Source of the DNA: Geodermatophilus bullaregiensis
GTDB lineage: Bacteria; Actinomycetota; Actinomycetes; Mycobacteriales; Geodermatophilaceae
Length of the DNA stretch: 64,000 nucleotides
Direction of reading: 5' to 3'
Assembly (NCBI RefSeq): GCF_016907675.1
Contig: NZ_JAFBCJ010000001.1
Span: forward strand, 2,232,001-2,296,000
Shown here in pieces: positions 1 through 64,000 of this stretch. The position numbers were made by a program, and so were the translations under genes. Positions within the stretch are counted from its first letter, which is position 1. Every line of letters begins with the position of its first letter. The notes under the pieces are model-generated. The model was not told the origin of the DNA and made no database searches. It worked only from the letters and a program-made list of their open reading frames with translations.

Positions 1-1464
1 ACCTCCCAGCGCACCGCCGCCCTGGCCGAACGACTGCGGGCCGCGGTGGGCACGGAGCGGGTGCTCACCGACCGCACCCAGGTGCGCACCTACGAGTGCG
101 ACGGGCTGGCCAACTTCAAGGTCACCCCGGCGATCGTGGTGCTGGCCGAGAACCGGCAGCACGTCGTCGACACGGTCCGGCTCTGCTCCGAGGCCGGCGT
201 GCCGTTCGTGGCCCGCGGTTCCGGGACCGGGCTCTCCGGTGGCGCGCTCCCCCGTGCGGACGGCGTCCTGCTCGTGACGTCCCGGCTGCGCTCGATCGGA
301 GCGGTCGACGCCGACAACCGCCAGGTGACCGTGGAGCCCGGCGTCATCAACCTGTGGGTCACCCGCGACGCGACGCCGTTCGACCTGGCCTACGCGCCCG
401 ACCCGTCGTCCCAGCTGGTCTGCTCGATCGGCGGCAACGTGGCCGAGAACGCGGGGGGCGCGCACTGCCTGAAGTACGGCTTCACGGTCAACCACGTCCT
501 GGGCGCCGAGGTGGTGCTGCCCGACGGCGAGGTCGTGCACCTCGGCGGGCGCGCCCCCGAGCACCCGGGCTACGACCTGCTGGGCGCGTTCATCGGCAGC
601 GAGGGGACGCTCGGCGTCGCCACCGAGCTGACCCTGCGGCTGATCCGGGTGCCGGAGGCCGTGCAGACCATGCTCGTGGGCTACCGGTCGGTCGAGGACG
701 CCGCCGGCACGGTCAGCGACATCATCGCGGCCGGGATCGTGCCCGCCGCCGTCGAGATGATGGACGCCCTGGCCATCGAGGCCGCCGAGGCCGCGGTGAG
801 CTGCGGCTATCCCGAGGGCGCGGTGGCGGTGCTGGTCATCGAGCTCGACGGCCCCGAGGTCGAGGTCGAGGCCCAGTTCCGGCAGGTCGAGGAGATCGCG
901 CGGCGGCGCAACGCCTTCGAGACCCGCATCGCGGCCGACGCCGCGGAGCGGGCGCTGATGTGGAAGGGGCGCAAGTCGGCGTTCGCGGCGGTCGGCCGGA
1001 TCAGCCCCTCCTACTTCGTGCAGGACGGCGTCATCCCCCGCACCAAGCTCCCCGAGGTGCTGGCCGAGATCGACCGGATGGCCGACGAGAGGGGGCTGCG
1101 GGTGGCGAACGTGTTCCACGCCGGCGACGGCAACCTGCACCCGCTGGTGCTCTTCGACGACGCGGTGGAGGGCCAGGCCCACGAGGCCGAGGAGCTGGCC
1201 GGAGCCATCCTGGAACTCTGCATCACCTCGGGTGGCTCCATCACCGGCGAGCACGGGGTCGGCCAGGAGAAGCGCATGAAGATGGGCAAGCAGTTCACCG
1301 CCGAGGACCTCGACACCATGCAGCTGGTCCGGTGCGCCTTCGACCCCGACGGCATCGCCAACCCGGGCAAGGTCTTCCCGACCCCGCGGCTGTGCGGGGA
1401 GCGGCCGGGCGTCCACAAGGGCGAGCACCCGGTGCAGGCGGCGGGCCTCGGCGAGGTCTTCTGA
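1..1464 (+). CDS. glcD: Glycolate oxidase subunit GlcD (FAD-linked oxidase), 5' end outside window
   Basis: This is the flavin subunit of the membrane-associated glycolate oxidase complex, which oxidises glycolate (or D-lactate) to the 2-oxo acid. The reading frame is open from base 1, so the true start lies upstream; the GTG at 46 is only internal. An FAD_binding_4 (PCMH) fold is marked by VARGSGTGLSGGALP near the N-terminus and IGGNVAENAGGAHC further on. The C-terminal FAD-oxidase domain carries NVFHAGDGNLHP and the family signature GSITGEHGVGQEKR. The TGA overlaps the ATG of glcE by one base, indicating an operon glcD-glcE-glcF. D-lactate dehydrogenases are close relatives, but the following glcE and glcF make glycolate oxidase more likely. 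Confidence 0.9.
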   Translation, partial: TSQRTAALAERLRAAVGTERVLTDRTQVRTYECDGLANFKVTPAIVVLAENRQHVVDTVRLCSEAGVPFVARGSGTGLSGGALPRADGVLLVTSRLRSIGAVDADNRQVTVEPGVINLWVTRDATPFDLAYAPDPSSQLVCSIGGNVAENAGGAHCLKYGFTVNHVLGAEVVLPDGEVVHLGGRAPEHPGYDLLGAFIGSEGTLGVATELTLRLIRVPEAVQTMLVGYRSVEDAAGTVSDIIAAGIVPAAVEMMDALAIEAAEAAVSCGYPEGAVAVLVIELDGPEVEVEAQFRQVEEIARRRNAFETRIAADAAERALMWKGRKSAFAAVGRISPSYFVQDGVIPRTKLPEVLAEIDRMADERGLRVANVFHAGDGNLHPLVLFDDAVEGQAHEAEELAGAILELCITSGGSITGEHGVGQEKRMKMGKQFTAEDLDTMQLVRCAFDPDGIANPGKVFPTPRLCGERPGVHKGEHPVQAAGLGEVF

Positions 1465-2651
1465 TGACCGCACCGACCGTCACCCGCCGGGCCGGTGGCC
1501 CCGACGACGCCGTCGGCGGGGTGGCGCCGCGCGAGGTCGTCCGGCCCGGGACCGTCGAGGAGGTCGCCGACGTCCTGCGGGCCGCGGCGGCCGACGGGCT
1601 CACCGTCGTGCCGGTCGGCGGGCGCAGCAAGCTGACCTGGGCGGCACCGCCGAGCTCCTGCGACCTGCTCCTCGACGTCACCGGCCTCGACCGCGTCGTC
1701 GAGCACGTGGCCGGTGACCTCACCGTCGTGGCCGAGGCCGGGGTCCGGCTGGCCGACCTGCAGGCGCAGCTCGGCCAGGCGGGCCAGCTGCTCGGCCTCG
1801 ACCCGCCCGAGGACGGCGCCACGCTGGGCGGCGTGGTGAGCGCGAACGCCTCCGGGCCCCGCCGCCTGCACTACGGCACCACCCGTGACCTGCTCATCGG
1901 CACCACCGTCGTCCTCGCCGACGGCACCGTCGCCCACGCCGGCGGCAAGGTCGTCAAGAACGTCGCCGGCTACGACCTCGGCAAGCTCTACACCGGGGCC
2001 CACGGCACGCTGGGCGTCGTCGTCTCCACGACCTGGCGGCTGCACCCGGTCCCGCCCGCGCGCCGGCTGGTCACCCTCGAGCTGCCGGACGTCGCGGCCG
2101 CGGGGCCGCTGTCGGTCGCGCTGGCCCGCTCGACGCTCACCCCGTCGGCCGTGGAGCTGATCGGCACGGCCGGCGGTCCCGGGCGGCTCGTCGTGCTGTT
2201 CGAGTCGATCGCCGAGTCGGTGACCGACCAGGCGCGCGCCACCGTGGCGCTGCTGGGCGGCGGTGAGGAGTCCGAGGAGCTGCCCGCCGACCTCGGCCGG
2301 CGGCCCGGCGGTGCGGACGACGTGCTGCTGCGGCTGGCCCACGTGCCGGCGGCGCTCTCGCCGGTGCTGCGCGCGCTCCCCGCCGGGACGGCGGTGGCCG
2401 CGCACGCCGCCACGGGGGTGTCCTACGCGGCCGTGCCGGCCGGCGAGGCGGTCGACGTGCTGCCCCGGCTGCGGGCGGCCGTCGCCGAGCACGACGGGAC
2501 CGCGATCGTGCTGCGTGCGCCGGAGGGTCTCGTGGACCGCCTGGACCACTGGGGCCCGGTGGGGGACGCGCTGGACCTGATGCGGCGGGTCAAGGAGAGG
2601 TTCGACCCCGAGCGACGGATGTCGCCGGGCCGGTTCGTCGGAGGGTTGTAG
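1464..2651 (+). CDS. glcE: Glycolate oxidase subunit GlcE (FAD-binding)
   Basis: This is the second, shorter FAD-binding subunit of glycolate oxidase, 395 aa. The ATG shares one base with the glcD stop, and its TAG is followed immediately by the glcF ATG, so all three are translationally linked. An FAD_binding_4 domain occupies roughly residues 25-190, with VVPVGGRSKLTW, GATLGGVVSANASGPRR and HAGGKVVKNVAGYDLGKL, the last two being typical of GlcE. The C-terminal half is Ala/Leu rich and ends in KERFDPERRMSPGRF, the usual C-terminal signature of these oxidases. It is thought to act with GlcD and the Fe-S subunit GlcF to pass electrons to the quinone pool; that role is known for the family, not shown here. 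Confidence 0.9.
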   Translation: MTAPTVTRRAGGPDDAVGGVAPREVVRPGTVEEVADVLRAAAADGLTVVPVGGRSKLTWAAPPSSCDLLLDVTGLDRVVEHVAGDLTVVAEAGVRLADLQAQLGQAGQLLGLDPPEDGATLGGVVSANASGPRRLHYGTTRDLLIGTTVVLADGTVAHAGGKVVKNVAGYDLGKLYTGAHGTLGVVVSTTWRLHPVPPARRLVTLELPDVAAAGPLSVALARSTLTPSAVELIGTAGGPGRLVVLFESIAESVTDQARATVALLGGGEESEELPADLGRRPGGADDVLLRLAHVPAALSPVLRALPAGTAVAAHAATGVSYAAVPAGEAVDVLPRLRAAVAEHDGTAIVLRAPEGLVDRLDHWGPVGDALDLMRRVKERFDPERRMSPGRFVGGL

Positions 2652-4283
2652 ATGACGGAGATCACGCCGGGCAGTCACGACCGGGGCGACTCGCCCCCGC
2701 CCGGGTCCCCCGGCGCCTCCCCGAACGTCGGCCCGGTGCGCGACTCGGCCGCCGACCTGCCGCCCGGATCGCCCACCGGGGCCGCCCGGGCGGCCGACGA
2801 GGCCCCCTCGGCGGTCGTCGGGGCGCGCCGCCCGCTCGACATCGGCCAGGACATCGACCTGCCGGCCGGCACCGGGGCCGCCACCGTGGGCACCTCGACC
2901 CTGCTCGGCCTGCCGGAGACGCGGCAGGCCGTGCAGCCGGCCTTCGACGACCACCACCCGCCGGACGCCGCGCTCATCGGTGACTGCGTGCACTGCGGGT
3001 TCTGCCTGCCGACCTGCCCCACGTACGTGCTCTGGGGCGAGGAGATGGACAGCCCCCGCGGGCGCATCTACCTCATGAAGGAGGCACTGGAGGGCGAGCC
3101 GCTCGACGACTCGATGGTGCGCCACTTCGACCAGTGCCTCGGCTGCATGGCCTGCGTGACGGCCTGCCCGTCCGGCGTGCAGTACGACAAGCTCATCGAG
3201 GCCACCCGCCCGCAGGTCGAGCGGCGGTACCGGCGGCCGCGGTCGGAGAAGCTCTACCGCGACCTCATCTACAACCTGTTCCCCTACCCGCGGCGACTGC
3301 GTGCGCTGCGCGGGCCGCTGCGGGCCTACCAGGCCAGCCGGCTGGGCAGCCTGCTGACCCGCACGGGGCTCATGCGGAAGCTGCCGGCACCCCTGCAGGC
3401 CATGGAGTCGCTCGCGCCCAAGCTCGGCCCGGTCGAGCGCGTCCCCGAGCGGACGCCGGCCGTCGGTCAGCGGCGCGCGGTCGTCGGGCTGCTCGCCGGC
3501 TGCGTGCAGGGGACGTTCTTCCCCGACGTGAACGCCGCGACCGCGCGGGTGCTGGCCGCCGAGGGCTGTGACGTCATCCTGCCCAGGCGCCAGGGCTGCT
3601 GCGGGGCCCTGCCCGGCCACGGCGGCCGGGAGGAGCAGGCCCTCGGCTTCGCCAAGCGGACGATCGAGACCTTCGAGCAGGCCGGGGTCGACTACGTCGT
3701 CGTGAACGCGGCCGGCTGCGGCTCGAACATCAAGGAGTACGGCCACCAGCTGCGCGACGAGCCGGAGTGGGCGGAGCGCGCCGAGGCGCTGGCCCGGAGG
3801 TCCCGGGACGTCACCGAGTTCATCGACGAGATCGGGCCGGTCGCCGAGCGGCACCCGCTGCCCATGACCGTCGCCTACCAGGACGCCTGCCACCTGGCCC
3901 ACGCGCAGGGCATCCGCGAGGAGCCGCGACGGCTGCTGCGCGGCATCCCCGGCGTGGAGCTCAGGCAGCTCACCGAGGCCGAGCTGTGCTGCGGCAGCGC
4001 CGGCACCTACAACATGCTGCAGCCGGAGCCGGCACGGGAGCTCGGGGAGCGCAAGGCAGCGGCCGTCCTCGCCACCGGGGCGGACCTGATGGTGACCGCC
4101 AACCCCGGCTGCTGGATGCAGGTGGCGACGACGCTGGCCCGGATGGGCAAGCGGATGCCGGTCGCGCACACCGTCCAGGTGCTGGACGCCTCGATCCGGG
4201 GCGTCCCCGTCGAGGACCTGATCGAGCGGGCGCTCAACGGCCCCGGCACCGCCCTGGCCAGGGCCTCCACCGCGGACCGGTGA
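2652..4283 (+). CDS. glcF: Glycolate oxidase iron-sulfur subunit GlcF
   Basis: This is the Fe-S subunit that relays electrons from GlcDE, 543 aa. Two ferredoxin-type clusters are visible: CVHCGFCLPTCP starting at residue 112 and CLGCMACVTACP about 45 residues later. They are followed by two CCG (DUF3400/heterodisulfide-reductase) domains with QGCCGALPGHGG and LCCGSAGTYNML. The ATG abuts the glcE TAG with no gap. About 110 residues before the first cluster are Pro/Gly/Ala-rich and look disordered; family members usually start close to the first cluster, so this N-terminal extension is unusual. A later internal start cannot be excluded, but the zero spacing to glcE favours the first ATG. Confidence 0.9.
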   Translation: MTEITPGSHDRGDSPPPGSPGASPNVGPVRDSAADLPPGSPTGAARAADEAPSAVVGARRPLDIGQDIDLPAGTGAATVGTSTLLGLPETRQAVQPAFDDHHPPDAALIGDCVHCGFCLPTCPTYVLWGEEMDSPRGRIYLMKEALEGEPLDDSMVRHFDQCLGCMACVTACPSGVQYDKLIEATRPQVERRYRRPRSEKLYRDLIYNLFPYPRRLRALRGPLRAYQASRLGSLLTRTGLMRKLPAPLQAMESLAPKLGPVERVPERTPAVGQRRAVVGLLAGCVQGTFFPDVNAATARVLAAEGCDVILPRRQGCCGALPGHGGREEQALGFAKRTIETFEQAGVDYVVVNAAGCGSNIKEYGHQLRDEPEWAERAEALARRSRDVTEFIDEIGPVAERHPLPMTVAYQDACHLAHAQGIREEPRRLLRGIPGVELRQLTEAELCCGSAGTYNMLQPEPARELGERKAAAVLATGADLMVTANPGCWMQVATTLARMGKRMPVAHTVQVLDASIRGVPVEDLIERALNGPGTALARASTADR

Positions 4284-4291
4284 CCGCTCGG

Positions 4292-4330
4292 CCGACCCCG
4301 TACCGCACCACCCGCCCGACCCCGTACCGC
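4292..4330 (+). repeat. 15-bp direct repeat between glcF and the permease gene
   Basis: CCGACCCCGTACCGC occurs exactly at 4292-4306 and again at 4316-4330, 24 bp start to start, in the 109-bp gap between glcF and the permease. It could be a regulator site or a slippage product; only the repeat itself is visible. Confidence 0.6.
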
Positions 4331-4392
4331 CCGCACCGCCGTACGTCCCCCACGCCCGTCCCGTGCCCTCTCCGCCGAGGGAAGGAGCCCCG

Positions 4393-6192
4393 TTGTTCGA
4401 GCAGGTCGTCGACCCCGTAGGTGGGTCACTCGCACTGAGCGCCCTGGTGGCAGCGATCCCGCTGCTCACCCTGTTCGTGCTCCTCGGCGCGCTGAAGGTC
4501 AAGGCCTGGCTGGCGGGGCTCATCTCGCTGGCCGTCGCGGTCGTCCTGGCCATCGTGGCGTTCCGGATGCCGGTGGGGCAGTCGCTCCTGTCGGCGTCCG
4601 AGGGCGCGGCGTTCGGCTTCTTCCCGATCCTCTGGATCGTCATCAACGCGATCTGGGTCTACAACCTCACCGTCGCCACCGGGCACTTCGACGTGCTGCG
4701 GCGCTCGTTCGAGAAGGTCAGCCCCGACCAGCGGATCCAGGCGATCATCATCGCCTTCTGCTTCGGCGCCCTCCTCGAGGCGCTGGCCGGCTTCGGGACG
4801 CCGGTCGCCATCAGCGTGGTCATGCTCATGGCGCTGGGCTTCCAGCCGATGAAGGCCGCCGCGGTGGCGCTGATCGCCAACACCGCGCCGGTCGCGTTCG
4901 GCGCGCTGGCCACGCCGATCGTGACGCTGGCCACGGTGACCTCCGGCGTCAGCGACGACGCGCGGCTCACCGTCGACACGCTCGGTGCGATGGCCGGGCG
5001 GCAGACGCCGATCCTGGCCGCGTTCGTGCCGCTGGTGCTGGTGCTCGTCGTCGACGGCAAGCGCGGGCTGAAGGACACCTGGCTGGAGGCCCTGGTCGCC
5101 GGCGTCTCGTTCGGCGTCGCGCAGTTCGTCGCCGCCAACTACATCTCGGTGCCGCTGACCGACATCATCGCCGCGCTCGTGGCCGCGGCCGCTGTCGTCG
5201 CCGTGGTGCGCATGCGCAAGGCCACCTACGAGCCGGTCACCGCGGCCTCCCTGGCCGGCGCCGGTGGCGGCACCGCAGGTGGGGCCGGCAGCGTGGCCGC
5301 CGGGTCCGGCGGTCGTGACCGGGCCGGGGTCGGTGCCACCGCCGGCGAGGAGCTCGGCGACGCCCCGGGACGCCAGGCGGCGCGGGACCCGCACGCCCCC
5401 GCCACCGGTGCCGGGGGCGCTCCGGTGGTGCCCGACACCACCGCGGAGGTCGTCAAGGCCTACGCCCCGTACGGGATCATCATCGTGATCTTCGCCCTGG
5501 CCAACCTCGGCCCGGTGAAGTCGGCACTGGCCGAGGCACCGTGGACGACGACCTTCGCCTGGCCGGGGCTGAACGTGTTCGCCGCGGGCTCCGACACCGA
5601 GCTGGCCTCGACGACGTTCACCTTCAACTGGCTGCCCGCCGCGGGCACCCTGATGATCTTCGCGGGCCTGCTCACGATGCTCGTCCTGCGGATCTCCCCC
5701 GGGCGGGCGCTGAAGGCCTACGTCGACACCTACCGCGAGCTGAAGTGGGCCATCCTCACCGTGATGGCGGTGCTCGCGCTGGCCTACGTGCTCAACCAGT
5801 CGGGCATGACGAGCCACCTCGGCCGGCTGCTGGCCGAGACCGGGGGCTTCTTCGCCTTCCTCTCGCCCATCCTGGGCTGGATCGGTGTCGCGGTGACCGG
5901 CTCGGACACCTCCGCCAACGCGCTGTTCGGCGCGCTGCAGGTGCAGGCGGCGGTCAACGCCGGCCTCGACCCGGTGCTGCTCGCCGCGGCGAACTCCTCC
6001 GGCGGCGTCATGGGCAAGATGGTCAGCCCGCAGAACCTGGCCATCGCCGCCGCGGCGGTCGGGATGGCCGGCCGGGAGGGTGAGCTGTTCCGGAAGGTCT
6101 TCGGCTGGAGCATGCTGCTCCTGCTGCTGATGTGCCTGATCGTGGTGCTGCAGGCCTCCCCGGTGCTCAGCTGGATGGTCCCCGGGGGATGA
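4393..6192 (+). CDS. LctP-family L-lactate/glycolate permease
   Basis: This is a polytopic lactate permease-family importer (the family includes E. coli LldP and GlcA), about 599 aa with 12 or more hydrophobic segments. It carries the family stretch EALAGFGTPVAISVVML and, near the C-terminus, ANSSGGVMGKMVSPQNLAIA. The start chosen is TTG at 4393, because AGGAG at 4383-4387 sits five bases upstream; a GTG at 4363 in the same frame lacks such a site. It follows glcDEF in the same direction, which suggests glycolate or lactate uptake for that oxidase. A cytoplasmic loop of about 80 residues in the middle is rich in Gly/Ala, longer than I would expect, and probably flexible. Confidence 0.88.
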   Translation: MFEQVVDPVGGSLALSALVAAIPLLTLFVLLGALKVKAWLAGLISLAVAVVLAIVAFRMPVGQSLLSASEGAAFGFFPILWIVINAIWVYNLTVATGHFDVLRRSFEKVSPDQRIQAIIIAFCFGALLEALAGFGTPVAISVVMLMALGFQPMKAAAVALIANTAPVAFGALATPIVTLATVTSGVSDDARLTVDTLGAMAGRQTPILAAFVPLVLVLVVDGKRGLKDTWLEALVAGVSFGVAQFVAANYISVPLTDIIAALVAAAAVVAVVRMRKATYEPVTAASLAGAGGGTAGGAGSVAAGSGGRDRAGVGATAGEELGDAPGRQAARDPHAPATGAGGAPVVPDTTAEVVKAYAPYGIIIVIFALANLGPVKSALAEAPWTTTFAWPGLNVFAAGSDTELASTTFTFNWLPAAGTLMIFAGLLTMLVLRISPGRALKAYVDTYRELKWAILTVMAVLALAYVLNQSGMTSHLGRLLAETGGFFAFLSPILGWIGVAVTGSDTSANALFGALQVQAAVNAGLDPVLLAAANSSGGVMGKMVSPQNLAIAAAAVGMAGREGELFRKVFGWSMLLLLLMCLIVVLQASPVLSWMVPGG

Positions 6193-6213
6193 CCCGCTGA
6201 CCGCACGCACGAC

Positions 6214-6246
6214 GGCGCCCCCGCACCGCTCCGGTGCGGGGGCGCC
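6214..6246 (+). terminator. Intrinsic terminator-like hairpin after the glc/permease operon
   Basis: A perfect 14-bp inverted repeat, GGCGCCCCCGCACC (6214-6227) and GGTGCGGGGGCGCC (6233-6246), with a 5-base loop, lies 21 bp after the permease stop. The next gene is on the opposite strand and ends at 6313, so the hairpin may serve both directions. There is no T-run. Confidence 0.8.
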
Positions 6247-6312
6247 GGCACGTGTGTGCGGCCCCCTGGAGGGTCCCGCCGGGGGCTGGCGAGTGGTGGG
6301 GGCAGGGGTCCG

Positions 6313-6819
6313 TCAGCGGCCGGTGGTCTCGGCCTCGCGGGCCTCGCCCAGCCGGTTGAGGCGCGCCAGCAGCTCGCCGAGCGTGGCGACGTCGTCGGCC
6401 GGCCAGCCCGAGAGGTCGGCCTCCCAGCGGGCGCGGCGCGCCTCGCGGATGCGGGCCAGCCGCGCGGCGCCCTCCGCCGACGTGGTGAGCACCTGCGCCC
6501 GCCCGTCGGCGGGGTCGGGCGCCCGCGTCACCATGCCGAGGTCGACCAGCGAGGCCACCTGGCGGCTGACCGTGCTCTTGTCCAGCCCGAGGCGGGTGAC
6601 CAGGTCGCTGGCGCGCAGCGGGCCGGCGTCCTGCAGCAGGGCCAGCAGCCCGTAGGCGGCGCCGTCGAGGTCGGGGTGCAGCTCGCGGGCCAGCCGGGCC
6701 GAGATCGCCCGGGAGCGGCGCAGCAGCAGGCCGATCTCGCGCTCCAGCCGCACGAAGGACTCGTGCGGGTCGGCGGGACCGGGCGGCGCGGGCTGCTGCG
6801 GGTCGGTCACGGCGCTCAC
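6313..6819 (-). CDS. MarR-family transcriptional regulator at the end of the dnaK operon
   Basis: This is a winged-helix MarR-family repressor, 168 aa from the GTG at 6819. The recognition region DKSTVSRQVASLVDLG is followed by the wing with DPADGRAQVL, the usual DxRxxxL-type element. The GTG overlaps the hspR TGA (GTGA), so translation is probably coupled; a longer start at 6840 would overlap hspR by 25 bp and has no better ribosome site. It is the fifth gene of the dnaK-grpE-dnaJ-hspR series, which usually stops at hspR (sometimes followed by clpB). The ligand and targets are unknown. Confidence 0.85.
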   Translation of the reverse strand: MSAVTDPQQPAPPGPADPHESFVRLEREIGLLLRRSRAISARLARELHPDLDGAAYGLLALLQDAGPLRASDLVTRLGLDKSTVSRQVASLVDLGMVTRAPDPADGRAQVLTTSAEGAARLARIREARRARWEADLSGWPADDVATLGELLARLNRLGEAREAETTGR

Positions 6820-7289
6820 CGGTCGTCCCGGGGGCGCCACACGACCAGCGCGGAGCTGGCCTGGCGCATCGGCACGAGGTCGGCCCGGCGCAGCGGGGAG
6901 CCGAAGCCGCTGCGCAGCGCCGACTCGGCCGCCATCCGGCGGTGCTCGGAGTCCTCGAGCTCGCCGAGGAGCTCGTGCACGCGCTGCTGCAGGGCCTCGA
7001 CCCGCGACTCCAGGTCGATGATCCGCTTGATGCCGGCCAGGTTGACGCCGTCCTCCTGGGAGAGTCGCTGCACCTCCCGGAGCAGCGCGACGTCGCGCGG
7101 GCTGTAGCGCCGCCCGCCGCCGGGGGTGCGCCCGGGGGTCACCAGGCCCAGCCGGTCGTACTGACGCAGCGTCTGGGCGTGCATGCCGGCCAGCTCCGCG
7201 GCCACCGAGATGACGAAGACCGGGGCGTCGTCGGCGACGGCGCGGGTGGCGTCCCGGCGCTCCCGGCCGTCGGTGCCCGGCACGCTCAC
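6816..7289 (-). CDS. hspR: Heat-shock repressor HspR (MerR family)
   Basis: HspR is the MerR-type repressor that binds HAIR elements (consensus CTTGAGT-N7-ACTCAAG) and uses DnaK as corepressor. This copy is 157 aa. The MerR DNA-binding domain covers about residues 24-95, with [20 protein letters not shown] and the wing [16 protein letters not shown], and is followed by a coiled-coil helix ([19 protein letters not shown]). The GTG start overlaps the dnaJ stop by 4 bp, and the stop overlaps the MarR start by 4 bp. The predicted HAIR site upstream of dnaK (11229-11249) fits autoregulation of the whole operon. Confidence 0.93.
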
Positions 7290-8503
7290 CGCGTACTGCC
7301 CTTCTCCACGGCCGCGGTGATCTGCGGCCGCGGGTCGCCGAGCTCGGCGTCGAGTGTCTTCACCGCCCGCTCCGCCTCGGCGGAGAGCCGCTGCGGCACG
7401 GCGACCTCGACGGTGACCAGCAGGTCGCCGGAGCGGCCGCGGCCCGGGACCCCCCGGCCGCGGACCCGGAACGTGCGCCCGCTGGAGGTGCCGGCGGGCA
7501 CCTTGAGCGTCACGTTCGTGTCGAGCGTGGGGACGGTCAGGGTCGTCCCCAGGACGGCCTCGGGGAAGGTGATCGGCACGGTCAGCGTGAGGTCGTCGCC
7601 GCGGCGGCCGAACAGGTCGTGGTCGCTGACGTGCACGACGACGAACAGGTCACCGGCCGGGCCGCCCCGCCGTCCCGGCGCACCCTTGCCGGCCAGCCGG
7701 ATGCGCTGGCCGTCCTTGACGCCGGCCGGGATCCGCACGGTGATCGTGCGCATCTGGGTGGTGACGCCGTTGCCGGCGCAGGTGGGGCACGGGTCGTCGA
7801 CCACCTGGCCGCTGCCGCGGCAGTTGCGGCACGGCTCGGAGAAGGCGAACGCGCCCTGGCTGCGGCTGGTGACACCGGCGCCGCCGCACACCTCGCAGGT
7901 GTGCGGCGCGGTGCCGGGACGGGCGCCGCTGCCGGCGCAGGTCGGGCAGGTGCCCGGGCTCTGCATGCGCAGCGGAACCGTCACGCCGAGGACGGCCTCC
8001 TCGAAGGAGAGCGTCGCCTCGGTCTCGACGTCCTGGCCGCGGGCCGGGCCGGACGCGGCCTGCTGCCGCGCCCGGGCCGAGCCGGGCGCGGCGCTGCCCG
8101 CCCCGCCGCCGAAGAGGTTGCCGAACAGGTCGCCCAGACCGCCGGCGCCGGCCCGGCCGGCACCGCCCGCGGCGCCGAAGAGGTCGCCGAGGTCGAAGGG
8201 CTGCCCCCCGCCGCCGGCGCCCGGGAAGCCACCGGGGAAGCCGGCCCGCGCGCCGGCGCCGCCGCTGCCGAACAGCCGCCGGGCCTCGTCGTACTCCCCG
8301 CGCCGCTTGGGGTCGGAGAGCACGTCGTAGGCCTCGGAGACCTCCTTGAAGCGGGCCTCGGCGTCGGCGTTGCCCGGGTTCTTGTCCGGGTGCAGGTCGC
8401 GGGCCAGCTGCCGGTAGGCCCGCTTGATGGCCGCGGCGTCGGCGTCCTGGGAGACGCCCAGTGCGGCGTAGTAGTCCTTCTCGATGAAGTCCCGAGTGCT
8501 CAT
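7286..8503 (-). CDS. dnaJ: Chaperone protein DnaJ
   Basis: This is a type I J-protein co-chaperone of DnaK, 405 aa. A J domain with HPD at residues 38-40 is followed by a long Gly/Phe/Ala-rich linker, then four CxxCxGxG-type zinc motifs ([32 protein letters not shown]) and the C-terminal beta-sandwich domains. ATG at 8503 is chosen because GAGGAGG lies just upstream. A gap of 43 bp separates it from grpE, whereas dnaJ and hspR overlap by 4 bp. The sequence resembles the actinobacterial DnaJ1 linked to dnaK/hspR rather than the second DnaJ found near hrcA. Confidence 0.95.
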
Positions 8504-8546
8504 CGGGCGCCTCCTCTCTCTGCGTCCGTGTGCCTGGCGCGACCGG

Positions 8547-9265
8547 TCAGCCGGCGGCCGGGGTCTCCCCCGGCGCACCGCTGCCGGTCGCGTCCTGGAC
8601 GGGGGCCGCGCCGTCGGCCGCCGGGCCGGCGGCAGGCTCGCTGACGGCGACCATCGCCGTCCGCAGCACGCGGTCGCCGCGGCGGAAACCCTGCCGCAGG
8701 ACCGTCGTCGCGGTCGGCAGGCTCACCTCCTCGGACGTGTCGTGCAGGACGGCCTCGTGCAGCGCGGGGTCGAACGGGTCCCCGGCGACGCCGAAGGCCT
8801 CGACGCCGAGGCCGTCGAGCAGGCCGAGGACGCGGTCGGCCACGACCTTGAAGGCGCCGGTGAGGTCGCCGTGGTCCCGGGCCCGCTCGATGTCGTCGAC
8901 GATCGGGAACAGCTGGGCGGCGAACCGCTCGGCGGCCTGGTCGACGACGAGGGTGCGGTCACGGTCGACCCGCCGCCGGTAGTTCGCGTACTCGGCGGTG
9001 ACCCGCTGCAGGTCCTCGGTGCGCTCGGCCAGCTGGCGCGACACGTCGTCGTCACCCGCTGCGACCGGCGGGGCCGGCGGGAGGACCTCCGGGCCGGCGA
9101 CGGTCTCGTTCTCGCTCATCTGCTCCCCTGGCGATGGGTCGGCTGTGGACGGGGCCGGCGGGGCGCCGGCCGGCTGCTCGCCGGCCGGCGCCCGCACCGC
9201 GCCGCTGACGGGGTCGATCCGCCGCCTGTCACGGATCACGACCCGCGGCTGCTCGTCCCCCTGGC

Positions 9266-9269
<4 letters not shown>
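8547..9269 (-). CDS. grpE: Nucleotide exchange factor GrpE
   Basis: GrpE is the ADP/ATP exchange factor for DnaK, 240 aa here. The coiled-coil and four-helix region is seen at [20 protein letters not shown], followed by the beta-wing with [18 protein letters not shown] and [18 protein letters not shown]. The ATG overlaps the dnaK stop (ATGA). A second ATG at 9119 has an AGGGGAG upstream, but the N-terminal stretch with RRRIDPVSG resembles the N-terminus of mycobacterial GrpE, which supports the first start. The C-terminal 35 residues are Ala/Gly/Pro-rich and probably disordered. Confidence 0.94.
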
Positions 9270-11143
<1,874 letters not shown>

Positions 11144-11228
11144 GGAGCTGGCCTCTCTTCCGTGTGCGTGCGGGTGTGCTGTGCTGGTCCTCAGGTCGTC
11201 GGCGGACGCCGCCGCGGGACTCCTCGGC

Positions 11229-11249
11229 CTTGCGTCGGGTCCGCTCAAC
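11229..11249 (-). promoter_or_regulatory. HAIR element (HspR operator) upstream of dnaK
   Basis: CTTGCGT-N7-GCTCAAC (plus strand) matches the HAIR consensus CTTGAGT-N7-ACTCAAG at 11 of 14 arm positions with exact spacing. It lies about 86 bp before the dnaK ATG, just downstream of a predicted promoter, where a bound repressor would block transcription. hspR is the fourth gene of this operon. Confidence 0.75.
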
Positions 11250-11264
11250 TTTCCTGCCCACCCT

Positions 11265-11290
11265 AACGGCACACCCGGCGGTGGTGTTCC
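11265..11290 (-). promoter_or_regulatory. Predicted SigH/SigR-type ECF promoter for dnaK operon
   Basis: On the minus strand GGAAC (11290-11286) is followed by exactly 18 bases and GTT (11267-11265), matching the GGAAY-N18-GTT pattern of the SigR/SigH oxidative and heat stress sigma factors. The dnaK promoter of M. tuberculosis is known to have SigH dependence. The HAIR site begins 15 bp downstream. This rests on pattern match only. Confidence 0.5.
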
Positions 11291-11473
11291 CCGGCCCGCC
11301 GGCCCCCTCCTCCGTGACGTCGCCCACACGGGGACCGCGCCTCCCGACCGCGCCCCCCGGCCGGACGCGGCCTCCCGGGCCGGTCGGCGCACTGGGCGGA
11401 GGCCCCGGTCGGGCCCGTGCGGGCTGGACGCCGAGCACCGTCGGGCGGCTCCAGCTCGGGGCGCGGCGCCCAG

Positions 11474-11491
11474 GGTTACCAGCGAGTAACC
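11474..11491 (+). promoter_or_regulatory. Palindromic operator upstream of etfD, shared with the fadE promoter
   Basis: GGTTAC-CAGCGA-GTAACC is a perfect 6+6 inverted repeat, 159 bp before the etfD ATG. Two very similar sites (GGTTACCGGTCGGTAAT and GTTACCGGCGAGTAC) lie before the acyl-CoA dehydrogenase at 48.2 kb. The shape is typical of TetR-family operators. The 507 bp between dnaK and etfD hold this site and the dnaK promoter elements; I see no gene in it. Confidence 0.65.
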
Positions 11492-11650
11492 TGTGCCGCG
11501 GCCAGCTATCGTGCGGGCTGCGTGGGCACAGCCGCCCGCGCGCGATCCGCCGCCGGTCCGCGGGCCGGTGGGGACGGCGGCGAGACCCCTCTCGCGCCGT
11601 CCGGGCGGACGGGAGACAACCGACGCCGCGAGGCGTGGGGAGAGGGAATC

Positions 11651-13936
11651 ATGACGGGCCCCCTGCAGATCGTGCTGGGCACGATCAGCGCGCTGTTCCT
11701 CATCGTGGCGGTCGTCCTCGCCTACCGCGCCGTCCGGGCGATGGTGCGGATCATCCGCACCGGCCAACCCGACGGCACCCGCAACGGGCCGGTCGGCCCG
11801 CGCCTGAAGACGCTGGCCGTCGAGTCGCTCGGCCACACCCGGATGCTCAAGTGGTCGGCCATCGGCGCCGCCCACTGGTTCGTCTTCGTCGGCTTCTACG
11901 GGTTGTTCCTCACCCTGGTCGAGGCCTTCGGCGAGGTCTGGGACCCGGCCTTCCACCTGCCGCTGATCGGCGAGTGGGGGCTGTGGAACCTCTTCGCCGA
12001 CGTCATCGGCGCCGGCACCGTCCTCGGCATCCTGTACCTGATCTACCGGCGCCAGAAGGACCACCCGCGCCGCCAGGGCCGCACCAGCCGCTTCGCCGGC
12101 TCGAACGAGGGCCGCGGCTACTTCGTCGAGGCCGTCGTCCTGACCGTCGGCCTCTGCATCCTGCTGATCCGTGCGCTGAAGGTCTCCTCGGGCCTCACCG
12201 AGGCCCCCGCGTGGTCGCACCCGGTCTCCGGCCTGCTCGCCACCGTGCTGCCGGACAGCCCGGACCTGCTCTCGGTCGTCGCCTTCGTGAAGATCGTCGT
12301 GTCGCTGGCCTGGCTGGTCGTGGTCAGCCGGATCCTCAACATGGGCGTCGCGTGGCACCGCTTCAGCGCGTTCTTCAACATCTACTGGAAGCGGAACGAC
12401 GACGGCAGCGTCGCGCTCGGTCCGCTGCAGCCCATGACCTCGAACGGCAAGCCGATCGACTTCGAGGACCCGGGCGAGGACGACGTCTTCGGCCGCGGCA
12501 AGATCGAGGACTTCACCTGGAAGGGGATGCTCGACTTCACCACCTGCACCGAGTGCGGGCGGTGCCAGAGCCAGTGCCCGGCGTGGAACACCGGCAAGCC
12601 CCTGTCGCCGAAGATGGTGATCATGGACCTGCGGGACCACCTGTACGCCAAGGCCCCGTACCTGCTCGGTGAGAAGACGGCGTCGGAGATGGCACCGGAC
12701 TACGACGTCCTCAAGCCCAGCGACGAGCAGGTCTGGGCGTCGGGCCACGCCCGCATCGAGGGCACCAACGACGCCCAGGCCCACCGCCCGCTGGTCGGCA
12801 CCCTCGAGGAGGGCGGGGTCATCGACCCCGACGTCCTGTGGAGCTGCACCAACTGCGGCGCCTGCGTCGAGCAGTGCCCGGTCGACATCGAGCACGTCGA
12901 CCACATCGAGGACATGCGCCGCTACCAGGTCCTCATCGAGTCGAACTTCCCGTCCGAGGCCGGCGTCATGCTGCGCAACCTCGAGAACCGCGGCAACCCC
13001 TGGGGGGTCAGCCCCAGCACCCGCGAGGACTGGATCAAGGAGGTCGACTTCGAGGTCCGCACGGCCGACGGCCCGCTGCCCTACGAGGTCGAGTACCTGT
13101 TCTGGGTCGGCTGCGCCGGCGCCATCGACGACCGCGCCAAGAAGGTCACCAAGGCCGTCGCCGAGCTGCTGCACACCGCCGGTGTCGAGTTCGCCGTCCT
13201 GGGCTCGGGGGAGACCTGCTCGGGCGACCCGGCCCGCCGCATGGGCAACGAGTTCGTCTTCCAGATGATGGCGCAGGAGAACGTCGAGACCCTCAACGGC
13301 GTCTTCGAGGGCCGCGTGCCGGGCACCCGCAAGATCGTCACCACCTGCCCGCACTGCTTCAACTCGCTGGGCAAGGAGTACCCGCAGGTCGGCGGCGAGT
13401 ACGAGGTCGTGCACCACACGCAGCTGCTCAGCCAGCTGGTGGCGGAGGGCCGGCTCACCCCGGTCACCCCGGTCGACCGCAAGGTCACCTACCACGACCC
13501 GTGCTTCCTCGGCCGGCACAACAAGGTCTACACGCCGCCGCGGGAGATCCTCGACTCCGTGAAGGGCCTGTCCACCCAGGAGATGCACCGCTGCAAGGAC
13601 CGCGGCTTCTGCTGCGGCGCCGGCGGCGCGCGCATGTGGATGGAGGAGAAGATCGGCAAGCGGATCAACGTGGAGCGCACCGAGGAGGCCCTCGGCCTCG
13701 ACCCGGACGTCATCTCCACCGCGTGCCCGTTCTGCATCACGATGCTCTCCGACGCCCTGACGTCGAAGAAGCAGAACGGCGAGGCCGCCGAGCACGTGGA
13801 GGTCCTCGACGTCAGCCAGATCCTGCTCCGCTCGATGGCCCCGGTCGGCACCCCGGGTACCGAGCACGGCGCCGAGGTCGGCACCGCCGACGACGACATC
13901 GCCGGCACCGGCTCGGCCGCGACGGGACACGTGTAA
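11651..13936 (+). CDS. etfD: EtfD-like membrane Fe-S oxidoreductase (electron-transfer flavoprotein dehydrogenase)
   Basis: This membrane Fe-S protein of 761 aa resembles M. tuberculosis Rv0338c/EtfD, which passes electrons from ETF during acyl-CoA dehydrogenation to the respiratory chain. The N-terminal 240 residues contain several membrane helices, starting with [19 protein letters not shown]. Two ferredoxin-like clusters follow: [12 protein letters not shown] from residue 299 and [12 protein letters not shown] from residue 399. Two CCG domains come next, the second with [14 protein letters not shown] near residue 654. ATG at 11651 has AGAGGGA upstream; the frame stays open further upstream but without a better start. 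The operator-like palindrome upstream links it to the fadE gene in this window. Confidence 0.88.
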
Positions 13937-14007
13937 GGACCCCCTCGCCCCCCACCGGTCGCACGCTCGCGGCGGGCCCCTGCGAGGGGGCCGGTCCGCA
14001 CCACCCC

Positions 14008-14052
14008 GACGGACGCCGTCGGCGAGGCAGCCCCTCGCCGGCGGCGTCCGTC
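14008..14052 (+). terminator. Long hairpin terminator after etfD
   Basis: The arms are GACGGACGCCG-t-CGGCGAGG (14008-14027) and CCTCGCCG-g-CGGCGTCCGTC (14033-14052). They form a 19-bp stem with one mismatch and a 5-base loop, 72 bp after the etfD stop and before the next start. There is no T-run. Confidence 0.7.
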
Positions 14053-14119
14053 GTCTCCCGGGTGGTTGCCGAGTGCACCCGGTTGCGGGCCGGCGGGACG
14101 CGGGGCGCACCATCGGGTT

Positions 14120-15397
14120 GTGACCCGCACGGCCGACGTCCCCAGCACCGCACCGGCCGCCGGCGACCGGCGGCGCGGCCTGCTGCTGGTGGCGGTCGCC
14201 ATCGTGCTCACCGCCACCAACCTGCGGACGGCGGTCAGCTCGGTGGGCCCGGTGCTCCAGGAGCTCGAGGCCGGCCTCGGCGTCTCCAGCGCCGCGGCCG
14301 GCGTGGTGACGACGATGCCGGTCGTCTGCTTCGCCGCCATCGGGTTCGCCGGCCCGCCGCTGGCCGCCCGCTTCCGCGACGCGCACGTGCTGGCCGGCGC
14401 GCTGCTCACCATGGCCGCCGGGCTGGTGCTGCGGGCGGTGGTCGACTCCTTCGCCGTCTTCCTCGCCGGCACGGCGCTGGCCATGGTCGGCGGGGCCCTG
14501 GGCAACGTGCTGCTGCCCGGCCTGGTCAAGCGCTGGTTCCCGGAGCGGACGGGGCTGCTCGTGGGCGCCTACAGCGCCGCGATGGCCATCGGTGGCGCCG
14601 TCGCCGCGACGGCCACCGCACCGATCGCGGCGGCCGTGGGCCCGGGCGGCTGGCGCTGGGGGCTCGGGATCTGGGCGGCGCTGGCCCTGGCGGCGGCGCT
14701 GCCCTGGTTCCTGACGCCGCGGCAGCCGGGCGCCTCCCGCGGCGAGCACCGCGCGGTCCCGATGGCGCCGCTGCGCCGCAGCCCGACCGCGCTCGTCCTC
14801 GCCGCGTTCTTCGGCCTGCAGGCCACCCAGGCCTACGTCGTCATGGGCTGGTCGGCGCAGTACCTGCGCGACGCCGGCCTGAGCGCGGCGACGGCGGGGC
14901 TGCTGCTGGGCATCAACTCGATCGTCGTCATCCCGGTCAACGCCGTCGCCCCGGCGCTCACCGTGCGGCAGCGGCTGCAGCGCCCGCTGCTGCTGGGGTT
15001 CATGGCCTGCTACGTCGTCGGCTGGAGCGGGCTGTGGATGGCCCCGCGGACGGTGCCGTGGCTGTGGATGTCGGTGCTCGCCGTCGGCATGGGGACCTTC
15101 AGCATGGTGCTCACACTGATCGGCCTGCGCGCCCGGACGCCGGAGACGACGGCGGCGCTGTCGACGGTCACCCAGGGCTGGGGCTACGTGCTGGCCGCCA
15201 CCGGCCCACTGCTGGTGGGCGTGCTGCGCGACGTCACCGGCGGCTACACCGGGATGTTCGTGCTGGTCGCGGTGACCACCGTGGGGCTGACCGTCACCGG
15301 GTGGCTGGCCACCCGGGAGCGCTACGTGGACGACGAGCTGCCCGGCTGGTCGCCGGCGGCGGTCACCCCTGGGGGCGCCGCGTCTCCGCGCGGGTGA
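14120..15397 (+). CDS. MFS transporter, CynX/NimT family
   Basis: This is a major facilitator permease of about 425 aa with 12 predicted membrane segments, resembling the cyanate/2-nitroimidazole transporter subgroup. Features are [19 protein letters not shown] after the first helix, characteristic of CynX-type proteins, and [20 protein letters not shown] around the fourth and fifth helices. GTG at 14120 places the N-terminus about 20 residues before the first helix; a TTG at 14066 is also in frame but would add a Cys/His-rich stretch with no function. It overlaps the 3' end of dcd on the opposite strand by 35 bp. The substrate cannot be read from the sequence. Confidence 0.8.
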
Positions 15398-17003
15398 AGT
15401 TGCGGAACGACCGCGACGGCGTCGGGCCGCGCTGGTCCTGGTAGCGGGAGCCGTACAGCGCCGAGCCGTACGGGTGCTCGGCGGCCGAGGTGAGCCGGAA
15501 CAGGCACAGCTGGCCGATCTTCATCCCCGGCCACAGCGTGATCGGCAGGTTGGCCACGTTGGACAGCTCCAGCGTGATGTGCCCGGAGAAGCCGGGGTCG
15601 ACGAAGCCCGCCGTCGAGTGGGTGAGCAGTCCGAGCCGCCCCAACGAGGAGTTGTGCGTGGGGACGTAGGAGTCCCCCACGAGGAACATGCCACTCGGCG
15701 CCGAGACCTGGATGCAGCGGACCGGGACGGTGGGGACGGGACGGACGGCGCGCACACTGCGGTGCTGGTGGCCGCGGCCGTCGGTCTTCAGCCGGGCCAG
15801 CTTGCGGGCGAGCCGGAACACCGGGATCCGCGGCGTGAACTCCACCTGGAAGGCGGGGCCGCAGTCGATGCCGTTCAGCATCGCCCGCTTCTTGCGGCGG
15901 GTCGGCCGCAGACCGAGGCTGGCCGCGAGCTCGTGTACGGCCCAGGAGACGTCCTCGCGCACGTTGACGAACTCGCAGCGGCCCTGGTCGTCGACGTACC
16001 CGTCCGAGTCCATCAGGCCCTGCAGCAGCGCGAGCCGCTGGTGGACGTCCGCGGTCAGGTAGGCGGCCGGCACCCTCTTGTCACCCAGCAGGCCGAGGGC
16101 GCGGAGGTGGCTGCTCAGCGAGCCGTTGCTGCCGAACCGGCCGCCCTGGCCGCGCCGGTGCGCGTGGCCGTCACCCCGGACGGTCCCGCCGAGTCGGTAC
16201 GCCGACGGCGCGGTCGCCGGCCACACCCGGTAGCCGCCGGCCTCGAAGTGGGCGAGCACCTCCTCGTCACCACGGCCGACGGTGATCTCCCCCTTGGAGC
16301 TCGTGCCGTCACCGAGCCAGTAGCCGAGGACGTAGGGGTCGACGGGCAGGTCGGCCGTCGGGTACTGGGCCGGCCCCGCCAGTGCGATCCGGTGGTTGCG
16401 CTCGTCGCCGCACAGGAGGGTGCGGGCCACCTCGTCGGTGGTGCGTGCCGCGGCTCGCCGCGGCCGACCGGGGCGCCGCTCGTTCTTCGTCGTGGTCACC
16501 CACAGGTGCGCGGCATCGGCGGTGAAGACGGAACCGTCGCTGAGCTCGACCTCACGGCACGGGCGCCCGAGCATCACCTCGGTCGCGGCGACGACGCGGC
16601 AGGGGAGGCCGTTCCCGTCGAAGACCTCGTCCCCCACGGCCAGCTCGCCCATCGTGGTCCAGCCGGTGGGCGTCGGCACCGACGTCTCGATCGCCAGCGC
16701 CTTCCCCTCCAACCGCGCGGCGAGGTCGTCGGGGATCCGGACCACCTCGAGCGTGGAGCCGAGCACGAACTCGCCGGGGTGCAGCACGAACGGCTCGTCG
16801 CCCTGGGTCTCGACCGCGGTGGTGAGGTCGTCCTGCTGCTGGGCGGGGTCGATGTGGGTGTACCGGGCGTTGTTGAACACGCGGAAGTAGCGGTCGAGGC
16901 GGACGTCGATGCTCGAGGGCTGCACCAGCCCCGCGTCGTGCGGCTCGATGCCGAGACGCCCCTCGGCGATCGCGGCGCGGATGTCGCGGTCGGACAGCAG
17001 CAT
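15363..17003 (-). CDS. dcd: dCTP deaminase (Dcd) precursor containing an intein
   Basis: Dcd deaminates dCTP toward dUMP synthesis; some actinobacterial forms are bifunctional and release dUMP directly. The precursor is 546 aa: N-extein residues 1-101 ([20 protein letters not shown] to [13 protein letters not shown]), a 350-aa intein (residues 102-451), and C-extein residues 452-546 ([20 protein letters not shown] to the end). The spliced protein would be 196 aa, a normal Dcd length. The insertion splits the active-site motif EGK/SSLGR, which is where inteins tend to sit. ATG at 17003 has a -10-like TAGACT seven bases upstream and no clear ribosome site, suggesting a leaderless mRNA. The 3' end overlaps the MFS gene tail on the other strand. 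Confidence 0.93.
15651..16700 (-). other. Class 3-type intein with LAGLIDADG endonuclease inside dcd
   Basis: This 350-aa in-frame insertion starts with Ala ([14 protein letters not shown], block A) and ends VPTHN before extein Ser. The first residue is neither Cys nor Ser, ruling out the standard class 1 mechanism. A class 3 Trp-Cys-Thr set is present: W67 in block B (TADAAHLW, His65 two before), C329 in block F (VRCIQV...[10 protein letters not shown]) and T348 in block G (THN). Two homing-endonuclease motifs are intact, [10 protein letters not shown] (125-134) and [10 protein letters not shown] (225-234), each with its acidic residue. Splicing looks feasible, and the endonuclease may still be active. 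Confidence 0.92.
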
Positions 17004-17010
17004 GGCGCGG

Positions 17011-17016
17011 AGTCTA
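17011..17016 (-). promoter_or_regulatory. Predicted -10 box of leaderless dcd promoter
   Basis: On the minus strand TAGACT fits the actinobacterial TANNNT -10 pattern and ends seven bases before the dcd ATG. Transcription would start at the start codon. No convincing -35 box is visible. Confidence 0.5.
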
Positions 17017-17152
17017 GGGAGCGCGCTCTCCCCCTCCCGGGTCACTCCTCCCGCCGGACCCCTCCGGCCCGGCCACCCACGTGCCGTTCCCCTCCTGCTG
17101 GCCCGTCGGAGGCCGGCGGTGCCCGGGCAGCCCGGGCCGGGAGGAGGGGCAC

Positions 17153-19930
<2,778 letters not shown>

Positions 19931-19943
19931 GCCCAAGCCGGAC

Positions 19944-19976
19944 CGCGCCGGGCCGAGGACACCTCGGCCCGGCGCG
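19944..19976 (+). terminator. Terminator hairpin after the S8 protease
   Basis: CGCGCCGGGCCGAG (19944-19957) and CTCGGCCCGGCGCG (19963-19976) form a perfect 14-bp stem with a 5-base loop, 13 bp after the protease stop. There is no T-run. Confidence 0.75.
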
Positions 19977-20024
19977 ACCGGATGGCGCGCGCCCTGGTCT
20001 CGGGTGGTGTCCGAGGGGTCGGCT

Positions 20025-20032
20025 GCCGATAC
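20025..20032 (+). promoter_or_regulatory. Possible motility-sigma (FliA/WhiG-type) -10 before the PAS/MCP pair
   Basis: GCCGATAC resembles the -10 element GCCGATAA of FliA/WhiG sigma factors and lies 36 bp before the PAS-protein start. I see no TAAA-like -35 at the right distance, so this is only a weak call supported by the chemotaxis genes that follow. Confidence 0.3.
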
Positions 20033-20067
20033 CCGCGGTGAGAACCGGTCCCGAGCCAGGAGGACAC

Positions 20068-20646
20068 GTGCTGGAGACCACCCCGCGGACGGCGGCACGA
20101 CGCGGCGCACGGACGCCCGTCCGGCCCACCGGCGAGGAGCGCAGCTTCTCGGCCGAGGAGCTGATCGTCTCGAAGACCGACCCGCGCGGGGTGATCACCT
20201 ACGCCAACGACGTCTTCCTGCGCGTGGGCGCCTACTCCCTCGACGAGGTCATCGGGCAGCCGCACAACCTGATCCGTCACCCGGACATGCCGCGCGCGGT
20301 CTTCAAGCTCCTGTGGGACACCCTGGCCGCCGGGCAGGAGCTGTTCGCCTACATCAACAACCTCGCCGCCGACGGCGCGAACTACTGGGTGCTCGCGCAC
20401 GTGACGCCGTCCTACGGCGCCGGCGGCTCGGTCGTGGGCTACCACTCCAACCGGCGCCGGCCGTCGCGGCGGGCCCTGGACCGCGTCCGCCCGCTGTACG
20501 AGCAGCTGCTGGCCGAGGAGCGGCGTCACCCGAACGCGCGCGCCGCCGTCGCCGCGTCCTCCGCGCTGCTCGACCAGCTGGTCCGCGCGCACGCCGCGTC
20601 CTACGAGGACTTCGTGTGGACGGTCATCAGCGAGGAGGAGCACTGA
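20068..20646 (+). CDS. PAS domain sensor protein (Aer-like), partner of the adjacent MCP
   Basis: This is a small cytoplasmic PAS protein of 192 aa. The PAS core runs from about residue 35 to 135 with [40 protein letters not shown] and YVLAHVTP-type strands ([13 protein letters not shown]). The NLIRHPDMP segment is characteristic of aerotaxis (Aer) and related FAD-binding PAS domains. A helical tail follows, and no signalling domain is present. GTG at 20068 is preceded by AGGAGGA. The stop is one base before the GTG of a soluble chemoreceptor, so the two genes together look like an aerotaxis transducer split into sensor and signaller. FAD binding is inferred from the family only. Confidence 0.88.
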
Positions 20647-20647
20647 C

Positions 20648-21598
20648 GTGGGTCGCACCCAGAACCGCTCGGCAGCCGCGGAGCTCGAGGTCTACCGCGC
20701 CGTCGTCCGCCACCTCACCCAGGCCTGCGAGGCGGCCGCCCGCGGCGACCTCGAGGCCCGCGCCGTGCCCGTCGCCGGGGCCGACGCCGTCCCGGAGCTG
20801 GCCGCCCTGCAGGACGGGGTCAACCGCGCCCTCGACGTCAGCGACGCCTTCGTCCGCGAGTCGCGGGCCGCGCTGGCCTCGGCCGCCGAGGGCCGCTTCC
20901 ACCGCAGGGTGCTGCTCACCGGCCTGCACGGCGCCTACCGGCACGCCGCCACGGACATCAACGCCGCCCGCGACGCCATGCGCGACACCGCCGGCCGGGT
21001 GACCGAGGCGCAGACCTCGCGGCTGCGGCTGGCCGACGACTTCGAGTCCGTCGTCCTCGCCATGAGCGAGCAGGTGGCCACGGCGGCGACGGAGATGAGC
21101 GCCTCGGCGGCCGGGCTGACGACGGCGGCCGAGGCGGCCACGTCCGAGGTCGGCAACGCCTCGGCCACCCTGGCCTCCCTCACCCGCACCTCGTCCGAGA
21201 TCCGCCAGGTCATCGCGCTCATCGAGTCGGTGGCCGCACAGACCCGGCTGCTGGCGCTCAACGCGACGATCGAGGCCGCCCGCGCCGGCGAGGCGGGCAA
21301 GGGCTTCGCCGTCGTCGCCACCGAGGTCAAGGACCTCGCCGACCAGACCGCACAGGCCACCGAGCGGGTGACCGCCCAGGTCGAGGCGATCCGCGCGGCC
21401 TGCGACGACGTCACGGCCGTCATCGGCTCGGTCGGCACCACCGTCGCCGACATGAACGGCCTGGTCGACGGGATCGCGGCGGCCGTCGACGGCTCGGCGT
21501 CGCTGGGCGCGACCGCCACCGACGTCACCGGCCTGTCGCAGATGGCCGAGCAGCTGCGGTCGGAGGCCACCGGCTTCCTCGCGGAGATGCGCCGATGA
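20648..21598 (+). CDS. Soluble methyl-accepting chemotaxis protein signalling domain
   Basis: This cytoplasmic chemoreceptor of 316 aa has no membrane segment. The first 130 residues are helical and HAMP-like (two similar segments with [13 protein letters not shown] and [13 protein letters not shown]). The C-terminal MCP coiled coil carries the conserved tip [33 protein letters not shown] (CheA/CheW-binding hairpin). There is no sensor domain, so input presumably comes from the PAS protein encoded one base upstream. GTG at 20648 lies directly after the upstream TGA, implying coupled translation. No other che genes are in the window. Confidence 0.9.
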
Positions 21599-21657
21599 AG
21601 GACCCCCGGCGCGCCGGGCGGGGTGCCGGCCCGCGCATGTACGGTGGCCGACGGTCA

Positions 21658-21677
21658 GGTGGCCGGTCCCGGCCACC
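21658..21677 (+). terminator. Possible hairpin terminator after the chemoreceptor
   Basis: GGTGGCCG (21658-21665) and CGGCCACC (21670-21677) form an 8-bp stem with a 4-base loop, 59 bp after the MCP stop. It could equally be part of an operator for the kinase gene that follows. Confidence 0.35.
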
Positions 21678-21743
21678 ACGGTCCTGACGCCGCGCGGGAG
21701 TCGCCGCGGCGTGCTCACTGGGAGGGTCGTCCTGGAGGTGCGC

Positions 21744-24416
21744 GTGGCCCCGGACGCCGCCACCCCGGGTCCGGACTCCGGCGACGTCTTCGCCGGCGGC
21801 AGCGAGAACGGCCGGCTGATGGCCGCGTTCGACTGGTCGACGACACCCGTCGGGCCCGTGCAGACCTGGCCGGCCAGCCTGCGCTACGCCGTCCGCACCG
21901 TCCTGGCCTCGCGGTTCCCCATGATCCTCACCTGGGGCCCGCAGTACACGCAGTTCTACAACGACGCCTACGCGACGCTGATCGGCGCCAAGCACCCGGG
22001 CGCGATCGGCGACGACCTGCGGGTCACGCTCGCCGAGGGGTGGGCGGCCCTGCAGGAGCCCGTCGAGCGGGCCATGGCGGTCCGCGAGGCGTCGTGGATC
22101 CCGCAGCTGCTCCTCCTGCTGGAGCGCGCCGGCTACCGCGAGGAGACCTACTTCACCGTCTCCCACGCCCCCGCGTTCGGCGACGCCGGTGAGGTCGCCG
22201 GCATGCACGCGGTGTGCACCGAGGTCACCCGCCAGGTGGTCGCCGAGCGGCGGCAGCGGCTGCTGCACGAGGTGTCCTCCGCGGCGGGCCGGCGCGAGGA
22301 CGAGCACGACCTGGCCGCGCAGGTCTGCCGGGCACTGGCCACCGACCCCCTCGACGTCCCCCTCGCCGCCGTCTACCTCACCGGGGGCGACGGCGCCCCG
22401 CTGCGGCGGGCGGCGACCGTGGGCGTCCCCGCCGACCGGCTGCCCGGGTCCGCCGGCACCGCCGACGAGCTGCGCGGCGTCGCCGTGGCCGGTCTGGGCG
22501 TCGCCGGCGGCCCGTTCGGCGACCCGGTCACCGGGGCGGTGGTGCTGCCGCTGTCGGGCGGGGCGGGCCGCGAGCCGGTGGGGGCGCTGCTGGTCGGCGT
22601 CAGCCCCAACCGGGCGCTCGACGAGGAGTACCGGACCTTCCACGGGCTGCTCGCCGGGCCGGTGGCCGGCGCCGTCGTCGACGCGCGCGCCTACGCCGCC
22701 GAGCGCGCCCGCGCCGAGGCGCTGGCCGAGCTGGACCGGGCCAAGACCACGTTCTTCTCCAACGTCAGCCACGAGCTGCGGACGCCGCTGACGCTGCTGC
22801 TCGGCCCGATCACCGACGCGCTGGCCGAGTCCGGCGGCGAGCTGCCCCCGGCGGTCCGCGACCAGCTCACCCTCGCCCTGCGCAACGGCCAGCGGCTGCA
22901 GCGCCTGGTCAACGACCTGCTGGAGTTCGTCAGCATCGAGTCCGGGCGGACGGCGGCCGTGCGGGTGGCGACCGACCTGCCCGCCTACACCGCCGAGCTG
23001 GCCGGCGTCCTGCGCGCCGCCGCCGAGCGGGCCGGGCTGACGCTCACCGTCGACTGCCCGCCGCTGCCCCGCCCCGCCGCCGTCGACGTGCGGATGTGGG
23101 AGAAGATCGTCCTCAACCTGGTCGCCAACGCGGTCAAGTACACCTTCGTCGGCCGGATCGACGTCCGGCTCGGCGCCGAGGACGACCGGGTGGTGCTGCA
23201 GGTCTCCGACACCGGCGTGGGCATCCCCGCCGCCGAGCTCCCGGCGCTGTTCGAGCGCTTCCACCGGGTCGCCGACTCACCGGCCCGCAGCCGGGAGGGC
23301 ACCGGGCTGGGCCTGGCACTGGTGCGCGAGCTGGTCGGGCTGCACGGCGGCACCGTCGAGGTCGGCAGCCAGCCCGGGGTGGGCAGCACGTTCACCGTCC
23401 GGATCCCGTTCGGGACGCCGGACGCCGCCGCACCGCCGCCCGCGTCCCCGGCCGCCGTCCGCGGTGCCGCGCTGACCCCGTGGGACGACGACCTGGGCTG
23501 GGCGCCCCGTCCGGCGGACGCGACCGAACGGCTCGGCACAGTGCTCGTCGTCGACGACAACGCCGACATGCGCGCCTACCTCACCCGGCTGCTGTCGCCG
23601 TCGTGGACGGTGCGGACGGCGGCCGACGGCCAGGAGGCGCTGCACGACGTGGCCCGGGTGCGGCCCGACGTCGTGCTGACCGACGTGATGATGCCCCGCG
23701 TCGACGGCTTCGGGCTGCTGCGGGCACTGCGCGCCGACCCCGGGACCCGCGCCGTCCCGGTGGTCATGCTGACCGCGCGGGCCGGACAGGAGGCCGCCGT
23801 CGAGGGCTTCGACGCCGGCGTCGACGACTACCTGGCCAAGCCCTTCGAGTCCGCCGAGCTGCTGGGGCGGCTGCGCTCGGTGCTGGAGCGCTCCCGCGGC
23901 CGGCGCGAGCCCGGACCGGCGGGGACGGTGGGTGCTCCCGCGGCGGCACCGGCGCCGCTGCCGCCGCGCCCCCGCGTGGCGGAGGCCGCTCCCGCTCCCG
24001 GCGCGCCGCCGGCGCCCGCCTCCTCCGCGCCGGCGACCGTGGCGTGGCGGGTCCCGTCGAGCGCCGCCTCCATCCCGCCGCTGCGCCGTCGGCTGCGCGC
24101 GCTGCTCACGGAGGCCGGCCTGGCGGAGGACCGCGCCTACGACCTCCTGCTGGCCGCCTGCGAGGCGGCCACCAACGCCGTCGAGCACGCCCAGCACCCG
24201 ACCGAGCCCGTCGTCGACGTGCGGGTGACCGTCGAGGACGGCGCGGTGGAGATCGAGGTCCGCGACCACGGGCAGTGGCGGGAGCGGACGTCGAGCATGG
24301 ACCGAGGTCGCGGCTCGGTGCTGATGAGCGCCGTCGCGGACGTCGTCGCCACGTCCGGCCCCACCGGCACCACCGTGGTCATCCGCAGTCCCCGGCCGGG
24401 GGACGACGGCGCCTGA
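21744..24416 (+). CDS. Hybrid protein: PAS-GAF histidine kinase + receiver + RsbW-like ATPase
   Basis: This multi-domain signalling protein is 890 aa from GTG 21744 (GGAGG five bases upstream; an earlier GTG at 21711 is in frame). In order: an N-terminal PAS-type domain (FDWSTTPVGPVQTWPASL...YNDAYATLIGAKHP); a GAF-like region; HisKA with phospho-His343 in FFSNVSHELRTPLTLLLGP; HATPase with NLVANAVKYT, DTGVGIP and GTGLGLALV; a receiver around 600-715 (VLVVDDNADMRAYL, DVVLTDVMMPRVDG, TAR, KPFE); a Pro/Ala linker; and a second, RsbW/SpoIIAB-like HATPase at about 770-885 (AACEAATNAVEHAQHP, EVRDHGQWRE). It has no HTH or membrane segment. The final domain suggests a link to an anti-sigma/anti-anti-sigma stress cascade. 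Confidence 0.9.
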   Translation: MAPDAATPGPDSGDVFAGGSENGRLMAAFDWSTTPVGPVQTWPASLRYAVRTVLASRFPMILTWGPQYTQFYNDAYATLIGAKHPGAIGDDLRVTLAEGWAALQEPVERAMAVREASWIPQLLLLLERAGYREETYFTVSHAPAFGDAGEVAGMHAVCTEVTRQVVAERRQRLLHEVSSAAGRREDEHDLAAQVCRALATDPLDVPLAAVYLTGGDGAPLRRAATVGVPADRLPGSAGTADELRGVAVAGLGVAGGPFGDPVTGAVVLPLSGGAGREPVGALLVGVSPNRALDEEYRTFHGLLAGPVAGAVVDARAYAAERARAEALAELDRAKTTFFSNVSHELRTPLTLLLGPITDALAESGGELPPAVRDQLTLALRNGQRLQRLVNDLLEFVSIESGRTAAVRVATDLPAYTAELAGVLRAAAERAGLTLTVDCPPLPRPAAVDVRMWEKIVLNLVANAVKYTFVGRIDVRLGAEDDRVVLQVSDTGVGIPAAELPALFERFHRVADSPARSREGTGLGLALVRELVGLHGGTVEVGSQPGVGSTFTVRIPFGTPDAAAPPPASPAAVRGAALTPWDDDLGWAPRPADATERLGTVLVVDDNADMRAYLTRLLSPSWTVRTAADGQEALHDVARVRPDVVLTDVMMPRVDGFGLLRALRADPGTRAVPVVMLTARAGQEAAVEGFDAGVDDYLAKPFESAELLGRLRSVLERSRGRREPGPAGTVGAPAAAPAPLPPRPRVAEAAPAPGAPPAPASSAPATVAWRVPSSAASIPPLRRRLRALLTEAGLAEDRAYDLLLAACEAATNAVEHAQHPTEPVVDVRVTVEDGAVEIEVRDHGQWRERTSSMDRGRGSVLMSAVADVVATSGPTGTTVVIRSPRPGDDGA

Positions 24417-24564
24417 GGCCGGCGACGGCGCCCGCGGACCCGCGCCCGGCGACGACGTCCGGACCGGTCGCCCGACTCCCCTCGGAGGGGTACCGGGCAG
24501 GGACCGGCCGCCGTCCGGTCGACGGCGGACCTTGCTACGCTGGCGACCGGCCCCAGGGCCACCC

Positions 24565-24638
24565 GCGGGTGTAGTTCAATGGCAGAACATCAGCTTCCCA
24601 AGCTGACAGTGCGAGTTCGATTCTCGTCACCCGCTCCA
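24565..24638 (+). tRNA. tRNA-Gly (anticodon CCC)
   Basis: A complete cloverleaf can be folded. The acceptor stem GCGGGTG (24565-24571) pairs with CACCCGC (24628-24634). The anticodon stem TCAGC/GCTGA encloses TTCCCAA, with CCC at 24597-24599. The T arm carries TTCGATT. The discriminator is T (normal for tRNA-Gly) and CCA is encoded. A -10-like TACGCT lies at 24536-24541. Confidence 0.95.
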
Positions 24639-24960
24639 CGTGCCACCGCAGGTCCAGCGGCCCGACCTCGGTGGTCCCCGCATCGGCCGGGTGGGTCACG
24701 CACCCCGGACGGCACACCGGTTGCCTGGACGATCGTGCTCACCGTGTGGACCGCCGTCCTCGACCCGCCGCGGACGCACCCGGCCACGAGGACGCCGTCG
24801 ACTCCGGCGACGAGGTGGCGAGCGGCGGAGCGGTGGTGGACCTGCCGGGAGCCCGATGAGGCCGCTCCGGGACGACACCCGACGACGTCGTCCCGGGAAT
24901 GGTGTGCGCGGCGGTCACCGCCCTCTACCGTGCGCTCACACACCGTCTCCGGGAGGCCTC
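24639..24960. other. Gene-free stretch between tRNA-Gly and the lipoprotein gene
   Basis: I see no gene here. It holds an inverted repeat, CCGGGACGAC (24867-24876) and GTCGTCCCGG (24887-24896), with a 10-base loop, which may end the tRNA transcript. A -10-like TACCGT at 24926-24931 precedes the lipoprotein gene. I found no integrase and no repeat of the tRNA 3' end. Confidence 0.5.
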
Positions 24961-25962
24961 GTGCACGTCCGCCCTGTCCTCGCGCCTCTCTCGGCCGTGG
25001 CCGCCCTGACCCTGCTCCTGTCCGGCTGCTCCGGGTCGGACGGGGACGCCACCGGAGCCTCCGACGGTGCCGAGCAGGAGTCGCCGCTGACGGACTACCT
25101 CAACGCGGTGTACGGCGGCGACCTCTCTCCCGAGGAGCAGGAGCGCCAGTTCGCCGAGCAGCAGGAACGGACGGAGGAGCTCGTCGCCCAGTGCATGCAG
25201 GACCAGGGCTTCGAGTACACGCCCACCACGACCTCGGGCACGCTCGTCTCCGGCGGCGACGCCGAGTGGGAACCGGACGACCGGGACTGGGTGGCCCAGT
25301 ACGGCTACGGCGCGATCAACTCCCCGTTCAGCGAGGAGCCGGTGCCGGAGGAGGAGTTCGTCGACCCCAACGCCGACTACGTGGCGAGCCTGTCGGAGTC
25401 GGAGCAGACGGCCTTCTACGAGGCACTGCACGGCCCGGCGCCCGACGAGGACGAGATCGCCGAGGACGGCTCGTACGAGTACGACTGGACCACAGCCGGG
25501 TGCTACGGCGCCGCCCAGCACGAGGTCGCCGATGAGGACCTCTCGCAGTCCGCGGAGTTCAAGCCCCTGTTCGAGGCCATCGACGAGCTGTACACGGACA
25601 GCGCGTCGTGGCCGGGCACGGCCGAGCTCGACGGCGAGTGGGCGGCGTGCATGGACGCCGCCGGACACGGGGGTCACGCCACCCAGATGGACGCGCAGAA
25701 CTCCGTCCACGAGGAGCTGAACGAGATCTACGAGAGCGTCGCCACGTCGGAGGACGGCGTGCCGACCGGTGAGCCCGACCAGGCCGCACTCGACGCGCTG
25801 GCCGAGCGCGAGGTGGAGCTGGCCCTGGCCGACCTCGACTGCCGCGAGGAGGTCGACTACCGCGACCGATCGGCCGAGATCACCCGCGAGGTCGAGCAGC
25901 AGTTCATCGACGACCACAGGGCGGAGCTGGACGCGCTGGTCGCCGCGGCCGAGCGGGACTGA
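24961..25962 (+). CDS. Acidic lipoprotein of unknown function, first gene of an exporter cassette
   Basis: This 333-aa lipoprotein has a signal peptide ending in a lipobox (LTLLLSGC, with the Cys lipidated). The mature part is very acidic (many Glu/Asp) and carries two CMxxxG motifs, CMQDQGFEY and CMDAAGHGG, plus CYGAAQ and DCREEVDY, giving four Cys beside the lipid one. GTG at 24961 has GGGAGG upstream. The stop is two bases before the gene for a membrane adaptor, and ABC exporter genes follow, so it is probably an extracellular accessory to that exporter. I do not recognise a characterised family. Confidence 0.85.
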   Translation: MHVRPVLAPLSAVAALTLLLSGCSGSDGDATGASDGAEQESPLTDYLNAVYGGDLSPEEQERQFAEQQERTEELVAQCMQDQGFEYTPTTTSGTLVSGGDAEWEPDDRDWVAQYGYGAINSPFSEEPVPEEEFVDPNADYVASLSESEQTAFYEALHGPAPDEDEIAEDGSYEYDWTTAGCYGAAQHEVADEDLSQSAEFKPLFEAIDELYTDSASWPGTAELDGEWAACMDAAGHGGHATQMDAQNSVHEELNEIYESVATSEDGVPTGEPDQAALDALAEREVELALADLDCREEVDYRDRSAEITREVEQQFIDDHRAELDALVAAAERD

Positions 25963-25964
25963 CG

Positions 25965-27509
25965 GTGGCCGAACCGGACGAGCAGCCCCCCGGCCCACCG
26001 GCCGCGACCGGGGCGGGGCCCTCCCGGTGGTCGGCGTGGCTCGCGCTGCTCCACCGCAACCGCCCGCTGTGGGTCACCGCCGCGGTGGCGGTCGTCGCAC
26101 TGGTCGCAGGACTGCTCACCGGCCGGTTCGTGGTCGCACCGGACACCGCCGGGGACGAGGCGCCGGCCCCGGGTCTGGTGAGCGTGCCCGTGGCCTTCGG
26201 ACCGCTGAGCAACGACGTCACCATCCGGGGGGAGATCGGGTACGCCGACTCCGTCGAGGTCACCGTCGACACCTCCGCCATCTCCGGTCCCGCGGTGGTG
26301 ACCGGCCAGGTGCCCGAGGTCGGCTCCGAGCTCGCCCCGCTGGAGGTCGCCCTGGAGATCGCCGGACGTCCGGTCGTCGTGCTGCCCGGGGAGCTGCCGG
26401 CCTACCGGACGCTGCGCGTCGGGGTCTCCGGACCCGACGTCGTCCAGTTCAAGGAGGCCGTGCGCGCCGTCGGCCTGGACGCCGGCGACCCGGCCAGCGA
26501 CGTCTTCGACCAGACCGCCGCAGCCGCGGTCACCGCGCTGTACGCCCAGGCCGGCTACCCGGCACCGGCTCCCGAGGAGGGCGCCGAGGACGGCGTGCTG
26601 GCAGCGCAGGACGCCGTGCGGAGCGCCGAACAGGGCGTCGCGGCCGCGCAGGCCGAGCTGACCGGCGCCCGGAGCGGTCCTTCGGCCGTCGAGGTCCGGG
26701 AGGCGGACAACGCCGTCGCCAGTGCACGGCGCGCACTGGACGCCGCGCTCGCGGCCACCCCCGACGACACCGTGACGATCGGGGACCTGCGCGACACCCT
26801 GGCCCTCGCCCAGCTGCGGCGTCAGGAGCTCGACGCCCCGGCCGACACCACGGCGCAGCGTGCCCAGCTGGCCGCCGCGCAGGACCAGCTCGCCCAGACA
26901 CGCGAGGAGCTGACCCGGGCGCGGGAGGCCGCCCTCCCGGCACTGCCCGCGGGAGAGGTCCTCTACCTCACGCAGCTCCCGCGCCGGGTGGACGCGGTGG
27001 AGGCCCGGCGCGGCGCGGTGCTCGAGGGCGCGGCCATGACCGTGTCGGGAGCCACCCTCAGCCTGTCGGGCACCGTGGCCGTCGCGGACGCCCGACTGCT
27101 CACCCCGGGGATGACGGCGACCTTCGACCTGCCCGACGGCACCGAGCACGCCGCCACGATCACCGGGGTCACCCCGGGCGAGGGCGAGGAGGCACGGTGG
27201 ACCGTGCAGCTGGAGCCGGCGCCGCTCACGCCCGAGCAGGTCACCGAGCTGCAGGGCGCCAACGTCCGGGTCGGGATCCCGGTGGGTGCGACGGACGGCG
27301 ACGTGCTGTCCGTGCCCCTGGCCGCGCTCAGCGCCGGCCCCGGCGGGGAGTCCCGCGTCGAGGTGGTCGAGGGTGACCCACGGGACGGCGCCCGTGCCGA
27401 GACCCGCATGGTCGTGGTCGAGACCGGGCTGGCCGCCGACGGCGCCGTCGAGGTCCGCCCCGTGGAGGGCGACCTCGCCGAGGACGACCTCGTGGTGGTC
27501 GGCCGGTGA
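25965..27509 (+). CDS. HlyD/MacA-like membrane fusion protein with peptidoglycan-binding-like domain
   Basis: This is the adaptor subunit of an ABC exporter, 514 aa. One N-terminal membrane anchor (LWVTAAVAVVALVAGLLTG) precedes an extracytoplasmic part with a beta-barrel/lipoyl-like region, a peptidoglycan-binding-1-like insert (YRTLRVGVSGPDVVQFKEAV, about residues 145-195) and a coiled coil (about 210-320). The C-terminal beta domain ends GVAVEV-type strands (TGLAADGAVEVRPVEGDL). Such adaptors with a PG-binding insert are common beside MacB-type transporters in actinobacteria. GTG starts two bases after the lipoprotein stop, and the gene overlaps the ATPase gene by 4 bp. Confidence 0.85.
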   Translation: MAEPDEQPPGPPAATGAGPSRWSAWLALLHRNRPLWVTAAVAVVALVAGLLTGRFVVAPDTAGDEAPAPGLVSVPVAFGPLSNDVTIRGEIGYADSVEVTVDTSAISGPAVVTGQVPEVGSELAPLEVALEIAGRPVVVLPGELPAYRTLRVGVSGPDVVQFKEAVRAVGLDAGDPASDVFDQTAAAAVTALYAQAGYPAPAPEEGAEDGVLAAQDAVRSAEQGVAAAQAELTGARSGPSAVEVREADNAVASARRALDAALAATPDDTVTIGDLRDTLALAQLRRQELDAPADTTAQRAQLAAAQDQLAQTREELTRAREAALPALPAGEVLYLTQLPRRVDAVEARRGAVLEGAAMTVSGATLSLSGTVAVADARLLTPGMTATFDLPDGTEHAATITGVTPGEGEEARWTVQLEPAPLTPEQVTELQGANVRVGIPVGATDGDVLSVPLAALSAGPGGESRVEVVEGDPRDGARAETRMVVVETGLAADGAVEVRPVEGDLAEDDLVVVGR

Positions 27510-28249
27510 CGGCGGGACCCACGGCACCGGTCGCCGTCCCGGCGACGGATACGCTCCCCACCCCGCTCCCTGCCCCGGTCCCGGCCATCGAGCTCCGGGA
27601 CGTCACCCGGTCGTTCCCGGGGCCACCGGAGGTGCAGGCGCTCAAGGGCGTCAGCCTGTCCGTCGCCGACGGCGACTACGTCTCCGTCACCGGCCCCAGC
27701 GGATCGGGCAAGTCCACGATGCTCAACATCCTCGGACTGCTCGACCGGCCCACGGTCGGTGAGTACCGGCTCGGCGGGGTGCTGACCGGATCGCTCGACG
27801 AGGACGACCGGGCCGCCGTTCGCGCCCAGCACCTCGGCTTCGTGTTCCAGGCCTTCCACCTGATGTCCCGGCGCAGCGTGCTGGAGAACGTGCTGCTGCC
27901 CATGCTCTACAACGGCACCCCGCGTGCCGAGCGCGAGCCCCGGGCCCGGGAGGCCCTGGAGCGGGTAGGCCTGCGGCACCGCATCGACTTCCTGCCCGGC
28001 GCCCTGTCCGGCGGAGAACGGCAACGCGTCGCCGTGGCCCGCGCCGTGGCCTCGCGGCCGCGCGTGCTCCTCGCCGACGAACCGACCGGCAACCTCGACC
28101 AGGCCACGTCCGCGGAGATCATGACGCTGTTCGAGGAGCTGCACACCGATGGGCTGACCCTCGTGGTCATCACCCACGACGAGGACGTCGCACGGCGGGC
28201 CTCGCGGCGCATCCGGCTCGCCGACGGTCGCGTGAGCGAGGCGGGGTGA
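27506..28249 (+). CDS. MacB/LolD-type ABC transporter ATP-binding protein
   Basis: This is the ATPase of a MacB-like exporter, 247 aa. It has Walker A GPSGSGKSTM, a Q-loop in FVFQAFHLM, the signature LSGGERQRVAVARAVA, Walker B VLLADEPTGNLDQ and the H-loop VVITHDED. The first 25 residues are Pro/Ala-rich. The GTG overlaps the adaptor stop (GTGA), and its stop overlaps the permease start in the same way, so the three are co-translated. Confidence 0.95.
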   Translation: MTAGPTAPVAVPATDTLPTPLPAPVPAIELRDVTRSFPGPPEVQALKGVSLSVADGDYVSVTGPSGSGKSTMLNILGLLDRPTVGEYRLGGVLTGSLDEDDRAAVRAQHLGFVFQAFHLMSRRSVLENVLLPMLYNGTPRAEREPRAREALERVGLRHRIDFLPGALSGGERQRVAVARAVASRPRVLLADEPTGNLDQATSAEIMTLFEELHTDGLTLVVITHDEDVARRASRRIRLADGRVSEAG

Positions 28250-29583
28250 CCGACGGAGCCACCCCGCCGTCCCGTACCCGGCGTCCGTCCCGGCTCCACC
28301 GGCCGGCCCAGCTGCGCCGGTCTCGCCGGCCGGTCGCACCGCCCGGCAGCCGGCCGGTCGAGCCGGCCGACCGGTTCCGCTTCACCGACCTGCTCGGCGA
28401 GGCCACCGCGGACATCGGTTCCCGGCCCGGGCGACTGGTGATGACGCTGATCGGCACCGTGCTGGGCATCACCGCGCTGATCGCCACCATCGGGCTCGCC
28501 CAGACCGCCGCCGCCCAGATCGCCCGCCAGTTCGACGCCAACGCCGTCACCCAGCTCGTCGTCACCCCGAGGACCGCGAGCACCGGCGGCGGGACGACGG
28601 TCGCCGCGACGGCGCTGCCGTGGGACGCCGTCCCCCGACTGGAGCGGCTGGCCGGGATCGAGTCGGCGGCCCTGCTCGCGGAGGTGCCGCTGCCCGACGC
28701 CGTCGTCACGGCGGTGCCGGTGAACGACCCCTCCCAGCCGCCGAGCGCCCCTCCTCCGGTCTACGCGGCCTCCGACGAGTTGCTCGACACGCTGGGCGGG
28801 CAGCTGTCCACCGGACGCTTCTTCGATGCCGGTCACGACCTCCGGGCCGACCGGGTGGCGGTCCTGGGCGCCCGGGCCGCGGAGCGTCTGGGCGTCCCAC
28901 GAGTCGACACGCAGCCCTCGGTGTTCGTCGACGGCATCGCCTATGCCGTGGTGGGCGTGGTCGCCTCGGTGGACGTCCGGGCGGAGCTGCTGGGCGCGGT
29001 GATCCTCCCCACCGGGACGGCGCGTGCCGACTTCGGCCTGCCCGCCCCCGGCGACGCCCAGGCCCGCATCACCATCGGAGCCGGTCCGCAGCTGCGGACC
29101 CAGGCTGCCCTCGCACTGGCCCCCGACGACCCGGAGAGCCTGGAGGTCAACGCCCCGGACGGCCGGTCCGAGCTCGGGCAGGACGTGCAGGCAGACGTGA
29201 ACGAGGTGTTCGTCGTCCTGTCCGTGATCGTGCTGCTCGCCGGCGGGGTCGGCATCGCCAACGTGACCATGCTGTCGGTCGTGGAACGGGTCGGCGAGAT
29301 CGGTCTCCGCCGGGCGATCGGCGCGACCGGGCGTCAGATCGCCGGGCAGTTCGTCGCCGAGTCGGTCGTCGTCGGTCTCCTCGGCGGCCTCATCGGCTCG
29401 GCGCTGGGCGTGTTCGCGGTCGTCGGCATCTCCGTGGTGCGGAACTGGACACCGGTGGTCGACCCCTGGATCGCCCTGGGCGGCGCGCTGCTCGGCGCCG
29501 CTGTCGGCCTGGTGGCCGGTGGCCTCCCGGCGCGCCGCGCAGCCAGGATCGAGCCGGTCGACGCCCTCCGCGGAGGCACCTGA
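28246..29583 (+). CDS. MacB/FtsX-type ABC transporter permease
   Basis: This permease is 445 aa with one N-terminal helix (LVMTLIGTVLGITALIATIG), a large extracytoplasmic MacB_PCD domain and three C-terminal FtsX helices. The Gly-rich segment LAGGVGIANVTMLSVVERV and EIGLRRAIGATGRQI are diagnostic of the family. GTG overlaps the ATPase stop by 4 bp. The gene ends exactly where a truncated epimerase reading frame begins, marking a junction in the DNA. Confidence 0.93.
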   Translation: MTDGATPPSRTRRPSRLHRPAQLRRSRRPVAPPGSRPVEPADRFRFTDLLGEATADIGSRPGRLVMTLIGTVLGITALIATIGLAQTAAAQIARQFDANAVTQLVVTPRTASTGGGTTVAATALPWDAVPRLERLAGIESAALLAEVPLPDAVVTAVPVNDPSQPPSAPPPVYAASDELLDTLGGQLSTGRFFDAGHDLRADRVAVLGARAAERLGVPRVDTQPSVFVDGIAYAVVGVVASVDVRAELLGAVILPTGTARADFGLPAPGDAQARITIGAGPQLRTQAALALAPDDPESLEVNAPDGRSELGQDVQADVNEVFVVLSVIVLLAGGVGIANVTMLSVVERVGEIGLRRAIGATGRQIAGQFVAESVVVGLLGGLIGSALGVFAVVGISVVRNWTPVVDPWIALGGALLGAAVGLVAGGLPARRAARIEPVDALRGGT

Positions 29584-30382
29584 CCGTCGCCACCGGCGCC
29601 GTCGTCCACCGCGGGGACGTGCTCGACCCGGCCTCCTACGTCCCGCTGGTCGCCGACGTCGACGCCGTCGTCCACGCCGCGCAGCTCGCCGTCCCCGGGC
29701 GGCTGACCCCGGCCCGGTCCCGTCGGCTGTTCGACGCCGACGCGCTGACGACCCGGTCACTGGCCGACGCCTGCCAGCGGTCCGGCCGGCGCCTGGTCTA
29801 CACCGGGGGTGCTTCGACTGGGGCGACCACGGCGAGGAGTGGATCGACGAGGACACCCCGCTCACCCCCTCCCCCATGGGTGTCGGGCACGCCCGCCAGG
29901 CCGGTCGGCTCGACCGGCGCCACCGCGAGCAGGGGCTGGACGTGGTCCGGCTGTCCCCGGGCTTCGTCTACGGGCCGGGTGGGCTGTTCGCCTCCGCGTT
30001 CGTGGAGCAGGCGCGCGCGGGCCGGCTGCGCTGCATCGGCCGGGGGGCCAACTGGTGGAGCTGCGTGCACGTCGAGGACCTCGCCGCCGCCTACCTCGCC
30101 GCGCTGACCCGCGCGCCGGCCGGCACGGCGTTCGCCGTCGTCGACGACGAGCCGTTACGCCTGCGCGAGCTCACCGACCCGACGACCGACGCCCTCGGCC
30201 GCCCGCGCGTCGGCACCGCCCCGCCCACGCTGGTCGGCCTGTTCCTCGGCCGCACCCTGGTCGCCAGCCTCGCCACCTCGTTCAGGATCAGCAGCGCCCG
30301 CATCCGGGACCAGCTCGGCTGGATCCCGACCAGACCGCGGTTCCGCGACGAGGTGGCCGCCACCGTCGCCGCGATCGCCTGA
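29583..30382 (+). pseudogene. NAD-dependent epimerase/dehydratase, 5'-truncated and frameshifted
   Basis: This is a remnant of a short-chain nucleoside-diphosphate-sugar epimerase-like enzyme. The reading frame picks up at VVHRGDVLDPASYVPLVADV right after the permease stop, and the N-terminal GxxGxxG NAD-binding segment (about 50 residues) is missing. The frame runs through VDAVVHAAQ to RLVYTGG, then must shift by one base in a run of five Gs (29805-29809) to continue as CFDWGDHGEEWIDEDTPLTP, PMGVGHARQ, RLSPGFVYGPGGLF and on to the C-terminus. One missing G would explain the shift, and a sequencing error is possible there. The missing N-terminus is not explained by an error. Confidence 0.8.
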
Positions 30383-30399
30383 GCACGAGCGCCCCGCGA

Positions 30400-30431
30400 C
30401 CTCCGGCCCGCGGACCCCGGCACGCCGGAGG
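30400..30431 (+). terminator. Weak hairpin after the epimerase remnant
   Basis: CCTCCGGC (30400-30407) and GCCGGAGG (30424-30431) can pair with a 16-base loop, 17 bp after the stop. This is weak evidence for a terminator. Confidence 0.3.
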
Positions 30432-30495
30432 AGCCGCGCCTCACGACCGGCGCAACGCGGTTGTCCGCGGGCCGGGCGGCTGACAGGGTCGCCGC

Positions 30496-31155
30496 GTGTC
30501 CGCACCGGCACGGCTCTCCTCCGCCCTCCTGTCCTGGGGCGCCCACCGCGCCGGTGACGAGCAGTCGGCGGAGCGGGTCCGGCGGCTCGCCGGCGAGGCC
30601 GGCCTGCGGGCCGTCGTGCTGGTCGAGGGGGTCAGCGACCGCGAGGCCGTGGAGGCGGCCGCCGGGCGCCAGGGACGCGTTCTCGCCGCGGAGGGCGTGG
30701 TCGTCGTCCCCATGGGCGGCGCGACGGGCATCCGCCGGTACCTCGCGCTCCTCGGCCCGGACGGGCTCGGCGTCCGCGTGACCGGGCTGTACGACGCCGC
30801 CGAGGAGGGGTTCTTCGCCCGCGCGCTGGAGGAGAACGGGTACGGGGCCGCCCCCTCCCGGCAGGACCTGGCGTCGGCCGGGTTCTTCGCCTGCGTCGCG
30901 GACCTCGAGGAGGAGCTCATCCGCAGCGTCGGCACGGCGGGCGTCGAGGCGGTCGCCCGGGCGCACGGCGAGTACCGCGCCCTGACGACCTTCCGGCACC
31001 AGCCCGCCCACCGCGGTCGCGCACCGGAGCAGCAGCTGCACCGGTTCCTGGGGACCACCAGCGGCCGCAAGGCCCGGTACGCACGCGCCCTGGTCGAGCG
31101 GCTCGACCCGTCGTCGGCGCCCGCTCCGCTGACACGGCTCCTGGCCGCGACCTGA
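30496..31155 (+). CDS. Stand-alone TOPRIM domain protein (OLD-type)
   Basis: This 219-aa protein has a TOPRIM fold of the type found in OLD-family nucleases and annotated as TOPRIM nucleotidyl transferase/hydrolase. It carries AVVLVEGVSDREAVEAAA with the conserved Glu (about residue 44), VVVVPMGGATGIRRYL, and GLYDAAEEGFFARAL with the acidic pair. No ABC ATPase domain, which normally precedes TOPRIM in OLD proteins, is present in this gene or next to it. GTG at 30496 lacks a clear ribosome site. Nuclease function is possible but unproven. It sits between a broken epimerase and a DUF222/HNH gene. Confidence 0.75.
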   Translation: MSAPARLSSALLSWGAHRAGDEQSAERVRRLAGEAGLRAVVLVEGVSDREAVEAAAGRQGRVLAAEGVVVVPMGGATGIRRYLALLGPDGLGVRVTGLYDAAEEGFFARALEENGYGAAPSRQDLASAGFFACVADLEEELIRSVGTAGVEAVARAHGEYRALTTFRHQPAHRGRAPEQQLHRFLGTTSGRKARYARALVERLDPSSAPAPLTRLLAAT

Positions 31156-31261
31156 TCGGGCGACCGACCCCGCCGCTCCCTTCCGCCCCCGTTCGGCCTT
31201 TCACGGGCAAAAGACCTGCTCAGAGGCCGGTTCGGGTCCCGAGACTGTCGTACCCCCTGCG

Positions 31262-31267
31262 TAGGTT
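31262..31267 (+). promoter_or_regulatory. Predicted -10 box of leaderless DUF222 gene
   Basis: TAGGTT (TANNNT pattern) ends seven bases before the GTG at 31275, and no ribosome-binding site is present. This suggests a leaderless mRNA. Confidence 0.45.
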
Positions 31268-31274
31268 CGGAGTC

Positions 31275-32771
31275 GTGCAGGAGGTCGCCGACGTCGGGTC
31301 GCTCGTGGAGCGTGGGCTCGCGGGCTGGCTGGTCGAGCGGCCTGCGCCGTTCCGCCGGTTGCCGGTGGCGTTGCTGTCGCGGGAGCAGAAGGCCGCGGAG
31401 TTGCAGCGGGTGGCCGCGCTGGAGGCGCGCACGGCCGCGTACAAGGCCGAGCTGGTGCTCGGGCTGGCCGACGACACGCCTGCTGACCTCGATCCCGCGC
31501 CGGGCACACCGGGGGCGCGGTCGGGGTCGTGGGCGCCGGATCCCGAGCTGCCGGGTGTCTCGGAGTTCTTCCCCGCCGAGCTGGCGGTGATCCTGAACGT
31601 CGGCCGCGGCACCGCGAGTCATCTGGCCCGGCGAGCGTGGACCTATCGGGAGGGGTTGCCCGCCACCTGGGCGACGCTGGCCGCCGGAGAGCTGGACGAG
31701 GCGCGCGCCAAGGCCCTGGCCGAGGTGGTGGAGCACACCGATCCGGCACTCGCCCGCCGCGTCGAGGCGGCGCTGCTGCCCGAGGCCACCGCGCTGACCG
31801 TGGGCAAGCTCAAGAAGAAGGCACTCGCGCTGCTGCTCGAGCTCGACGCCGACGCCGTCGACGCCCGCCGCACGCAGGCCGAGCGCCACGCCGACGTGCA
31901 GGTCTACCCCTCCCCGCGCGACGGCATGGCCACCCTGGCGGCGGACCTGCCCGCGCCGACCGCGGCGGCCTGCCACGACGTGCTCGACCGGCTGGCCCGG
32001 ATGCTCAAGGCCGACGGTGACGAGCGCCCGATCGGGCAGCTGCGCACTCAGGTGCTCACCGACCTCATCCAGCGGCCGTGGGACGACACCCGCCCGGCGG
32101 TGACCGCACAGCTGCAGGTCATCGCGACCCTCGCCGCGCTCGCCGGTCGACCCGACGAGCCCGGCAAGGTCGACGGGCTGCCCATCACGGCCGCGCAGGT
32201 CCGCGAGCTCCTGACCCAGCTCGACGCCCTCGGCGTCCGCATCCCGCAGGGCGGGTCGGTGACGCTCGCGCTCACCGACGAGGACGGCACGCTGCGGGCC
32301 ACCAGCACCCTCGCCGAGCTGCGCCGTCTCGTCCGCCGCGGCTGCCGAGACCACCCGAGTGAAGGCGACTGCGGCTGCCCGGTGCTCGACCGCCCCGAGC
32401 CCGTCGACACCTACACGCCGTCTGCGGCTCAGCAGCGCTTCGTGCGCACCCGCGACCGCACCTGCCGCTTCCCCACCTGCGGGCAGCGGGTCGGGTGGGC
32501 CGACGCCGACCACGTCGTCCCGCACGCCTGCGGCGGACCCACCGACTGCGCCAACCTGTGCTGCCTGTGCCGCAGCCACCACCGGCTCAAGACCCACGCC
32601 CGCGGCTGGCGCTTCCAGGTGGACGCCGACGGCGTCCTCACCGTCACCACCCCGTCGGGGATCACCCGCACCACGAGACCACCCGGTGTGCAGCCACCCG
32701 CGGCACCCGACCCGCCACCACCGGTGCCCGACCCACCGCCGCCCCCGGGCGACGACCCGCCACCGTTCTGA
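31275..32771 (+). CDS. DUF222 domain / HNH endonuclease signature protein (13E12-like)
   Basis: This 498-aa member of the multi-copy actinobacterial 13E12 family has an N-terminal DUF222 region (about residues 30-330) and a C-terminal HNH domain: CRFPTCGQRVGWADADHVVP, CGGPTDCANLCCLCRSHHRL, with paired Cys and the His/Asn residues of an HNH site. The last 40 residues are Pro-rich. GTG at 31275 sits seven bases after a -10-like box. Such genes occur in many copies per genome in Geodermatophilaceae and mycobacteria; their role is not established. Confidence 0.9.
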   Translation: MQEVADVGSLVERGLAGWLVERPAPFRRLPVALLSREQKAAELQRVAALEARTAAYKAELVLGLADDTPADLDPAPGTPGARSGSWAPDPELPGVSEFFPAELAVILNVGRGTASHLARRAWTYREGLPATWATLAAGELDEARAKALAEVVEHTDPALARRVEAALLPEATALTVGKLKKKALALLLELDADAVDARRTQAERHADVQVYPSPRDGMATLAADLPAPTAAACHDVLDRLARMLKADGDERPIGQLRTQVLTDLIQRPWDDTRPAVTAQLQVIATLAALAGRPDEPGKVDGLPITAAQVRELLTQLDALGVRIPQGGSVTLALTDEDGTLRATSTLAELRRLVRRGCRDHPSEGDCGCPVLDRPEPVDTYTPSAAQQRFVRTRDRTCRFPTCGQRVGWADADHVVPHACGGPTDCANLCCLCRSHHRLKTHARGWRFQVDADGVLTVTTPSGITRTTRPPGVQPPAAPDPPPPVPDPPPPPGDDPPPF

Positions 32772-32875
32772 CGACGGACGGCCCCGGTCTCGACTGCGCC
32801 GAGCAGTCCGGGCGCGGCACCCGCACTCACACCGGCGGGAGGTGGGTGGTCCGGGGTGGCGCCGGCGGACGCCGG

Positions 32876-35744
<2,869 letters not shown>

Positions 35745-35787
35745 GGACCCGGTCGACCGACCGCCCCCAGACCCCTCCGGACGGGCC

Positions 35788-37449
35788 GTGACCCCGCCCG
35801 GCCCGGAGGGCACGCCGACGAGCGGCGAGCCCGCGCTCGCCGCGGCGGTGCGGGCGGCCGCGGCGGGCGGGCGCCTCGAGGCGACGCTGCACGACATCGT
35901 CGAGGCGGCGGTGGGCACCGTCGACGCCACCTTCGGCGCCCTCGGCGTCTTGACGCCGGACGGCCGGCGGCTCGACCGTTTCGTCATCGTCGGCATGGAC
36001 GAGTCCGACCACGCCCGCATCGGCCGGCTGCCCGAGGGCGAGGGCATCCTCGGCCTGATGGTCGACCACCCGGTGCCACTGCGGCTCGACGACCTCGGCG
36101 CCCACCCCGGGTCGGTCGGGTTCCCCCTGGGGCACCCGCCGATGCACTCCTTCCTCGGCGTCCCCGTGTGCGTGCGCGACGCCGTCTTCGGCCACCTCTA
36201 CCTCACCGAGAAGCGGACCGGGGAGCCGTTCACCGAGGCCGACGAGGAGGCCGTCCTCGCCCTGGCCGGCGCGGCCGGGCTGGCCATCGAGAACGCGCGG
36301 CTGGCCGAGTCCGCCGAACGCCGCCGGGCGTGGGTCCAGGCCGCGACCGAGGTGTCCACCGCGCTGCTGTCGGGAGCCCAGCCCGAGGCCGTGCTCGCCA
36401 CGGTGGTCACCCGGGTGGCCGAGCTCAGCGGCGCCGACCGCGCCGGGGTGCTCGTCGCGCAGGAGGGCGACGCCGGGGCGCTGACCATCGTCGCCGCGGC
36501 CGGGCCCGGCGCGCAGGACCTCGAGGGCGTGCGGGTGCCGCTGGAGGACACGCACGTCGGGCGGGTGCACCGCTCCGGCGTCGGGGAGCTGGTCGAGGAC
36601 ATCAACGTCGACCCGGTGCGCGGCCGGCACGCCGCGGTCGCCGTCGAGCTGATCCGCGAGTACCGGTCGGCGGTCATCGTGCCGCTCGGCCCCTCGCTGG
36701 GGACGATCGTCTGCCTGCGCGCCCGCGACCGGGAGCCGTTCGACACCGAGGACCTCGACGCCCTGTCGGCCTTCGCCGCACAGGCCGCGGTCGCCCTGGA
36801 GCTGGCCCGCAGCCAGCGGCGCGAGCGCCGGCTGCTGGTGCAGGCCGACCGGGACCGGATCGCCCGCGACCTGCACGACCACGTCGTCCAGCGGCTCTAC
36901 GCCACCGCGCTGGCGCTCGACCGGGTCGCCCGCGCCCTGGAGGACGTCGACCCCTACACCGCCCAGCGGGTGGAGCGCAGCGTCGACGAGCTCGACGCCA
37001 CCATCACCCAGATCCGCTCGTCGATCTTCGGCCTGCGCGACGGGGAGAGCGCCCCGGCCGGCCTCGGCCGCCGGCTGGCCGAGGTGGTGCGGCTGGCGAC
37101 CGAGGGCTCCGGCGTCCGGCCCGACCTGCGGTTGCGCGGTGACCTCGACGGGCTGCCGCCCACCCTGACTGCCGACCTGCTCGCGGTGGTCCGGGAGCTG
37201 GTCAGCAACGTCGTCCGGCACGCCGGGGCGACGCGCGTGGCGGTCACGCTGGACGTCGGGGAGAACCCCCACGCGGAGGTGTGCCTGGTGGTCGCCGACG
37301 ACGGCCGGGGGCTGCCGGCGGTCACCGTGCGCAGCGGGCTGGCCAACCTCGCGGAGCGGGCCGCGTGGCACGGCGGGCGGATGAGCACGGTCGGCGGGCC
37401 CGCGGGCACCGAGGTGACCTGGTCGGTACCGCGACCGGTCCCCGGCTGA
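35788..37449 (+). CDS. GAF-domain sensor histidine kinase, DevS/DosT-like
   Basis: This cytoplasmic two-component sensor is 553 aa. Two GAF domains (about residues 20-165 and 185-340) come first. The first contains EGEGILGLMVDHPVPLRLDDLG and GHPPMHSFLGVPVCVRDAVFG, closely like DevS; His116 in HPPM may be the haem ligand equivalent, which I could not verify. The HisKA_3 dimerisation helix has phospho-His363 (RDRIARDLHDHVVQRLYATA), and the HATPase has ELVSNVVRHAGA and DDGRGLP. GTG at 35788 is used; an in-frame earlier start would overlap the stress-protein gene. A NarL-type regulator lies convergently 18 bp downstream and is the probable partner. Confidence 0.88.
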   Translation: MTPPGPEGTPTSGEPALAAAVRAAAAGGRLEATLHDIVEAAVGTVDATFGALGVLTPDGRRLDRFVIVGMDESDHARIGRLPEGEGILGLMVDHPVPLRLDDLGAHPGSVGFPLGHPPMHSFLGVPVCVRDAVFGHLYLTEKRTGEPFTEADEEAVLALAGAAGLAIENARLAESAERRRAWVQAATEVSTALLSGAQPEAVLATVVTRVAELSGADRAGVLVAQEGDAGALTIVAAAGPGAQDLEGVRVPLEDTHVGRVHRSGVGELVEDINVDPVRGRHAAVAVELIREYRSAVIVPLGPSLGTIVCLRARDREPFDTEDLDALSAFAAQAAVALELARSQRRERRLLVQADRDRIARDLHDHVVQRLYATALALDRVARALEDVDPYTAQRVERSVDELDATITQIRSSIFGLRDGESAPAGLGRRLAEVVRLATEGSGVRPDLRLRGDLDGLPPTLTADLLAVVRELVSNVVRHAGATRVAVTLDVGENPHAEVCLVVADDGRGLPAVTVRSGLANLAERAAWHGGRMSTVGGPAGTEVTWSVPRPVPG

Positions 37450-37467
37450 GACGCGCGCCGGGAGGGG

Positions 37468-38115
37468 TCAGCCGCCCGGCCGCCGCTCCCGCAGCTCGGT
37501 GGCGAGGATCGCGGCCTGGGTGCGCCGCTCGAGACCCAGCTTGGCCAGCAGGTGGCTGGTGTAGTTCTTGACCGTCTTCTCGGCCAGGCCCATCCGGTCG
37601 CCGATCTGCCGGTTGGTCAGCCCCTCGCCGATCAGCGCCAGGACCGTCCGCTCCTGCTCGGTCAGGGCCGCCAGCCGCCGCTCGACGTCGCCGTCGGGCC
37701 GCGGACGGCGACCGAGTCCCGTGGCCAGCGTCCCGCCGGCCGCCACCGTCCGCACCGCCGAGACCAGGTCCGCGCCGCGCACCTGCTTGACCAGGTAGCC
37801 GGCCGCCCCCGCGGCGAGCGCGGCGGCGACCGCCTCGTCGTCGGTGTAGCTGGAGAGCACGAGGAAGCGCGTGCCGGGCAGCCGGGCACGCAGCTGCCGG
37901 ACGACGTCGGCGCCGTCGCCGTCGGGCAGGCGCATGTCCACCACGGCGACGTCGGGCCGGACCGCCGGGACGCGGGCCAGCGCCTCGGCGACCGTGCCGG
38001 CCTCCCCGACCACGACCAGCCCGGGGTCGTCCTCGAGCACCTCGGCCACGCCGCGGCGGACCACCTCGTGGTCGTCGACCAGGAACACGCGGACGGGCGA
38101 TCCCGACGGGGCCAC
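37468..38115 (-). CDS. NarL/DevR-like response regulator
   Basis: This 215-aa receiver-HTH protein has acidic residues VDDHE, phospho-acceptor Asp60 ([13 protein letters not shown]), Ser/Thr in [11 protein letters not shown] and Lys in GYLVKQV. The C-terminal LuxR-type HTH reads [20 protein letters not shown]...[19 protein letters not shown], very close to DevR/DosR (which has the NRQI...EKTVKNY pattern). GTG at 38115 has GGGAGG upstream. It is convergent with the DevS-like kinase gene and likely reads the GGGNCNNNNGNCCC box upstream of the stress protein. Confidence 0.9.
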
Positions 38116-38184
38116 GACCAGCCTCCCTGCCGCAGAGTGACGATCATCGCGGAGGGTAGCCCCAGGGAGGGCGCGGAGGGGCGG

Positions 38185-39213
38185 TCAGACGGGCAGCAGA
38201 AGGGCGGCGTAGAGCGTCAGACCCGGGCCGAAGGCCATGACCACGACCGGGCCCTCGACGTCGGCGAGCTCCTGGAGCACCAGCAGCACGGTGGCCGACG
38301 AGCAGTTGCCGTGCTCGGCGAGCACCCGGCGGGAGGCGCCCATCTGCTCCTCGGCCAGGCCCAGCTCGTCGCGGACGACGTCGAGGATGCGCGGCCCGCC
38401 GGGGTGCACGGCCCAGCCGGCGACGTCCTCGACGCGCAGGCCCGCGCCGGCGAGCAGCTCGGCCACGACGTCGCCGACGTGCCGGGACAGGACGTCGGGC
38501 ACCCGCGGCGACAGGCCCATGCGGAAGCCCAGGTCGGTGACGTCCCAGGTCATGTGGTCGGCCGTGGAGGGGTCGGTGCGGGCGACCACGCCGGCCAGCC
38601 GCCGTCCGCGGCCGGCCCCGGGCTCGACGACGACGGCGGCCGCGGCGTCGGAGAACAGCGCGTGCGCGACCACCTGGTCCAGCTCCCGCTGCGCCGGCTG
38701 CACGTGCAGGCTGGTCAGCTCGCAGCACAGCAGCACCGCGGGGCGCGAGCGGGCGGTGACGAAGTCGCCGACGGCCGCGATCCCCGGGATCGCCGCGTAG
38801 CAGCCCATGTGCCCGACCAGCAGCCGCTGCAGCCCCGGCGGCATGCCGAGGTCACTGGCCAGCCGGATGTCGAGCCCCGGGGTGGCGTACCCGGTGCACG
38901 TGGCCACGGCGAACAGCCCGACGTCGCCGGGGGCCAGGCCGGCGGCGTCCAGCGCACCGGCGACGGCCTGCTTGCCCAGGGGCAGGGCCTCCTGGACGTA
39001 GCGGGCCATGCGGGCGCCGGTGCCCCACCGGCTGAGGTCCTCGTCGACGGGGTTGGCCACGGCGTGCCGGGTGCGCACGCCCGCGCTGTCCCAGATGCGG
39101 CGGGCGGCGCGCACGCCCGCGTAGTGCCGGGCGAAGAAGCCCTCCCACGCGGCGTCCTGGTCGAGGGTCGCCGGCAGCGCCGCGCCGGCGCCGGTCAGCA
39201 CCGCGGCGCTCAC
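38185..39213 (-). CDS. Type III polyketide synthase (chalcone/stilbene synthase-like)
   Basis: This homodimeric ketosynthase is 342 aa from GTG 39213. The catalytic triad is present: Cys in LLVGHMGCYAAIPG, His in GWAVHPGGPRILD and Asn in EHGNCSSATVLLVL; the GFGPG-equivalent loop is MAFGPGLTLYA. These residues match 1,3,6,8-tetrahydroxynaphthalene or alkylresorcinol-type synthases, but the starter and product cannot be deduced. A different-frame ATG upstream (39252) encodes only a few residues. A SAM methyltransferase gene ends 37 bp upstream and likely tailors the product. Confidence 0.88.
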   Translation of the reverse strand: MSAAVLTGAGAALPATLDQDAAWEGFFARHYAGVRAARRIWDSAGVRTRHAVANPVDEDLSRWGTGARMARYVQEALPLGKQAVAGALDAAGLAPGDVGLFAVATCTGYATPGLDIRLASDLGMPPGLQRLLVGHMGCYAAIPGIAAVGDFVTARSRPAVLLCCELTSLHVQPAQRELDQVVAHALFSDAAAAVVVEPGAGRGRRLAGVVARTDPSTADHMTWDVTDLGFRMGLSPRVPDVLSRHVGDVVAELLAGAGLRVEDVAGWAVHPGGPRILDVVRDELGLAEEQMGASRRVLAEHGNCSSATVLLVLQELADVEGPVVVMAFGPGLTLYAALLLPV

Positions 39214-39250
39214 CAGCGCGGCCCCCGGGACGTGCTGGTCAGCAGCGAGG

Positions 39251-40033
39251 TCATGCCCCGACCGTATCGGCGGGCGCGGTGGCCCGCCGCTGTGGTGTCC
39301 CGGCGTCCCCGGGCGGTCGTGACGGGTCGCGTCTGCGGCCGTACCCGGCGAAGAGCACCGCCGTCGTGGGCAGCGCACGCATCCGGACGACGTCGCGCCG
39401 GCCCCGCCGCCAGGCCAGCACGTCGCGCAGGGACGGGCGCAGCCCGACCAGCCGCAGGTCCAGGCCGAGCCGGTCGGCCGCGGCGAGCAGCCGGCGCCGG
39501 TCGACGAACAGGGCGGGGTCGTGGATGCCCGGCGGCGGCCCGCCCGGCAGCCGCTCGGCGATCCGGACGGCGACCAGGGACGCCAGCCGGGTGGCGGCGA
39601 TCGCGTCGACGACCAGCGTCCCGCCCGGCCGCAGCAGCCGGGCGGCCTCGGCGAGCACCGCCACGTCGTCGGCGACGTGCTCGAGGACCTCGCCGGCCAC
39701 GACCACGTCGGCGCACGCGTCGCGCAGCGGCACGGCCAGCACCGACCCGCGGACGGCGCGCACGCCGTGCCGGGCGGCCACGGCCAGCCCCGCGGCGTTG
39801 AGGTCGACGCCGACGTGCCGGTAGCCCAGCCGGGCGGCGTGCGGCGCCATGAGACCGCCGCCGCAGGCCAGGTCGACCAGCAGCGCGCCGGGTCCGGCCG
39901 CCGGCGGGATGTGCTCGGCGCGCGAGGCCGCCAGCCAGTGCAGCATCGCGAACCCGCCGGAGGCCTCCCACCACTGGTCGGCCAGCGCGTCGTACTGCGC
40001 CGGGTCGTTGCGGCGCGGGTCGTCGAGGCGCAC
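39251..40033 (-). CDS. SAM-dependent methyltransferase (UbiG-like) next to type III PKS
   Basis: This class I methyltransferase is 260 aa. The SAM motif is LLVDLACGGGLMAPHAARLG, motif II VVAGEVLEHVADD, and the post-motif ARLLRPGGTLVVDAIA. The N-terminus YDALADQWWEASGGFAMLHW and GPPPGIHDPALFVD resemble UbiG 3-O-methyltransferases acting on phenolics. GTG at 40033 lies nine bases from the DUF3140 stop. It is followed 37 bp later by the type III PKS, so O-methylation of a phenolic or quinone product is likely. The C-terminal 25 residues are Pro/Arg-rich. Confidence 0.83.
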   Translation of the reverse strand: MRLDDPRRNDPAQYDALADQWWEASGGFAMLHWLAASRAEHIPPAAGPGALLVDLACGGGLMAPHAARLGYRHVGVDLNAAGLAVAARHGVRAVRGSVLAVPLRDACADVVVAGEVLEHVADDVAVLAEAARLLRPGGTLVVDAIAATRLASLVAVRIAERLPGGPPPGIHDPALFVDRRRLLAAADRLGLDLRLVGLRPSLRDVLAWRRGRRDVVRMRALPTTAVLFAGYGRRRDPSRPPGDAGTPQRRATAPADTVGA

Positions 40034-40041
40034 GCGGCGGG

Positions 40042-40386
40042 CTACTTCTTCTTCAGCGGGTCGTGGCCCCAGTTCATCAGGGAGTACCGCCACCTCGAGT
40101 GCTCGACGTCCTCCTTCCCCGGCTCCTGGGCCGTGTGCCGCTGCACGTATCCGTGGACCTTGCGCATGTGCGCGTAGTCGTCGTCGGTGAGGTCGCCGCC
40201 CTTCTTCCGCAGCAGCTCGACGATGCGCCGGCCGGACTCGTGGCCGGTCGACTCGCCGGACCCGCCGCTCTTCTGCCCCACCGACTGCGACTCGTCGGTC
40301 GCGAGCCACTCCTCCAGCTCGGAGGCGCTCATGTTGACCGCCTCGTCGAACTCCTCGCGGACGGTGTCCCTGTCGTCGTCGGCCAC
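40042..40386 (-). CDS. DUF3140 family protein
   Basis: This is a 114-aa acidic protein. MSASELEEWLATDESQSVGQ and SGRRIVELLRKKGGDLTDDD followed by HMRKVHGYVQRH are typical of DUF3140, a short family in actinobacteria and halophiles; some annotations mention a DNA-binding or SAP-like fold, but function is unknown. GTG at 40386 has AAGGAGGGG upstream. It is divergent from the DUF6328 gene and leads the PKS/methyltransferase genes. Confidence 0.82.
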   Translation of the reverse strand: MADDDRDTVREEFDEAVNMSASELEEWLATDESQSVGQKSGGSGESTGHESGRRIVELLRKKGGDLTDDDYAHMRKVHGYVQRHTAQEPGKEDVEHSRWRYSLMNWGHDPLKKK

Positions 40387-40477
40387 GGCCCCTCCTTCGT
40401 CGGTCCTCCGGCGGTACCGCGCCGCCGACCTCGGGAAACGGGTGTCGGTGACCGGCGTCGCCGGGTACCCGGGGACC

Positions 40478-41056
40478 GTGACCGCGGACGGGTCGGACGC
40501 CGGGACGCGGGCGCGTGCGCGGTTCGACCCCGCGGACGCCGTCCGCAGCGCCCGGGCCCGTGGCGAGACGCTCGACCAGGTGCTCGACCGCAACCTCGCC
40601 GAGCTGCTGCAGGAGCTGCGGGTGGCGATCACCGGCGTGCAGGTGTTGTTCGCCTTCCTGCTCGGGCTGGCCTTCACCTCCCGCTTCGCCGAGCTGGACG
40701 CCTTCGCGCTCACCGTCTACACCGTCACGCTGCTGGCCACGGCGCTGGCCACGGTGGTCCTCATTGCGCCGGTGTCCTTCCACCGCCTGGTGTTCCGGCG
40801 GCGGCAGAAGGCGGTGCTCATCGCGGTGGCCGACCGGATGCTCGTGGTCGGCCTGGCGCTGCTGGTGCTGGCCATCACCAGCGGCGTGCTGCTCGTGCTC
40901 GACGTCGTGCTGGGCCGCGGTCCCGGCCTGGTCGGCGCCACAGCGGTGCTGCTCGTCGCGGTCGGCCTCTGGTACGGGCTGCCGGTGTGGGCCCGCCGCA
41001 CCGGTTCGGGCGTCCACCCCGACGAGGCGCCGGGGGGCGACGGCCCCGCAGGATGA
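40478..41056 (+). CDS. DUF6328 membrane protein
   Basis: This small integral membrane protein is 192 aa with four predicted helices (ITGVQVLFAFLLGLAFTSRF, VYTVTLLATALATVVLIAPV, MLVVGLALLVLAITSGVLLV, VGATAVLLVAVGLWYGLPVW) and a basic loop SFHRLVFRRRQKAV. The N-terminus has RGETLDQVLDRNLAELLQEL, characteristic of DUF6328. GTG at 40478 is preferred; upstream GTGs at 40442 and 40448 are alternatives. The ribokinase gene starts 32 bp after its stop. Function is unknown. Confidence 0.78.
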   Translation: MTADGSDAGTRARARFDPADAVRSARARGETLDQVLDRNLAELLQELRVAITGVQVLFAFLLGLAFTSRFAELDAFALTVYTVTLLATALATVVLIAPVSFHRLVFRRRQKAVLIAVADRMLVVGLALLVLAITSGVLLVLDVVLGRGPGLVGATAVLLVAVGLWYGLPVWARRTGSGVHPDEAPGGDGPAG

Positions 41057-41088
41057 CCCCGCCCGTCCCCGCAGACCGGAGGTCGCCC

Positions 41089-42015
41089 GTGTCCGTCACC
41101 GTCGTCGGCAGCCTCAACGAGGACGTCCTCGTCGCCGTCGGGCGGCTGCCCGGCCGCGGGGAGACCGTCGTCGGCCGGGAGGCGGTGCTCGCCCCGGGCG
41201 GCAAGGGCGCCAACCAGGCCGCGGCCGCCGGCCGGCTGGCCGGCTCCGGCGTGGCGATGGTGGGCCGGGTCGGCGGGGACCCCGCCGGCGACCGGCAGGT
41301 GGCCGCGCTGGCCGACGCGGGGGTGGACACCTCACTCGTGCTGCGGACACCGGGCCGGCCGACCGGCTCGGCGACCATCCCGGTCGAGGACGGCAGCGGC
41401 GAGAACCTCATCGTGGTCGTCCCCGGGGCCAACGCCGCGCTGACACCGGCCGACGTCGACGTCCCCGCGGTCCGGCGGGCCGCGGTGGTCCTGCTGCAGC
41501 TCGAGGTCCCGCTGGCCGCGGTGCGGGCGGCGGCCGACGCGGCGTCGGGCACCGTCGTCCTCACCCCGGCGCCGCCGCAGCCGCTGCCGCCGGAGCTGCT
41601 GCGGCGCGTGGCCGTGCTGGTGCCCAACGAGCACGAGCTGGTGCAGCTGGCCGGCGCCGACCCCGCGCCCCGCTCCCCCGCCGAGCTGGCCGGGCTGGCC
41701 CGCGGCCTCGGCGCGGCCGCCACCGTGGTGACGCTGGGCGCCCGCGGGGCGCTGGTGGTGCCCGCTGACGGGCCGGTGCTGCTGCAGGCCCCGCCGCCGG
41801 TGCAGGCGGTGGACACCACCGGCGCCGGTGACTGCTTCACCGGGGCGCTGGGCGCCGCGCTCGCGCGGGGCTGCGACCTCGCCGGCGCGGTGCGGGAGGC
41901 GGCCGCGGCCGCGGCGCTGTCGACGACCGGGCCCGGTGCGCGCGGCGCCCTGCCCGGCACCGCCGCGGTCGGGGAGCTGCTGCCGCGCGTCCCGGACGCC
42001 GTCCCGGTCGGCTGA
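41089..42015 (+). CDS. Ribokinase (PfkB family)
   Basis: This sugar kinase is 308 aa. The N-terminal GSLNEDVLVAVGRLPGRGET and APGGKGANQAAAAGRL form the first PfkB signature. The C-terminal signature VDTTGAGDCFTGALGAAL has catalytic Asp248 in GAGD. NEHELVQLAGAD also fits ribokinase. GTG at 41089 has GGAGG six bases upstream, which is preferred over the ATG at 41053 that overlaps the previous stop. No ribose transporter is adjacent, so the substrate within the family (ribose, deoxyribose or a nucleoside) is uncertain. Confidence 0.85.
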   Translation: MSVTVVGSLNEDVLVAVGRLPGRGETVVGREAVLAPGGKGANQAAAAGRLAGSGVAMVGRVGGDPAGDRQVAALADAGVDTSLVLRTPGRPTGSATIPVEDGSGENLIVVVPGANAALTPADVDVPAVRRAAVVLLQLEVPLAAVRAAADAASGTVVLTPAPPQPLPPELLRRVAVLVPNEHELVQLAGADPAPRSPAELAGLARGLGAAATVVTLGARGALVVPADGPVLLQAPPPVQAVDTTGAGDCFTGALGAALARGCDLAGAVREAAAAAALSTTGPGARGALPGTAAVGELLPRVPDAVPVG

Positions 42016-42090
42016 CCGTCGGGGTTCGGCGGTGCGGGCGTGGGGCAAGGCCCTGGTGACCGCACCGACCCTGCACCCGAGGAGGACGCC

Positions 42091-42243
42091 GTGACCGAGT
42101 CCGAACGGCCGCCGCGCAGCCCCGAGCGGGCGGAGGGCGACCCCGCGGGCGAGGAGCCCGACGCCGGCCGCACCCCGCACCCCGACGAGCCCGCGGAGGG
42201 CGGGGACCGCGGCGACGGCCCCGCCGACAGCCCCGGCACCTGA
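42091..42243 (+). CDS. Small acidic disordered protein (50 aa)
   Basis: This 50-aa protein (starts VTESERPPRSPERAEGDPAG) is rich in Glu, Asp, Pro and Gly with no hydrophobic core. GTG at 42091 has GAGGAGG six bases upstream, and the stop is followed within three bases by a hairpin at 42246-42267, both supporting a real gene. It is one of several such small proteins in the window. I recognise no family. Confidence 0.6.
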   Translation: MTESERPPRSPERAEGDPAGEEPDAGRTPHPDEPAEGGDRGDGPADSPGT

Positions 42244-42245
42244 TC

Positions 42246-42267
42246 GGCGGGACGGACCCGTCCCGCC
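42246..42267 (+). terminator. Hairpin directly after the 50-aa gene
   Basis: GGCGGGACG (42246-42254) and CGTCCCGCC (42259-42267) form a perfect 9-bp stem with a 4-base loop, beginning three bases after the stop codon. Confidence 0.6.
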
Positions 42268-42392
42268 CGGAGCCTGGTCGCGCCGAGCCGGGGGCCGGGT
42301 CGGGCGGGACGTGAGGCAGATCTCGCACCCGGACGGGTCGTCGCTGCTCACGGGCCCGTCCCGGGACACGACCCGCCGGGCACGCTGGGGGC

Positions 42393-42527
42393 ATGGAGGA
42401 CACCCCCCGTGAGGACCGGCCGACGCACGACACCCCGGACGAGCGGTCCGAGGGCCCACGCGCCGAGCAGGGCGCCGAGGCCGTCGTGCGCCTGCTCGCC
42501 AACCCCCGCCGCACCCGCCGCCCCTGA
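42393..42527 (+). CDS. Small charged protein (44 aa)
   Basis: A 44-codon frame starts at ATG 42393 with GGGGG just upstream. It begins MEDTPREDRPTHDTPDERSE, is acidic at first, and ends with the basic VVRLLANPRRTRRP. It resembles the other short disordered proteins here, although its tail is basic. The rest of 42268-42682 shows no other gene. Confidence 0.4.
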   Translation: MEDTPREDRPTHDTPDERSEGPRAEQGAEAVVRLLANPRRTRRP

Positions 42528-42682
42528 GCCGGCGGCCGCCGGCGCGCCGTCGTCACACCGGTCCCACCGCTCCCCGGCGTCCCGACCTGCGCGTTCGCCC
42601 CTCGGCACGCAGAGCGACCACCCGTGCCCGGCGCCCGGCGTGCCGCGAACTGCTCCGTCACGGGACGCGGCACGATCACCGC

Positions 42683-43330
42683 GTGACCGCTGCCGCCCTG
42701 CCCCTCGCCGACGCCGACCCCTCGGCCCCGGTCCGCCGCAGCCGCGTGGAGCGGGAGGCGATCGTCCTCGACACCGCCGAGCGGCTGTTCGCCGGCCGCA
42801 GCTCGCGCAGCGTGGGCATGGACGAGCTGGTCCGCGAGACCGGCCTGGGCAAGATGACGGTCTACCGGCTGTTCAAGAGCAAGGACGACCTGGTCGGCGC
42901 CTACCTGGCCCGCAAGGCGGCCACCGTGCTGGCCGGCATCGACGCCGAGCTGGTCCGCCTCCAGGGGGACCCGCGGGCCGCGCTGCTGTCGGTCGTCGAC
43001 GCCGTCGAGCGCGACGTGACGCGCGCCGGCTTCCGCGGCTGCCCCTTCACCAACGTCAGCAGCGAGTACGACGACCCGGAGCACCCGGCACGCAGCGCCG
43101 CGGCGGACTACAAGTTCGAGCTGCACGCCCGCCTCGAGCGGCTGGCCGAGCAGGTCGCTCCCGGGGCCGGCGAGGACCTCGCCGCCCAGGTGCACCTGAT
43201 CATCGACGGCATGTACCTCTCCGGTGGCCTGCTCGGCCCCGACGGCCCGGCCGCGCACGGCCGCGCGCTGGCCGAGCGGCTGGTCGACCTGGCCGTCGCC
43301 GGCTCGGCTCCCGCTCCCCGGCCCGCCTGA
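42683..43330 (+). CDS. TetR/AcrR-family transcriptional regulator
   Basis: This repressor is 215 aa. The N-terminal HTH is clear: AIVLDTAERLFAGRSSRSVG, MDELVRETGLGKMTVYRLFK SKDDLVGAYL. The C-terminal domain includes DVTRAGFRGCPFTNVSSEYD, a segment seen in a TetR_C subfamily, and ends Pro/Ala-rich. GTG at 42683 is the first start. Neighbours give no clear target; the gene stands alone between small ORFs. Whether it binds the etfD/fadE palindromes cannot be said. Confidence 0.85.
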   Translation: MTAAALPLADADPSAPVRRSRVEREAIVLDTAERLFAGRSSRSVGMDELVRETGLGKMTVYRLFKSKDDLVGAYLARKAATVLAGIDAELVRLQGDPRAALLSVVDAVERDVTRAGFRGCPFTNVSSEYDDPEHPARSAAADYKFELHARLERLAEQVAPGAGEDLAAQVHLIIDGMYLSGGLLGPDGPAAHGRALAERLVDLAVAGSAPAPRPA

Positions 43331-43419
43331 CCACCGCCGTCCCCCGCCGGCGCCGGACCCCGCCCGCCGGCCGCACCACTCGCCGGGCAGGGCCGCGCAC
43401 CAGCCCGCAGGATGGGCCG

Positions 43420-43845
43420 GTGACCGTCGACCGCAGCCGCCCCGACCTCGACGACACGACCGTCGAGGGGCTGGGCAGGCTCTCCGAGGCCCTCGAGACG
43501 ATCGAGCAGGCCCGAGGCCAGCTCTACGGGTTCCACCAGCACTCGGGCAAGGCCGACCTGCTCCTGCAGGACGCCGTCGAGCTGTTCCGCAAGGCGGGGC
43601 ACACCCAGCTGGCCGACGACCTCGAGCGCGACCTGGTCGGCCGCAACGTCATCGCCGACCGGTGGACCTTCCAGATCGTCGAGGACTACGACGCCTCCTA
43701 CTGGTCGGTCTTCCGCGCCTTCGACGAGCGGGCGAGGAACGAGCTGTCCGACGGCGACCGGCACGTCCACGAGGCCCGCATGAAGCAGCGCGAGCGCAGC
43801 GCGGGACACCCCGCGCACGAGGCCGGCCCGTCGCTGTCGGGGTGA
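43420..43845 (+). CDS. Conserved hypothetical protein (141 aa, helical)
   Basis: This 141-aa protein is mostly helical and charged, with RLSEALETIEQARGQLYGFH, LLLQDAVELFRKAGHTQLAD and NVIADRWTFQIVEDYDASYW. I recognise the general pattern as a conserved actinobacterial hypothetical protein but not a function. GTG at 43420 is the first start that avoids the upstream Arg/Pro-rich frame. It stands alone after the TetR gene. Confidence 0.75.
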   Translation: MTVDRSRPDLDDTTVEGLGRLSEALETIEQARGQLYGFHQHSGKADLLLQDAVELFRKAGHTQLADDLERDLVGRNVIADRWTFQIVEDYDASYWSVFRAFDERARNELSDGDRHVHEARMKQRERSAGHPAHEAGPSLSG

Positions 43846-43891
43846 CCCTCCCCGGTCGCCGGGCCGCTCCGCGGGCCGCAGACTCGGCGGG

Positions 43892-44077
43892 GTGAGCACC
43901 CGCGAGCAGAAGATGCCCCAGCCGGAGGAGCCGCGCAGCGTCGGCCCGCTCGGCAGCAGCACGTCGGGGCCGCCGGCGCCGGACTCCGAGGGCCCCGGGG
44001 ACGTCGGCCCGGCCGACGGCGCCGCCGGCCCGTCGTACCCGCCGGCGGAGACGGAACCCGCGGCCGACCGCGACTGA
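43892..44077 (+). CDS. Small acidic Pro-rich protein (61 aa)
   Basis: This 61-aa protein (VSTREQKMPQPEEPRSVGPL ... PAADRD) is low-complexity and rich in Pro, Glu, Gly and Ser. GTG at 43892 is preceded by GGCGGGG. Its composition matches the small acidic proteins at 42.1 and 50.2-50.5 kb. Function is unknown. Confidence 0.5.
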   Translation: MSTREQKMPQPEEPRSVGPLGSSTSGPPAPDSEGPGDVGPADGAAGPSYPPAETEPAADRD

Positions 44078-44142
44078 GCCCCGGGGCCGGACGCCCCGGT
44101 GAACGCCGTTTGAGGTCCCGCCGGGGCGGACAGTCCTCCTGC

Positions 44143-44517
44143 GTGACCGCTCCCGGAACGCCTGCCGAGCCCCGGCCCTCAGCGCCGGGCACCGACCCGT
44201 TCGCGACCGGCGCCGCCCCGCACGGGACGGACGCGCCGGCGTCGACGCCGCCCGCCACCACCCGCTCCGGGACGCCGTCCCGTGCGCGGTCGGCCGGCCG
44301 CACGGCCGGCCTGGGCCTGGCGCTGGCCCTGCTGATCGCCGTCACGGTGATCCTGGTGCTGTTCGTCGTCTTCAACGGACAGACCGTGCAGATCAGCCTC
44401 GTCTTCACCGACGTCCAGGCGCCGCTGGTGCTGGCGCTGCTCATCGCCGCCGCGCTCGGGGCACTGATCGCCTCGCTCGCCGGCGCCGTGGTGCGCGCCC
44501 GCCGCCGCAACCGCTGA
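44143..44517 (+). CDS. LapA-domain membrane protein
   Basis: This 124-aa protein has a Pro/Ser/Thr-rich disordered N-terminus (about 55 residues) and then two membrane helices separated by NGQTVQISLVFTDVQAP, the LapA/DUF1049 pattern (FxNxxxVxxxxxxxxxxxPL). It ends with a basic tail RARRRNR. E. coli LapA works in lipopolysaccharide regulation, but the role in actinobacteria is unknown. GTG at 44143 has TCCTCCTGC upstream and no good ribosome site. Confidence 0.82.
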   Translation: MTAPGTPAEPRPSAPGTDPFATGAAPHGTDAPASTPPATTRSGTPSRARSAGRTAGLGLALALLIAVTVILVLFVVFNGQTVQISLVFTDVQAPLVLALLIAAALGALIASLAGAVVRARRRNR

Positions 44518-44533
44518 CCCCCGCTCGGGCCGG

Positions 44534-47104
44534 TCAGCCGGCGACCGTGGCCAGCACCGGAGCGGAACGGACCGGGACCCGCCCGAGGAAGCCCGGGACC
44601 GCCGTGGCGGGCATCGGACGGGCGATGAGGTAGCCCTGCGAGGCGTCGCACCCCATCGCACCCAGGTGGGCCAGCTGCTCGGTGGTCTCGACGCCCTCCG
44701 CCACGACCGTGAGCCGCATCGTGTGGGAGAGCTGGACGATGGCCTCGACGACGGCTGCCGCCTGCGGGTCCACAGGGAGGTCCTCGAGGAACGAGCGGTC
44801 GATCTTGAGCACGTCGACCGGCAGCCGGCGCAGGTACTGCAGGGAGGAGTAGCCGGTGCCGAAGTCGTCCACGGCCAGCCGGACCCCGATGGCCCGCAAC
44901 CGCCGGGCCGCCTCGACCGAGGTCAGGTCGAGGAAGGCGTTCTCGGTCAGCTCGAGCCGGATCCGGTCCGGCGAGGTCCCCGTCTCGGCCAGGACCCGGG
45001 CGACGTCGTCGGCGAAACCGTCGAGGTGGAGCTGCTGGGCGTCGATGTTCACCGACACCCACGGCAGGGGCGCGCCGGCCGCGAGCTCGGCGGGGTCACG
45101 GGCGGCGTCCCACGCGGCGAGGTCCCGGCAGGCCCGCTCGAGCACGCGCCGGCCCAGCGCGACCACGAGACCGGTCTCCAGCGCGACCTCGAGGAAGGCA
45201 GCCGGGGAGAGCAGGCCGCGCGTGGGGTGCTCCCAGCGCGCCAGCGCCTCGAAGCCGAGCACCTCGCCGGTCACCGTCGAGACGACCGGCTGGTAGTACG
45301 GCGACAGCTCGTCGCGGTCCAGGGCCTGGCGCAGGTCCTGCTCGGTCTCCAGCCGGGCGTCGGCGCGGCGGCGGAGCTCCTCGTCGAAGAGCTCGGAGCG
45401 GGCCCGCCCCCGGGCCTTGGCCCAGTACGCCGCCGTGTCGGCGTCGCGCAGCAGGCCGCGGGAGTCCCGCTCACCACGGGACACGGCGACGCCGATGCTC
45501 GCCGAGACGTGCACCGCACGGCCGTCGACGACGACCGGCGCGGCGAGGGCCTCCTCGATGCGCCGGGCCAGCGCCAGGGCGCCCTCGTCGTCGCACTCCG
45601 GCTCGGCGACCACCACGAACTCGTCACCCCCGAAGCGGGAGACGGTGTCCCCCTCACGGACCGCGGTGCGCAGCCGGGTGGCGACCTCGCGGAGGAGGAC
45701 GTCGCCGGCGTCGTGCCCGAGGCTGTCGTTCACCACCTTGAAGTGGTCGACGTCCAGCAGCAGGGCGGCCATCGGGGTGTCGGTGCGGCGGGCGCGCCCG
45801 AGCGCGCGGTCGAGGGTCTCCAGCAGGTACGTGCGGTTGGGCAGCCCGGTGAGCGGGTCGTGGTAGGCCAGCCGCAGGAGGTCGCCCTCGGCGCGCTTGC
45901 GGGCGGAGGCGTCGACCAGCTGCACGAACACCGCCTGGACGGTGCCGTCCTCGTCCCGGTGCAGGGCGATGCTGGCCATCGTCCACAGCACCTCGCCGTC
46001 GCCCCGGACGTAGCGGATCTCCACCGGCACCCCCGGGCCGCCACCCTCCAGCAGCCCGGTCATCCGGGCGTCGTGGGCGGGCCGGTCCTCGCCGTGCACC
46101 AGGTCGGTCAGCGGCGCGGCGGACAGGTCCTCGCGCGTCCGGCCGAGCAACCGGCACAGCGCGTCGTTGACCGCGACGGGACGGTGGTCGGCCGGGTCGA
46201 GGATCGCCATGCCGACGGGTGAGCCGTCGAAGGCGCTGGCGAAGCGGGCGTCGGTCTCCCGCAGGAGGCGGGCCAGGTCGCCGGCCATGCCCGTGACCAC
46301 CAGGCGGTAGGCGTTGAGGGCGTCGGCGAGCCCGCGCGCCTCCCGGCCGTCCCCCACCTCGACCGGCTCGGGCAGCAGGTCGGCGGTCACCACCCGGCCC
46401 TGCCGGACCGCGGTCAGCACGCGCGGCAGGTGGTCCTCGGCGGCCACCCGCGCGGCGTCGGTGAGCCGGACCAGGGCCCGGGTGATGCGGCCGGCCATCA
46501 GGCTGACGGCGAGCACGGCCAGCACCGTGAACAGCAGACCCACGAGGACGCCGGTGCGGCGGGCGGCCGTGACCTCGGCCTGCACCTCGGCGAGGCTGTA
46601 GTCGACCACGACGGTGCCGATGCGGTCGTCGCCCAGCATCAGCGGCAGGGCGGTGTCGAGGTGGTCGGCGTTCTCCAGGACCACGGGCCGTCCGCCGGAG
46701 TCCTCCAGGGCCGCGGCGACCTCGTCGTGCAGCGGCACGGCGGAGAACCGCCGGTCCTCGTCGGGGGTGCCGTCGGCGAGCAGGACGCCGTCCCCGTCCA
46801 GCACGTAGGCGTCGGCGACACCCTCGTGCCGGCGCACGTCCCCGAGCACGTCGTGCAGACCGGAGACGTCCCCCGCCACCACCAGGTTGGTGACGCCGGA
46901 GTCCAGCAGGCTCAGCACCCCGAGGGCGTTCTCCTCGGCGTGGGCCTGCAGCGCCGCGACCTGCTGCTGGATCGCCAGCTGGGTCGTCGCGACCCCGAAG
47001 GGGACGACGACGGCGGCGACGGTGAGGGCGAAGCGGGTGCGCAGGCCCAGTCGCCCGAGGGCGGCCCGGGACCACCGGGCCGCACCGCGGTCAGGGGCGC
47101 GCAT
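44534..47104 (-). CDS. Membrane GGDEF/EAL c-di-GMP protein with PAS
   Basis: This bifunctional c-di-GMP enzyme is 856 aa. Two membrane helices flank a periplasmic/extracytoplasmic sensor of about 135 residues (SLLDSGVTNLVVAGDVSGLH), followed by a HAMP-like linker, a PAS domain (FDGSPVGMAILDPADHRPVA) and a GGDEF domain near residue 490 with an intact SRFGGDEFVVV and I-site RxxD in REGD. The EAL domain near residue 617 has GFEALARWEHP, LTENAFLD, DDFGTGYSSL and KIDRSF, all intact. Both cyclase and phosphodiesterase activities look possible. ATG at 47104 has GAGG upstream and overlaps the end of the PhnD-like lipoprotein gene, so the two are coupled. Confidence 0.9.
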   Translation of the reverse strand: MRAPDRGAARWSRAALGRLGLRTRFALTVAAVVVPFGVATTQLAIQQQVAALQAHAEENALGVLSLLDSGVTNLVVAGDVSGLHDVLGDVRRHEGVADAYVLDGDGVLLADGTPDEDRRFSAVPLHDEVAAALEDSGGRPVVLENADHLDTALPLMLGDDRIGTVVVDYSLAEVQAEVTAARRTGVLVGLLFTVLAVLAVSLMAGRITRALVRLTDAARVAAEDHLPRVLTAVRQGRVVTADLLPEPVEVGDGREARGLADALNAYRLVVTGMAGDLARLLRETDARFASAFDGSPVGMAILDPADHRPVAVNDALCRLLGRTREDLSAAPLTDLVHGEDRPAHDARMTGLLEGGGPGVPVEIRYVRGDGEVLWTMASIALHRDEDGTVQAVFVQLVDASARKRAEGDLLRLAYHDPLTGLPNRTYLLETLDRALGRARRTDTPMAALLLDVDHFKVVNDSLGHDAGDVLLREVATRLRTAVREGDTVSRFGGDEFVVVAEPECDDEGALALARRIEEALAAPVVVDGRAVHVSASIGVAVSRGERDSRGLLRDADTAAYWAKARGRARSELFDEELRRRADARLETEQDLRQALDRDELSPYYQPVVSTVTGEVLGFEALARWEHPTRGLLSPAAFLEVALETGLVVALGRRVLERACRDLAAWDAARDPAELAAGAPLPWVSVNIDAQQLHLDGFADDVARVLAETGTSPDRIRLELTENAFLDLTSVEAARRLRAIGVRLAVDDFGTGYSSLQYLRRLPVDVLKIDRSFLEDLPVDPQAAAVVEAIVQLSHTMRLTVVAEGVETTEQLAHLGAMGCDASQGYLIARPMPATAVPGFLGRVPVRSAPVLATVAG

Positions 47105-48035
47105 CGTCCAGCGCCTCACGCAACTGCAGGACCGGCGCGAGGTCCTCCGGGGTGAGCGCGTCGAACTGGGCGGTGCTGTCGAACTCCTCGAGCACCTCGC
47201 GCCCCCCGGCGGTCTCGTCCAGCGCCGCGAGCACGCCGGTCACCGCCTGCAGCAGCTCGGGATCGAGGCCGACCCGGGCGACGACCCCGTGCCGGGGGAC
47301 CTCGATGGACCGGGCCACCGTGACCAGCTCGTCGGCCCGCGAGCCGGCGTTCTCGGCGAGGTCCTCCTCGCTCAGGGCGCCGGCCGCCACCCGGCCGTCG
47401 AGGACGAGGAAGACGGTGTTCTCGTCGTCGCCGGAGTAGACGTAGCCGACCTCGTCGGGCGCGACGGGGGACACCGGCTCGGCCACCTGGGTGAGCGAGA
47501 GGCCCAGCCCGCGCAGGGTGCTGGAGGGCAGGAACCAGCCGTCGGTGGAGGTCTCCTCCTCGAAGGCGACCGTGTGTCCGAGCAGCTGCTCGGGAGCGGT
47601 GATCCCGCTGTCCCGCCGGGCGACGACGACGCTGTGGTAGGTCGGCTCGCCGTCCTTCCACCGCCGCAGCACGGGGGTGCCGGCACCGCCGAGGACGACG
47701 CCGGTGACGCCGTACATGTTGTCGACGTAGAGGTCCACCTCACCCGAGCGCAGCAGCTCGGCCATCTCCTCGGCCGACTCGGCCACCACGACCTCGCCGC
47801 GGCCGACACCGGCGTCGGCCAGCTGCTCCGCGACGTGGTCGATGAAGGGCTGGAAGACCTCCGCCTCCTCCTCGGGGTCGTCGCTGACCGAACCGATGAC
47901 GAGGGTGGCGCCGTCCTCGGCCGTCGGGGCCGAGGGCGCGGCGGAGGTCCCGGCGGCGTCGGGAGCGGTGGTGCCGCAGGCCGCCAGCACGGTCGTGAGG
48001 GCAGCGGTGGCGAGGGCGGTGGCACGTCGGGTCAC
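47091..48035 (-). CDS. PhnD-like periplasmic-binding lipoprotein paired with GGDEF/EAL
   Basis: This lipoprotein of the phosphate/phosphonate-binding (PhnD-like) superfamily is 314 aa. The signal peptide ends in LTTVLAACGTT (lipobox), and the mature protein has VIGSVSDDPEEEAEVFQPFI, AEEMAELLRSGEVDLYVDNM, and GHTVAFEEETSTDGWFLPSS, typical of this fold. GTG at 48035 is used; earlier in-frame codons give no signal peptide. No ABC permease or ATPase is adjacent. Its 3' end overlaps the GGDEF/EAL start by 14 bp, so it probably delivers a ligand signal to that protein's extracytoplasmic domain. Confidence 0.85.
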   Translation of the reverse strand: MTRRATALATAALTTVLAACGTTAPDAAGTSAAPSAPTAEDGATLVIGSVSDDPEEEAEVFQPFIDHVAEQLADAGVGRGEVVVAESAEEMAELLRSGEVDLYVDNMYGVTGVVLGGAGTPVLRRWKDGEPTYHSVVVARRDSGITAPEQLLGHTVAFEEETSTDGWFLPSSTLRGLGLSLTQVAEPVSPVAPDEVGYVYSGDDENTVFLVLDGRVAAGALSEEDLAENAGSRADELVTVARSIEVPRHGVVARVGLDPELLQAVTGVLAALDETAGGREVLEEFDSTAQFDALTPEDLAPVLQLREALDDARP

Positions 48036-48137
48036 GGGCAGGTGATCGGCACGGCCGGGACGGCGGTTGAGGTCCACCGCCCCCTCCGGGGGAGGGGACC
48101 GGGGTACCCCCCCCGCCGGGGCGGCGGTGGTTGCCCT

Positions 48138-48176
48138 GGTTACCGGTCGGTAATACGTTTTGTTACCGGCGAGTAC
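48138..48176 (+). promoter_or_regulatory. Tandem operator copies upstream of fadE
   Basis: GGTTACCGGTCGGTAAT (48138-48154) and GTTACCGGCGAGTAC (48162-48176) lie 44 to 82 bp before the acyl-CoA dehydrogenase start. The TTACC elements are 23 bp apart. They match the perfect palindrome upstream of etfD (11474-11491), so a common TetR-type regulator is likely. Confidence 0.65.
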
Positions 48177-48219
48177 GACCTCGCCGCCCCACCGGCACGG
48201 AGCACGGGAGCCCCACCGC

Positions 48220-50064
48220 ATGAGCCACTACACCGCGAACCTGCGGGACCTCGAGTTCAACCTGTTCGAGTTCCTCGACACCAAGGACCGGTTCGGCACC
48301 GGCCCGTTCGAGCAGATGGACGCCGAGACGGCCCGCGGCGTGCTCGCCGAGGTCCGCCGGCTGGCCGAGGGGCCGATCGCCGCGTCCTTCACCGACGCCG
48401 ACCGCAACCCGCCGGTGTTCGACCCGGCCACGCACTCGGTGACGCTCCCCGAGAGCTTCAAGGAGTCGGTGCGGGCCATCGAGGACGGCGAGTGGTTCCG
48501 CCTCGACCTGCCCGAGCACCTCGGCGGCTTCGGCGCCCCGCACGCGCTGACCTGGGCCGCCTTCGAGATGGTCCTCGGGGCCAACCCCGCGGTCTTCATG
48601 TACGGCTCGTGGGCCGCGTTCGCCGCGATCCTCGACGAGCTGGGCACCCCCGACCAGAAGCGCCTGGCCGCGCTCATGCTGGAGCACAAGTGGGGCGCGA
48701 CCATGGTGCTCACCGAGCCCGACGCCGGGTCCGACGTCGGCGCCGGCCGCACCAGGGCCGTGCGGCAGGAGGACGGCTCCTGGCACATCACCGGCGTCAA
48801 GCGGTTCATCACCTCGGCCGAGCACGACCTGTCGGACAACATCGTCCACCTGGTGCTGGCCCGTCCCGAGGGCGCGGGGCCGGGCACCAAGGGCCTGTCG
48901 CTGTTCGTCGTCCCCAAGTTCCACGTCGACCTGGAGACCGGCGCGCTCGGCGAGCGCAACGGCGTCCACGTGACCAACGTCGAGCGGAAGATGGGCCTCA
49001 AGGTCTCCACGACCTGCGAGCTCACCTTCGGCGACGGCCCGGTGCCGGCCACGGGCTGGCTGGTCGGCGAGGTGCACGACGGCATCGCGCAGATGTTCGA
49101 GGTCATCGAGCACGCCCGCATGTTCGTGGGCACCAAGGCGATCGCCACCCTGTCGGCCGGCTACCTGCAGGCGCTGGCGTACGCCAAGGAGCGGGTGCAG
49201 GGCGCCGACCTCACCGCGACGTCGAAGGACGCGCCGCGGGTGACCATCACCCACCACCCCGACGTCCGCCGCTCGCTGATGCTGCAGAAGGCCTACGCCG
49301 AGGGCATGCGGGCGCTGTACCTCTACGCCGCGACGTTCCGCGACCGGGTGACCGAGGCCGAGGCCGCCGGCACCGCCGACAGCGAGGAGGCCCGCCTGGC
49401 CGCCCGGGTCAACGACCTGCTGCTGCCGGTGGTCAAGGGCTTCGGCTCGGAGCGGGCCACCCAGCTGCTCACCGCCGAGTCGCTGCAGACCCTCGGCGGC
49501 TCGGGCTACCTGCAGGACCACCCGATCGAGCAGTACATCCGCGACTCCAAGATCGACACCCTCTACGAGGGGACGACGGCGATCCAGGGCCAGGACTTCT
49601 TCTTCCGCAAGGTCGTCAGGGACGGCGGCGTCGCGCTGACCTGGCTGGCCACGCAGATCCAGGCCACGATCGAGGCCGAGGCCGGCAACGGCCGGCTCAA
49701 GGAGGAGCGGGCGCACCTGGCCACCGCCCTCGGCGAGGTCCAGGCGATGCTCACCGCGATGTTCGGGCACCTGACCGCCGCCCAGCAGGACGCGACCAGC
49801 CTCTACAAGGTCGGCCAGAACACCTCCCGGCTGCTGCTGGCCGTCGGCGACCTGGTCACCGCGTGGCTGCTGGTCCGCCAGTCCGAGGTCGCGCTGGCCG
49901 CGCTGGCCGGCGAGGTGGGCGAGCGGGACCGGCACTTCTACGAGGGCAAGCTCGCCGCCACCCGCTTCTTCACCACCCAGGTGCTGCCGCGCCTGGCCGG
50001 TGAGCGGGCGATCGTGGGGGCCACCGACAACGCCCTCATGGAGGTCCCCGAGGCCGCCTTCTGA
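48220..50064 (+). CDS. Acyl-CoA dehydrogenase, FadE5-like
   Basis: This FAD-dependent beta-oxidation enzyme is 614 aa, the length of the FadE5-type subfamily (larger than standard 380-aa dehydrogenases). It has [29 protein letters not shown] (ligand/FAD motif), [52 protein letters not shown] (C-terminal signature) and an extra C-terminal helical domain. ATG at 48220 was chosen over a TTG at 48160, which lies inside the operator region. The promoter holds two copies of the etfD-type operator. Electrons would pass through ETF to EtfD, encoded near the left of the window. Confidence 0.93.
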
Positions 50065-50161
50065 TCGAGGGCCGACAGCTCTGCACGGCGGCCGCCGGCC
50101 GTTTCGGGGGCCCCGCGGAGGGCATGGCCCCGGGGACAGCGCCGTCGCACAGGAGGCTCCC

Positions 50162-50374
50162 GTGACCGACCCCCAGGGCAGCGACCGGATCCAGCAGGAC
50201 GTCCCCACCGCGTCGGGCAGCGGCGACGACAGCAGCACCGGCACGGGCTTCGACGAGGTCCCCCTCACCGCCGACGAGGCGATCGAGCGGGACGCCGCCT
50301 CGGGTGACGACCTGCCGGCCAAGGCCGACACCGACGCCGCGATCGCCGAGCGCGCGACCCCCGACAGCACCTGA
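50162..50374 (+). CDS. Small acidic disordered protein (70 aa)
   Basis: This 70-aa protein (VTDPQGSDRIQQDVPTASGS ... AIAERATPDST) is rich in Asp, Ser, Thr and Gly. GTG at 50162 has AGGAGG upstream. The next gene, also small and acidic, starts 11 bp after its stop. The pair is conserved in style with the other small acidic proteins here. I recognise no domain. Confidence 0.65.
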   Translation: MTDPQGSDRIQQDVPTASGSGDDSSTGTGFDEVPLTADEAIERDAASGDDLPAKADTDAAIAERATPDST

Positions 50375-50385
50375 GAGGACCTGGC

Positions 50386-50574
50386 ATGACCGAGCCCGAG
50401 AACAGCGGTTACAACGACTCCCCCGCCACCTCCGACCCGGACGGCGACCTGGTCGACGGCACGCCGGGCCACGACCGCGGGGACGGTGGCGAGAAGGACA
50501 CGGTCACGCTGACCACCGACGACGAGGCCCAGCGCGACGACCTCCCCATCCGCGGCGGCAACGAGGCCGGCTAG
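50386..50574 (+). CDS. Small acidic disordered protein (62 aa)
   Basis: This 62-aa protein begins MTEPENSGYNDSPATSDPDG and ends PIRGGNEAG. It is highly acidic with no hydrophobic core. ATG at 50386 has GAGAGGA upstream and follows the 70-aa gene by 11 bp, suggesting a two-gene unit. Function is unknown; such proteins may act as stress hydrophilins, which is only a guess. Confidence 0.6.
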   Translation: MTEPENSGYNDSPATSDPDGDLVDGTPGHDRGDGGEKDTVTLTTDDEAQRDDLPIRGGNEAG

Positions 50575-50596
50575 CGGGCCGCAGGAAGGTCCTCCT

Positions 50597-51202
50597 TCAG
50601 ATCCACCCGTGGCGGCGGGCGACCTCCACGGCGGCGTGCCGGTTGGCCGCGCCGAGCTTGCCGGCGGCCGAGGACAGGTGGTTGCGCACCGTACCCGGCG
50701 ACAGGTGGGCGCGGGCGGCGATCTCCTCCACCGGGGCGCCGCCCGCCGCCAGCTCCAGGACGTCGGCCTCGCGCGGTGTGAGCGGGCTGTCGCCGGCACT
50801 GATCGCCTCGGCGGCCAGCTCGGGGTCGACGTAGCGCCCGCCGCGGGCGACGGTGCGGACGACGTCGGTGAGCACCGGCGCGCTGACCGTCTTGGGCAGG
50901 AAACCGCGCACACCGGCCGCCAGCGCACGCTTGAGGTGCCCGGCCCGGCCGTGCCCGGTGACGATGACGACCGCGCAGCCGGGCAGCACGGCCGCCAGCT
51001 CGCCGGCGACGGAGATGCCGTCCCGGTCGGGCATCTGCAGGTCCAGGACCGCGACGTCGGGCGTGTGCGCCCGCGCCATGGCCAGCGCCTCGCCCCCGGA
51101 GGCGGCCTGGGCCACGACCTCGAGGTCGTCCTCCAGCGCGAGCAGCGCGGCCAGCGCGGACCGGATGAGGTTCTCGTCGTCGGCGAGCAGCACCCGGATC
51201 AC
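50597..51202 (-). CDS. DesR/NarL-type response regulator
   Basis: This receiver-HTH protein is 201 aa. The receiver has LLADDENLIRSALAALL, phospho-acceptor Asp54 in VAVLDLQMPDRDG, Thr in VIVTGHGRAG and Lys in GFLPKTVSAP. The LuxR HTH reads LTPREADVLELAAGGAPVEE...LSPGTVRNHLSSAAGKLGA. The GTG overlaps the kinase stop by 4 bp, forming a kinase-regulator pair like DesK/DesR. It is encoded with an ABC-2 exporter, the probable target. Confidence 0.92.
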   Translation of the reverse strand: MIRVLLADDENLIRSALAALLALEDDLEVVAQAASGGEALAMARAHTPDVAVLDLQMPDRDGISVAGELAAVLPGCAVVIVTGHGRAGHLKRALAAGVRGFLPKTVSAPVLTDVVRTVARGGRYVDPELAAEAISAGDSPLTPREADVLELAAGGAPVEEIAARAHLSPGTVRNHLSSAAGKLGAANRHAAVEVARRHGWI

Positions 51203-52413
51203 ACGCGCACCCCGACCGGGACGGTGGCCGTCAGCACGAAGCGGTCGCCGTCCGGGCCCGCCACCAGCCGCCCGCCGGTGGCGGTCAGGCGCTCGGCCAG
51301 GCCGGTGAGGCCGCTGCCCCAGCCCTCCGCGGCCGGGGCGACGCCGTCGTTGACCACCCGCAGCTCCGCCGTGCCGCCGGTCGCGGACAGCTCCACCGTG
51401 CACGAGGTCGCGCGGCTGTGCCGCAGCACGTTGGTCACCGACTCGCGCACCACCCAGCCCAGCGCCGTCTGCACCGGCCCGGGCAGGGTCACGGCCGCGT
51501 CCTCGCCCCGGACGGTCACCTCCACGCCGGCGGCGCGCAGCACCGACCGCGCCCCGGCCAGCTCGCCGGGGAGGTCGCTGCCCCGGTAGCCGCGGACGAC
51601 GTCGCGCACCTCCCGCAGCGACTCCTCGGCGACCCGGCTGATGTCGACCAGCTCCTCGACCGCGCCGTCCCTCCCCCGGCGCACCAGCTCGGCGGCCAGC
51701 TGGCTCTTCACCGCGATCACCGACAGGTTGCGGCCCATGACGTCGTGCAGGTCGCGGGCGAAGCGCAGCCGTTCCTCGGCGACGGCGAGCTGGGCCTGCA
51801 CGCCGCGGGTGCGCTCCATCTCCAGGACGACGTCGAGGATCCAGACGCTGAAGCGGAACGCCGCCACGAAGGCGGCGAGGGCGACCCCGATGGAGGCGGC
51901 CACCACCACGGCTGCGACCGGGGGGCTGCCGTCGATCAGCGCGACGACGCCGGCGAGGACGCCGGCGGCAGCCGCCCCTGCCATCAGCGGCCGGGTGGGC
52001 ACCGTCACCGACAGCGCCAGGAGGACCGCCGCGCCCAGCAGGGCCACCACCCAGGGTGCCGACGGCGCCGGGCCCTCCGCCGTCGCCATCAGGGCGGCGG
52101 CGACGGTGACCAGCCCGGCGACGACCGCGACCGCCAGCGACGGCCGGTCGGGGCGGGTGCCGCGGTCGTGGTCGCGGTCCTGGAAGCCCCGCCGGGTGAG
52201 GAGGAGGCAGGCCACCGTCGTGACCAGTGCGCCGGCGGCCAGCAGCAGCGCCGCCCACGGGGAGGTCGGGGCCCAGTCGGGCACCACCGCGAACAGCAGG
52301 AGCGCCGGCAGGAACACCAGCGTCGTGTAGTACGAGGAGCGGGTGTAGAGGTCGATGCGCTGCGGGTCGGTGCGGCTGCTCCACCAGCGCGCGACGGTCG
52401 GCACGGCCCCCAT
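51199..52413 (-). CDS. DesK-like membrane sensor histidine kinase
   Basis: This 404-aa kinase has an N-terminal membrane domain of about five helices (YYTTLVFLPALLLFAVVPDW and others), then a HisKA_3 with phospho-His in FARDLHDVMGRNLSVIAVKS, and an HATPase with ESVTNVLRHSRATSCTVEL and a degenerate G box (GSGLTGLAERL). It is like the DesK family that senses membrane or ligand state. ATG at 52413 is preferred by the long hydrophobic N-terminus. An ABC-2 permease gene ends 46 bp upstream, so the four genes form one operon. Confidence 0.9.
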   Translation of the reverse strand: MGAVPTVARWWSSRTDPQRIDLYTRSSYYTTLVFLPALLLFAVVPDWAPTSPWAALLLAAGALVTTVACLLLTRRGFQDRDHDRGTRPDRPSLAVAVVAGLVTVAAALMATAEGPAPSAPWVVALLGAAVLLALSVTVPTRPLMAGAAAAGVLAGVVALIDGSPPVAAVVVAASIGVALAAFVAAFRFSVWILDVVLEMERTRGVQAQLAVAEERLRFARDLHDVMGRNLSVIAVKSQLAAELVRRGRDGAVEELVDISRVAEESLREVRDVVRGYRGSDLPGELAGARSVLRAAGVEVTVRGEDAAVTLPGPVQTALGWVVRESVTNVLRHSRATSCTVELSATGGTAELRVVNDGVAPAAEGWGSGLTGLAERLTATGGRLVAGPDGDRFVLTATVPVGVRV

Positions 52414-52459
52414 GCTGCCGTACCGACCGTCGTCCGCAGGCCGCGTCAGCGCCCCCGCC

Positions 52460-53278
52460 TCAGCGCTTCGGGGCCCAGCGGAACCACCGCCGGCTCGCCA
52501 GCCCGGCGAGGACGACCCAGGCGGCCGCGACGGCGAGCGGGGTGAGCGCGGCCCACCACAGGTCGGCGCCCGCGACGACCTCGCCGTCCCAGGTGCGCCC
52601 GGACAGGCCCAACTGCACCAGCTCGACCACCGGCGTGAGCGGCAGCAACCGGGCGGCGGCGGCCAGCGCCTCGGGCAGCGCGGTCAGCGGGAAGAACAGG
52701 CCCGACAGCGCCGTCGCCCCGAGGACGACCGGCAGCGTCGTCACCTGCGCGGACTCCGGCGTCCGGGTGTAGACGCTGCTCAGGGTGGCCAGCACGACCA
52801 TGAGCACCGCGCCGAGCAGCACCGCAAGCACCGGCAGGACGGGGTCGACCGGCGCGCGCCACTCGCCGAGGACGACGACGCCGGCCGTCACCAGGACGAG
52901 CTGGACGGCCGTGACCAGCAGCGTGGGGACGGCGGTGGCGGCGAGCACCTCGCCGTCCCCGAGCTCGCCGGTGCGCATCCGCTGCAGGACCAGGGCCTCG
53001 CGCCGGGCGACGTAGGTGGTGACCAGGTTGTAGTAGGTGAGGAACACCAGCGTGAACGCGGCCGCGGAGACCAGCAGGGTCTGGCCCAGCGGCGCGTCGC
53101 CGGGGCTGAGGACCGGGACGAACGCCACGAGCAGCAGCGGCGAGAGGACCGAGTTCACGACGGCGGTCCGGTTGCGCAGCAGCAGGAGGGTCTCGGCGGC
53201 GGCGAGGGCGCCGACGCGGCGGAGGCGGGAGGGCCCGGCAGGGGGTGCCGGGACGACGGTGGCGGTGGCGGTGGTCAT
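52460..53278 (-). CDS. ABC-2 type transporter permease
   Basis: This permease is 272 aa with about six helices, for example VNSVLSPLLLVAFVPVLSPG, LLVSAAAFTLVFLTYYNLVT, and VVLGATALSGLFFPLTALPE, the last matching the ABC-2 family pattern. The N-terminus RRVGALAAAETLLLLRNRTA is typical. ATG at 53278 has GAGAGGA upstream. The ATPase gene ends 25 bp upstream. Substrates are unknown; such exporters often move drugs or lipids and are controlled by DesKR-like systems. Confidence 0.9.
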   Translation of the reverse strand: MTTATATVVPAPPAGPSRLRRVGALAAAETLLLLRNRTAVVNSVLSPLLLVAFVPVLSPGDAPLGQTLLVSAAAFTLVFLTYYNLVTTYVARREALVLQRMRTGELGDGEVLAATAVPTLLVTAVQLVLVTAGVVVLGEWRAPVDPVLPVLAVLLGAVLMVVLATLSSVYTRTPESAQVTTLPVVLGATALSGLFFPLTALPEALAAAARLLPLTPVVELVQLGLSGRTWDGEVVAGADLWWAALTPLAVAAAWVVLAGLASRRWFRWAPKR

Positions 53279-53303
53279 CGGGGTTCCTCTCGGGATCTGC
53301 GGG

Positions 53304-54257
53304 TCAGTAGGGGTCGGCGCCGTCGGCGACGGCGAGGAAGGCCTGCTCGAGCGAGGCGGCGCGGGCCTGCAGGCCCCGCAGCAGCACCCCGGAGCGGGCG
53401 GCCCAGGCCAGCAGCTCGCCCAGCACCGGCTGCAGGGTGCGGGTGTGCCACTCGACCCGCGGACCGGGGCTGACCACCTCGACCCCCGCGGGCACCGGCG
53501 GCCGCGGGGCGCCGGGGTCGAGGACGAAGCGGATGGTGGCCGGCTGGGTCTCGGCGATCTCCTCGCGGGTGCCGGCGACCACCACCTGCCCGGCGCGCAT
53601 GATGGCGATGCGGTCGGCCAGCTGCTCGGCCTCCTCGAGGTGGTGCGTGGTGAGCACGACCGCGGCGCCGTCGTCCACCAGGCCGCCGACCAGCTCCCAG
53701 ACGGTGCGCCGGCTCTCCGGGTCCAGGCCGGTGGTGGGCTCGTCCAGGACGAGCACCCGGGGGCGGCCGAGCAGCGCCAGCGCCAGGTCCAGCCGGCGGC
53801 GCTCGCCGCCGGAGAGGCTGCGCACCCGGACGCCGGCGCGGCCGGTCAGGTCCACCTGCGCCAGGGCCTCCTCGACCGGGCGGGGCGCGGTCAGGGTGCG
53901 TGCCCAGGTCCGCACGGTCTCGGCGACGGTGAGGTCCCCGGGCAGCCCGCTGGACTGCAGGAGCACGCCGAGGTGCGGGCGGACGGCCGGGCGCTCGGTG
54001 CGCGGGTCGTGGCCGAGGACGCGCACCGTGCCGCCGGACGCGGGAACCAGGCCCTCGACCACCTCGAGGGCGGAGGTCTTGCCGGCGCCGTTCACGCCCA
54101 GCAGCGCGAACACCTCGCCGGGCCGGACCTCGAAGGAGATGCCGCGGACGGCCTCGAACGAGCCGTACCGGCGCCGCAGGTCGGTGACCTCGACGGCGGG
54201 CGCCTGCGGCAGGGCGCGCACCGGGGACGGGGCGGGGGGTGCGGCGGTCAGGTGCAC
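53304..54257 (-). CDS. ABC transporter ATP-binding protein (ABC-2 exporter)
   Basis: This ATPase is 317 aa. It has Walker A LLGVNGAGKTSALEV, Q-loop LLQSSGLPG, signature LSGGERRRLDLALALLG, Walker B VLVLDEPTTGLD and H-loop TTHHLEEAEQL, plus a DrrA-like C-terminal extension. GTG at 54257 has GAGGAGG upstream. It is the first gene of the minus-strand unit ATPase-permease-kinase-regulator. The DrrA-type C-terminus suggests export of a drug or lipid. Confidence 0.92.
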   Translation of the reverse strand: MHLTAAPPAPSPVRALPQAPAVEVTDLRRRYGSFEAVRGISFEVRPGEVFALLGVNGAGKTSALEVVEGLVPASGGTVRVLGHDPRTERPAVRPHLGVLLQSSGLPGDLTVAETVRTWARTLTAPRPVEEALAQVDLTGRAGVRVRSLSGGERRRLDLALALLGRPRVLVLDEPTTGLDPESRRTVWELVGGLVDDGAAVVLTTHHLEEAEQLADRIAIMRAGQVVVAGTREEIAETQPATIRFVLDPGAPRPPVPAGVEVVSPGPRVEWHTRTLQPVLGELLAWAARSGVLLRGLQARAASLEQAFLAVADGADPY

Positions 54258-54380
54258 TGCGGGGCCTCCTCGGGGTGCCCGGCGGCCGGGGGTCGGCCGC
54301 TGTCGTCCGGGCACGTCCCACGCTCCCGCCGGTCCCGGCCCGGCACAGGTGCCGTCTCTCACGACCTGGGGCCGCACGTG

Positions 54381-54418
54381 CACGGGCCCCCCGTGACGCG
54401 TGTCACGGGGGGCCCGTG
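54381..54418 (-). terminator. Long perfect hairpin downstream of MHS transporter gene
   Basis: CACGGGCCCCCCGTGAC (54381-54397) and GTCACGGGGGGCCCGTG (54402-54418) form a perfect 17-bp stem with a 4-base loop. It lies 111 bp past the MFS stop (minus strand) and 123 bp before the ABC operon start, so it separates the two transcripts. Confidence 0.8.
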
Positions 54419-54529
54419 GTGAGCCCTCCTGGTGTCTGCCGCCCGTGTCCGGTGAGTGGCCTCCTCCACGGCGTCCCGGGGCCGGGAGGCGACCCGGCAG
54501 GGGGTCCTCGCACCGGGAGGGGTCCGGGC

Positions 54530-55897
54530 TCAGACGGCGGCCGACCGGGTCCCCTTCGTCACGATCGCCTTGTCCTCGGCGAGGTCACGGGTGCGGGTCT
54601 CGCCGTAGGAGAGGACCGCGACCAACGTGACGACCGCACAGGCCGCGAGGTACAGCGACACGCGCATCGGGTTGGGGTCGGTGAAGCTGCCGAGCAGGGC
54701 GACCGCGATCAGCGGCGCCGGGGCACCGGCGACCACCGAGGCCAGCTGGTAACCGACCGACACGCCGGAGTAGCGCGCCTTGGTCCCGAACAGCTCGGAG
54801 AGGAACGCCGCCTGCGGGCCGTACATGGCGCCGTGGAAGAGCAGCCCCACGGTGATCGCCACGACCACGAGCACGAAGCTGCCGCTGTCCAGCAGGGCGA
54901 AGAAGGCGAACCCCCACACGCCGACACCCAGGGCGCCGAACAGGTAGACCGGCCGGCGGCCGATGCGGTCGGACAGCGCGCCCCACAGCGGGATCGTCAC
55001 CAGGTGGACGGCGGCGGCGATCAGCACGGCGTTGAGGGCGAACGAGGTCTCCAGACCGAGCACCCGCGTGAGGTAGGTCAGGCTGAACGCGGTGATGACG
55101 TAGTACGACACGTTCTCCGCGATGCGGGCGCCCATGGCCACCAGGACCTCGCGCTTGTAGCGGGTGAGCACGGTGACGATGGGCGCCTTCTCGACCTCTC
55201 CCGTCTCGGCGGCCCGGGCCGCGGCAGCACGCTGGGCCTCGAGGAAGACGGGCGACTCGCTGACCGCCAGGCGCACCCAGAGGCCGACCAGGATGAGCAC
55301 CGCCGAGAGCAGGAACGGGATCCGCCAGCCCCAGCTGGCGAACGCCTCGTCGGACTGGAAGGCGGCCAGCACGGCGAGGACGCCGGTGGAGAGCAGCTGG
55401 CCCGCGGGCGCGCCGGCCTGCGGCCAGGAGGCCCAGAAGCCGCGGTGCTCGGGCTTCCCGTGCTCGGAGACGATGAGCACCGCGCCACCCCACTCCCCAC
55501 CGAGAGCGAAGCCCTGCACCAGCCGCAGGGCGATGAGCAGCACCGGCGCCAGGACGCCGACGGTGCCGTACGTGGGCAGCAGGCCGATGGCGAACGTGGC
55601 GCCGCCCATCATGAGCAGCGAGATCACCAGCAGCTTCTTGCGACCGATCCGGTCGCCGAAGTGGCCGAAGACCAGACCCCCGATCGGGCGGGCGGCGAAG
55701 CCGATGGCGTAGGTGGCGAAGGCGGCGAGCACGCCCACGAAGTCGTCCTGCTCGGGGAAGAACAGTGGGCCGAAGACGAGCGCGGCGGCCGAGCCGTAGA
55801 GGAAGAAGTCGTACCACTCGACGGTGGTGCCGATGATGCTCGCGCCGACGACGCGGCCGAAGCGCCCTCGCTCGGGCACCTGGGAGGGTGCGGTCAT
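54530..55897 (-). CDS. MFS transporter, MHS (metabolite:H+ symporter) family
   Basis: This symporter is 455 aa with 12 helices. The MHS signature is visible at the first loop: GTTVEWYDFFLYGSAAALVF, then PIGGLVFGHFGDRIGRKKLL, RLVQGFALGGEWGGAVLIVS and a second repeat with LSDRIGRRPVYLFG. MHS members import organic acids, betaines or shikimate. ATG at 55897 has AGGAG upstream. It is divergent from 3-hydroxybutyrate dehydrogenase, so 3-hydroxybutyrate or another short acid is a plausible substrate. Confidence 0.88.
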   Translation of the reverse strand: MTAPSQVPERGRFGRVVGASIIGTTVEWYDFFLYGSAAALVFGPLFFPEQDDFVGVLAAFATYAIGFAARPIGGLVFGHFGDRIGRKKLLVISLLMMGGATFAIGLLPTYGTVGVLAPVLLIALRLVQGFALGGEWGGAVLIVSEHGKPEHRGFWASWPQAGAPAGQLLSTGVLAVLAAFQSDEAFASWGWRIPFLLSAVLILVGLWVRLAVSESPVFLEAQRAAAARAAETGEVEKAPIVTVLTRYKREVLVAMGARIAENVSYYVITAFSLTYLTRVLGLETSFALNAVLIAAAVHLVTIPLWGALSDRIGRRPVYLFGALGVGVWGFAFFALLDSGSFVLVVVAITVGLLFHGAMYGPQAAFLSELFGTKARYSGVSVGYQLASVVAGAPAPLIAVALLGSFTDPNPMRVSLYLAACAVVTLVAVLSYGETRTRDLAEDKAIVTKGTRSAAV

Positions 55898-56067
55898 GCG
55901 GGTCTCCTGAGGGACGGAGGGAGTCCGGTCGCCGGGTGACGTTACGGACGATCCGGGACCGCGCCCATGTGCTCGGACCCAGTCCTGTGACCCGGCTCAT
56001 GTGTGCTCGGCCCATGGCCGTGGGGCTCGACCCACCGACCGGCCGACCGCGCGGGCAATAGGCAGCC

Positions 56068-56086
56068 ATGTGGCGTGACACCACGT
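56068..56086 (+). promoter_or_regulatory. Inverted repeat between MHS and bdh genes, possible operator
   Basis: GTGG (56070-56073) and CCAC (56081-56084) flank CGTGACA with further paired bases (A68/T86, G75/C79, T76/A78). Two copies of CATGTG(TG)CTCGG lie at 55966-55976 and 55998-56010. Either could bind the GAF/PucR-type regulator encoded downstream. Confidence 0.3.
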
Positions 56087-56139
56087 AGGCGCCGCCAGGT
56101 GTGTGCTGGTCCGCCGTGACGGCGGTCGCCGACACCGCC

Positions 56140-56145
56140 TACCGT
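56140..56145 (+). promoter_or_regulatory. Predicted promoter of leaderless bdh gene
   Basis: TACCGT ends seven bases before the ATG at 56153. A GTGACG at 56116-56121 lies 18 bp upstream and may serve as -35. There is no ribosome-binding site, in keeping with a leaderless mRNA. Confidence 0.5.
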
Positions 56146-56152
56146 CCCCGCC

Positions 56153-56905
56153 ATGAGCGCGGAGGACCTCCAGGGGCGGCGGGCGATGGTGACCGGTGGC
56201 GGGTCCGGGATCGGCCGGGCGGTCGCCGCCCGGCTGGCCGAGGCCGGCGCCGAGGTGGTGGTGGTCGACCGGGACGGCGCGGCGGCCGAGGAGGTGGCCA
56301 GGACCGTCGGGGGCACGCCGGTCACCGCCGACCTCTCCGACCTCGCCGCCGTCGACCGGCTCGACGTCGACGTCGACGTGCTGGTGAACAACGCCGGCTT
56401 CCAGCACGTGTCGCCGGTGCACGAGTTCCCCGTCGAGGTGTTCTCGACGATCCAGCGGCTGATGGTCGAGGCGCCGTTCCGGCTGGTCCGCCGCGCGCTG
56501 CCGCACATGTACGGCCGCGGCTGGGGCCGGGTGGTCAACGTCAGCTCGGTGCACGGGCTGCGGGCGTCGGCCTACAAGGTCGCCTACGTCACCGCCAAGC
56601 ACGGGCTGGAGGGCCTGTCCAAGGTGGTCGCGCTCGAGGGCGCGCCGCACGGGGTCACCTCCAACTGCGTCAACCCGGCCTACGTGCGCACGCCGCTGGT
56701 GGAGGGGCAGATCGCCGACCAGGCGCGCAGCCACGGGATCTCCGAGGAGGCGGTCGTCGAGCAGGTGATGCTCGCGCCGGCGGCGCTCAAGCGGCTGATC
56801 GAGCCGGCCGAGGTCGCCGACGCCGTCGCCTGGCTGTGCTCGCCGGCCGCCACCTCGGTCACGGGCACCTCCCTGGTGATGGACGGCGGGTGGACCGCCC
56901 ACTGA
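56153..56905 (+). CDS. 3-hydroxybutyrate dehydrogenase (SDR family)
   Basis: This NAD-dependent oxidoreductase is 250 aa. It has MVTGGGSGIGRAVAARLAEA (GxxxGxG cofactor motif), VNNAGFQHVSPVHEFP and the Ser-Tyr-Lys set in VNVSSVHGLRASAYKVAYVT AKHG. PAYVRTPLVEGQIADQARSH matches 3-hydroxybutyrate dehydrogenases specifically. It oxidises 3-hydroxybutyrate to acetoacetate for carbon use or PHB turnover. ATG at 56153 lies seven bases after a -10 box. The gene overlaps the regulator start by one base and is divergent from an MHS transporter. Confidence 0.88.
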   Translation: MSAEDLQGRRAMVTGGGSGIGRAVAARLAEAGAEVVVVDRDGAAAEEVARTVGGTPVTADLSDLAAVDRLDVDVDVLVNNAGFQHVSPVHEFPVEVFSTIQRLMVEAPFRLVRRALPHMYGRGWGRVVNVSSVHGLRASAYKVAYVTAKHGLEGLSKVVALEGAPHGVTSNCVNPAYVRTPLVEGQIADQARSHGISEEAVVEQVMLAPAALKRLIEPAEVADAVAWLCSPAATSVTGTSLVMDGGWTAH

Positions 56906-58911
56906 TGGAGGACCGCCTGCCCGCCCGCCGGCCCGCGGCCGGGCCCTACCGGGGGCCGGCACCGGGCAGGATGCCGGTCGTGGCCCGCACCGCAGCCCTG
57001 CCCGCCGACGGAGGGGGCGCGCCGCGGGTGACCGTCGCGGCCGCCGAGTACCTGCGGCTGGTCCTCGACGACGCCGCGGCCATCGAGTACGAGGGGCCGC
57101 TGGTGCGCGCCCGGGCCGCGGGGGCCGACGCCGGCACGCTGGCCGAGCTGGAGGACCTGCGGCTCCTGGCGCTGCAGGTGCGCGCCGCCTTCGCCGCTCG
57201 CCGGCGGCGGGAGTCCGAGCTCTCCGCCCTGTTCGACACCGCCAGCGACCTCGCCGCGCTGCGCGGCGTCGACTCGGTGCTCACCGCGATCGTCCGCCGC
57301 GCCCGCCAGCTGCTGGGTACCGACGTCTCCTACCTGACGCTCAACGACGACGCCCACGGCGACACCTACATGCGGGTCACCGACGGCTCGGTGTCGGCGC
57401 GCTTCCAGGCGCTGCGGCTGCCGATGGGCGAGGGCCTCGGCGGGCTGGTCGCCCAGACGGCGGCGCCGTACGCGACGGCGAGCTACTTCACCGACGCCCG
57501 CTTCCACCACACCGACGAGATCAACGGCGGCGTGCGCGAGGAGGGCCTGGTCGCGATCCTCGGCGTGCCGCTGATCCGCGGGTCGCAGGTCATCGGCGTC
57601 CTCTACGCCGCCGACCGCACCGAGCGGACCTTCGACCGCTCCGAGGTGGCGCTGCTCGGCTCGCTGGCCGCGCACGCGGCGATCGCCATCGACAACGCCC
57701 GGCTGCTGGAGGAGACCCGCACCGCGCTGGAGGAGCTCTCGGCCGCCACCCGGGAGCTGCGGGCGCACACCGAGTCGGTGGAGCGGGCCGCGGGCGCGCA
57801 CGACCGCTTCATCGACGTCGTCCTGCGCGGCGGGGGCGTCGAGGACGTCGCCGCGGCGGTGACCGAGGCGCTCGGCGGGCGGATCACCGTGCTCGACGAG
57901 GAGGGCCGCCCGACCGGCGGCGGGGACGCCGCGACGGCGCTCCCGCCCGACCCGGCCGGGGCGCTGGCGATGGCCCGCGCGACCGGCCGCACCGTGCGCG
58001 ACGGCGAGTGGTGGACCGCCGCGGTGACCGTCGGCAGCGACCTGCTCGGTGGCCTGGTGCTGCAGCGCGCCGACGACCTGGCCGACTCCGACCAGCGGAT
58101 CCTCGAGCGCGCGGCCCTGGTGACCGCGCTGCTGCTGCTCATCCGGCGCACCGCCAGCGAGGCGGAGGGCCGCGTGCGCGGTGAGCTGCTCGACGAGCTG
58201 CTCACCGCGCCGCTGCGCGACGCCGACGGGCTGCGCGAGCGGGCCCGCCGGCTCGGCGCCGACCTCGACCGGCCGCTGTCGGTGGTGGTCGTCCGGGTCG
58301 AGGAGCGCTCCCGCGGCCGGGCGCTGGCCGCCGCCACCCACCTGGCCGCCACCCGCGCGGGCCTGGCCGGTCAGCGCGACGGCCGCGTCGTCCTGTGCCT
58401 GCCCGACCTGGACGCCGGCGCCGCCGCCGCGCTGGTGTGCCGCGAGCTGACGGCCGCGGTGGGTCGGCCGGTGACCGCCGGCGGCGCGGGTCCGGTGCAC
58501 GGACCGGCCGCGGTGGCCGGCGCGTGCGCGGAGGCCGGGCGGTGCGCCTCGACGCTGGAGGCGCTGGGCCGGGCCGGGCAGTCGGCCGGCGCCGGCGAGC
58601 TGGGGTTCGTCGGCCTGCTGGTGGGCGAGGGGCGCGACGTGCCGGGGTTCGTGGCCGCGACGCTGGGGCCGGTGCTCGAGTACGACGCCCGCCGCGGGAC
58701 CGACCTGGTCGCGACGCTGCGGGCCTGGTTCGACACCGGCGGCTCCCCCGCCCGGGCCGCCGAGGTGCTCAACGTGCACGTCAACACGGTGACCCAGCGG
58801 CTGGACCGGGTGGGCCGGCTGCTCGGCCGCGACTGGTCGGCCCCCGAGCGTGCTCTGGAGGTGCAGCTGGCGCTGCGGCTGCACCGGCTGACCGCCGTCC
58901 ACGGCGGCTGA
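56905..58911 (+). CDS. GAF-domain PucR/CdaR-type transcriptional regulator
   Basis: This cytoplasmic regulator is 668 aa from the ATG that overlaps the bdh stop by one base (another ATG at 56971 is possible). A GAF domain (about residues 115-270) includes LNDDAHGDTYMRVTDGSVSA and GLVAILGVPLIRGSQVIGVL. A coiled-coil segment follows, then a CdaR/GGDEF-like region and a C-terminal PucR HTH: TLRAWFDTGGSPARAAEVLN VHVNTVTQRLDRVGRLLG. It probably activates bdh and the MHS transporter; the inducer is unknown. Confidence 0.85.
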   Translation: MEDRLPARRPAAGPYRGPAPGRMPVVARTAALPADGGGAPRVTVAAAEYLRLVLDDAAAIEYEGPLVRARAAGADAGTLAELEDLRLLALQVRAAFAARRRRESELSALFDTASDLAALRGVDSVLTAIVRRARQLLGTDVSYLTLNDDAHGDTYMRVTDGSVSARFQALRLPMGEGLGGLVAQTAAPYATASYFTDARFHHTDEINGGVREEGLVAILGVPLIRGSQVIGVLYAADRTERTFDRSEVALLGSLAAHAAIAIDNARLLEETRTALEELSAATRELRAHTESVERAAGAHDRFIDVVLRGGGVEDVAAAVTEALGGRITVLDEEGRPTGGGDAATALPPDPAGALAMARATGRTVRDGEWWTAAVTVGSDLLGGLVLQRADDLADSDQRILERAALVTALLLLIRRTASEAEGRVRGELLDELLTAPLRDADGLRERARRLGADLDRPLSVVVVRVEERSRGRALAAATHLAATRAGLAGQRDGRVVLCLPDLDAGAAAALVCRELTAAVGRPVTAGGAGPVHGPAAVAGACAEAGRCASTLEALGRAGQSAGAGELGFVGLLVGEGRDVPGFVAATLGPVLEYDARRGTDLVATLRAWFDTGGSPARAAEVLNVHVNTVTQRLDRVGRLLGRDWSAPERALEVQLALRLHRLTAVHGG

Positions 58912-59011
58912 CGCCTCGTCCGGGTCCCCGGCTGCCCGGTGCTGTGCGCCTGCGGTGCAGTCCGGCCCTGTGGTGCGCCGTGACCGCACGTCGCCCGGGC
59001 CGGCCGGCTCC

Positions 59012-59017
59012 TACCCT
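59012..59017 (+). promoter_or_regulatory. Predicted -10 box of leaderless gene at 59024
   Basis: TACCCT (TANNNT) ends six bases before the GTG at 59024; no ribosome site is visible. This is the pattern of leaderless actinobacterial mRNAs. Confidence 0.45.
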
Positions 59018-59023
59018 GGTCCG

Positions 59024-59914
59024 GTGCCCGCCGTCCTGACGCTGCTGCCCGCGGAGGTGTGGACGGCGCGCGCGGCGGCCCACGACGCCCGGGTCGAGCG
59101 GTGGACGGCACCGCACCGCGAGCGCCGGCGTCGCGGCGAGAGCCACCCGGTGCTCGACTTCCTGTTCACCTACTACTCCGAGACGCCGAGCCGGCTGCGC
59201 CGCTGGCACCCGGGGCCGGGCGTCGGCCTGGCGCCGTCCCCCACCGGTCCGGCGCCGCACACCGGGTGGCGCTGGTACGCCACGGGCGACGACGGGACGG
59301 TGGGCCTCGACGTCGCCGCGTACCTGGCCGAGCGCGGGGACACCGTGCGCTTCGTCCGCGACCTGCTGGCGGCCACCGCGTCGCGGCCGGCGGCCACCGG
59401 CTGCTTCGGCCTGCACGAGTGGGCGATGGTCTACCGCGCCCGGGAGCGCCGGCACGCCGTCCCGCTGCGGCTGGGGCAGGAGGGCACCGACGCCGTCGTC
59501 GAGGCCGCGCAGATCCGGTGCACCCACCACGACGCGTTCCGGTTCTTCACCCCGGACGCGGTGGGGCTCAACCGGCTGCGGCCGACGCGGGAGACGCAGC
59601 TCGCCCTGGAGCAGCCGGGCTGCCTGCACGCGACGATGGACCTCTACAAGTGGGCCTACAAGCTCTCCCCGGCCGTCCCCGGCGAGCTGGTCGCCGACTG
59701 CTTCTCGCTCGCCGTCGAGGTGCGCGAGCTGGACATGCGCGCCTCGCCCTACGACCTGCGCGACCGCGGCTACGCGCCGGTGCCGATCGAGACGGCGGAG
59801 GGCAGGGCGGAGTACGTGGCCGCCCAGCGGGGGTTCGCGCGACGGGGCGCCGGGCTGCGCGCCCGCCTGGTCGACGTCTGCGACGACCTGCTCGGCCGGA
59901 CCCGGCCCGGCTGA
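59024..59914 (+). CDS. Conserved actinobacterial protein often annotated as 3-methyladenine DNA glycosylase
   Basis: This 296-aa protein belongs, by overall pattern, to a conserved actinobacterial family labelled 3-methyladenine DNA glycosylase in many genomes. Distinct segments are HPVLDFLFTYYSETPSRLRR WHPG, GCFGLHEWAMVYRARERRHA, CTHHDAFRFFTPDAVGLNRL and DLYKWAYKLSPAVPGELVAD. It shows no HhH-GPD or AAG glycosylase motif that I can recognise, so the label is doubtful. GTG at 59024 lies six bases after a -10-like box. It converges on the flavoenzyme gene with an 11-bp gap. Confidence 0.7.
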   Translation: MPAVLTLLPAEVWTARAAAHDARVERWTAPHRERRRRGESHPVLDFLFTYYSETPSRLRRWHPGPGVGLAPSPTGPAPHTGWRWYATGDDGTVGLDVAAYLAERGDTVRFVRDLLAATASRPAATGCFGLHEWAMVYRARERRHAVPLRLGQEGTDAVVEAAQIRCTHHDAFRFFTPDAVGLNRLRPTRETQLALEQPGCLHATMDLYKWAYKLSPAVPGELVADCFSLAVEVRELDMRASPYDLRDRGYAPVPIETAEGRAEYVAAQRGFARRGAGLRARLVDVCDDLLGRTRPG

Positions 59915-59925
59915 CGGGCGCCGTC

Positions 59926-61512
59926 TCAGCGGCCGGGGAGGCGGACCGACTGGGCGTGGCGGAACTGGTCCGTGGGGTCCCAGCGGGCCTTGACCGCCTG
60001 CAGGCGCGGGTAGTTGTCCTTGAAGTACAGGGTGGGCCAGTCCCGCAGGTCGACGTCGGGGTAGTTGACGTAGCAGCCGTCGGTGACGTCGCCGGGGACC
60101 GGTTCACCGCCGGTGTCGGCGTACACGGACCGGTAGAACCGCCGGATCCACGACAGGTGGACGTCGTCCTCGGCCGGGTCGGTCCAGTACGTCTGGTACT
60201 GCAGCTTCATGATCGACGAGCGCTGGGCGACGGCCGTCGCGTCCGGGGCGACGGCGTTGACGCGGCATCCGTAGGTGTCCACCTGCAGCAGCGCCTGGGG
60301 GTTGTCGTACCCGGGGTCGGTCAGGGCCGCCCGGATCGCGGCGACCTGCCCGTCCGGGAACGGCACCTTCAGGTAGGCCGACTTGTACTTGCCCCGCTGG
60401 TTGGGGCCGCTGCCGTTGAGGGTCTGCGTCGCCGCCACCCACGGCAGGACGCGCACGGTGGTCGTGGGCCGGGCCGCCGCCGGCATCCCGTCGTCCAGTG
60501 CGGCGAGGAAGCCGTCGAGGACCGCCGGGTCGTCCCCCGAGACCTGGGTGGTCATCGTGACCGCGCCGGCCGACACGTGCGTCAGCTTGAGCAGCGCGAA
60601 GAGGGTGCGCGCCGGGCTGTCCGGCGCGCTGTTGGCGGCCAGGTAGCGGCCGTGGTTGCCGAGCAGGGTCGCGAAGGCCGTCGGGTCCAGCGCGCTCCAC
60701 TGCCAGGTGGTGGTGGCCAGCTGCACCACGGGCGGAGGCACGGGCAGGTCGGTGAAGTGGTAGGCGGTGACCACGCCGAACGTGCCCCCGCCCCCGCCGG
60801 TGTGCGCCCAGAACAGGTCCCCCGTGTCGGGATCCCCCCTGCGGGCCGTCACGCTGCGGACGCCGCGGTCGGCGTCCACGACGACGACGTCCACCGCGCC
60901 GAGGTGGTCGACGGTCAGGCCGAACTCCCGCGACAGCAGTCCGTAGCCACCGCCGACCACGTGGCCGCCGAGCCCCACGGAGTAGCAGGAGCCCCCCGGC
61001 AGGGTGACCCCGTAGCTCTTGTAGAGCAGCTCGTAGACGTCCCAGTTGGTGCAGCCGCCCTGCAGCGCGACACCGCCGTCGGGGTCCTGGGTGACCGCCC
61101 GCATCCCGGAGACGTCGACGACCACCCCGCCGGGGTTGTCGGAGACGAAGCCCTCGTAGCAGTGGCCTCCGCCGCGCACGGTGACCCGCCGGCCCGCGGT
61201 CACCGCCTCGCGGACGGCGGCGAGGCACTGCTCGGGCGTGGTGACGACGGCCACGTACGCCGGTGTGCCGGAGAAGCGCTGGTTGAAGCCCGTCGTCAGG
61301 GCGGGGTAGCGCGGGTCCCCGGCCCGGACCTGCACCGCGGGCACCTCCGCCCCGCCGGCCGCGCCCGGGGCCGGCTCGGCACGGGCCGGCCCCGGCGTGA
61401 GCACGCCTGCCGCGGCCCCACCGGCGAGCAGTCCCGAACCGACCAGCACACCGCGCCGGCTGACCTGCCCCGGCCCGTCGGGTGCCGCGTGCCTCCCGGG
61501 TGTCCCGCGCAT
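59926..61512 (-). CDS. Tat-exported FAD-binding oxidoreductase (berberine-bridge-like)
   Basis: This secreted flavoenzyme is 528 aa. The Tat signal has SRRGVLVGSGLLAGGAAAGV. The FAD_binding_4 domain has RRVTVRGGGHCYEGFVSDNP, where His is the usual covalent 8-alpha link, and LPGGSCYSVGLGGHVVGGGY, where Cys would form the second 6-S-cysteinyl link, so FAD is probably bicovalently attached. The C-terminal BBE motif is CYVNYPDVDLRDW...YFKDNYPRLQAVKARWDPTD. Such enzymes oxidise sugars or aromatic alkaloids; the substrate is unknown. ATG at 61512 gives the complete signal. It lies 148 bp from the liv genes. Confidence 0.9.
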   Translation of the reverse strand: MRGTPGRHAAPDGPGQVSRRGVLVGSGLLAGGAAAGVLTPGPARAEPAPGAAGGAEVPAVQVRAGDPRYPALTTGFNQRFSGTPAYVAVVTTPEQCLAAVREAVTAGRRVTVRGGGHCYEGFVSDNPGGVVVDVSGMRAVTQDPDGGVALQGGCTNWDVYELLYKSYGVTLPGGSCYSVGLGGHVVGGGYGLLSREFGLTVDHLGAVDVVVVDADRGVRSVTARRGDPDTGDLFWAHTGGGGGTFGVVTAYHFTDLPVPPPVVQLATTTWQWSALDPTAFATLLGNHGRYLAANSAPDSPARTLFALLKLTHVSAGAVTMTTQVSGDDPAVLDGFLAALDDGMPAAARPTTTVRVLPWVAATQTLNGSGPNQRGKYKSAYLKVPFPDGQVAAIRAALTDPGYDNPQALLQVDTYGCRVNAVAPDATAVAQRSSIMKLQYQTYWTDPAEDDVHLSWIRRFYRSVYADTGGEPVPGDVTDGCYVNYPDVDLRDWPTLYFKDNYPRLQAVKARWDPTDQFRHAQSVRLPGR

Positions 61513-61660
61513 CTCCCAGACGGTGGCGCAGACCCGGTGCCGCCGACAGGTGCGCGGCGCCGGCGGCGCGCCGGTGCTCCGACCTCCCGGGGGTGGCGGA
61601 CGGTGCGTAGGCGGACGGCGACCCCGCGTAGGTGGCAGCGGCCGGCGTCCCCGGCCGTCG

Positions 61661-62788
61661 TCAGACGCCGTCGCGAGGTGCGCCGCCGTAGCCCGCGCCG
61701 ACCTGCTCCCGCAGCTGCTCGACGACGCGTCCCGGCGGGAGGCCGCCGTCCCCCGGCCGGCGGCCGGACCGCCGCTCGCGCAGCCGCGCCACCACCCCGG
61801 CGATGCCGCCCGGGACGAAGAAGACGACCAGCACGAAGAGGCTGCCCAGCAGGAACAGCGGCTCCGACAGCGGCACCCGCAGCCACGCGGGCAGGTCCTG
61901 CACGGCCGGCGAGGAGGCCAGGTCGGTGAGCCGGCTGTCGAGGTAGGTGTAGAGCACCCCGCCCAGCACGGCGCCCCACCGGCTGCCGGCCCCACCGAGC
62001 ACGACCATGACCAGCAGGCCCAGGGTGAAGTCGGCGGTGGTGGTGCGGGGCGTGGAGCCGCCGAGCAGCAGCAGGTGCACCACGCCGCCGAGCGCGGCCA
62101 GCAGCCCGGCGAGCACGAAGACGACCAGCTTGAAGTCGTAGGGCCGCAGGCCCAGCACCTCGACGCGGCGCTCGTTCTCCCGGATCGCCTGCCACACCCG
62201 CCCGGCCCGCGACCCGGTCACCCAGGCGACGACGGCGTAGACGACGGCGAGGTAGGCCAGCGCCAGCCAGTACACGTTCACCGTGTTGAGCACGCCGACG
62301 AAGACGTCGGGGACGTTGCCGCGGTCCAGCGCCAGCCCCTCCTCGCCGCCGGTCAGGCCGCCGGGGTCGCGCAGGACGACGATCGACCCGACCTGCGCGG
62401 TGGCCAGCGTGACCATCGAGAAGGCGATCCCGGAGACCCGCAGCGCCACCCCGCCGACCAGCAGCGGCAGCGCGATGCCGACGGCGGTGGTCAGGGCCAG
62501 CGCCGCGCCCAGGCCCCAGCCGAGCTCGGTGAGCGCCAGGTTCGCCACGTAGGTGCCGGCCGCGAAGTAGAGCGCGTGCCCGAAGGACAGCAGCCCGGTG
62601 AAGCCGAACAGCAGGTCGTAGGAGAGCGCGACCCCGCCGAACACCAGGCACAGCGCCAGCAGCTGCAGGGTGCCGGGGCTGTTGAGGACGCCGTCGAACA
62701 GGCCGGGGATCTGCAGCGTGGAGTACGGCAGCACCGCCAGGACGACGAGGACGGCCAGCGGCGCCAGCCGCGTCAGGTTCCGGCTCAT
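61661..62788 (-). CDS. livM: Branched-chain amino acid/urea-type ABC permease LivM
   Basis: This permease is 375 aa with about ten helices, including YDLLFGFTGLLSFGHALYFA, the LivM signature, and FTLGLLVMVVLGGAGSRWGA. The last 45 residues are hydrophilic (RRSGRRPGDGGLPPGR). It overlaps livH by 4 bp in the minus-strand unit livF-livH-livM. In actinobacteria similar sets take up branched-chain amino acids, amides or urea. The binding protein is not in the window. Confidence 0.92.
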   Translation of the reverse strand: MSRNLTRLAPLAVLVVLAVLPYSTLQIPGLFDGVLNSPGTLQLLALCLVFGGVALSYDLLFGFTGLLSFGHALYFAAGTYVANLALTELGWGLGAALALTTAVGIALPLLVGGVALRVSGIAFSMVTLATAQVGSIVVLRDPGGLTGGEEGLALDRGNVPDVFVGVLNTVNVYWLALAYLAVVYAVVAWVTGSRAGRVWQAIRENERRVEVLGLRPYDFKLVVFVLAGLLAALGGVVHLLLLGGSTPRTTTADFTLGLLVMVVLGGAGSRWGAVLGGVLYTYLDSRLTDLASSPAVQDLPAWLRVPLSEPLFLLGSLFVLVVFFVPGGIAGVVARLRERRSGRRPGDGGLPPGRVVEQLREQVGAGYGGAPRDGV

Positions 62789-63669
62789 GCCACCCTCGCC
62801 GTCAGCCCACCGGGGCGCGTCAACAGGACGACGGCGAGCAGCAGGACGACCGACAGGTCACCCACCCCGCTGGCCGCGTAGTAGTTGGCGAACTGCTGCA
62901 CCAGCCCGACCAGCACGGCGGCGACGGCCGCGCCGGTGATCGAGCTCATCCCGCCGATGACGACGACGATGAAGGCGAAGATCAGCAGGGACGTGCCCTG
63001 CCCCGGCGAGATCGACCCGAGGTAGACCCCGCCCAGCGCGCCGGCCAGCGCGGCGAAGGCCCCGCCGATCGCGAACACCAGCGTGAACGCCCGCCGGACG
63101 TCGATGCCGAGCGCGGTGACCATCGACCGGTTCTCCACCCCGGCCCGGATGACCAGGCCGAAGCGGGTGAACCGCAGGAACGCCAGCACCGCCAGGAGCA
63201 CCACCACGGCGCTGCCGACCAGCAGGAACCGGTCGTTGGGCACGTTCGCGCCCAGCAGCGACGTCGTGTCCTTGGCCCAGTCCGGCGCGGGGAACGGCCG
63301 GGGGTCGGCGCCCCAGATCGCCCGCACGAGCGCGACCATCGCCAGGCTCAGCCCGACGGTGACCAGGACCTGCTCGATGTGCCGCTCGTAGAGCGGGCGG
63401 ATGAGCGCCAGCTCGACCAGCGCGGCGACCAGGGTGCCCACCGCGACGCCGAAGGCGACGGCGAGCACGAAGCCCCAGCCGCTCGCGCCGGCGCCGGGCA
63501 GGTTCTCCGCGGCCCACCAGGTGCCGTAGGCGCCGATGGTGAGGAAGGCGCCGTGGGCGAAGTTCAGCACGCCCATCAGTCCGAAGATCAGCGAGAGGCC
63601 GGAGGCGACGAGGAAGTACAGCGCCGCCAGTCCGAGGCCGGTCACCGTCAGCAGCACGAGGGTGCTCAT
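62785..63669 (-). CDS. livH: Branched-chain amino acid/urea-type ABC permease LivH
   Basis: This permease is 294 aa with about eight helices. SGLSLIFGLMGVLNFAHGAF is the LivH signature, and GAFAALAGALGGVYLGSISP and VIGGMSSITGAAVAAVLVGL follow. ATG at 63669 overlaps the livF stop, and its own stop overlaps livM; all are translationally linked. Confidence 0.93.
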   Translation of the reverse strand: MSTLVLLTVTGLGLAALYFLVASGLSLIFGLMGVLNFAHGAFLTIGAYGTWWAAENLPGAGASGWGFVLAVAFGVAVGTLVAALVELALIRPLYERHIEQVLVTVGLSLAMVALVRAIWGADPRPFPAPDWAKDTTSLLGANVPNDRFLLVGSAVVVLLAVLAFLRFTRFGLVIRAGVENRSMVTALGIDVRRAFTLVFAIGGAFAALAGALGGVYLGSISPGQGTSLLIFAFIVVVIGGMSSITGAAVAAVLVGLVQQFANYYAASGVGDLSVVLLLAVVLLTRPGGLTARVA

Positions 63670-64000
63670 GCGCGTCTCCCTCCGCTGGAGGCCACGCCGA
63701 GCAGCTCGCGGGCGCGGTCGGCGTCGGCCAGCAGGTCGGGCGCCGGGCCGGACCAGGCCACCCGCCCCTGGTCGACCACGACGGCGTCGGCGGCCATCCG
63801 CCGCACCACGGACAGGTTCTGCTCGACGAGCAGCACCGTCACCTCCTCGGCCGCGCGGGCCAGCACCTCGGCGACCTCGGCCACCAGCAGCGGCGCCAGG
63901 CCCTTGGTCGGCTCGTCGACCAGCAGCAGCTGGTTGTCGTTGAGCAGCAGCCGGGCGATGGCGACCATCTGCTGCTGGCCACCCGAGAGGGTCCCGGCCA
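63666..64000 (-). CDS. livF: ABC transporter ATP-binding protein LivF, partial (N-terminus outside window)
   Basis: This is the C-terminal part of a LivF-type ATPase. The frame is open to the last base and reads AGTLSGGQQQMVAIARLLLN (ABC signature), LLLVDEPTKGLAP (Walker B) and TVLLVEQNLSVVRRMAADAV. About 110 residues are present; the Walker A half lies beyond 64000. It overlaps livH by 4 bp. LivF is preferred over LivG because of the QQQMVAIAR and VDEPTKGLAP pattern. Confidence 0.9.
   Translation of the reverse strand, partial: AGTLSGGQQQMVAIARLLLNDNQLLLVDEPTKGLAPLLVAEVAEVLARAAEEVTVLLVEQNLSVVRRMAADAVVVDQGRVAWSGPAPDLLADADRARELLGVASSGGRRA

Follow-up and report, generated by a model that had tools for sequence, protein, structure and literature searches.

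Why should the dCTP deaminase gene (dcd) of a soil bacterium, Geodermatophilus bullaregiensis, be interrupted within a conserved motif by a 350-residue in-frame insert, and how did the insert come to lie in a protein that we take not to be a P-loop enzyme? We examined the locus within a 64,000-nucleotide stretch of the genome (the window). Our reading, in which we have high confidence, is that the chromosomal dcd holds a class 3 intein that is intact, probably able to splice, and equipped with a LAGLIDADG homing endonuclease; its lineage would have had a Walker A-type origin and then spread and decayed.

In the translated frame the insert begins with Ala1, ends in Thr-His-Asn and is followed by Ser at +1, and it splits the conserved Dcd motif EGK-SSLGR just before its Ser; joining the two extein flanks gives a 196-aa Dcd (Table 1). 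These features, together with the extent of the frame, the length of the insert and the residues W67, C329 and T348, are all as the original prediction had described them. Against TIGR02274 (cut-off 92.8) the exteins score 192.2 bits, the match being divided in two by the insert, and both parts align, up to residue 539 of 546, with the Mtb Dcd (2qxx, E 6.8e-90); residues 102–451 are not dCTP deaminase sequence. With the Mtb enzyme as the nearest solved match, the window's dCTP deaminase is a putative Dcd:Dut that would have dUMP-forming activity. Its +1 Ser presumably has a catalytic role in dCTP deaminase; our literature search found no paper pairing Ser111 with dCTP deaminase. The intein is not compositionally foreign, since its GC content is 73.6% compared with 71.2% in the exteins.

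Table 1. Features of the interrupted dcd gene, in window coordinates.
Feature	Position	Strand	Basis
dcd with intein, 546-aa precursor (plus stop)	15363..17003	minus	open frame, translation, profile and solved-structure sequence matches
N-extein, residues 1-101, last letters LEGK	16701..17003	minus	alignment to Mtb Dcd 2qxx
Class 3 intein, 350 aa, precursor residues 102-451	15651..16700	minus	sequence, empty-locus comparison, predicted fold
C-extein, 95 aa plus stop, residues 452-546, first letters SSLGR	15363..15650	minus	alignment to 2qxx
First C-extein Ser	15648-15650	minus	pairs with Mtb Dcd residue 102 in the 2qxx alignment
Cys48 of dcd intein	16557..16559	minus	ungapped alignment: equivalent to Cys48 of M. 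smegmatis DnaBi1, redox disulfide partner there
Block B H65-L66-W67 (catalytic His and Trp of WCT triplet)	16500..16508	minus	sequence, alignment
LAGLIDADG motif 1, VLGYWLGDG, intein residues 124-132, acid D131	16305..16331	minus	sequence
LAGLIDADG motif 2, intein residues 225-234, acid D233	15999..16028	minus	sequence
Block F Cys329, expected initiating nucleophile	15714..15716	minus	sequence, alignment
Block G T348-H349-N350	15651..15659	minus	sequence

At 15363-15397, a convergent MFS transporter gene (14198-15397, plus) and dcd share their last 35 bases. The divergent neighbour (17156-19930) encodes a subtilase (PF00082), which also has an IPT/TIG domain and a long repetitive stretch rich in Gly, Ser and Thr. 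Farther along the window, at 51895-51992, ARAGORN called a tRNA whose two-base anticodon is unreadable; the call is probably false.

Class 3 inteins are defined by Trp at B12, Cys at F4 and Thr at G5, as set out in PMC3196547 and PMC5050341. W67, C329 and T348 are present in nine of nine dcd inteins and in 78/78 aligned sequences, H65 is invariant in the aligned sequences, and all nine dcd inteins begin with Ala1 and so have no Ser, Thr or Cys at residue 1. General features of inteins are found as well, namely an in-frame insert, N350, S+1 and a continuous extein in insert-free loci. In profile searches PF14528 and PF05204 match the intein above cut-off, and the best solved sequence matches of the insert are the class 3 DnaB inteins 6rix and 6bs8. 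The predicted structure (pLDDT 94.5) has a HINT fold with the catalytic His, superposes with 6rix at 1.8 Å over 130 residues and also matches PI-SceI over its length. Motifs, predicted fold and closest solved relatives agree, and the assignment to class 3, already made in the original prediction, is well supported. The two LAGLIDADG motifs each end in a catalytic acid (D131 and D233), so that the putative endonuclease appears intact, as had also been proposed, and DNA cleavage of the homing type may be inferred. By analogy with other members of the class, Cys329 would attack the Lys101-Ala bond, aided by His65, Thr348 and Trp67, the N-extein would be handed to Ser+1, and Asn350 would cyclise to free the 196-aa enzyme.

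It is highly improbable that the intein no longer works and leaves the gene without a Dcd product. The splicing residues are intact in 9/9 dcd inteins, the exteins remain alignable to Mtb Dcd almost to the end of the precursor (539/546), and dN is smaller than dS in 15/15 pairs of family inteins (dN 0.04–0.18, dS 0.17–0.98). What a dead intein would have in its favour is a relative in the genus, G057, in which both endonuclease acids are lost (D131G and D233G) and the splicing residues are kept, indicating that at least one function decays in the group. In G230 the intein is only 298 residues long; about 50 residues of the endonuclease region are missing, and the splicing residues are again kept. 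An intein that is intact and probably splicing-competent, as judged from its residues, is our preferred description of the copy in the window.

The original prediction had proposed an alignment of Dcd across relatives as a check on the insert. We fetched 116 loci in which both exteins are present: 97 are free of the insert, their exteins joining with a gap of 0, and the remaining 19 contain it. The counts refer to loci rather than genomes, the 19 coming from nine different genomes and repeats of one genome being included in the 97. In all nine genomes the insertion point of the dcd intein is identical and no class 3 residue has been lost, which is not what chance would give. In the family, 51 of 112 genomes searched contain some related intein, and six contain the dcd type at 76% or above: the window's genome, four others of the same genus (G042, G048, G057 and G062) and one of another genus (G012). 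A recognisable dcd N-extein is found in 100/112 family genomes, and within the genus the dcd intein is present in 5/26. In the family genome G033 the dcd N-extein is matched twice (C182 and C39), at identities of 88% and 71%. A class-wide sample of 394 genomes includes at least four with a dcd-type intein (the window's genome, G138, G197 and G230), a count that is a lower bound because five candidates were scored per genome. In 397 genomes of the order, empty sites were sought with a degenerate codon pattern that covers one Ser codon family only, and no count given here is based on it.

The nine dcd inteins form one clade in both intein trees, and on a Dcd extein tree of 55 family genomes the six carriers need six changes, compared with a mean of 5.8 for shuffled labels. 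Scattered carriers and a single intein clade would result from horizontal spread as well as from many losses, and a tree of only 567 bases cannot tell the two apart. When synonymous divergence was compared between extein and intein in family pairs, the one pair to hint at very recent transfer was G048–G062, where dS is 0.17 in the intein and 0.26 in the extein. The scattered presence and exact empty sites support the mobility that the original prediction had suggested; the endonuclease would cut empty dcd alleles, and repair would copy the element in. A single family displays the empty, intact and decaying states of one dcd allele.

Where the intein came from is addressed by the two trees, both of which contain only sequences similar to the window's intein and no class 1 outgroup. 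In the first, the nearest neighbours of the dcd clade are two viral inteins (L176 and L197, support 94); in the second, the clade lies beside a viral group of six rows (L172, L173, L174, L192, L268 and L270, support 86/88). The exact sister of the dcd clade changes with sampling. Tested frames identified the hosts of seven viral inteins near the clade in one or other tree (L172, L173, L174, L176, L192, L197 and L268) as terminase large subunits (TerL), and among other tested hosts L005 is a DnaB and L016 an AAA_10 ATPase; by annotation, hosts comprise three phage or plasmid terminases and one DnaB-like protein. It had been suggested that the intein came from a phage nucleotide-metabolism gene. 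This is not supported, and the evidence points instead to a lineage of Walker A sites: the nearest inteins in the trees come directly after GK in their viral contigs, and all seven of their hosts tested are TerL. Phage-borne dcd was also considered as a carrier. No dcd with this intein was found among the matches listed, which comprise 40 of 767 records in one phage search, 60 of 440 in another and the 80 best loci from each of two IMG/VR scans; the top identity to the intein in the viral scans was 47%. In the former phage search one further record, outside the 40 listed, has 80% or more of the precursor covered.

A second candidate donor is the P-loop intein of DnaB, which these genera commonly have. 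Both inteins lie at GK↓S-x-L-G (the arrow marks the insertion point), the DnaB site being GVGK↓STLG and the Dcd site EGK↓SSLG, and most DnaB-like matches are 50–56% identical over about the first 170 residues. We nevertheless regard this origin as rather improbable, as the labelled DnaB inteins (16 rows in one tree and 14 in the other) and the nine dcd inteins are separated at full support in both trees. A search of the window's genome at E 0.001 matched no intein besides the one in dcd, and DnaB is uninterrupted in its DnaB_C domain. Each of the five other family carriers (G042, G048, G057, G062 and G012) has a second related intein match elsewhere, which the window's genome does not. In the genus relative G051 (L337, L338), some 1.3 kb of open frame interrupts DnaB at DnaB_C position 200 and would suggest that an intein occupies a site other than the P-loop. 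The DnaB of Geodermatophilus obscurus (L005:2299-6207) seemingly contains two inteins, a class 3 intein in the P-loop and a PF14890 (Intein_splicing) match at residues 829-1244.

Inteins favour conserved motifs, and this preference alone could account for an insertion at EGK↓SS. According to PMC5050341, about 70% of inteins are in ATP-binding proteins, with a "classic" P-loop site between Lys and Thr. Junctions were parsed in 201/223 loci with related inteins, loci that were picked by similarity and are not independent, and 159 of them, dcd included, read GK↓S/T. When only unique non-dcd junctions are counted, 97/131 are GK↓S/T, 49 of these with a strict [AG]xxxxGK; the 97 are probably a lower bound, because some of the other 34 are parsing errors. 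Two groups of related viral inteins occupy non-Walker sites and are further exceptions to the GK rule, one at G-x-G/A-E↓S/T-R (L284, L294, L300 and L313) and one at DWK↓T or DLK↓T (L293, L316 and L329). Dcd itself has 27 Ser/Thr positions, of which a single one, the insertion site, is preceded by GK, and in 22 coding frames of the window GK precedes 1/1189 Ser/Thr. The dcd lineage would most likely have begun as a Walker A-type (GK↓S/T) class 3 intein that entered the single GK↓S of Dcd, and then spread and decayed in the actinobacteria.

A real possibility, if short of a probable one, is that the shared GK↓S/T reflects retention in active-site motifs, where loss is costly, or a preference of class 3 splicing for GK before and S/T after the intein, and that the dcd intein arrived unspecifically. 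EGKSS is a conserved Dcd motif, as seen in alignments and in the 97 empty loci, and the 34/131 unique junctions other than GK↓S/T, even with some parsing errors among them, would also fit this explanation. So would the DNA: the window's dcd site shares 9/18 bases with the site in its own dnaB and 10–13/18 with five other dnaB sites, and by eye the phage sites of L176 and L197 have little likeness to it beyond the GK codons. This weak match counts against an origin by site mimicry, in which the endonuclease would have homed onto a look-alike DNA site. A +1 Ser, Thr or Cys is chemically required, as described in PMC3196547, and this too speaks for retention or a splicing preference. What speaks against them is that the one Ser/Thr of 27 in Dcd to follow GK is the one occupied, GK being so rare before these residues in the window's frames, and the −2 Gly is not known to have a role in splicing. 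If a Walker A-type intein did enter a look-alike in a non-ATPase, one endonuclease would have two kinds of site, and how inteins reach non-homologous genes becomes directly testable.

The original prediction also held that splicing could gate dUMP supply. Such gating is possible, but it would be partial: a dUTPase gene (dut) is separately present in the window's genome, and PMC5519681 reports that M. smegmatis with inactive Dcd:Dut grows normally in liquid culture with changed pyrimidine pools, and that a double mutant with inactive Dcd:Dut and inactive Dut was not obtained. Since dut is present and M. smegmatis tolerates inactive Dcd:Dut, failed splicing would probably shift dCTP:dTTP rather than kill. 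A regulatory switch, in which a Cys329-Cys48 pair pauses Dcd maturation under oxidative stress and shifts this ratio, has a precedent in DnaBi1, whose splicing is halted by H2O2 and which forms a Cys48-Cys118 disulfide (PMC6195587). Cys48 and Cys329 are both present in 9/9 dcd inteins, and the alignment with DnaBi1 is ungapped. We think such a switch unlikely: Cys48 occurs in 74/78 aligned sequences, so that the pair is not special to Dcd, and carriers are rare (6/112 family genomes), related species doing without. The most extended scenario, in which a Walker A class 3 lineage escaped into the non-ATPase Dcd via its sole GK↓S, homed across actinobacterial families and made dNTP balance oxidation-sensitive through Cys48-Cys329, is put forward tentatively and is doubtful as a whole.

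Among known systems, the one sharing the host protein shows that dCTP deaminase, which the original prediction did not count among characterised hosts, was already published as one. The dCTP deaminase of cyanophage vB_AphaS-CL131 (ORF069) holds an intein, given as residues 133–483, whose excision was observed when it was expressed in E. coli (PMC6293099). Its sequence record reads GKSTYAR-CFTGDT...FVKN-CGII, and Cys132 as first intein residue fits the host motif and class 1. By our reading of this sequence it is a class 1 HNH intein, and it is another intein at another site, since it starts with Cys, has an HNH nuclease, lies five residues downstream (GKSTYAR↓C) and has a phage host. No class 3 Dcd intein and no paper on inteins in Geodermatophil- were found in the literature searched; earlier intein cases that PMC6293099 cites through Novikova 2016 and MacGregor 2013 (Proteobacteria and Chloroflexi) lie outside that search. 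With dcd, class 3 inteins, a known kind, gain a new host and insertion site, in a small housekeeping enzyme that was dispensable in mycobacteria according to PMC5519681. The closest likeness is to the class 3 DnaB-b P-loop inteins M. chimaera DnaB1 (6rix) and M. smegmatis DnaBi1 (6bs8), which have the WCT triplet, Trp67, Ala1, the THN end, Cys48 and the HINT fold, as does the dcd intein. The catalytic His65 of M. chimaera DnaB1 has the same number, and DnaBi1 is likewise inserted before a Ser. In contrast, the solved 6rix and 6bs8 constructs are only 139–146 residues long and DnaBi1, a mini-intein, lacks an endonuclease, whereas the dcd intein keeps its LAGLIDADG motifs and sits in Dcd. PI-SceI, the yeast VMA intein, differs in being class 1 with a eukaryotic ATPase as host. 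The phage TerL Walker A class 3 inteins are nearest in the trees and share endonuclease motifs and GK↓S/T with the dcd intein, and differ from it in residing in a phage packaging ATPase.
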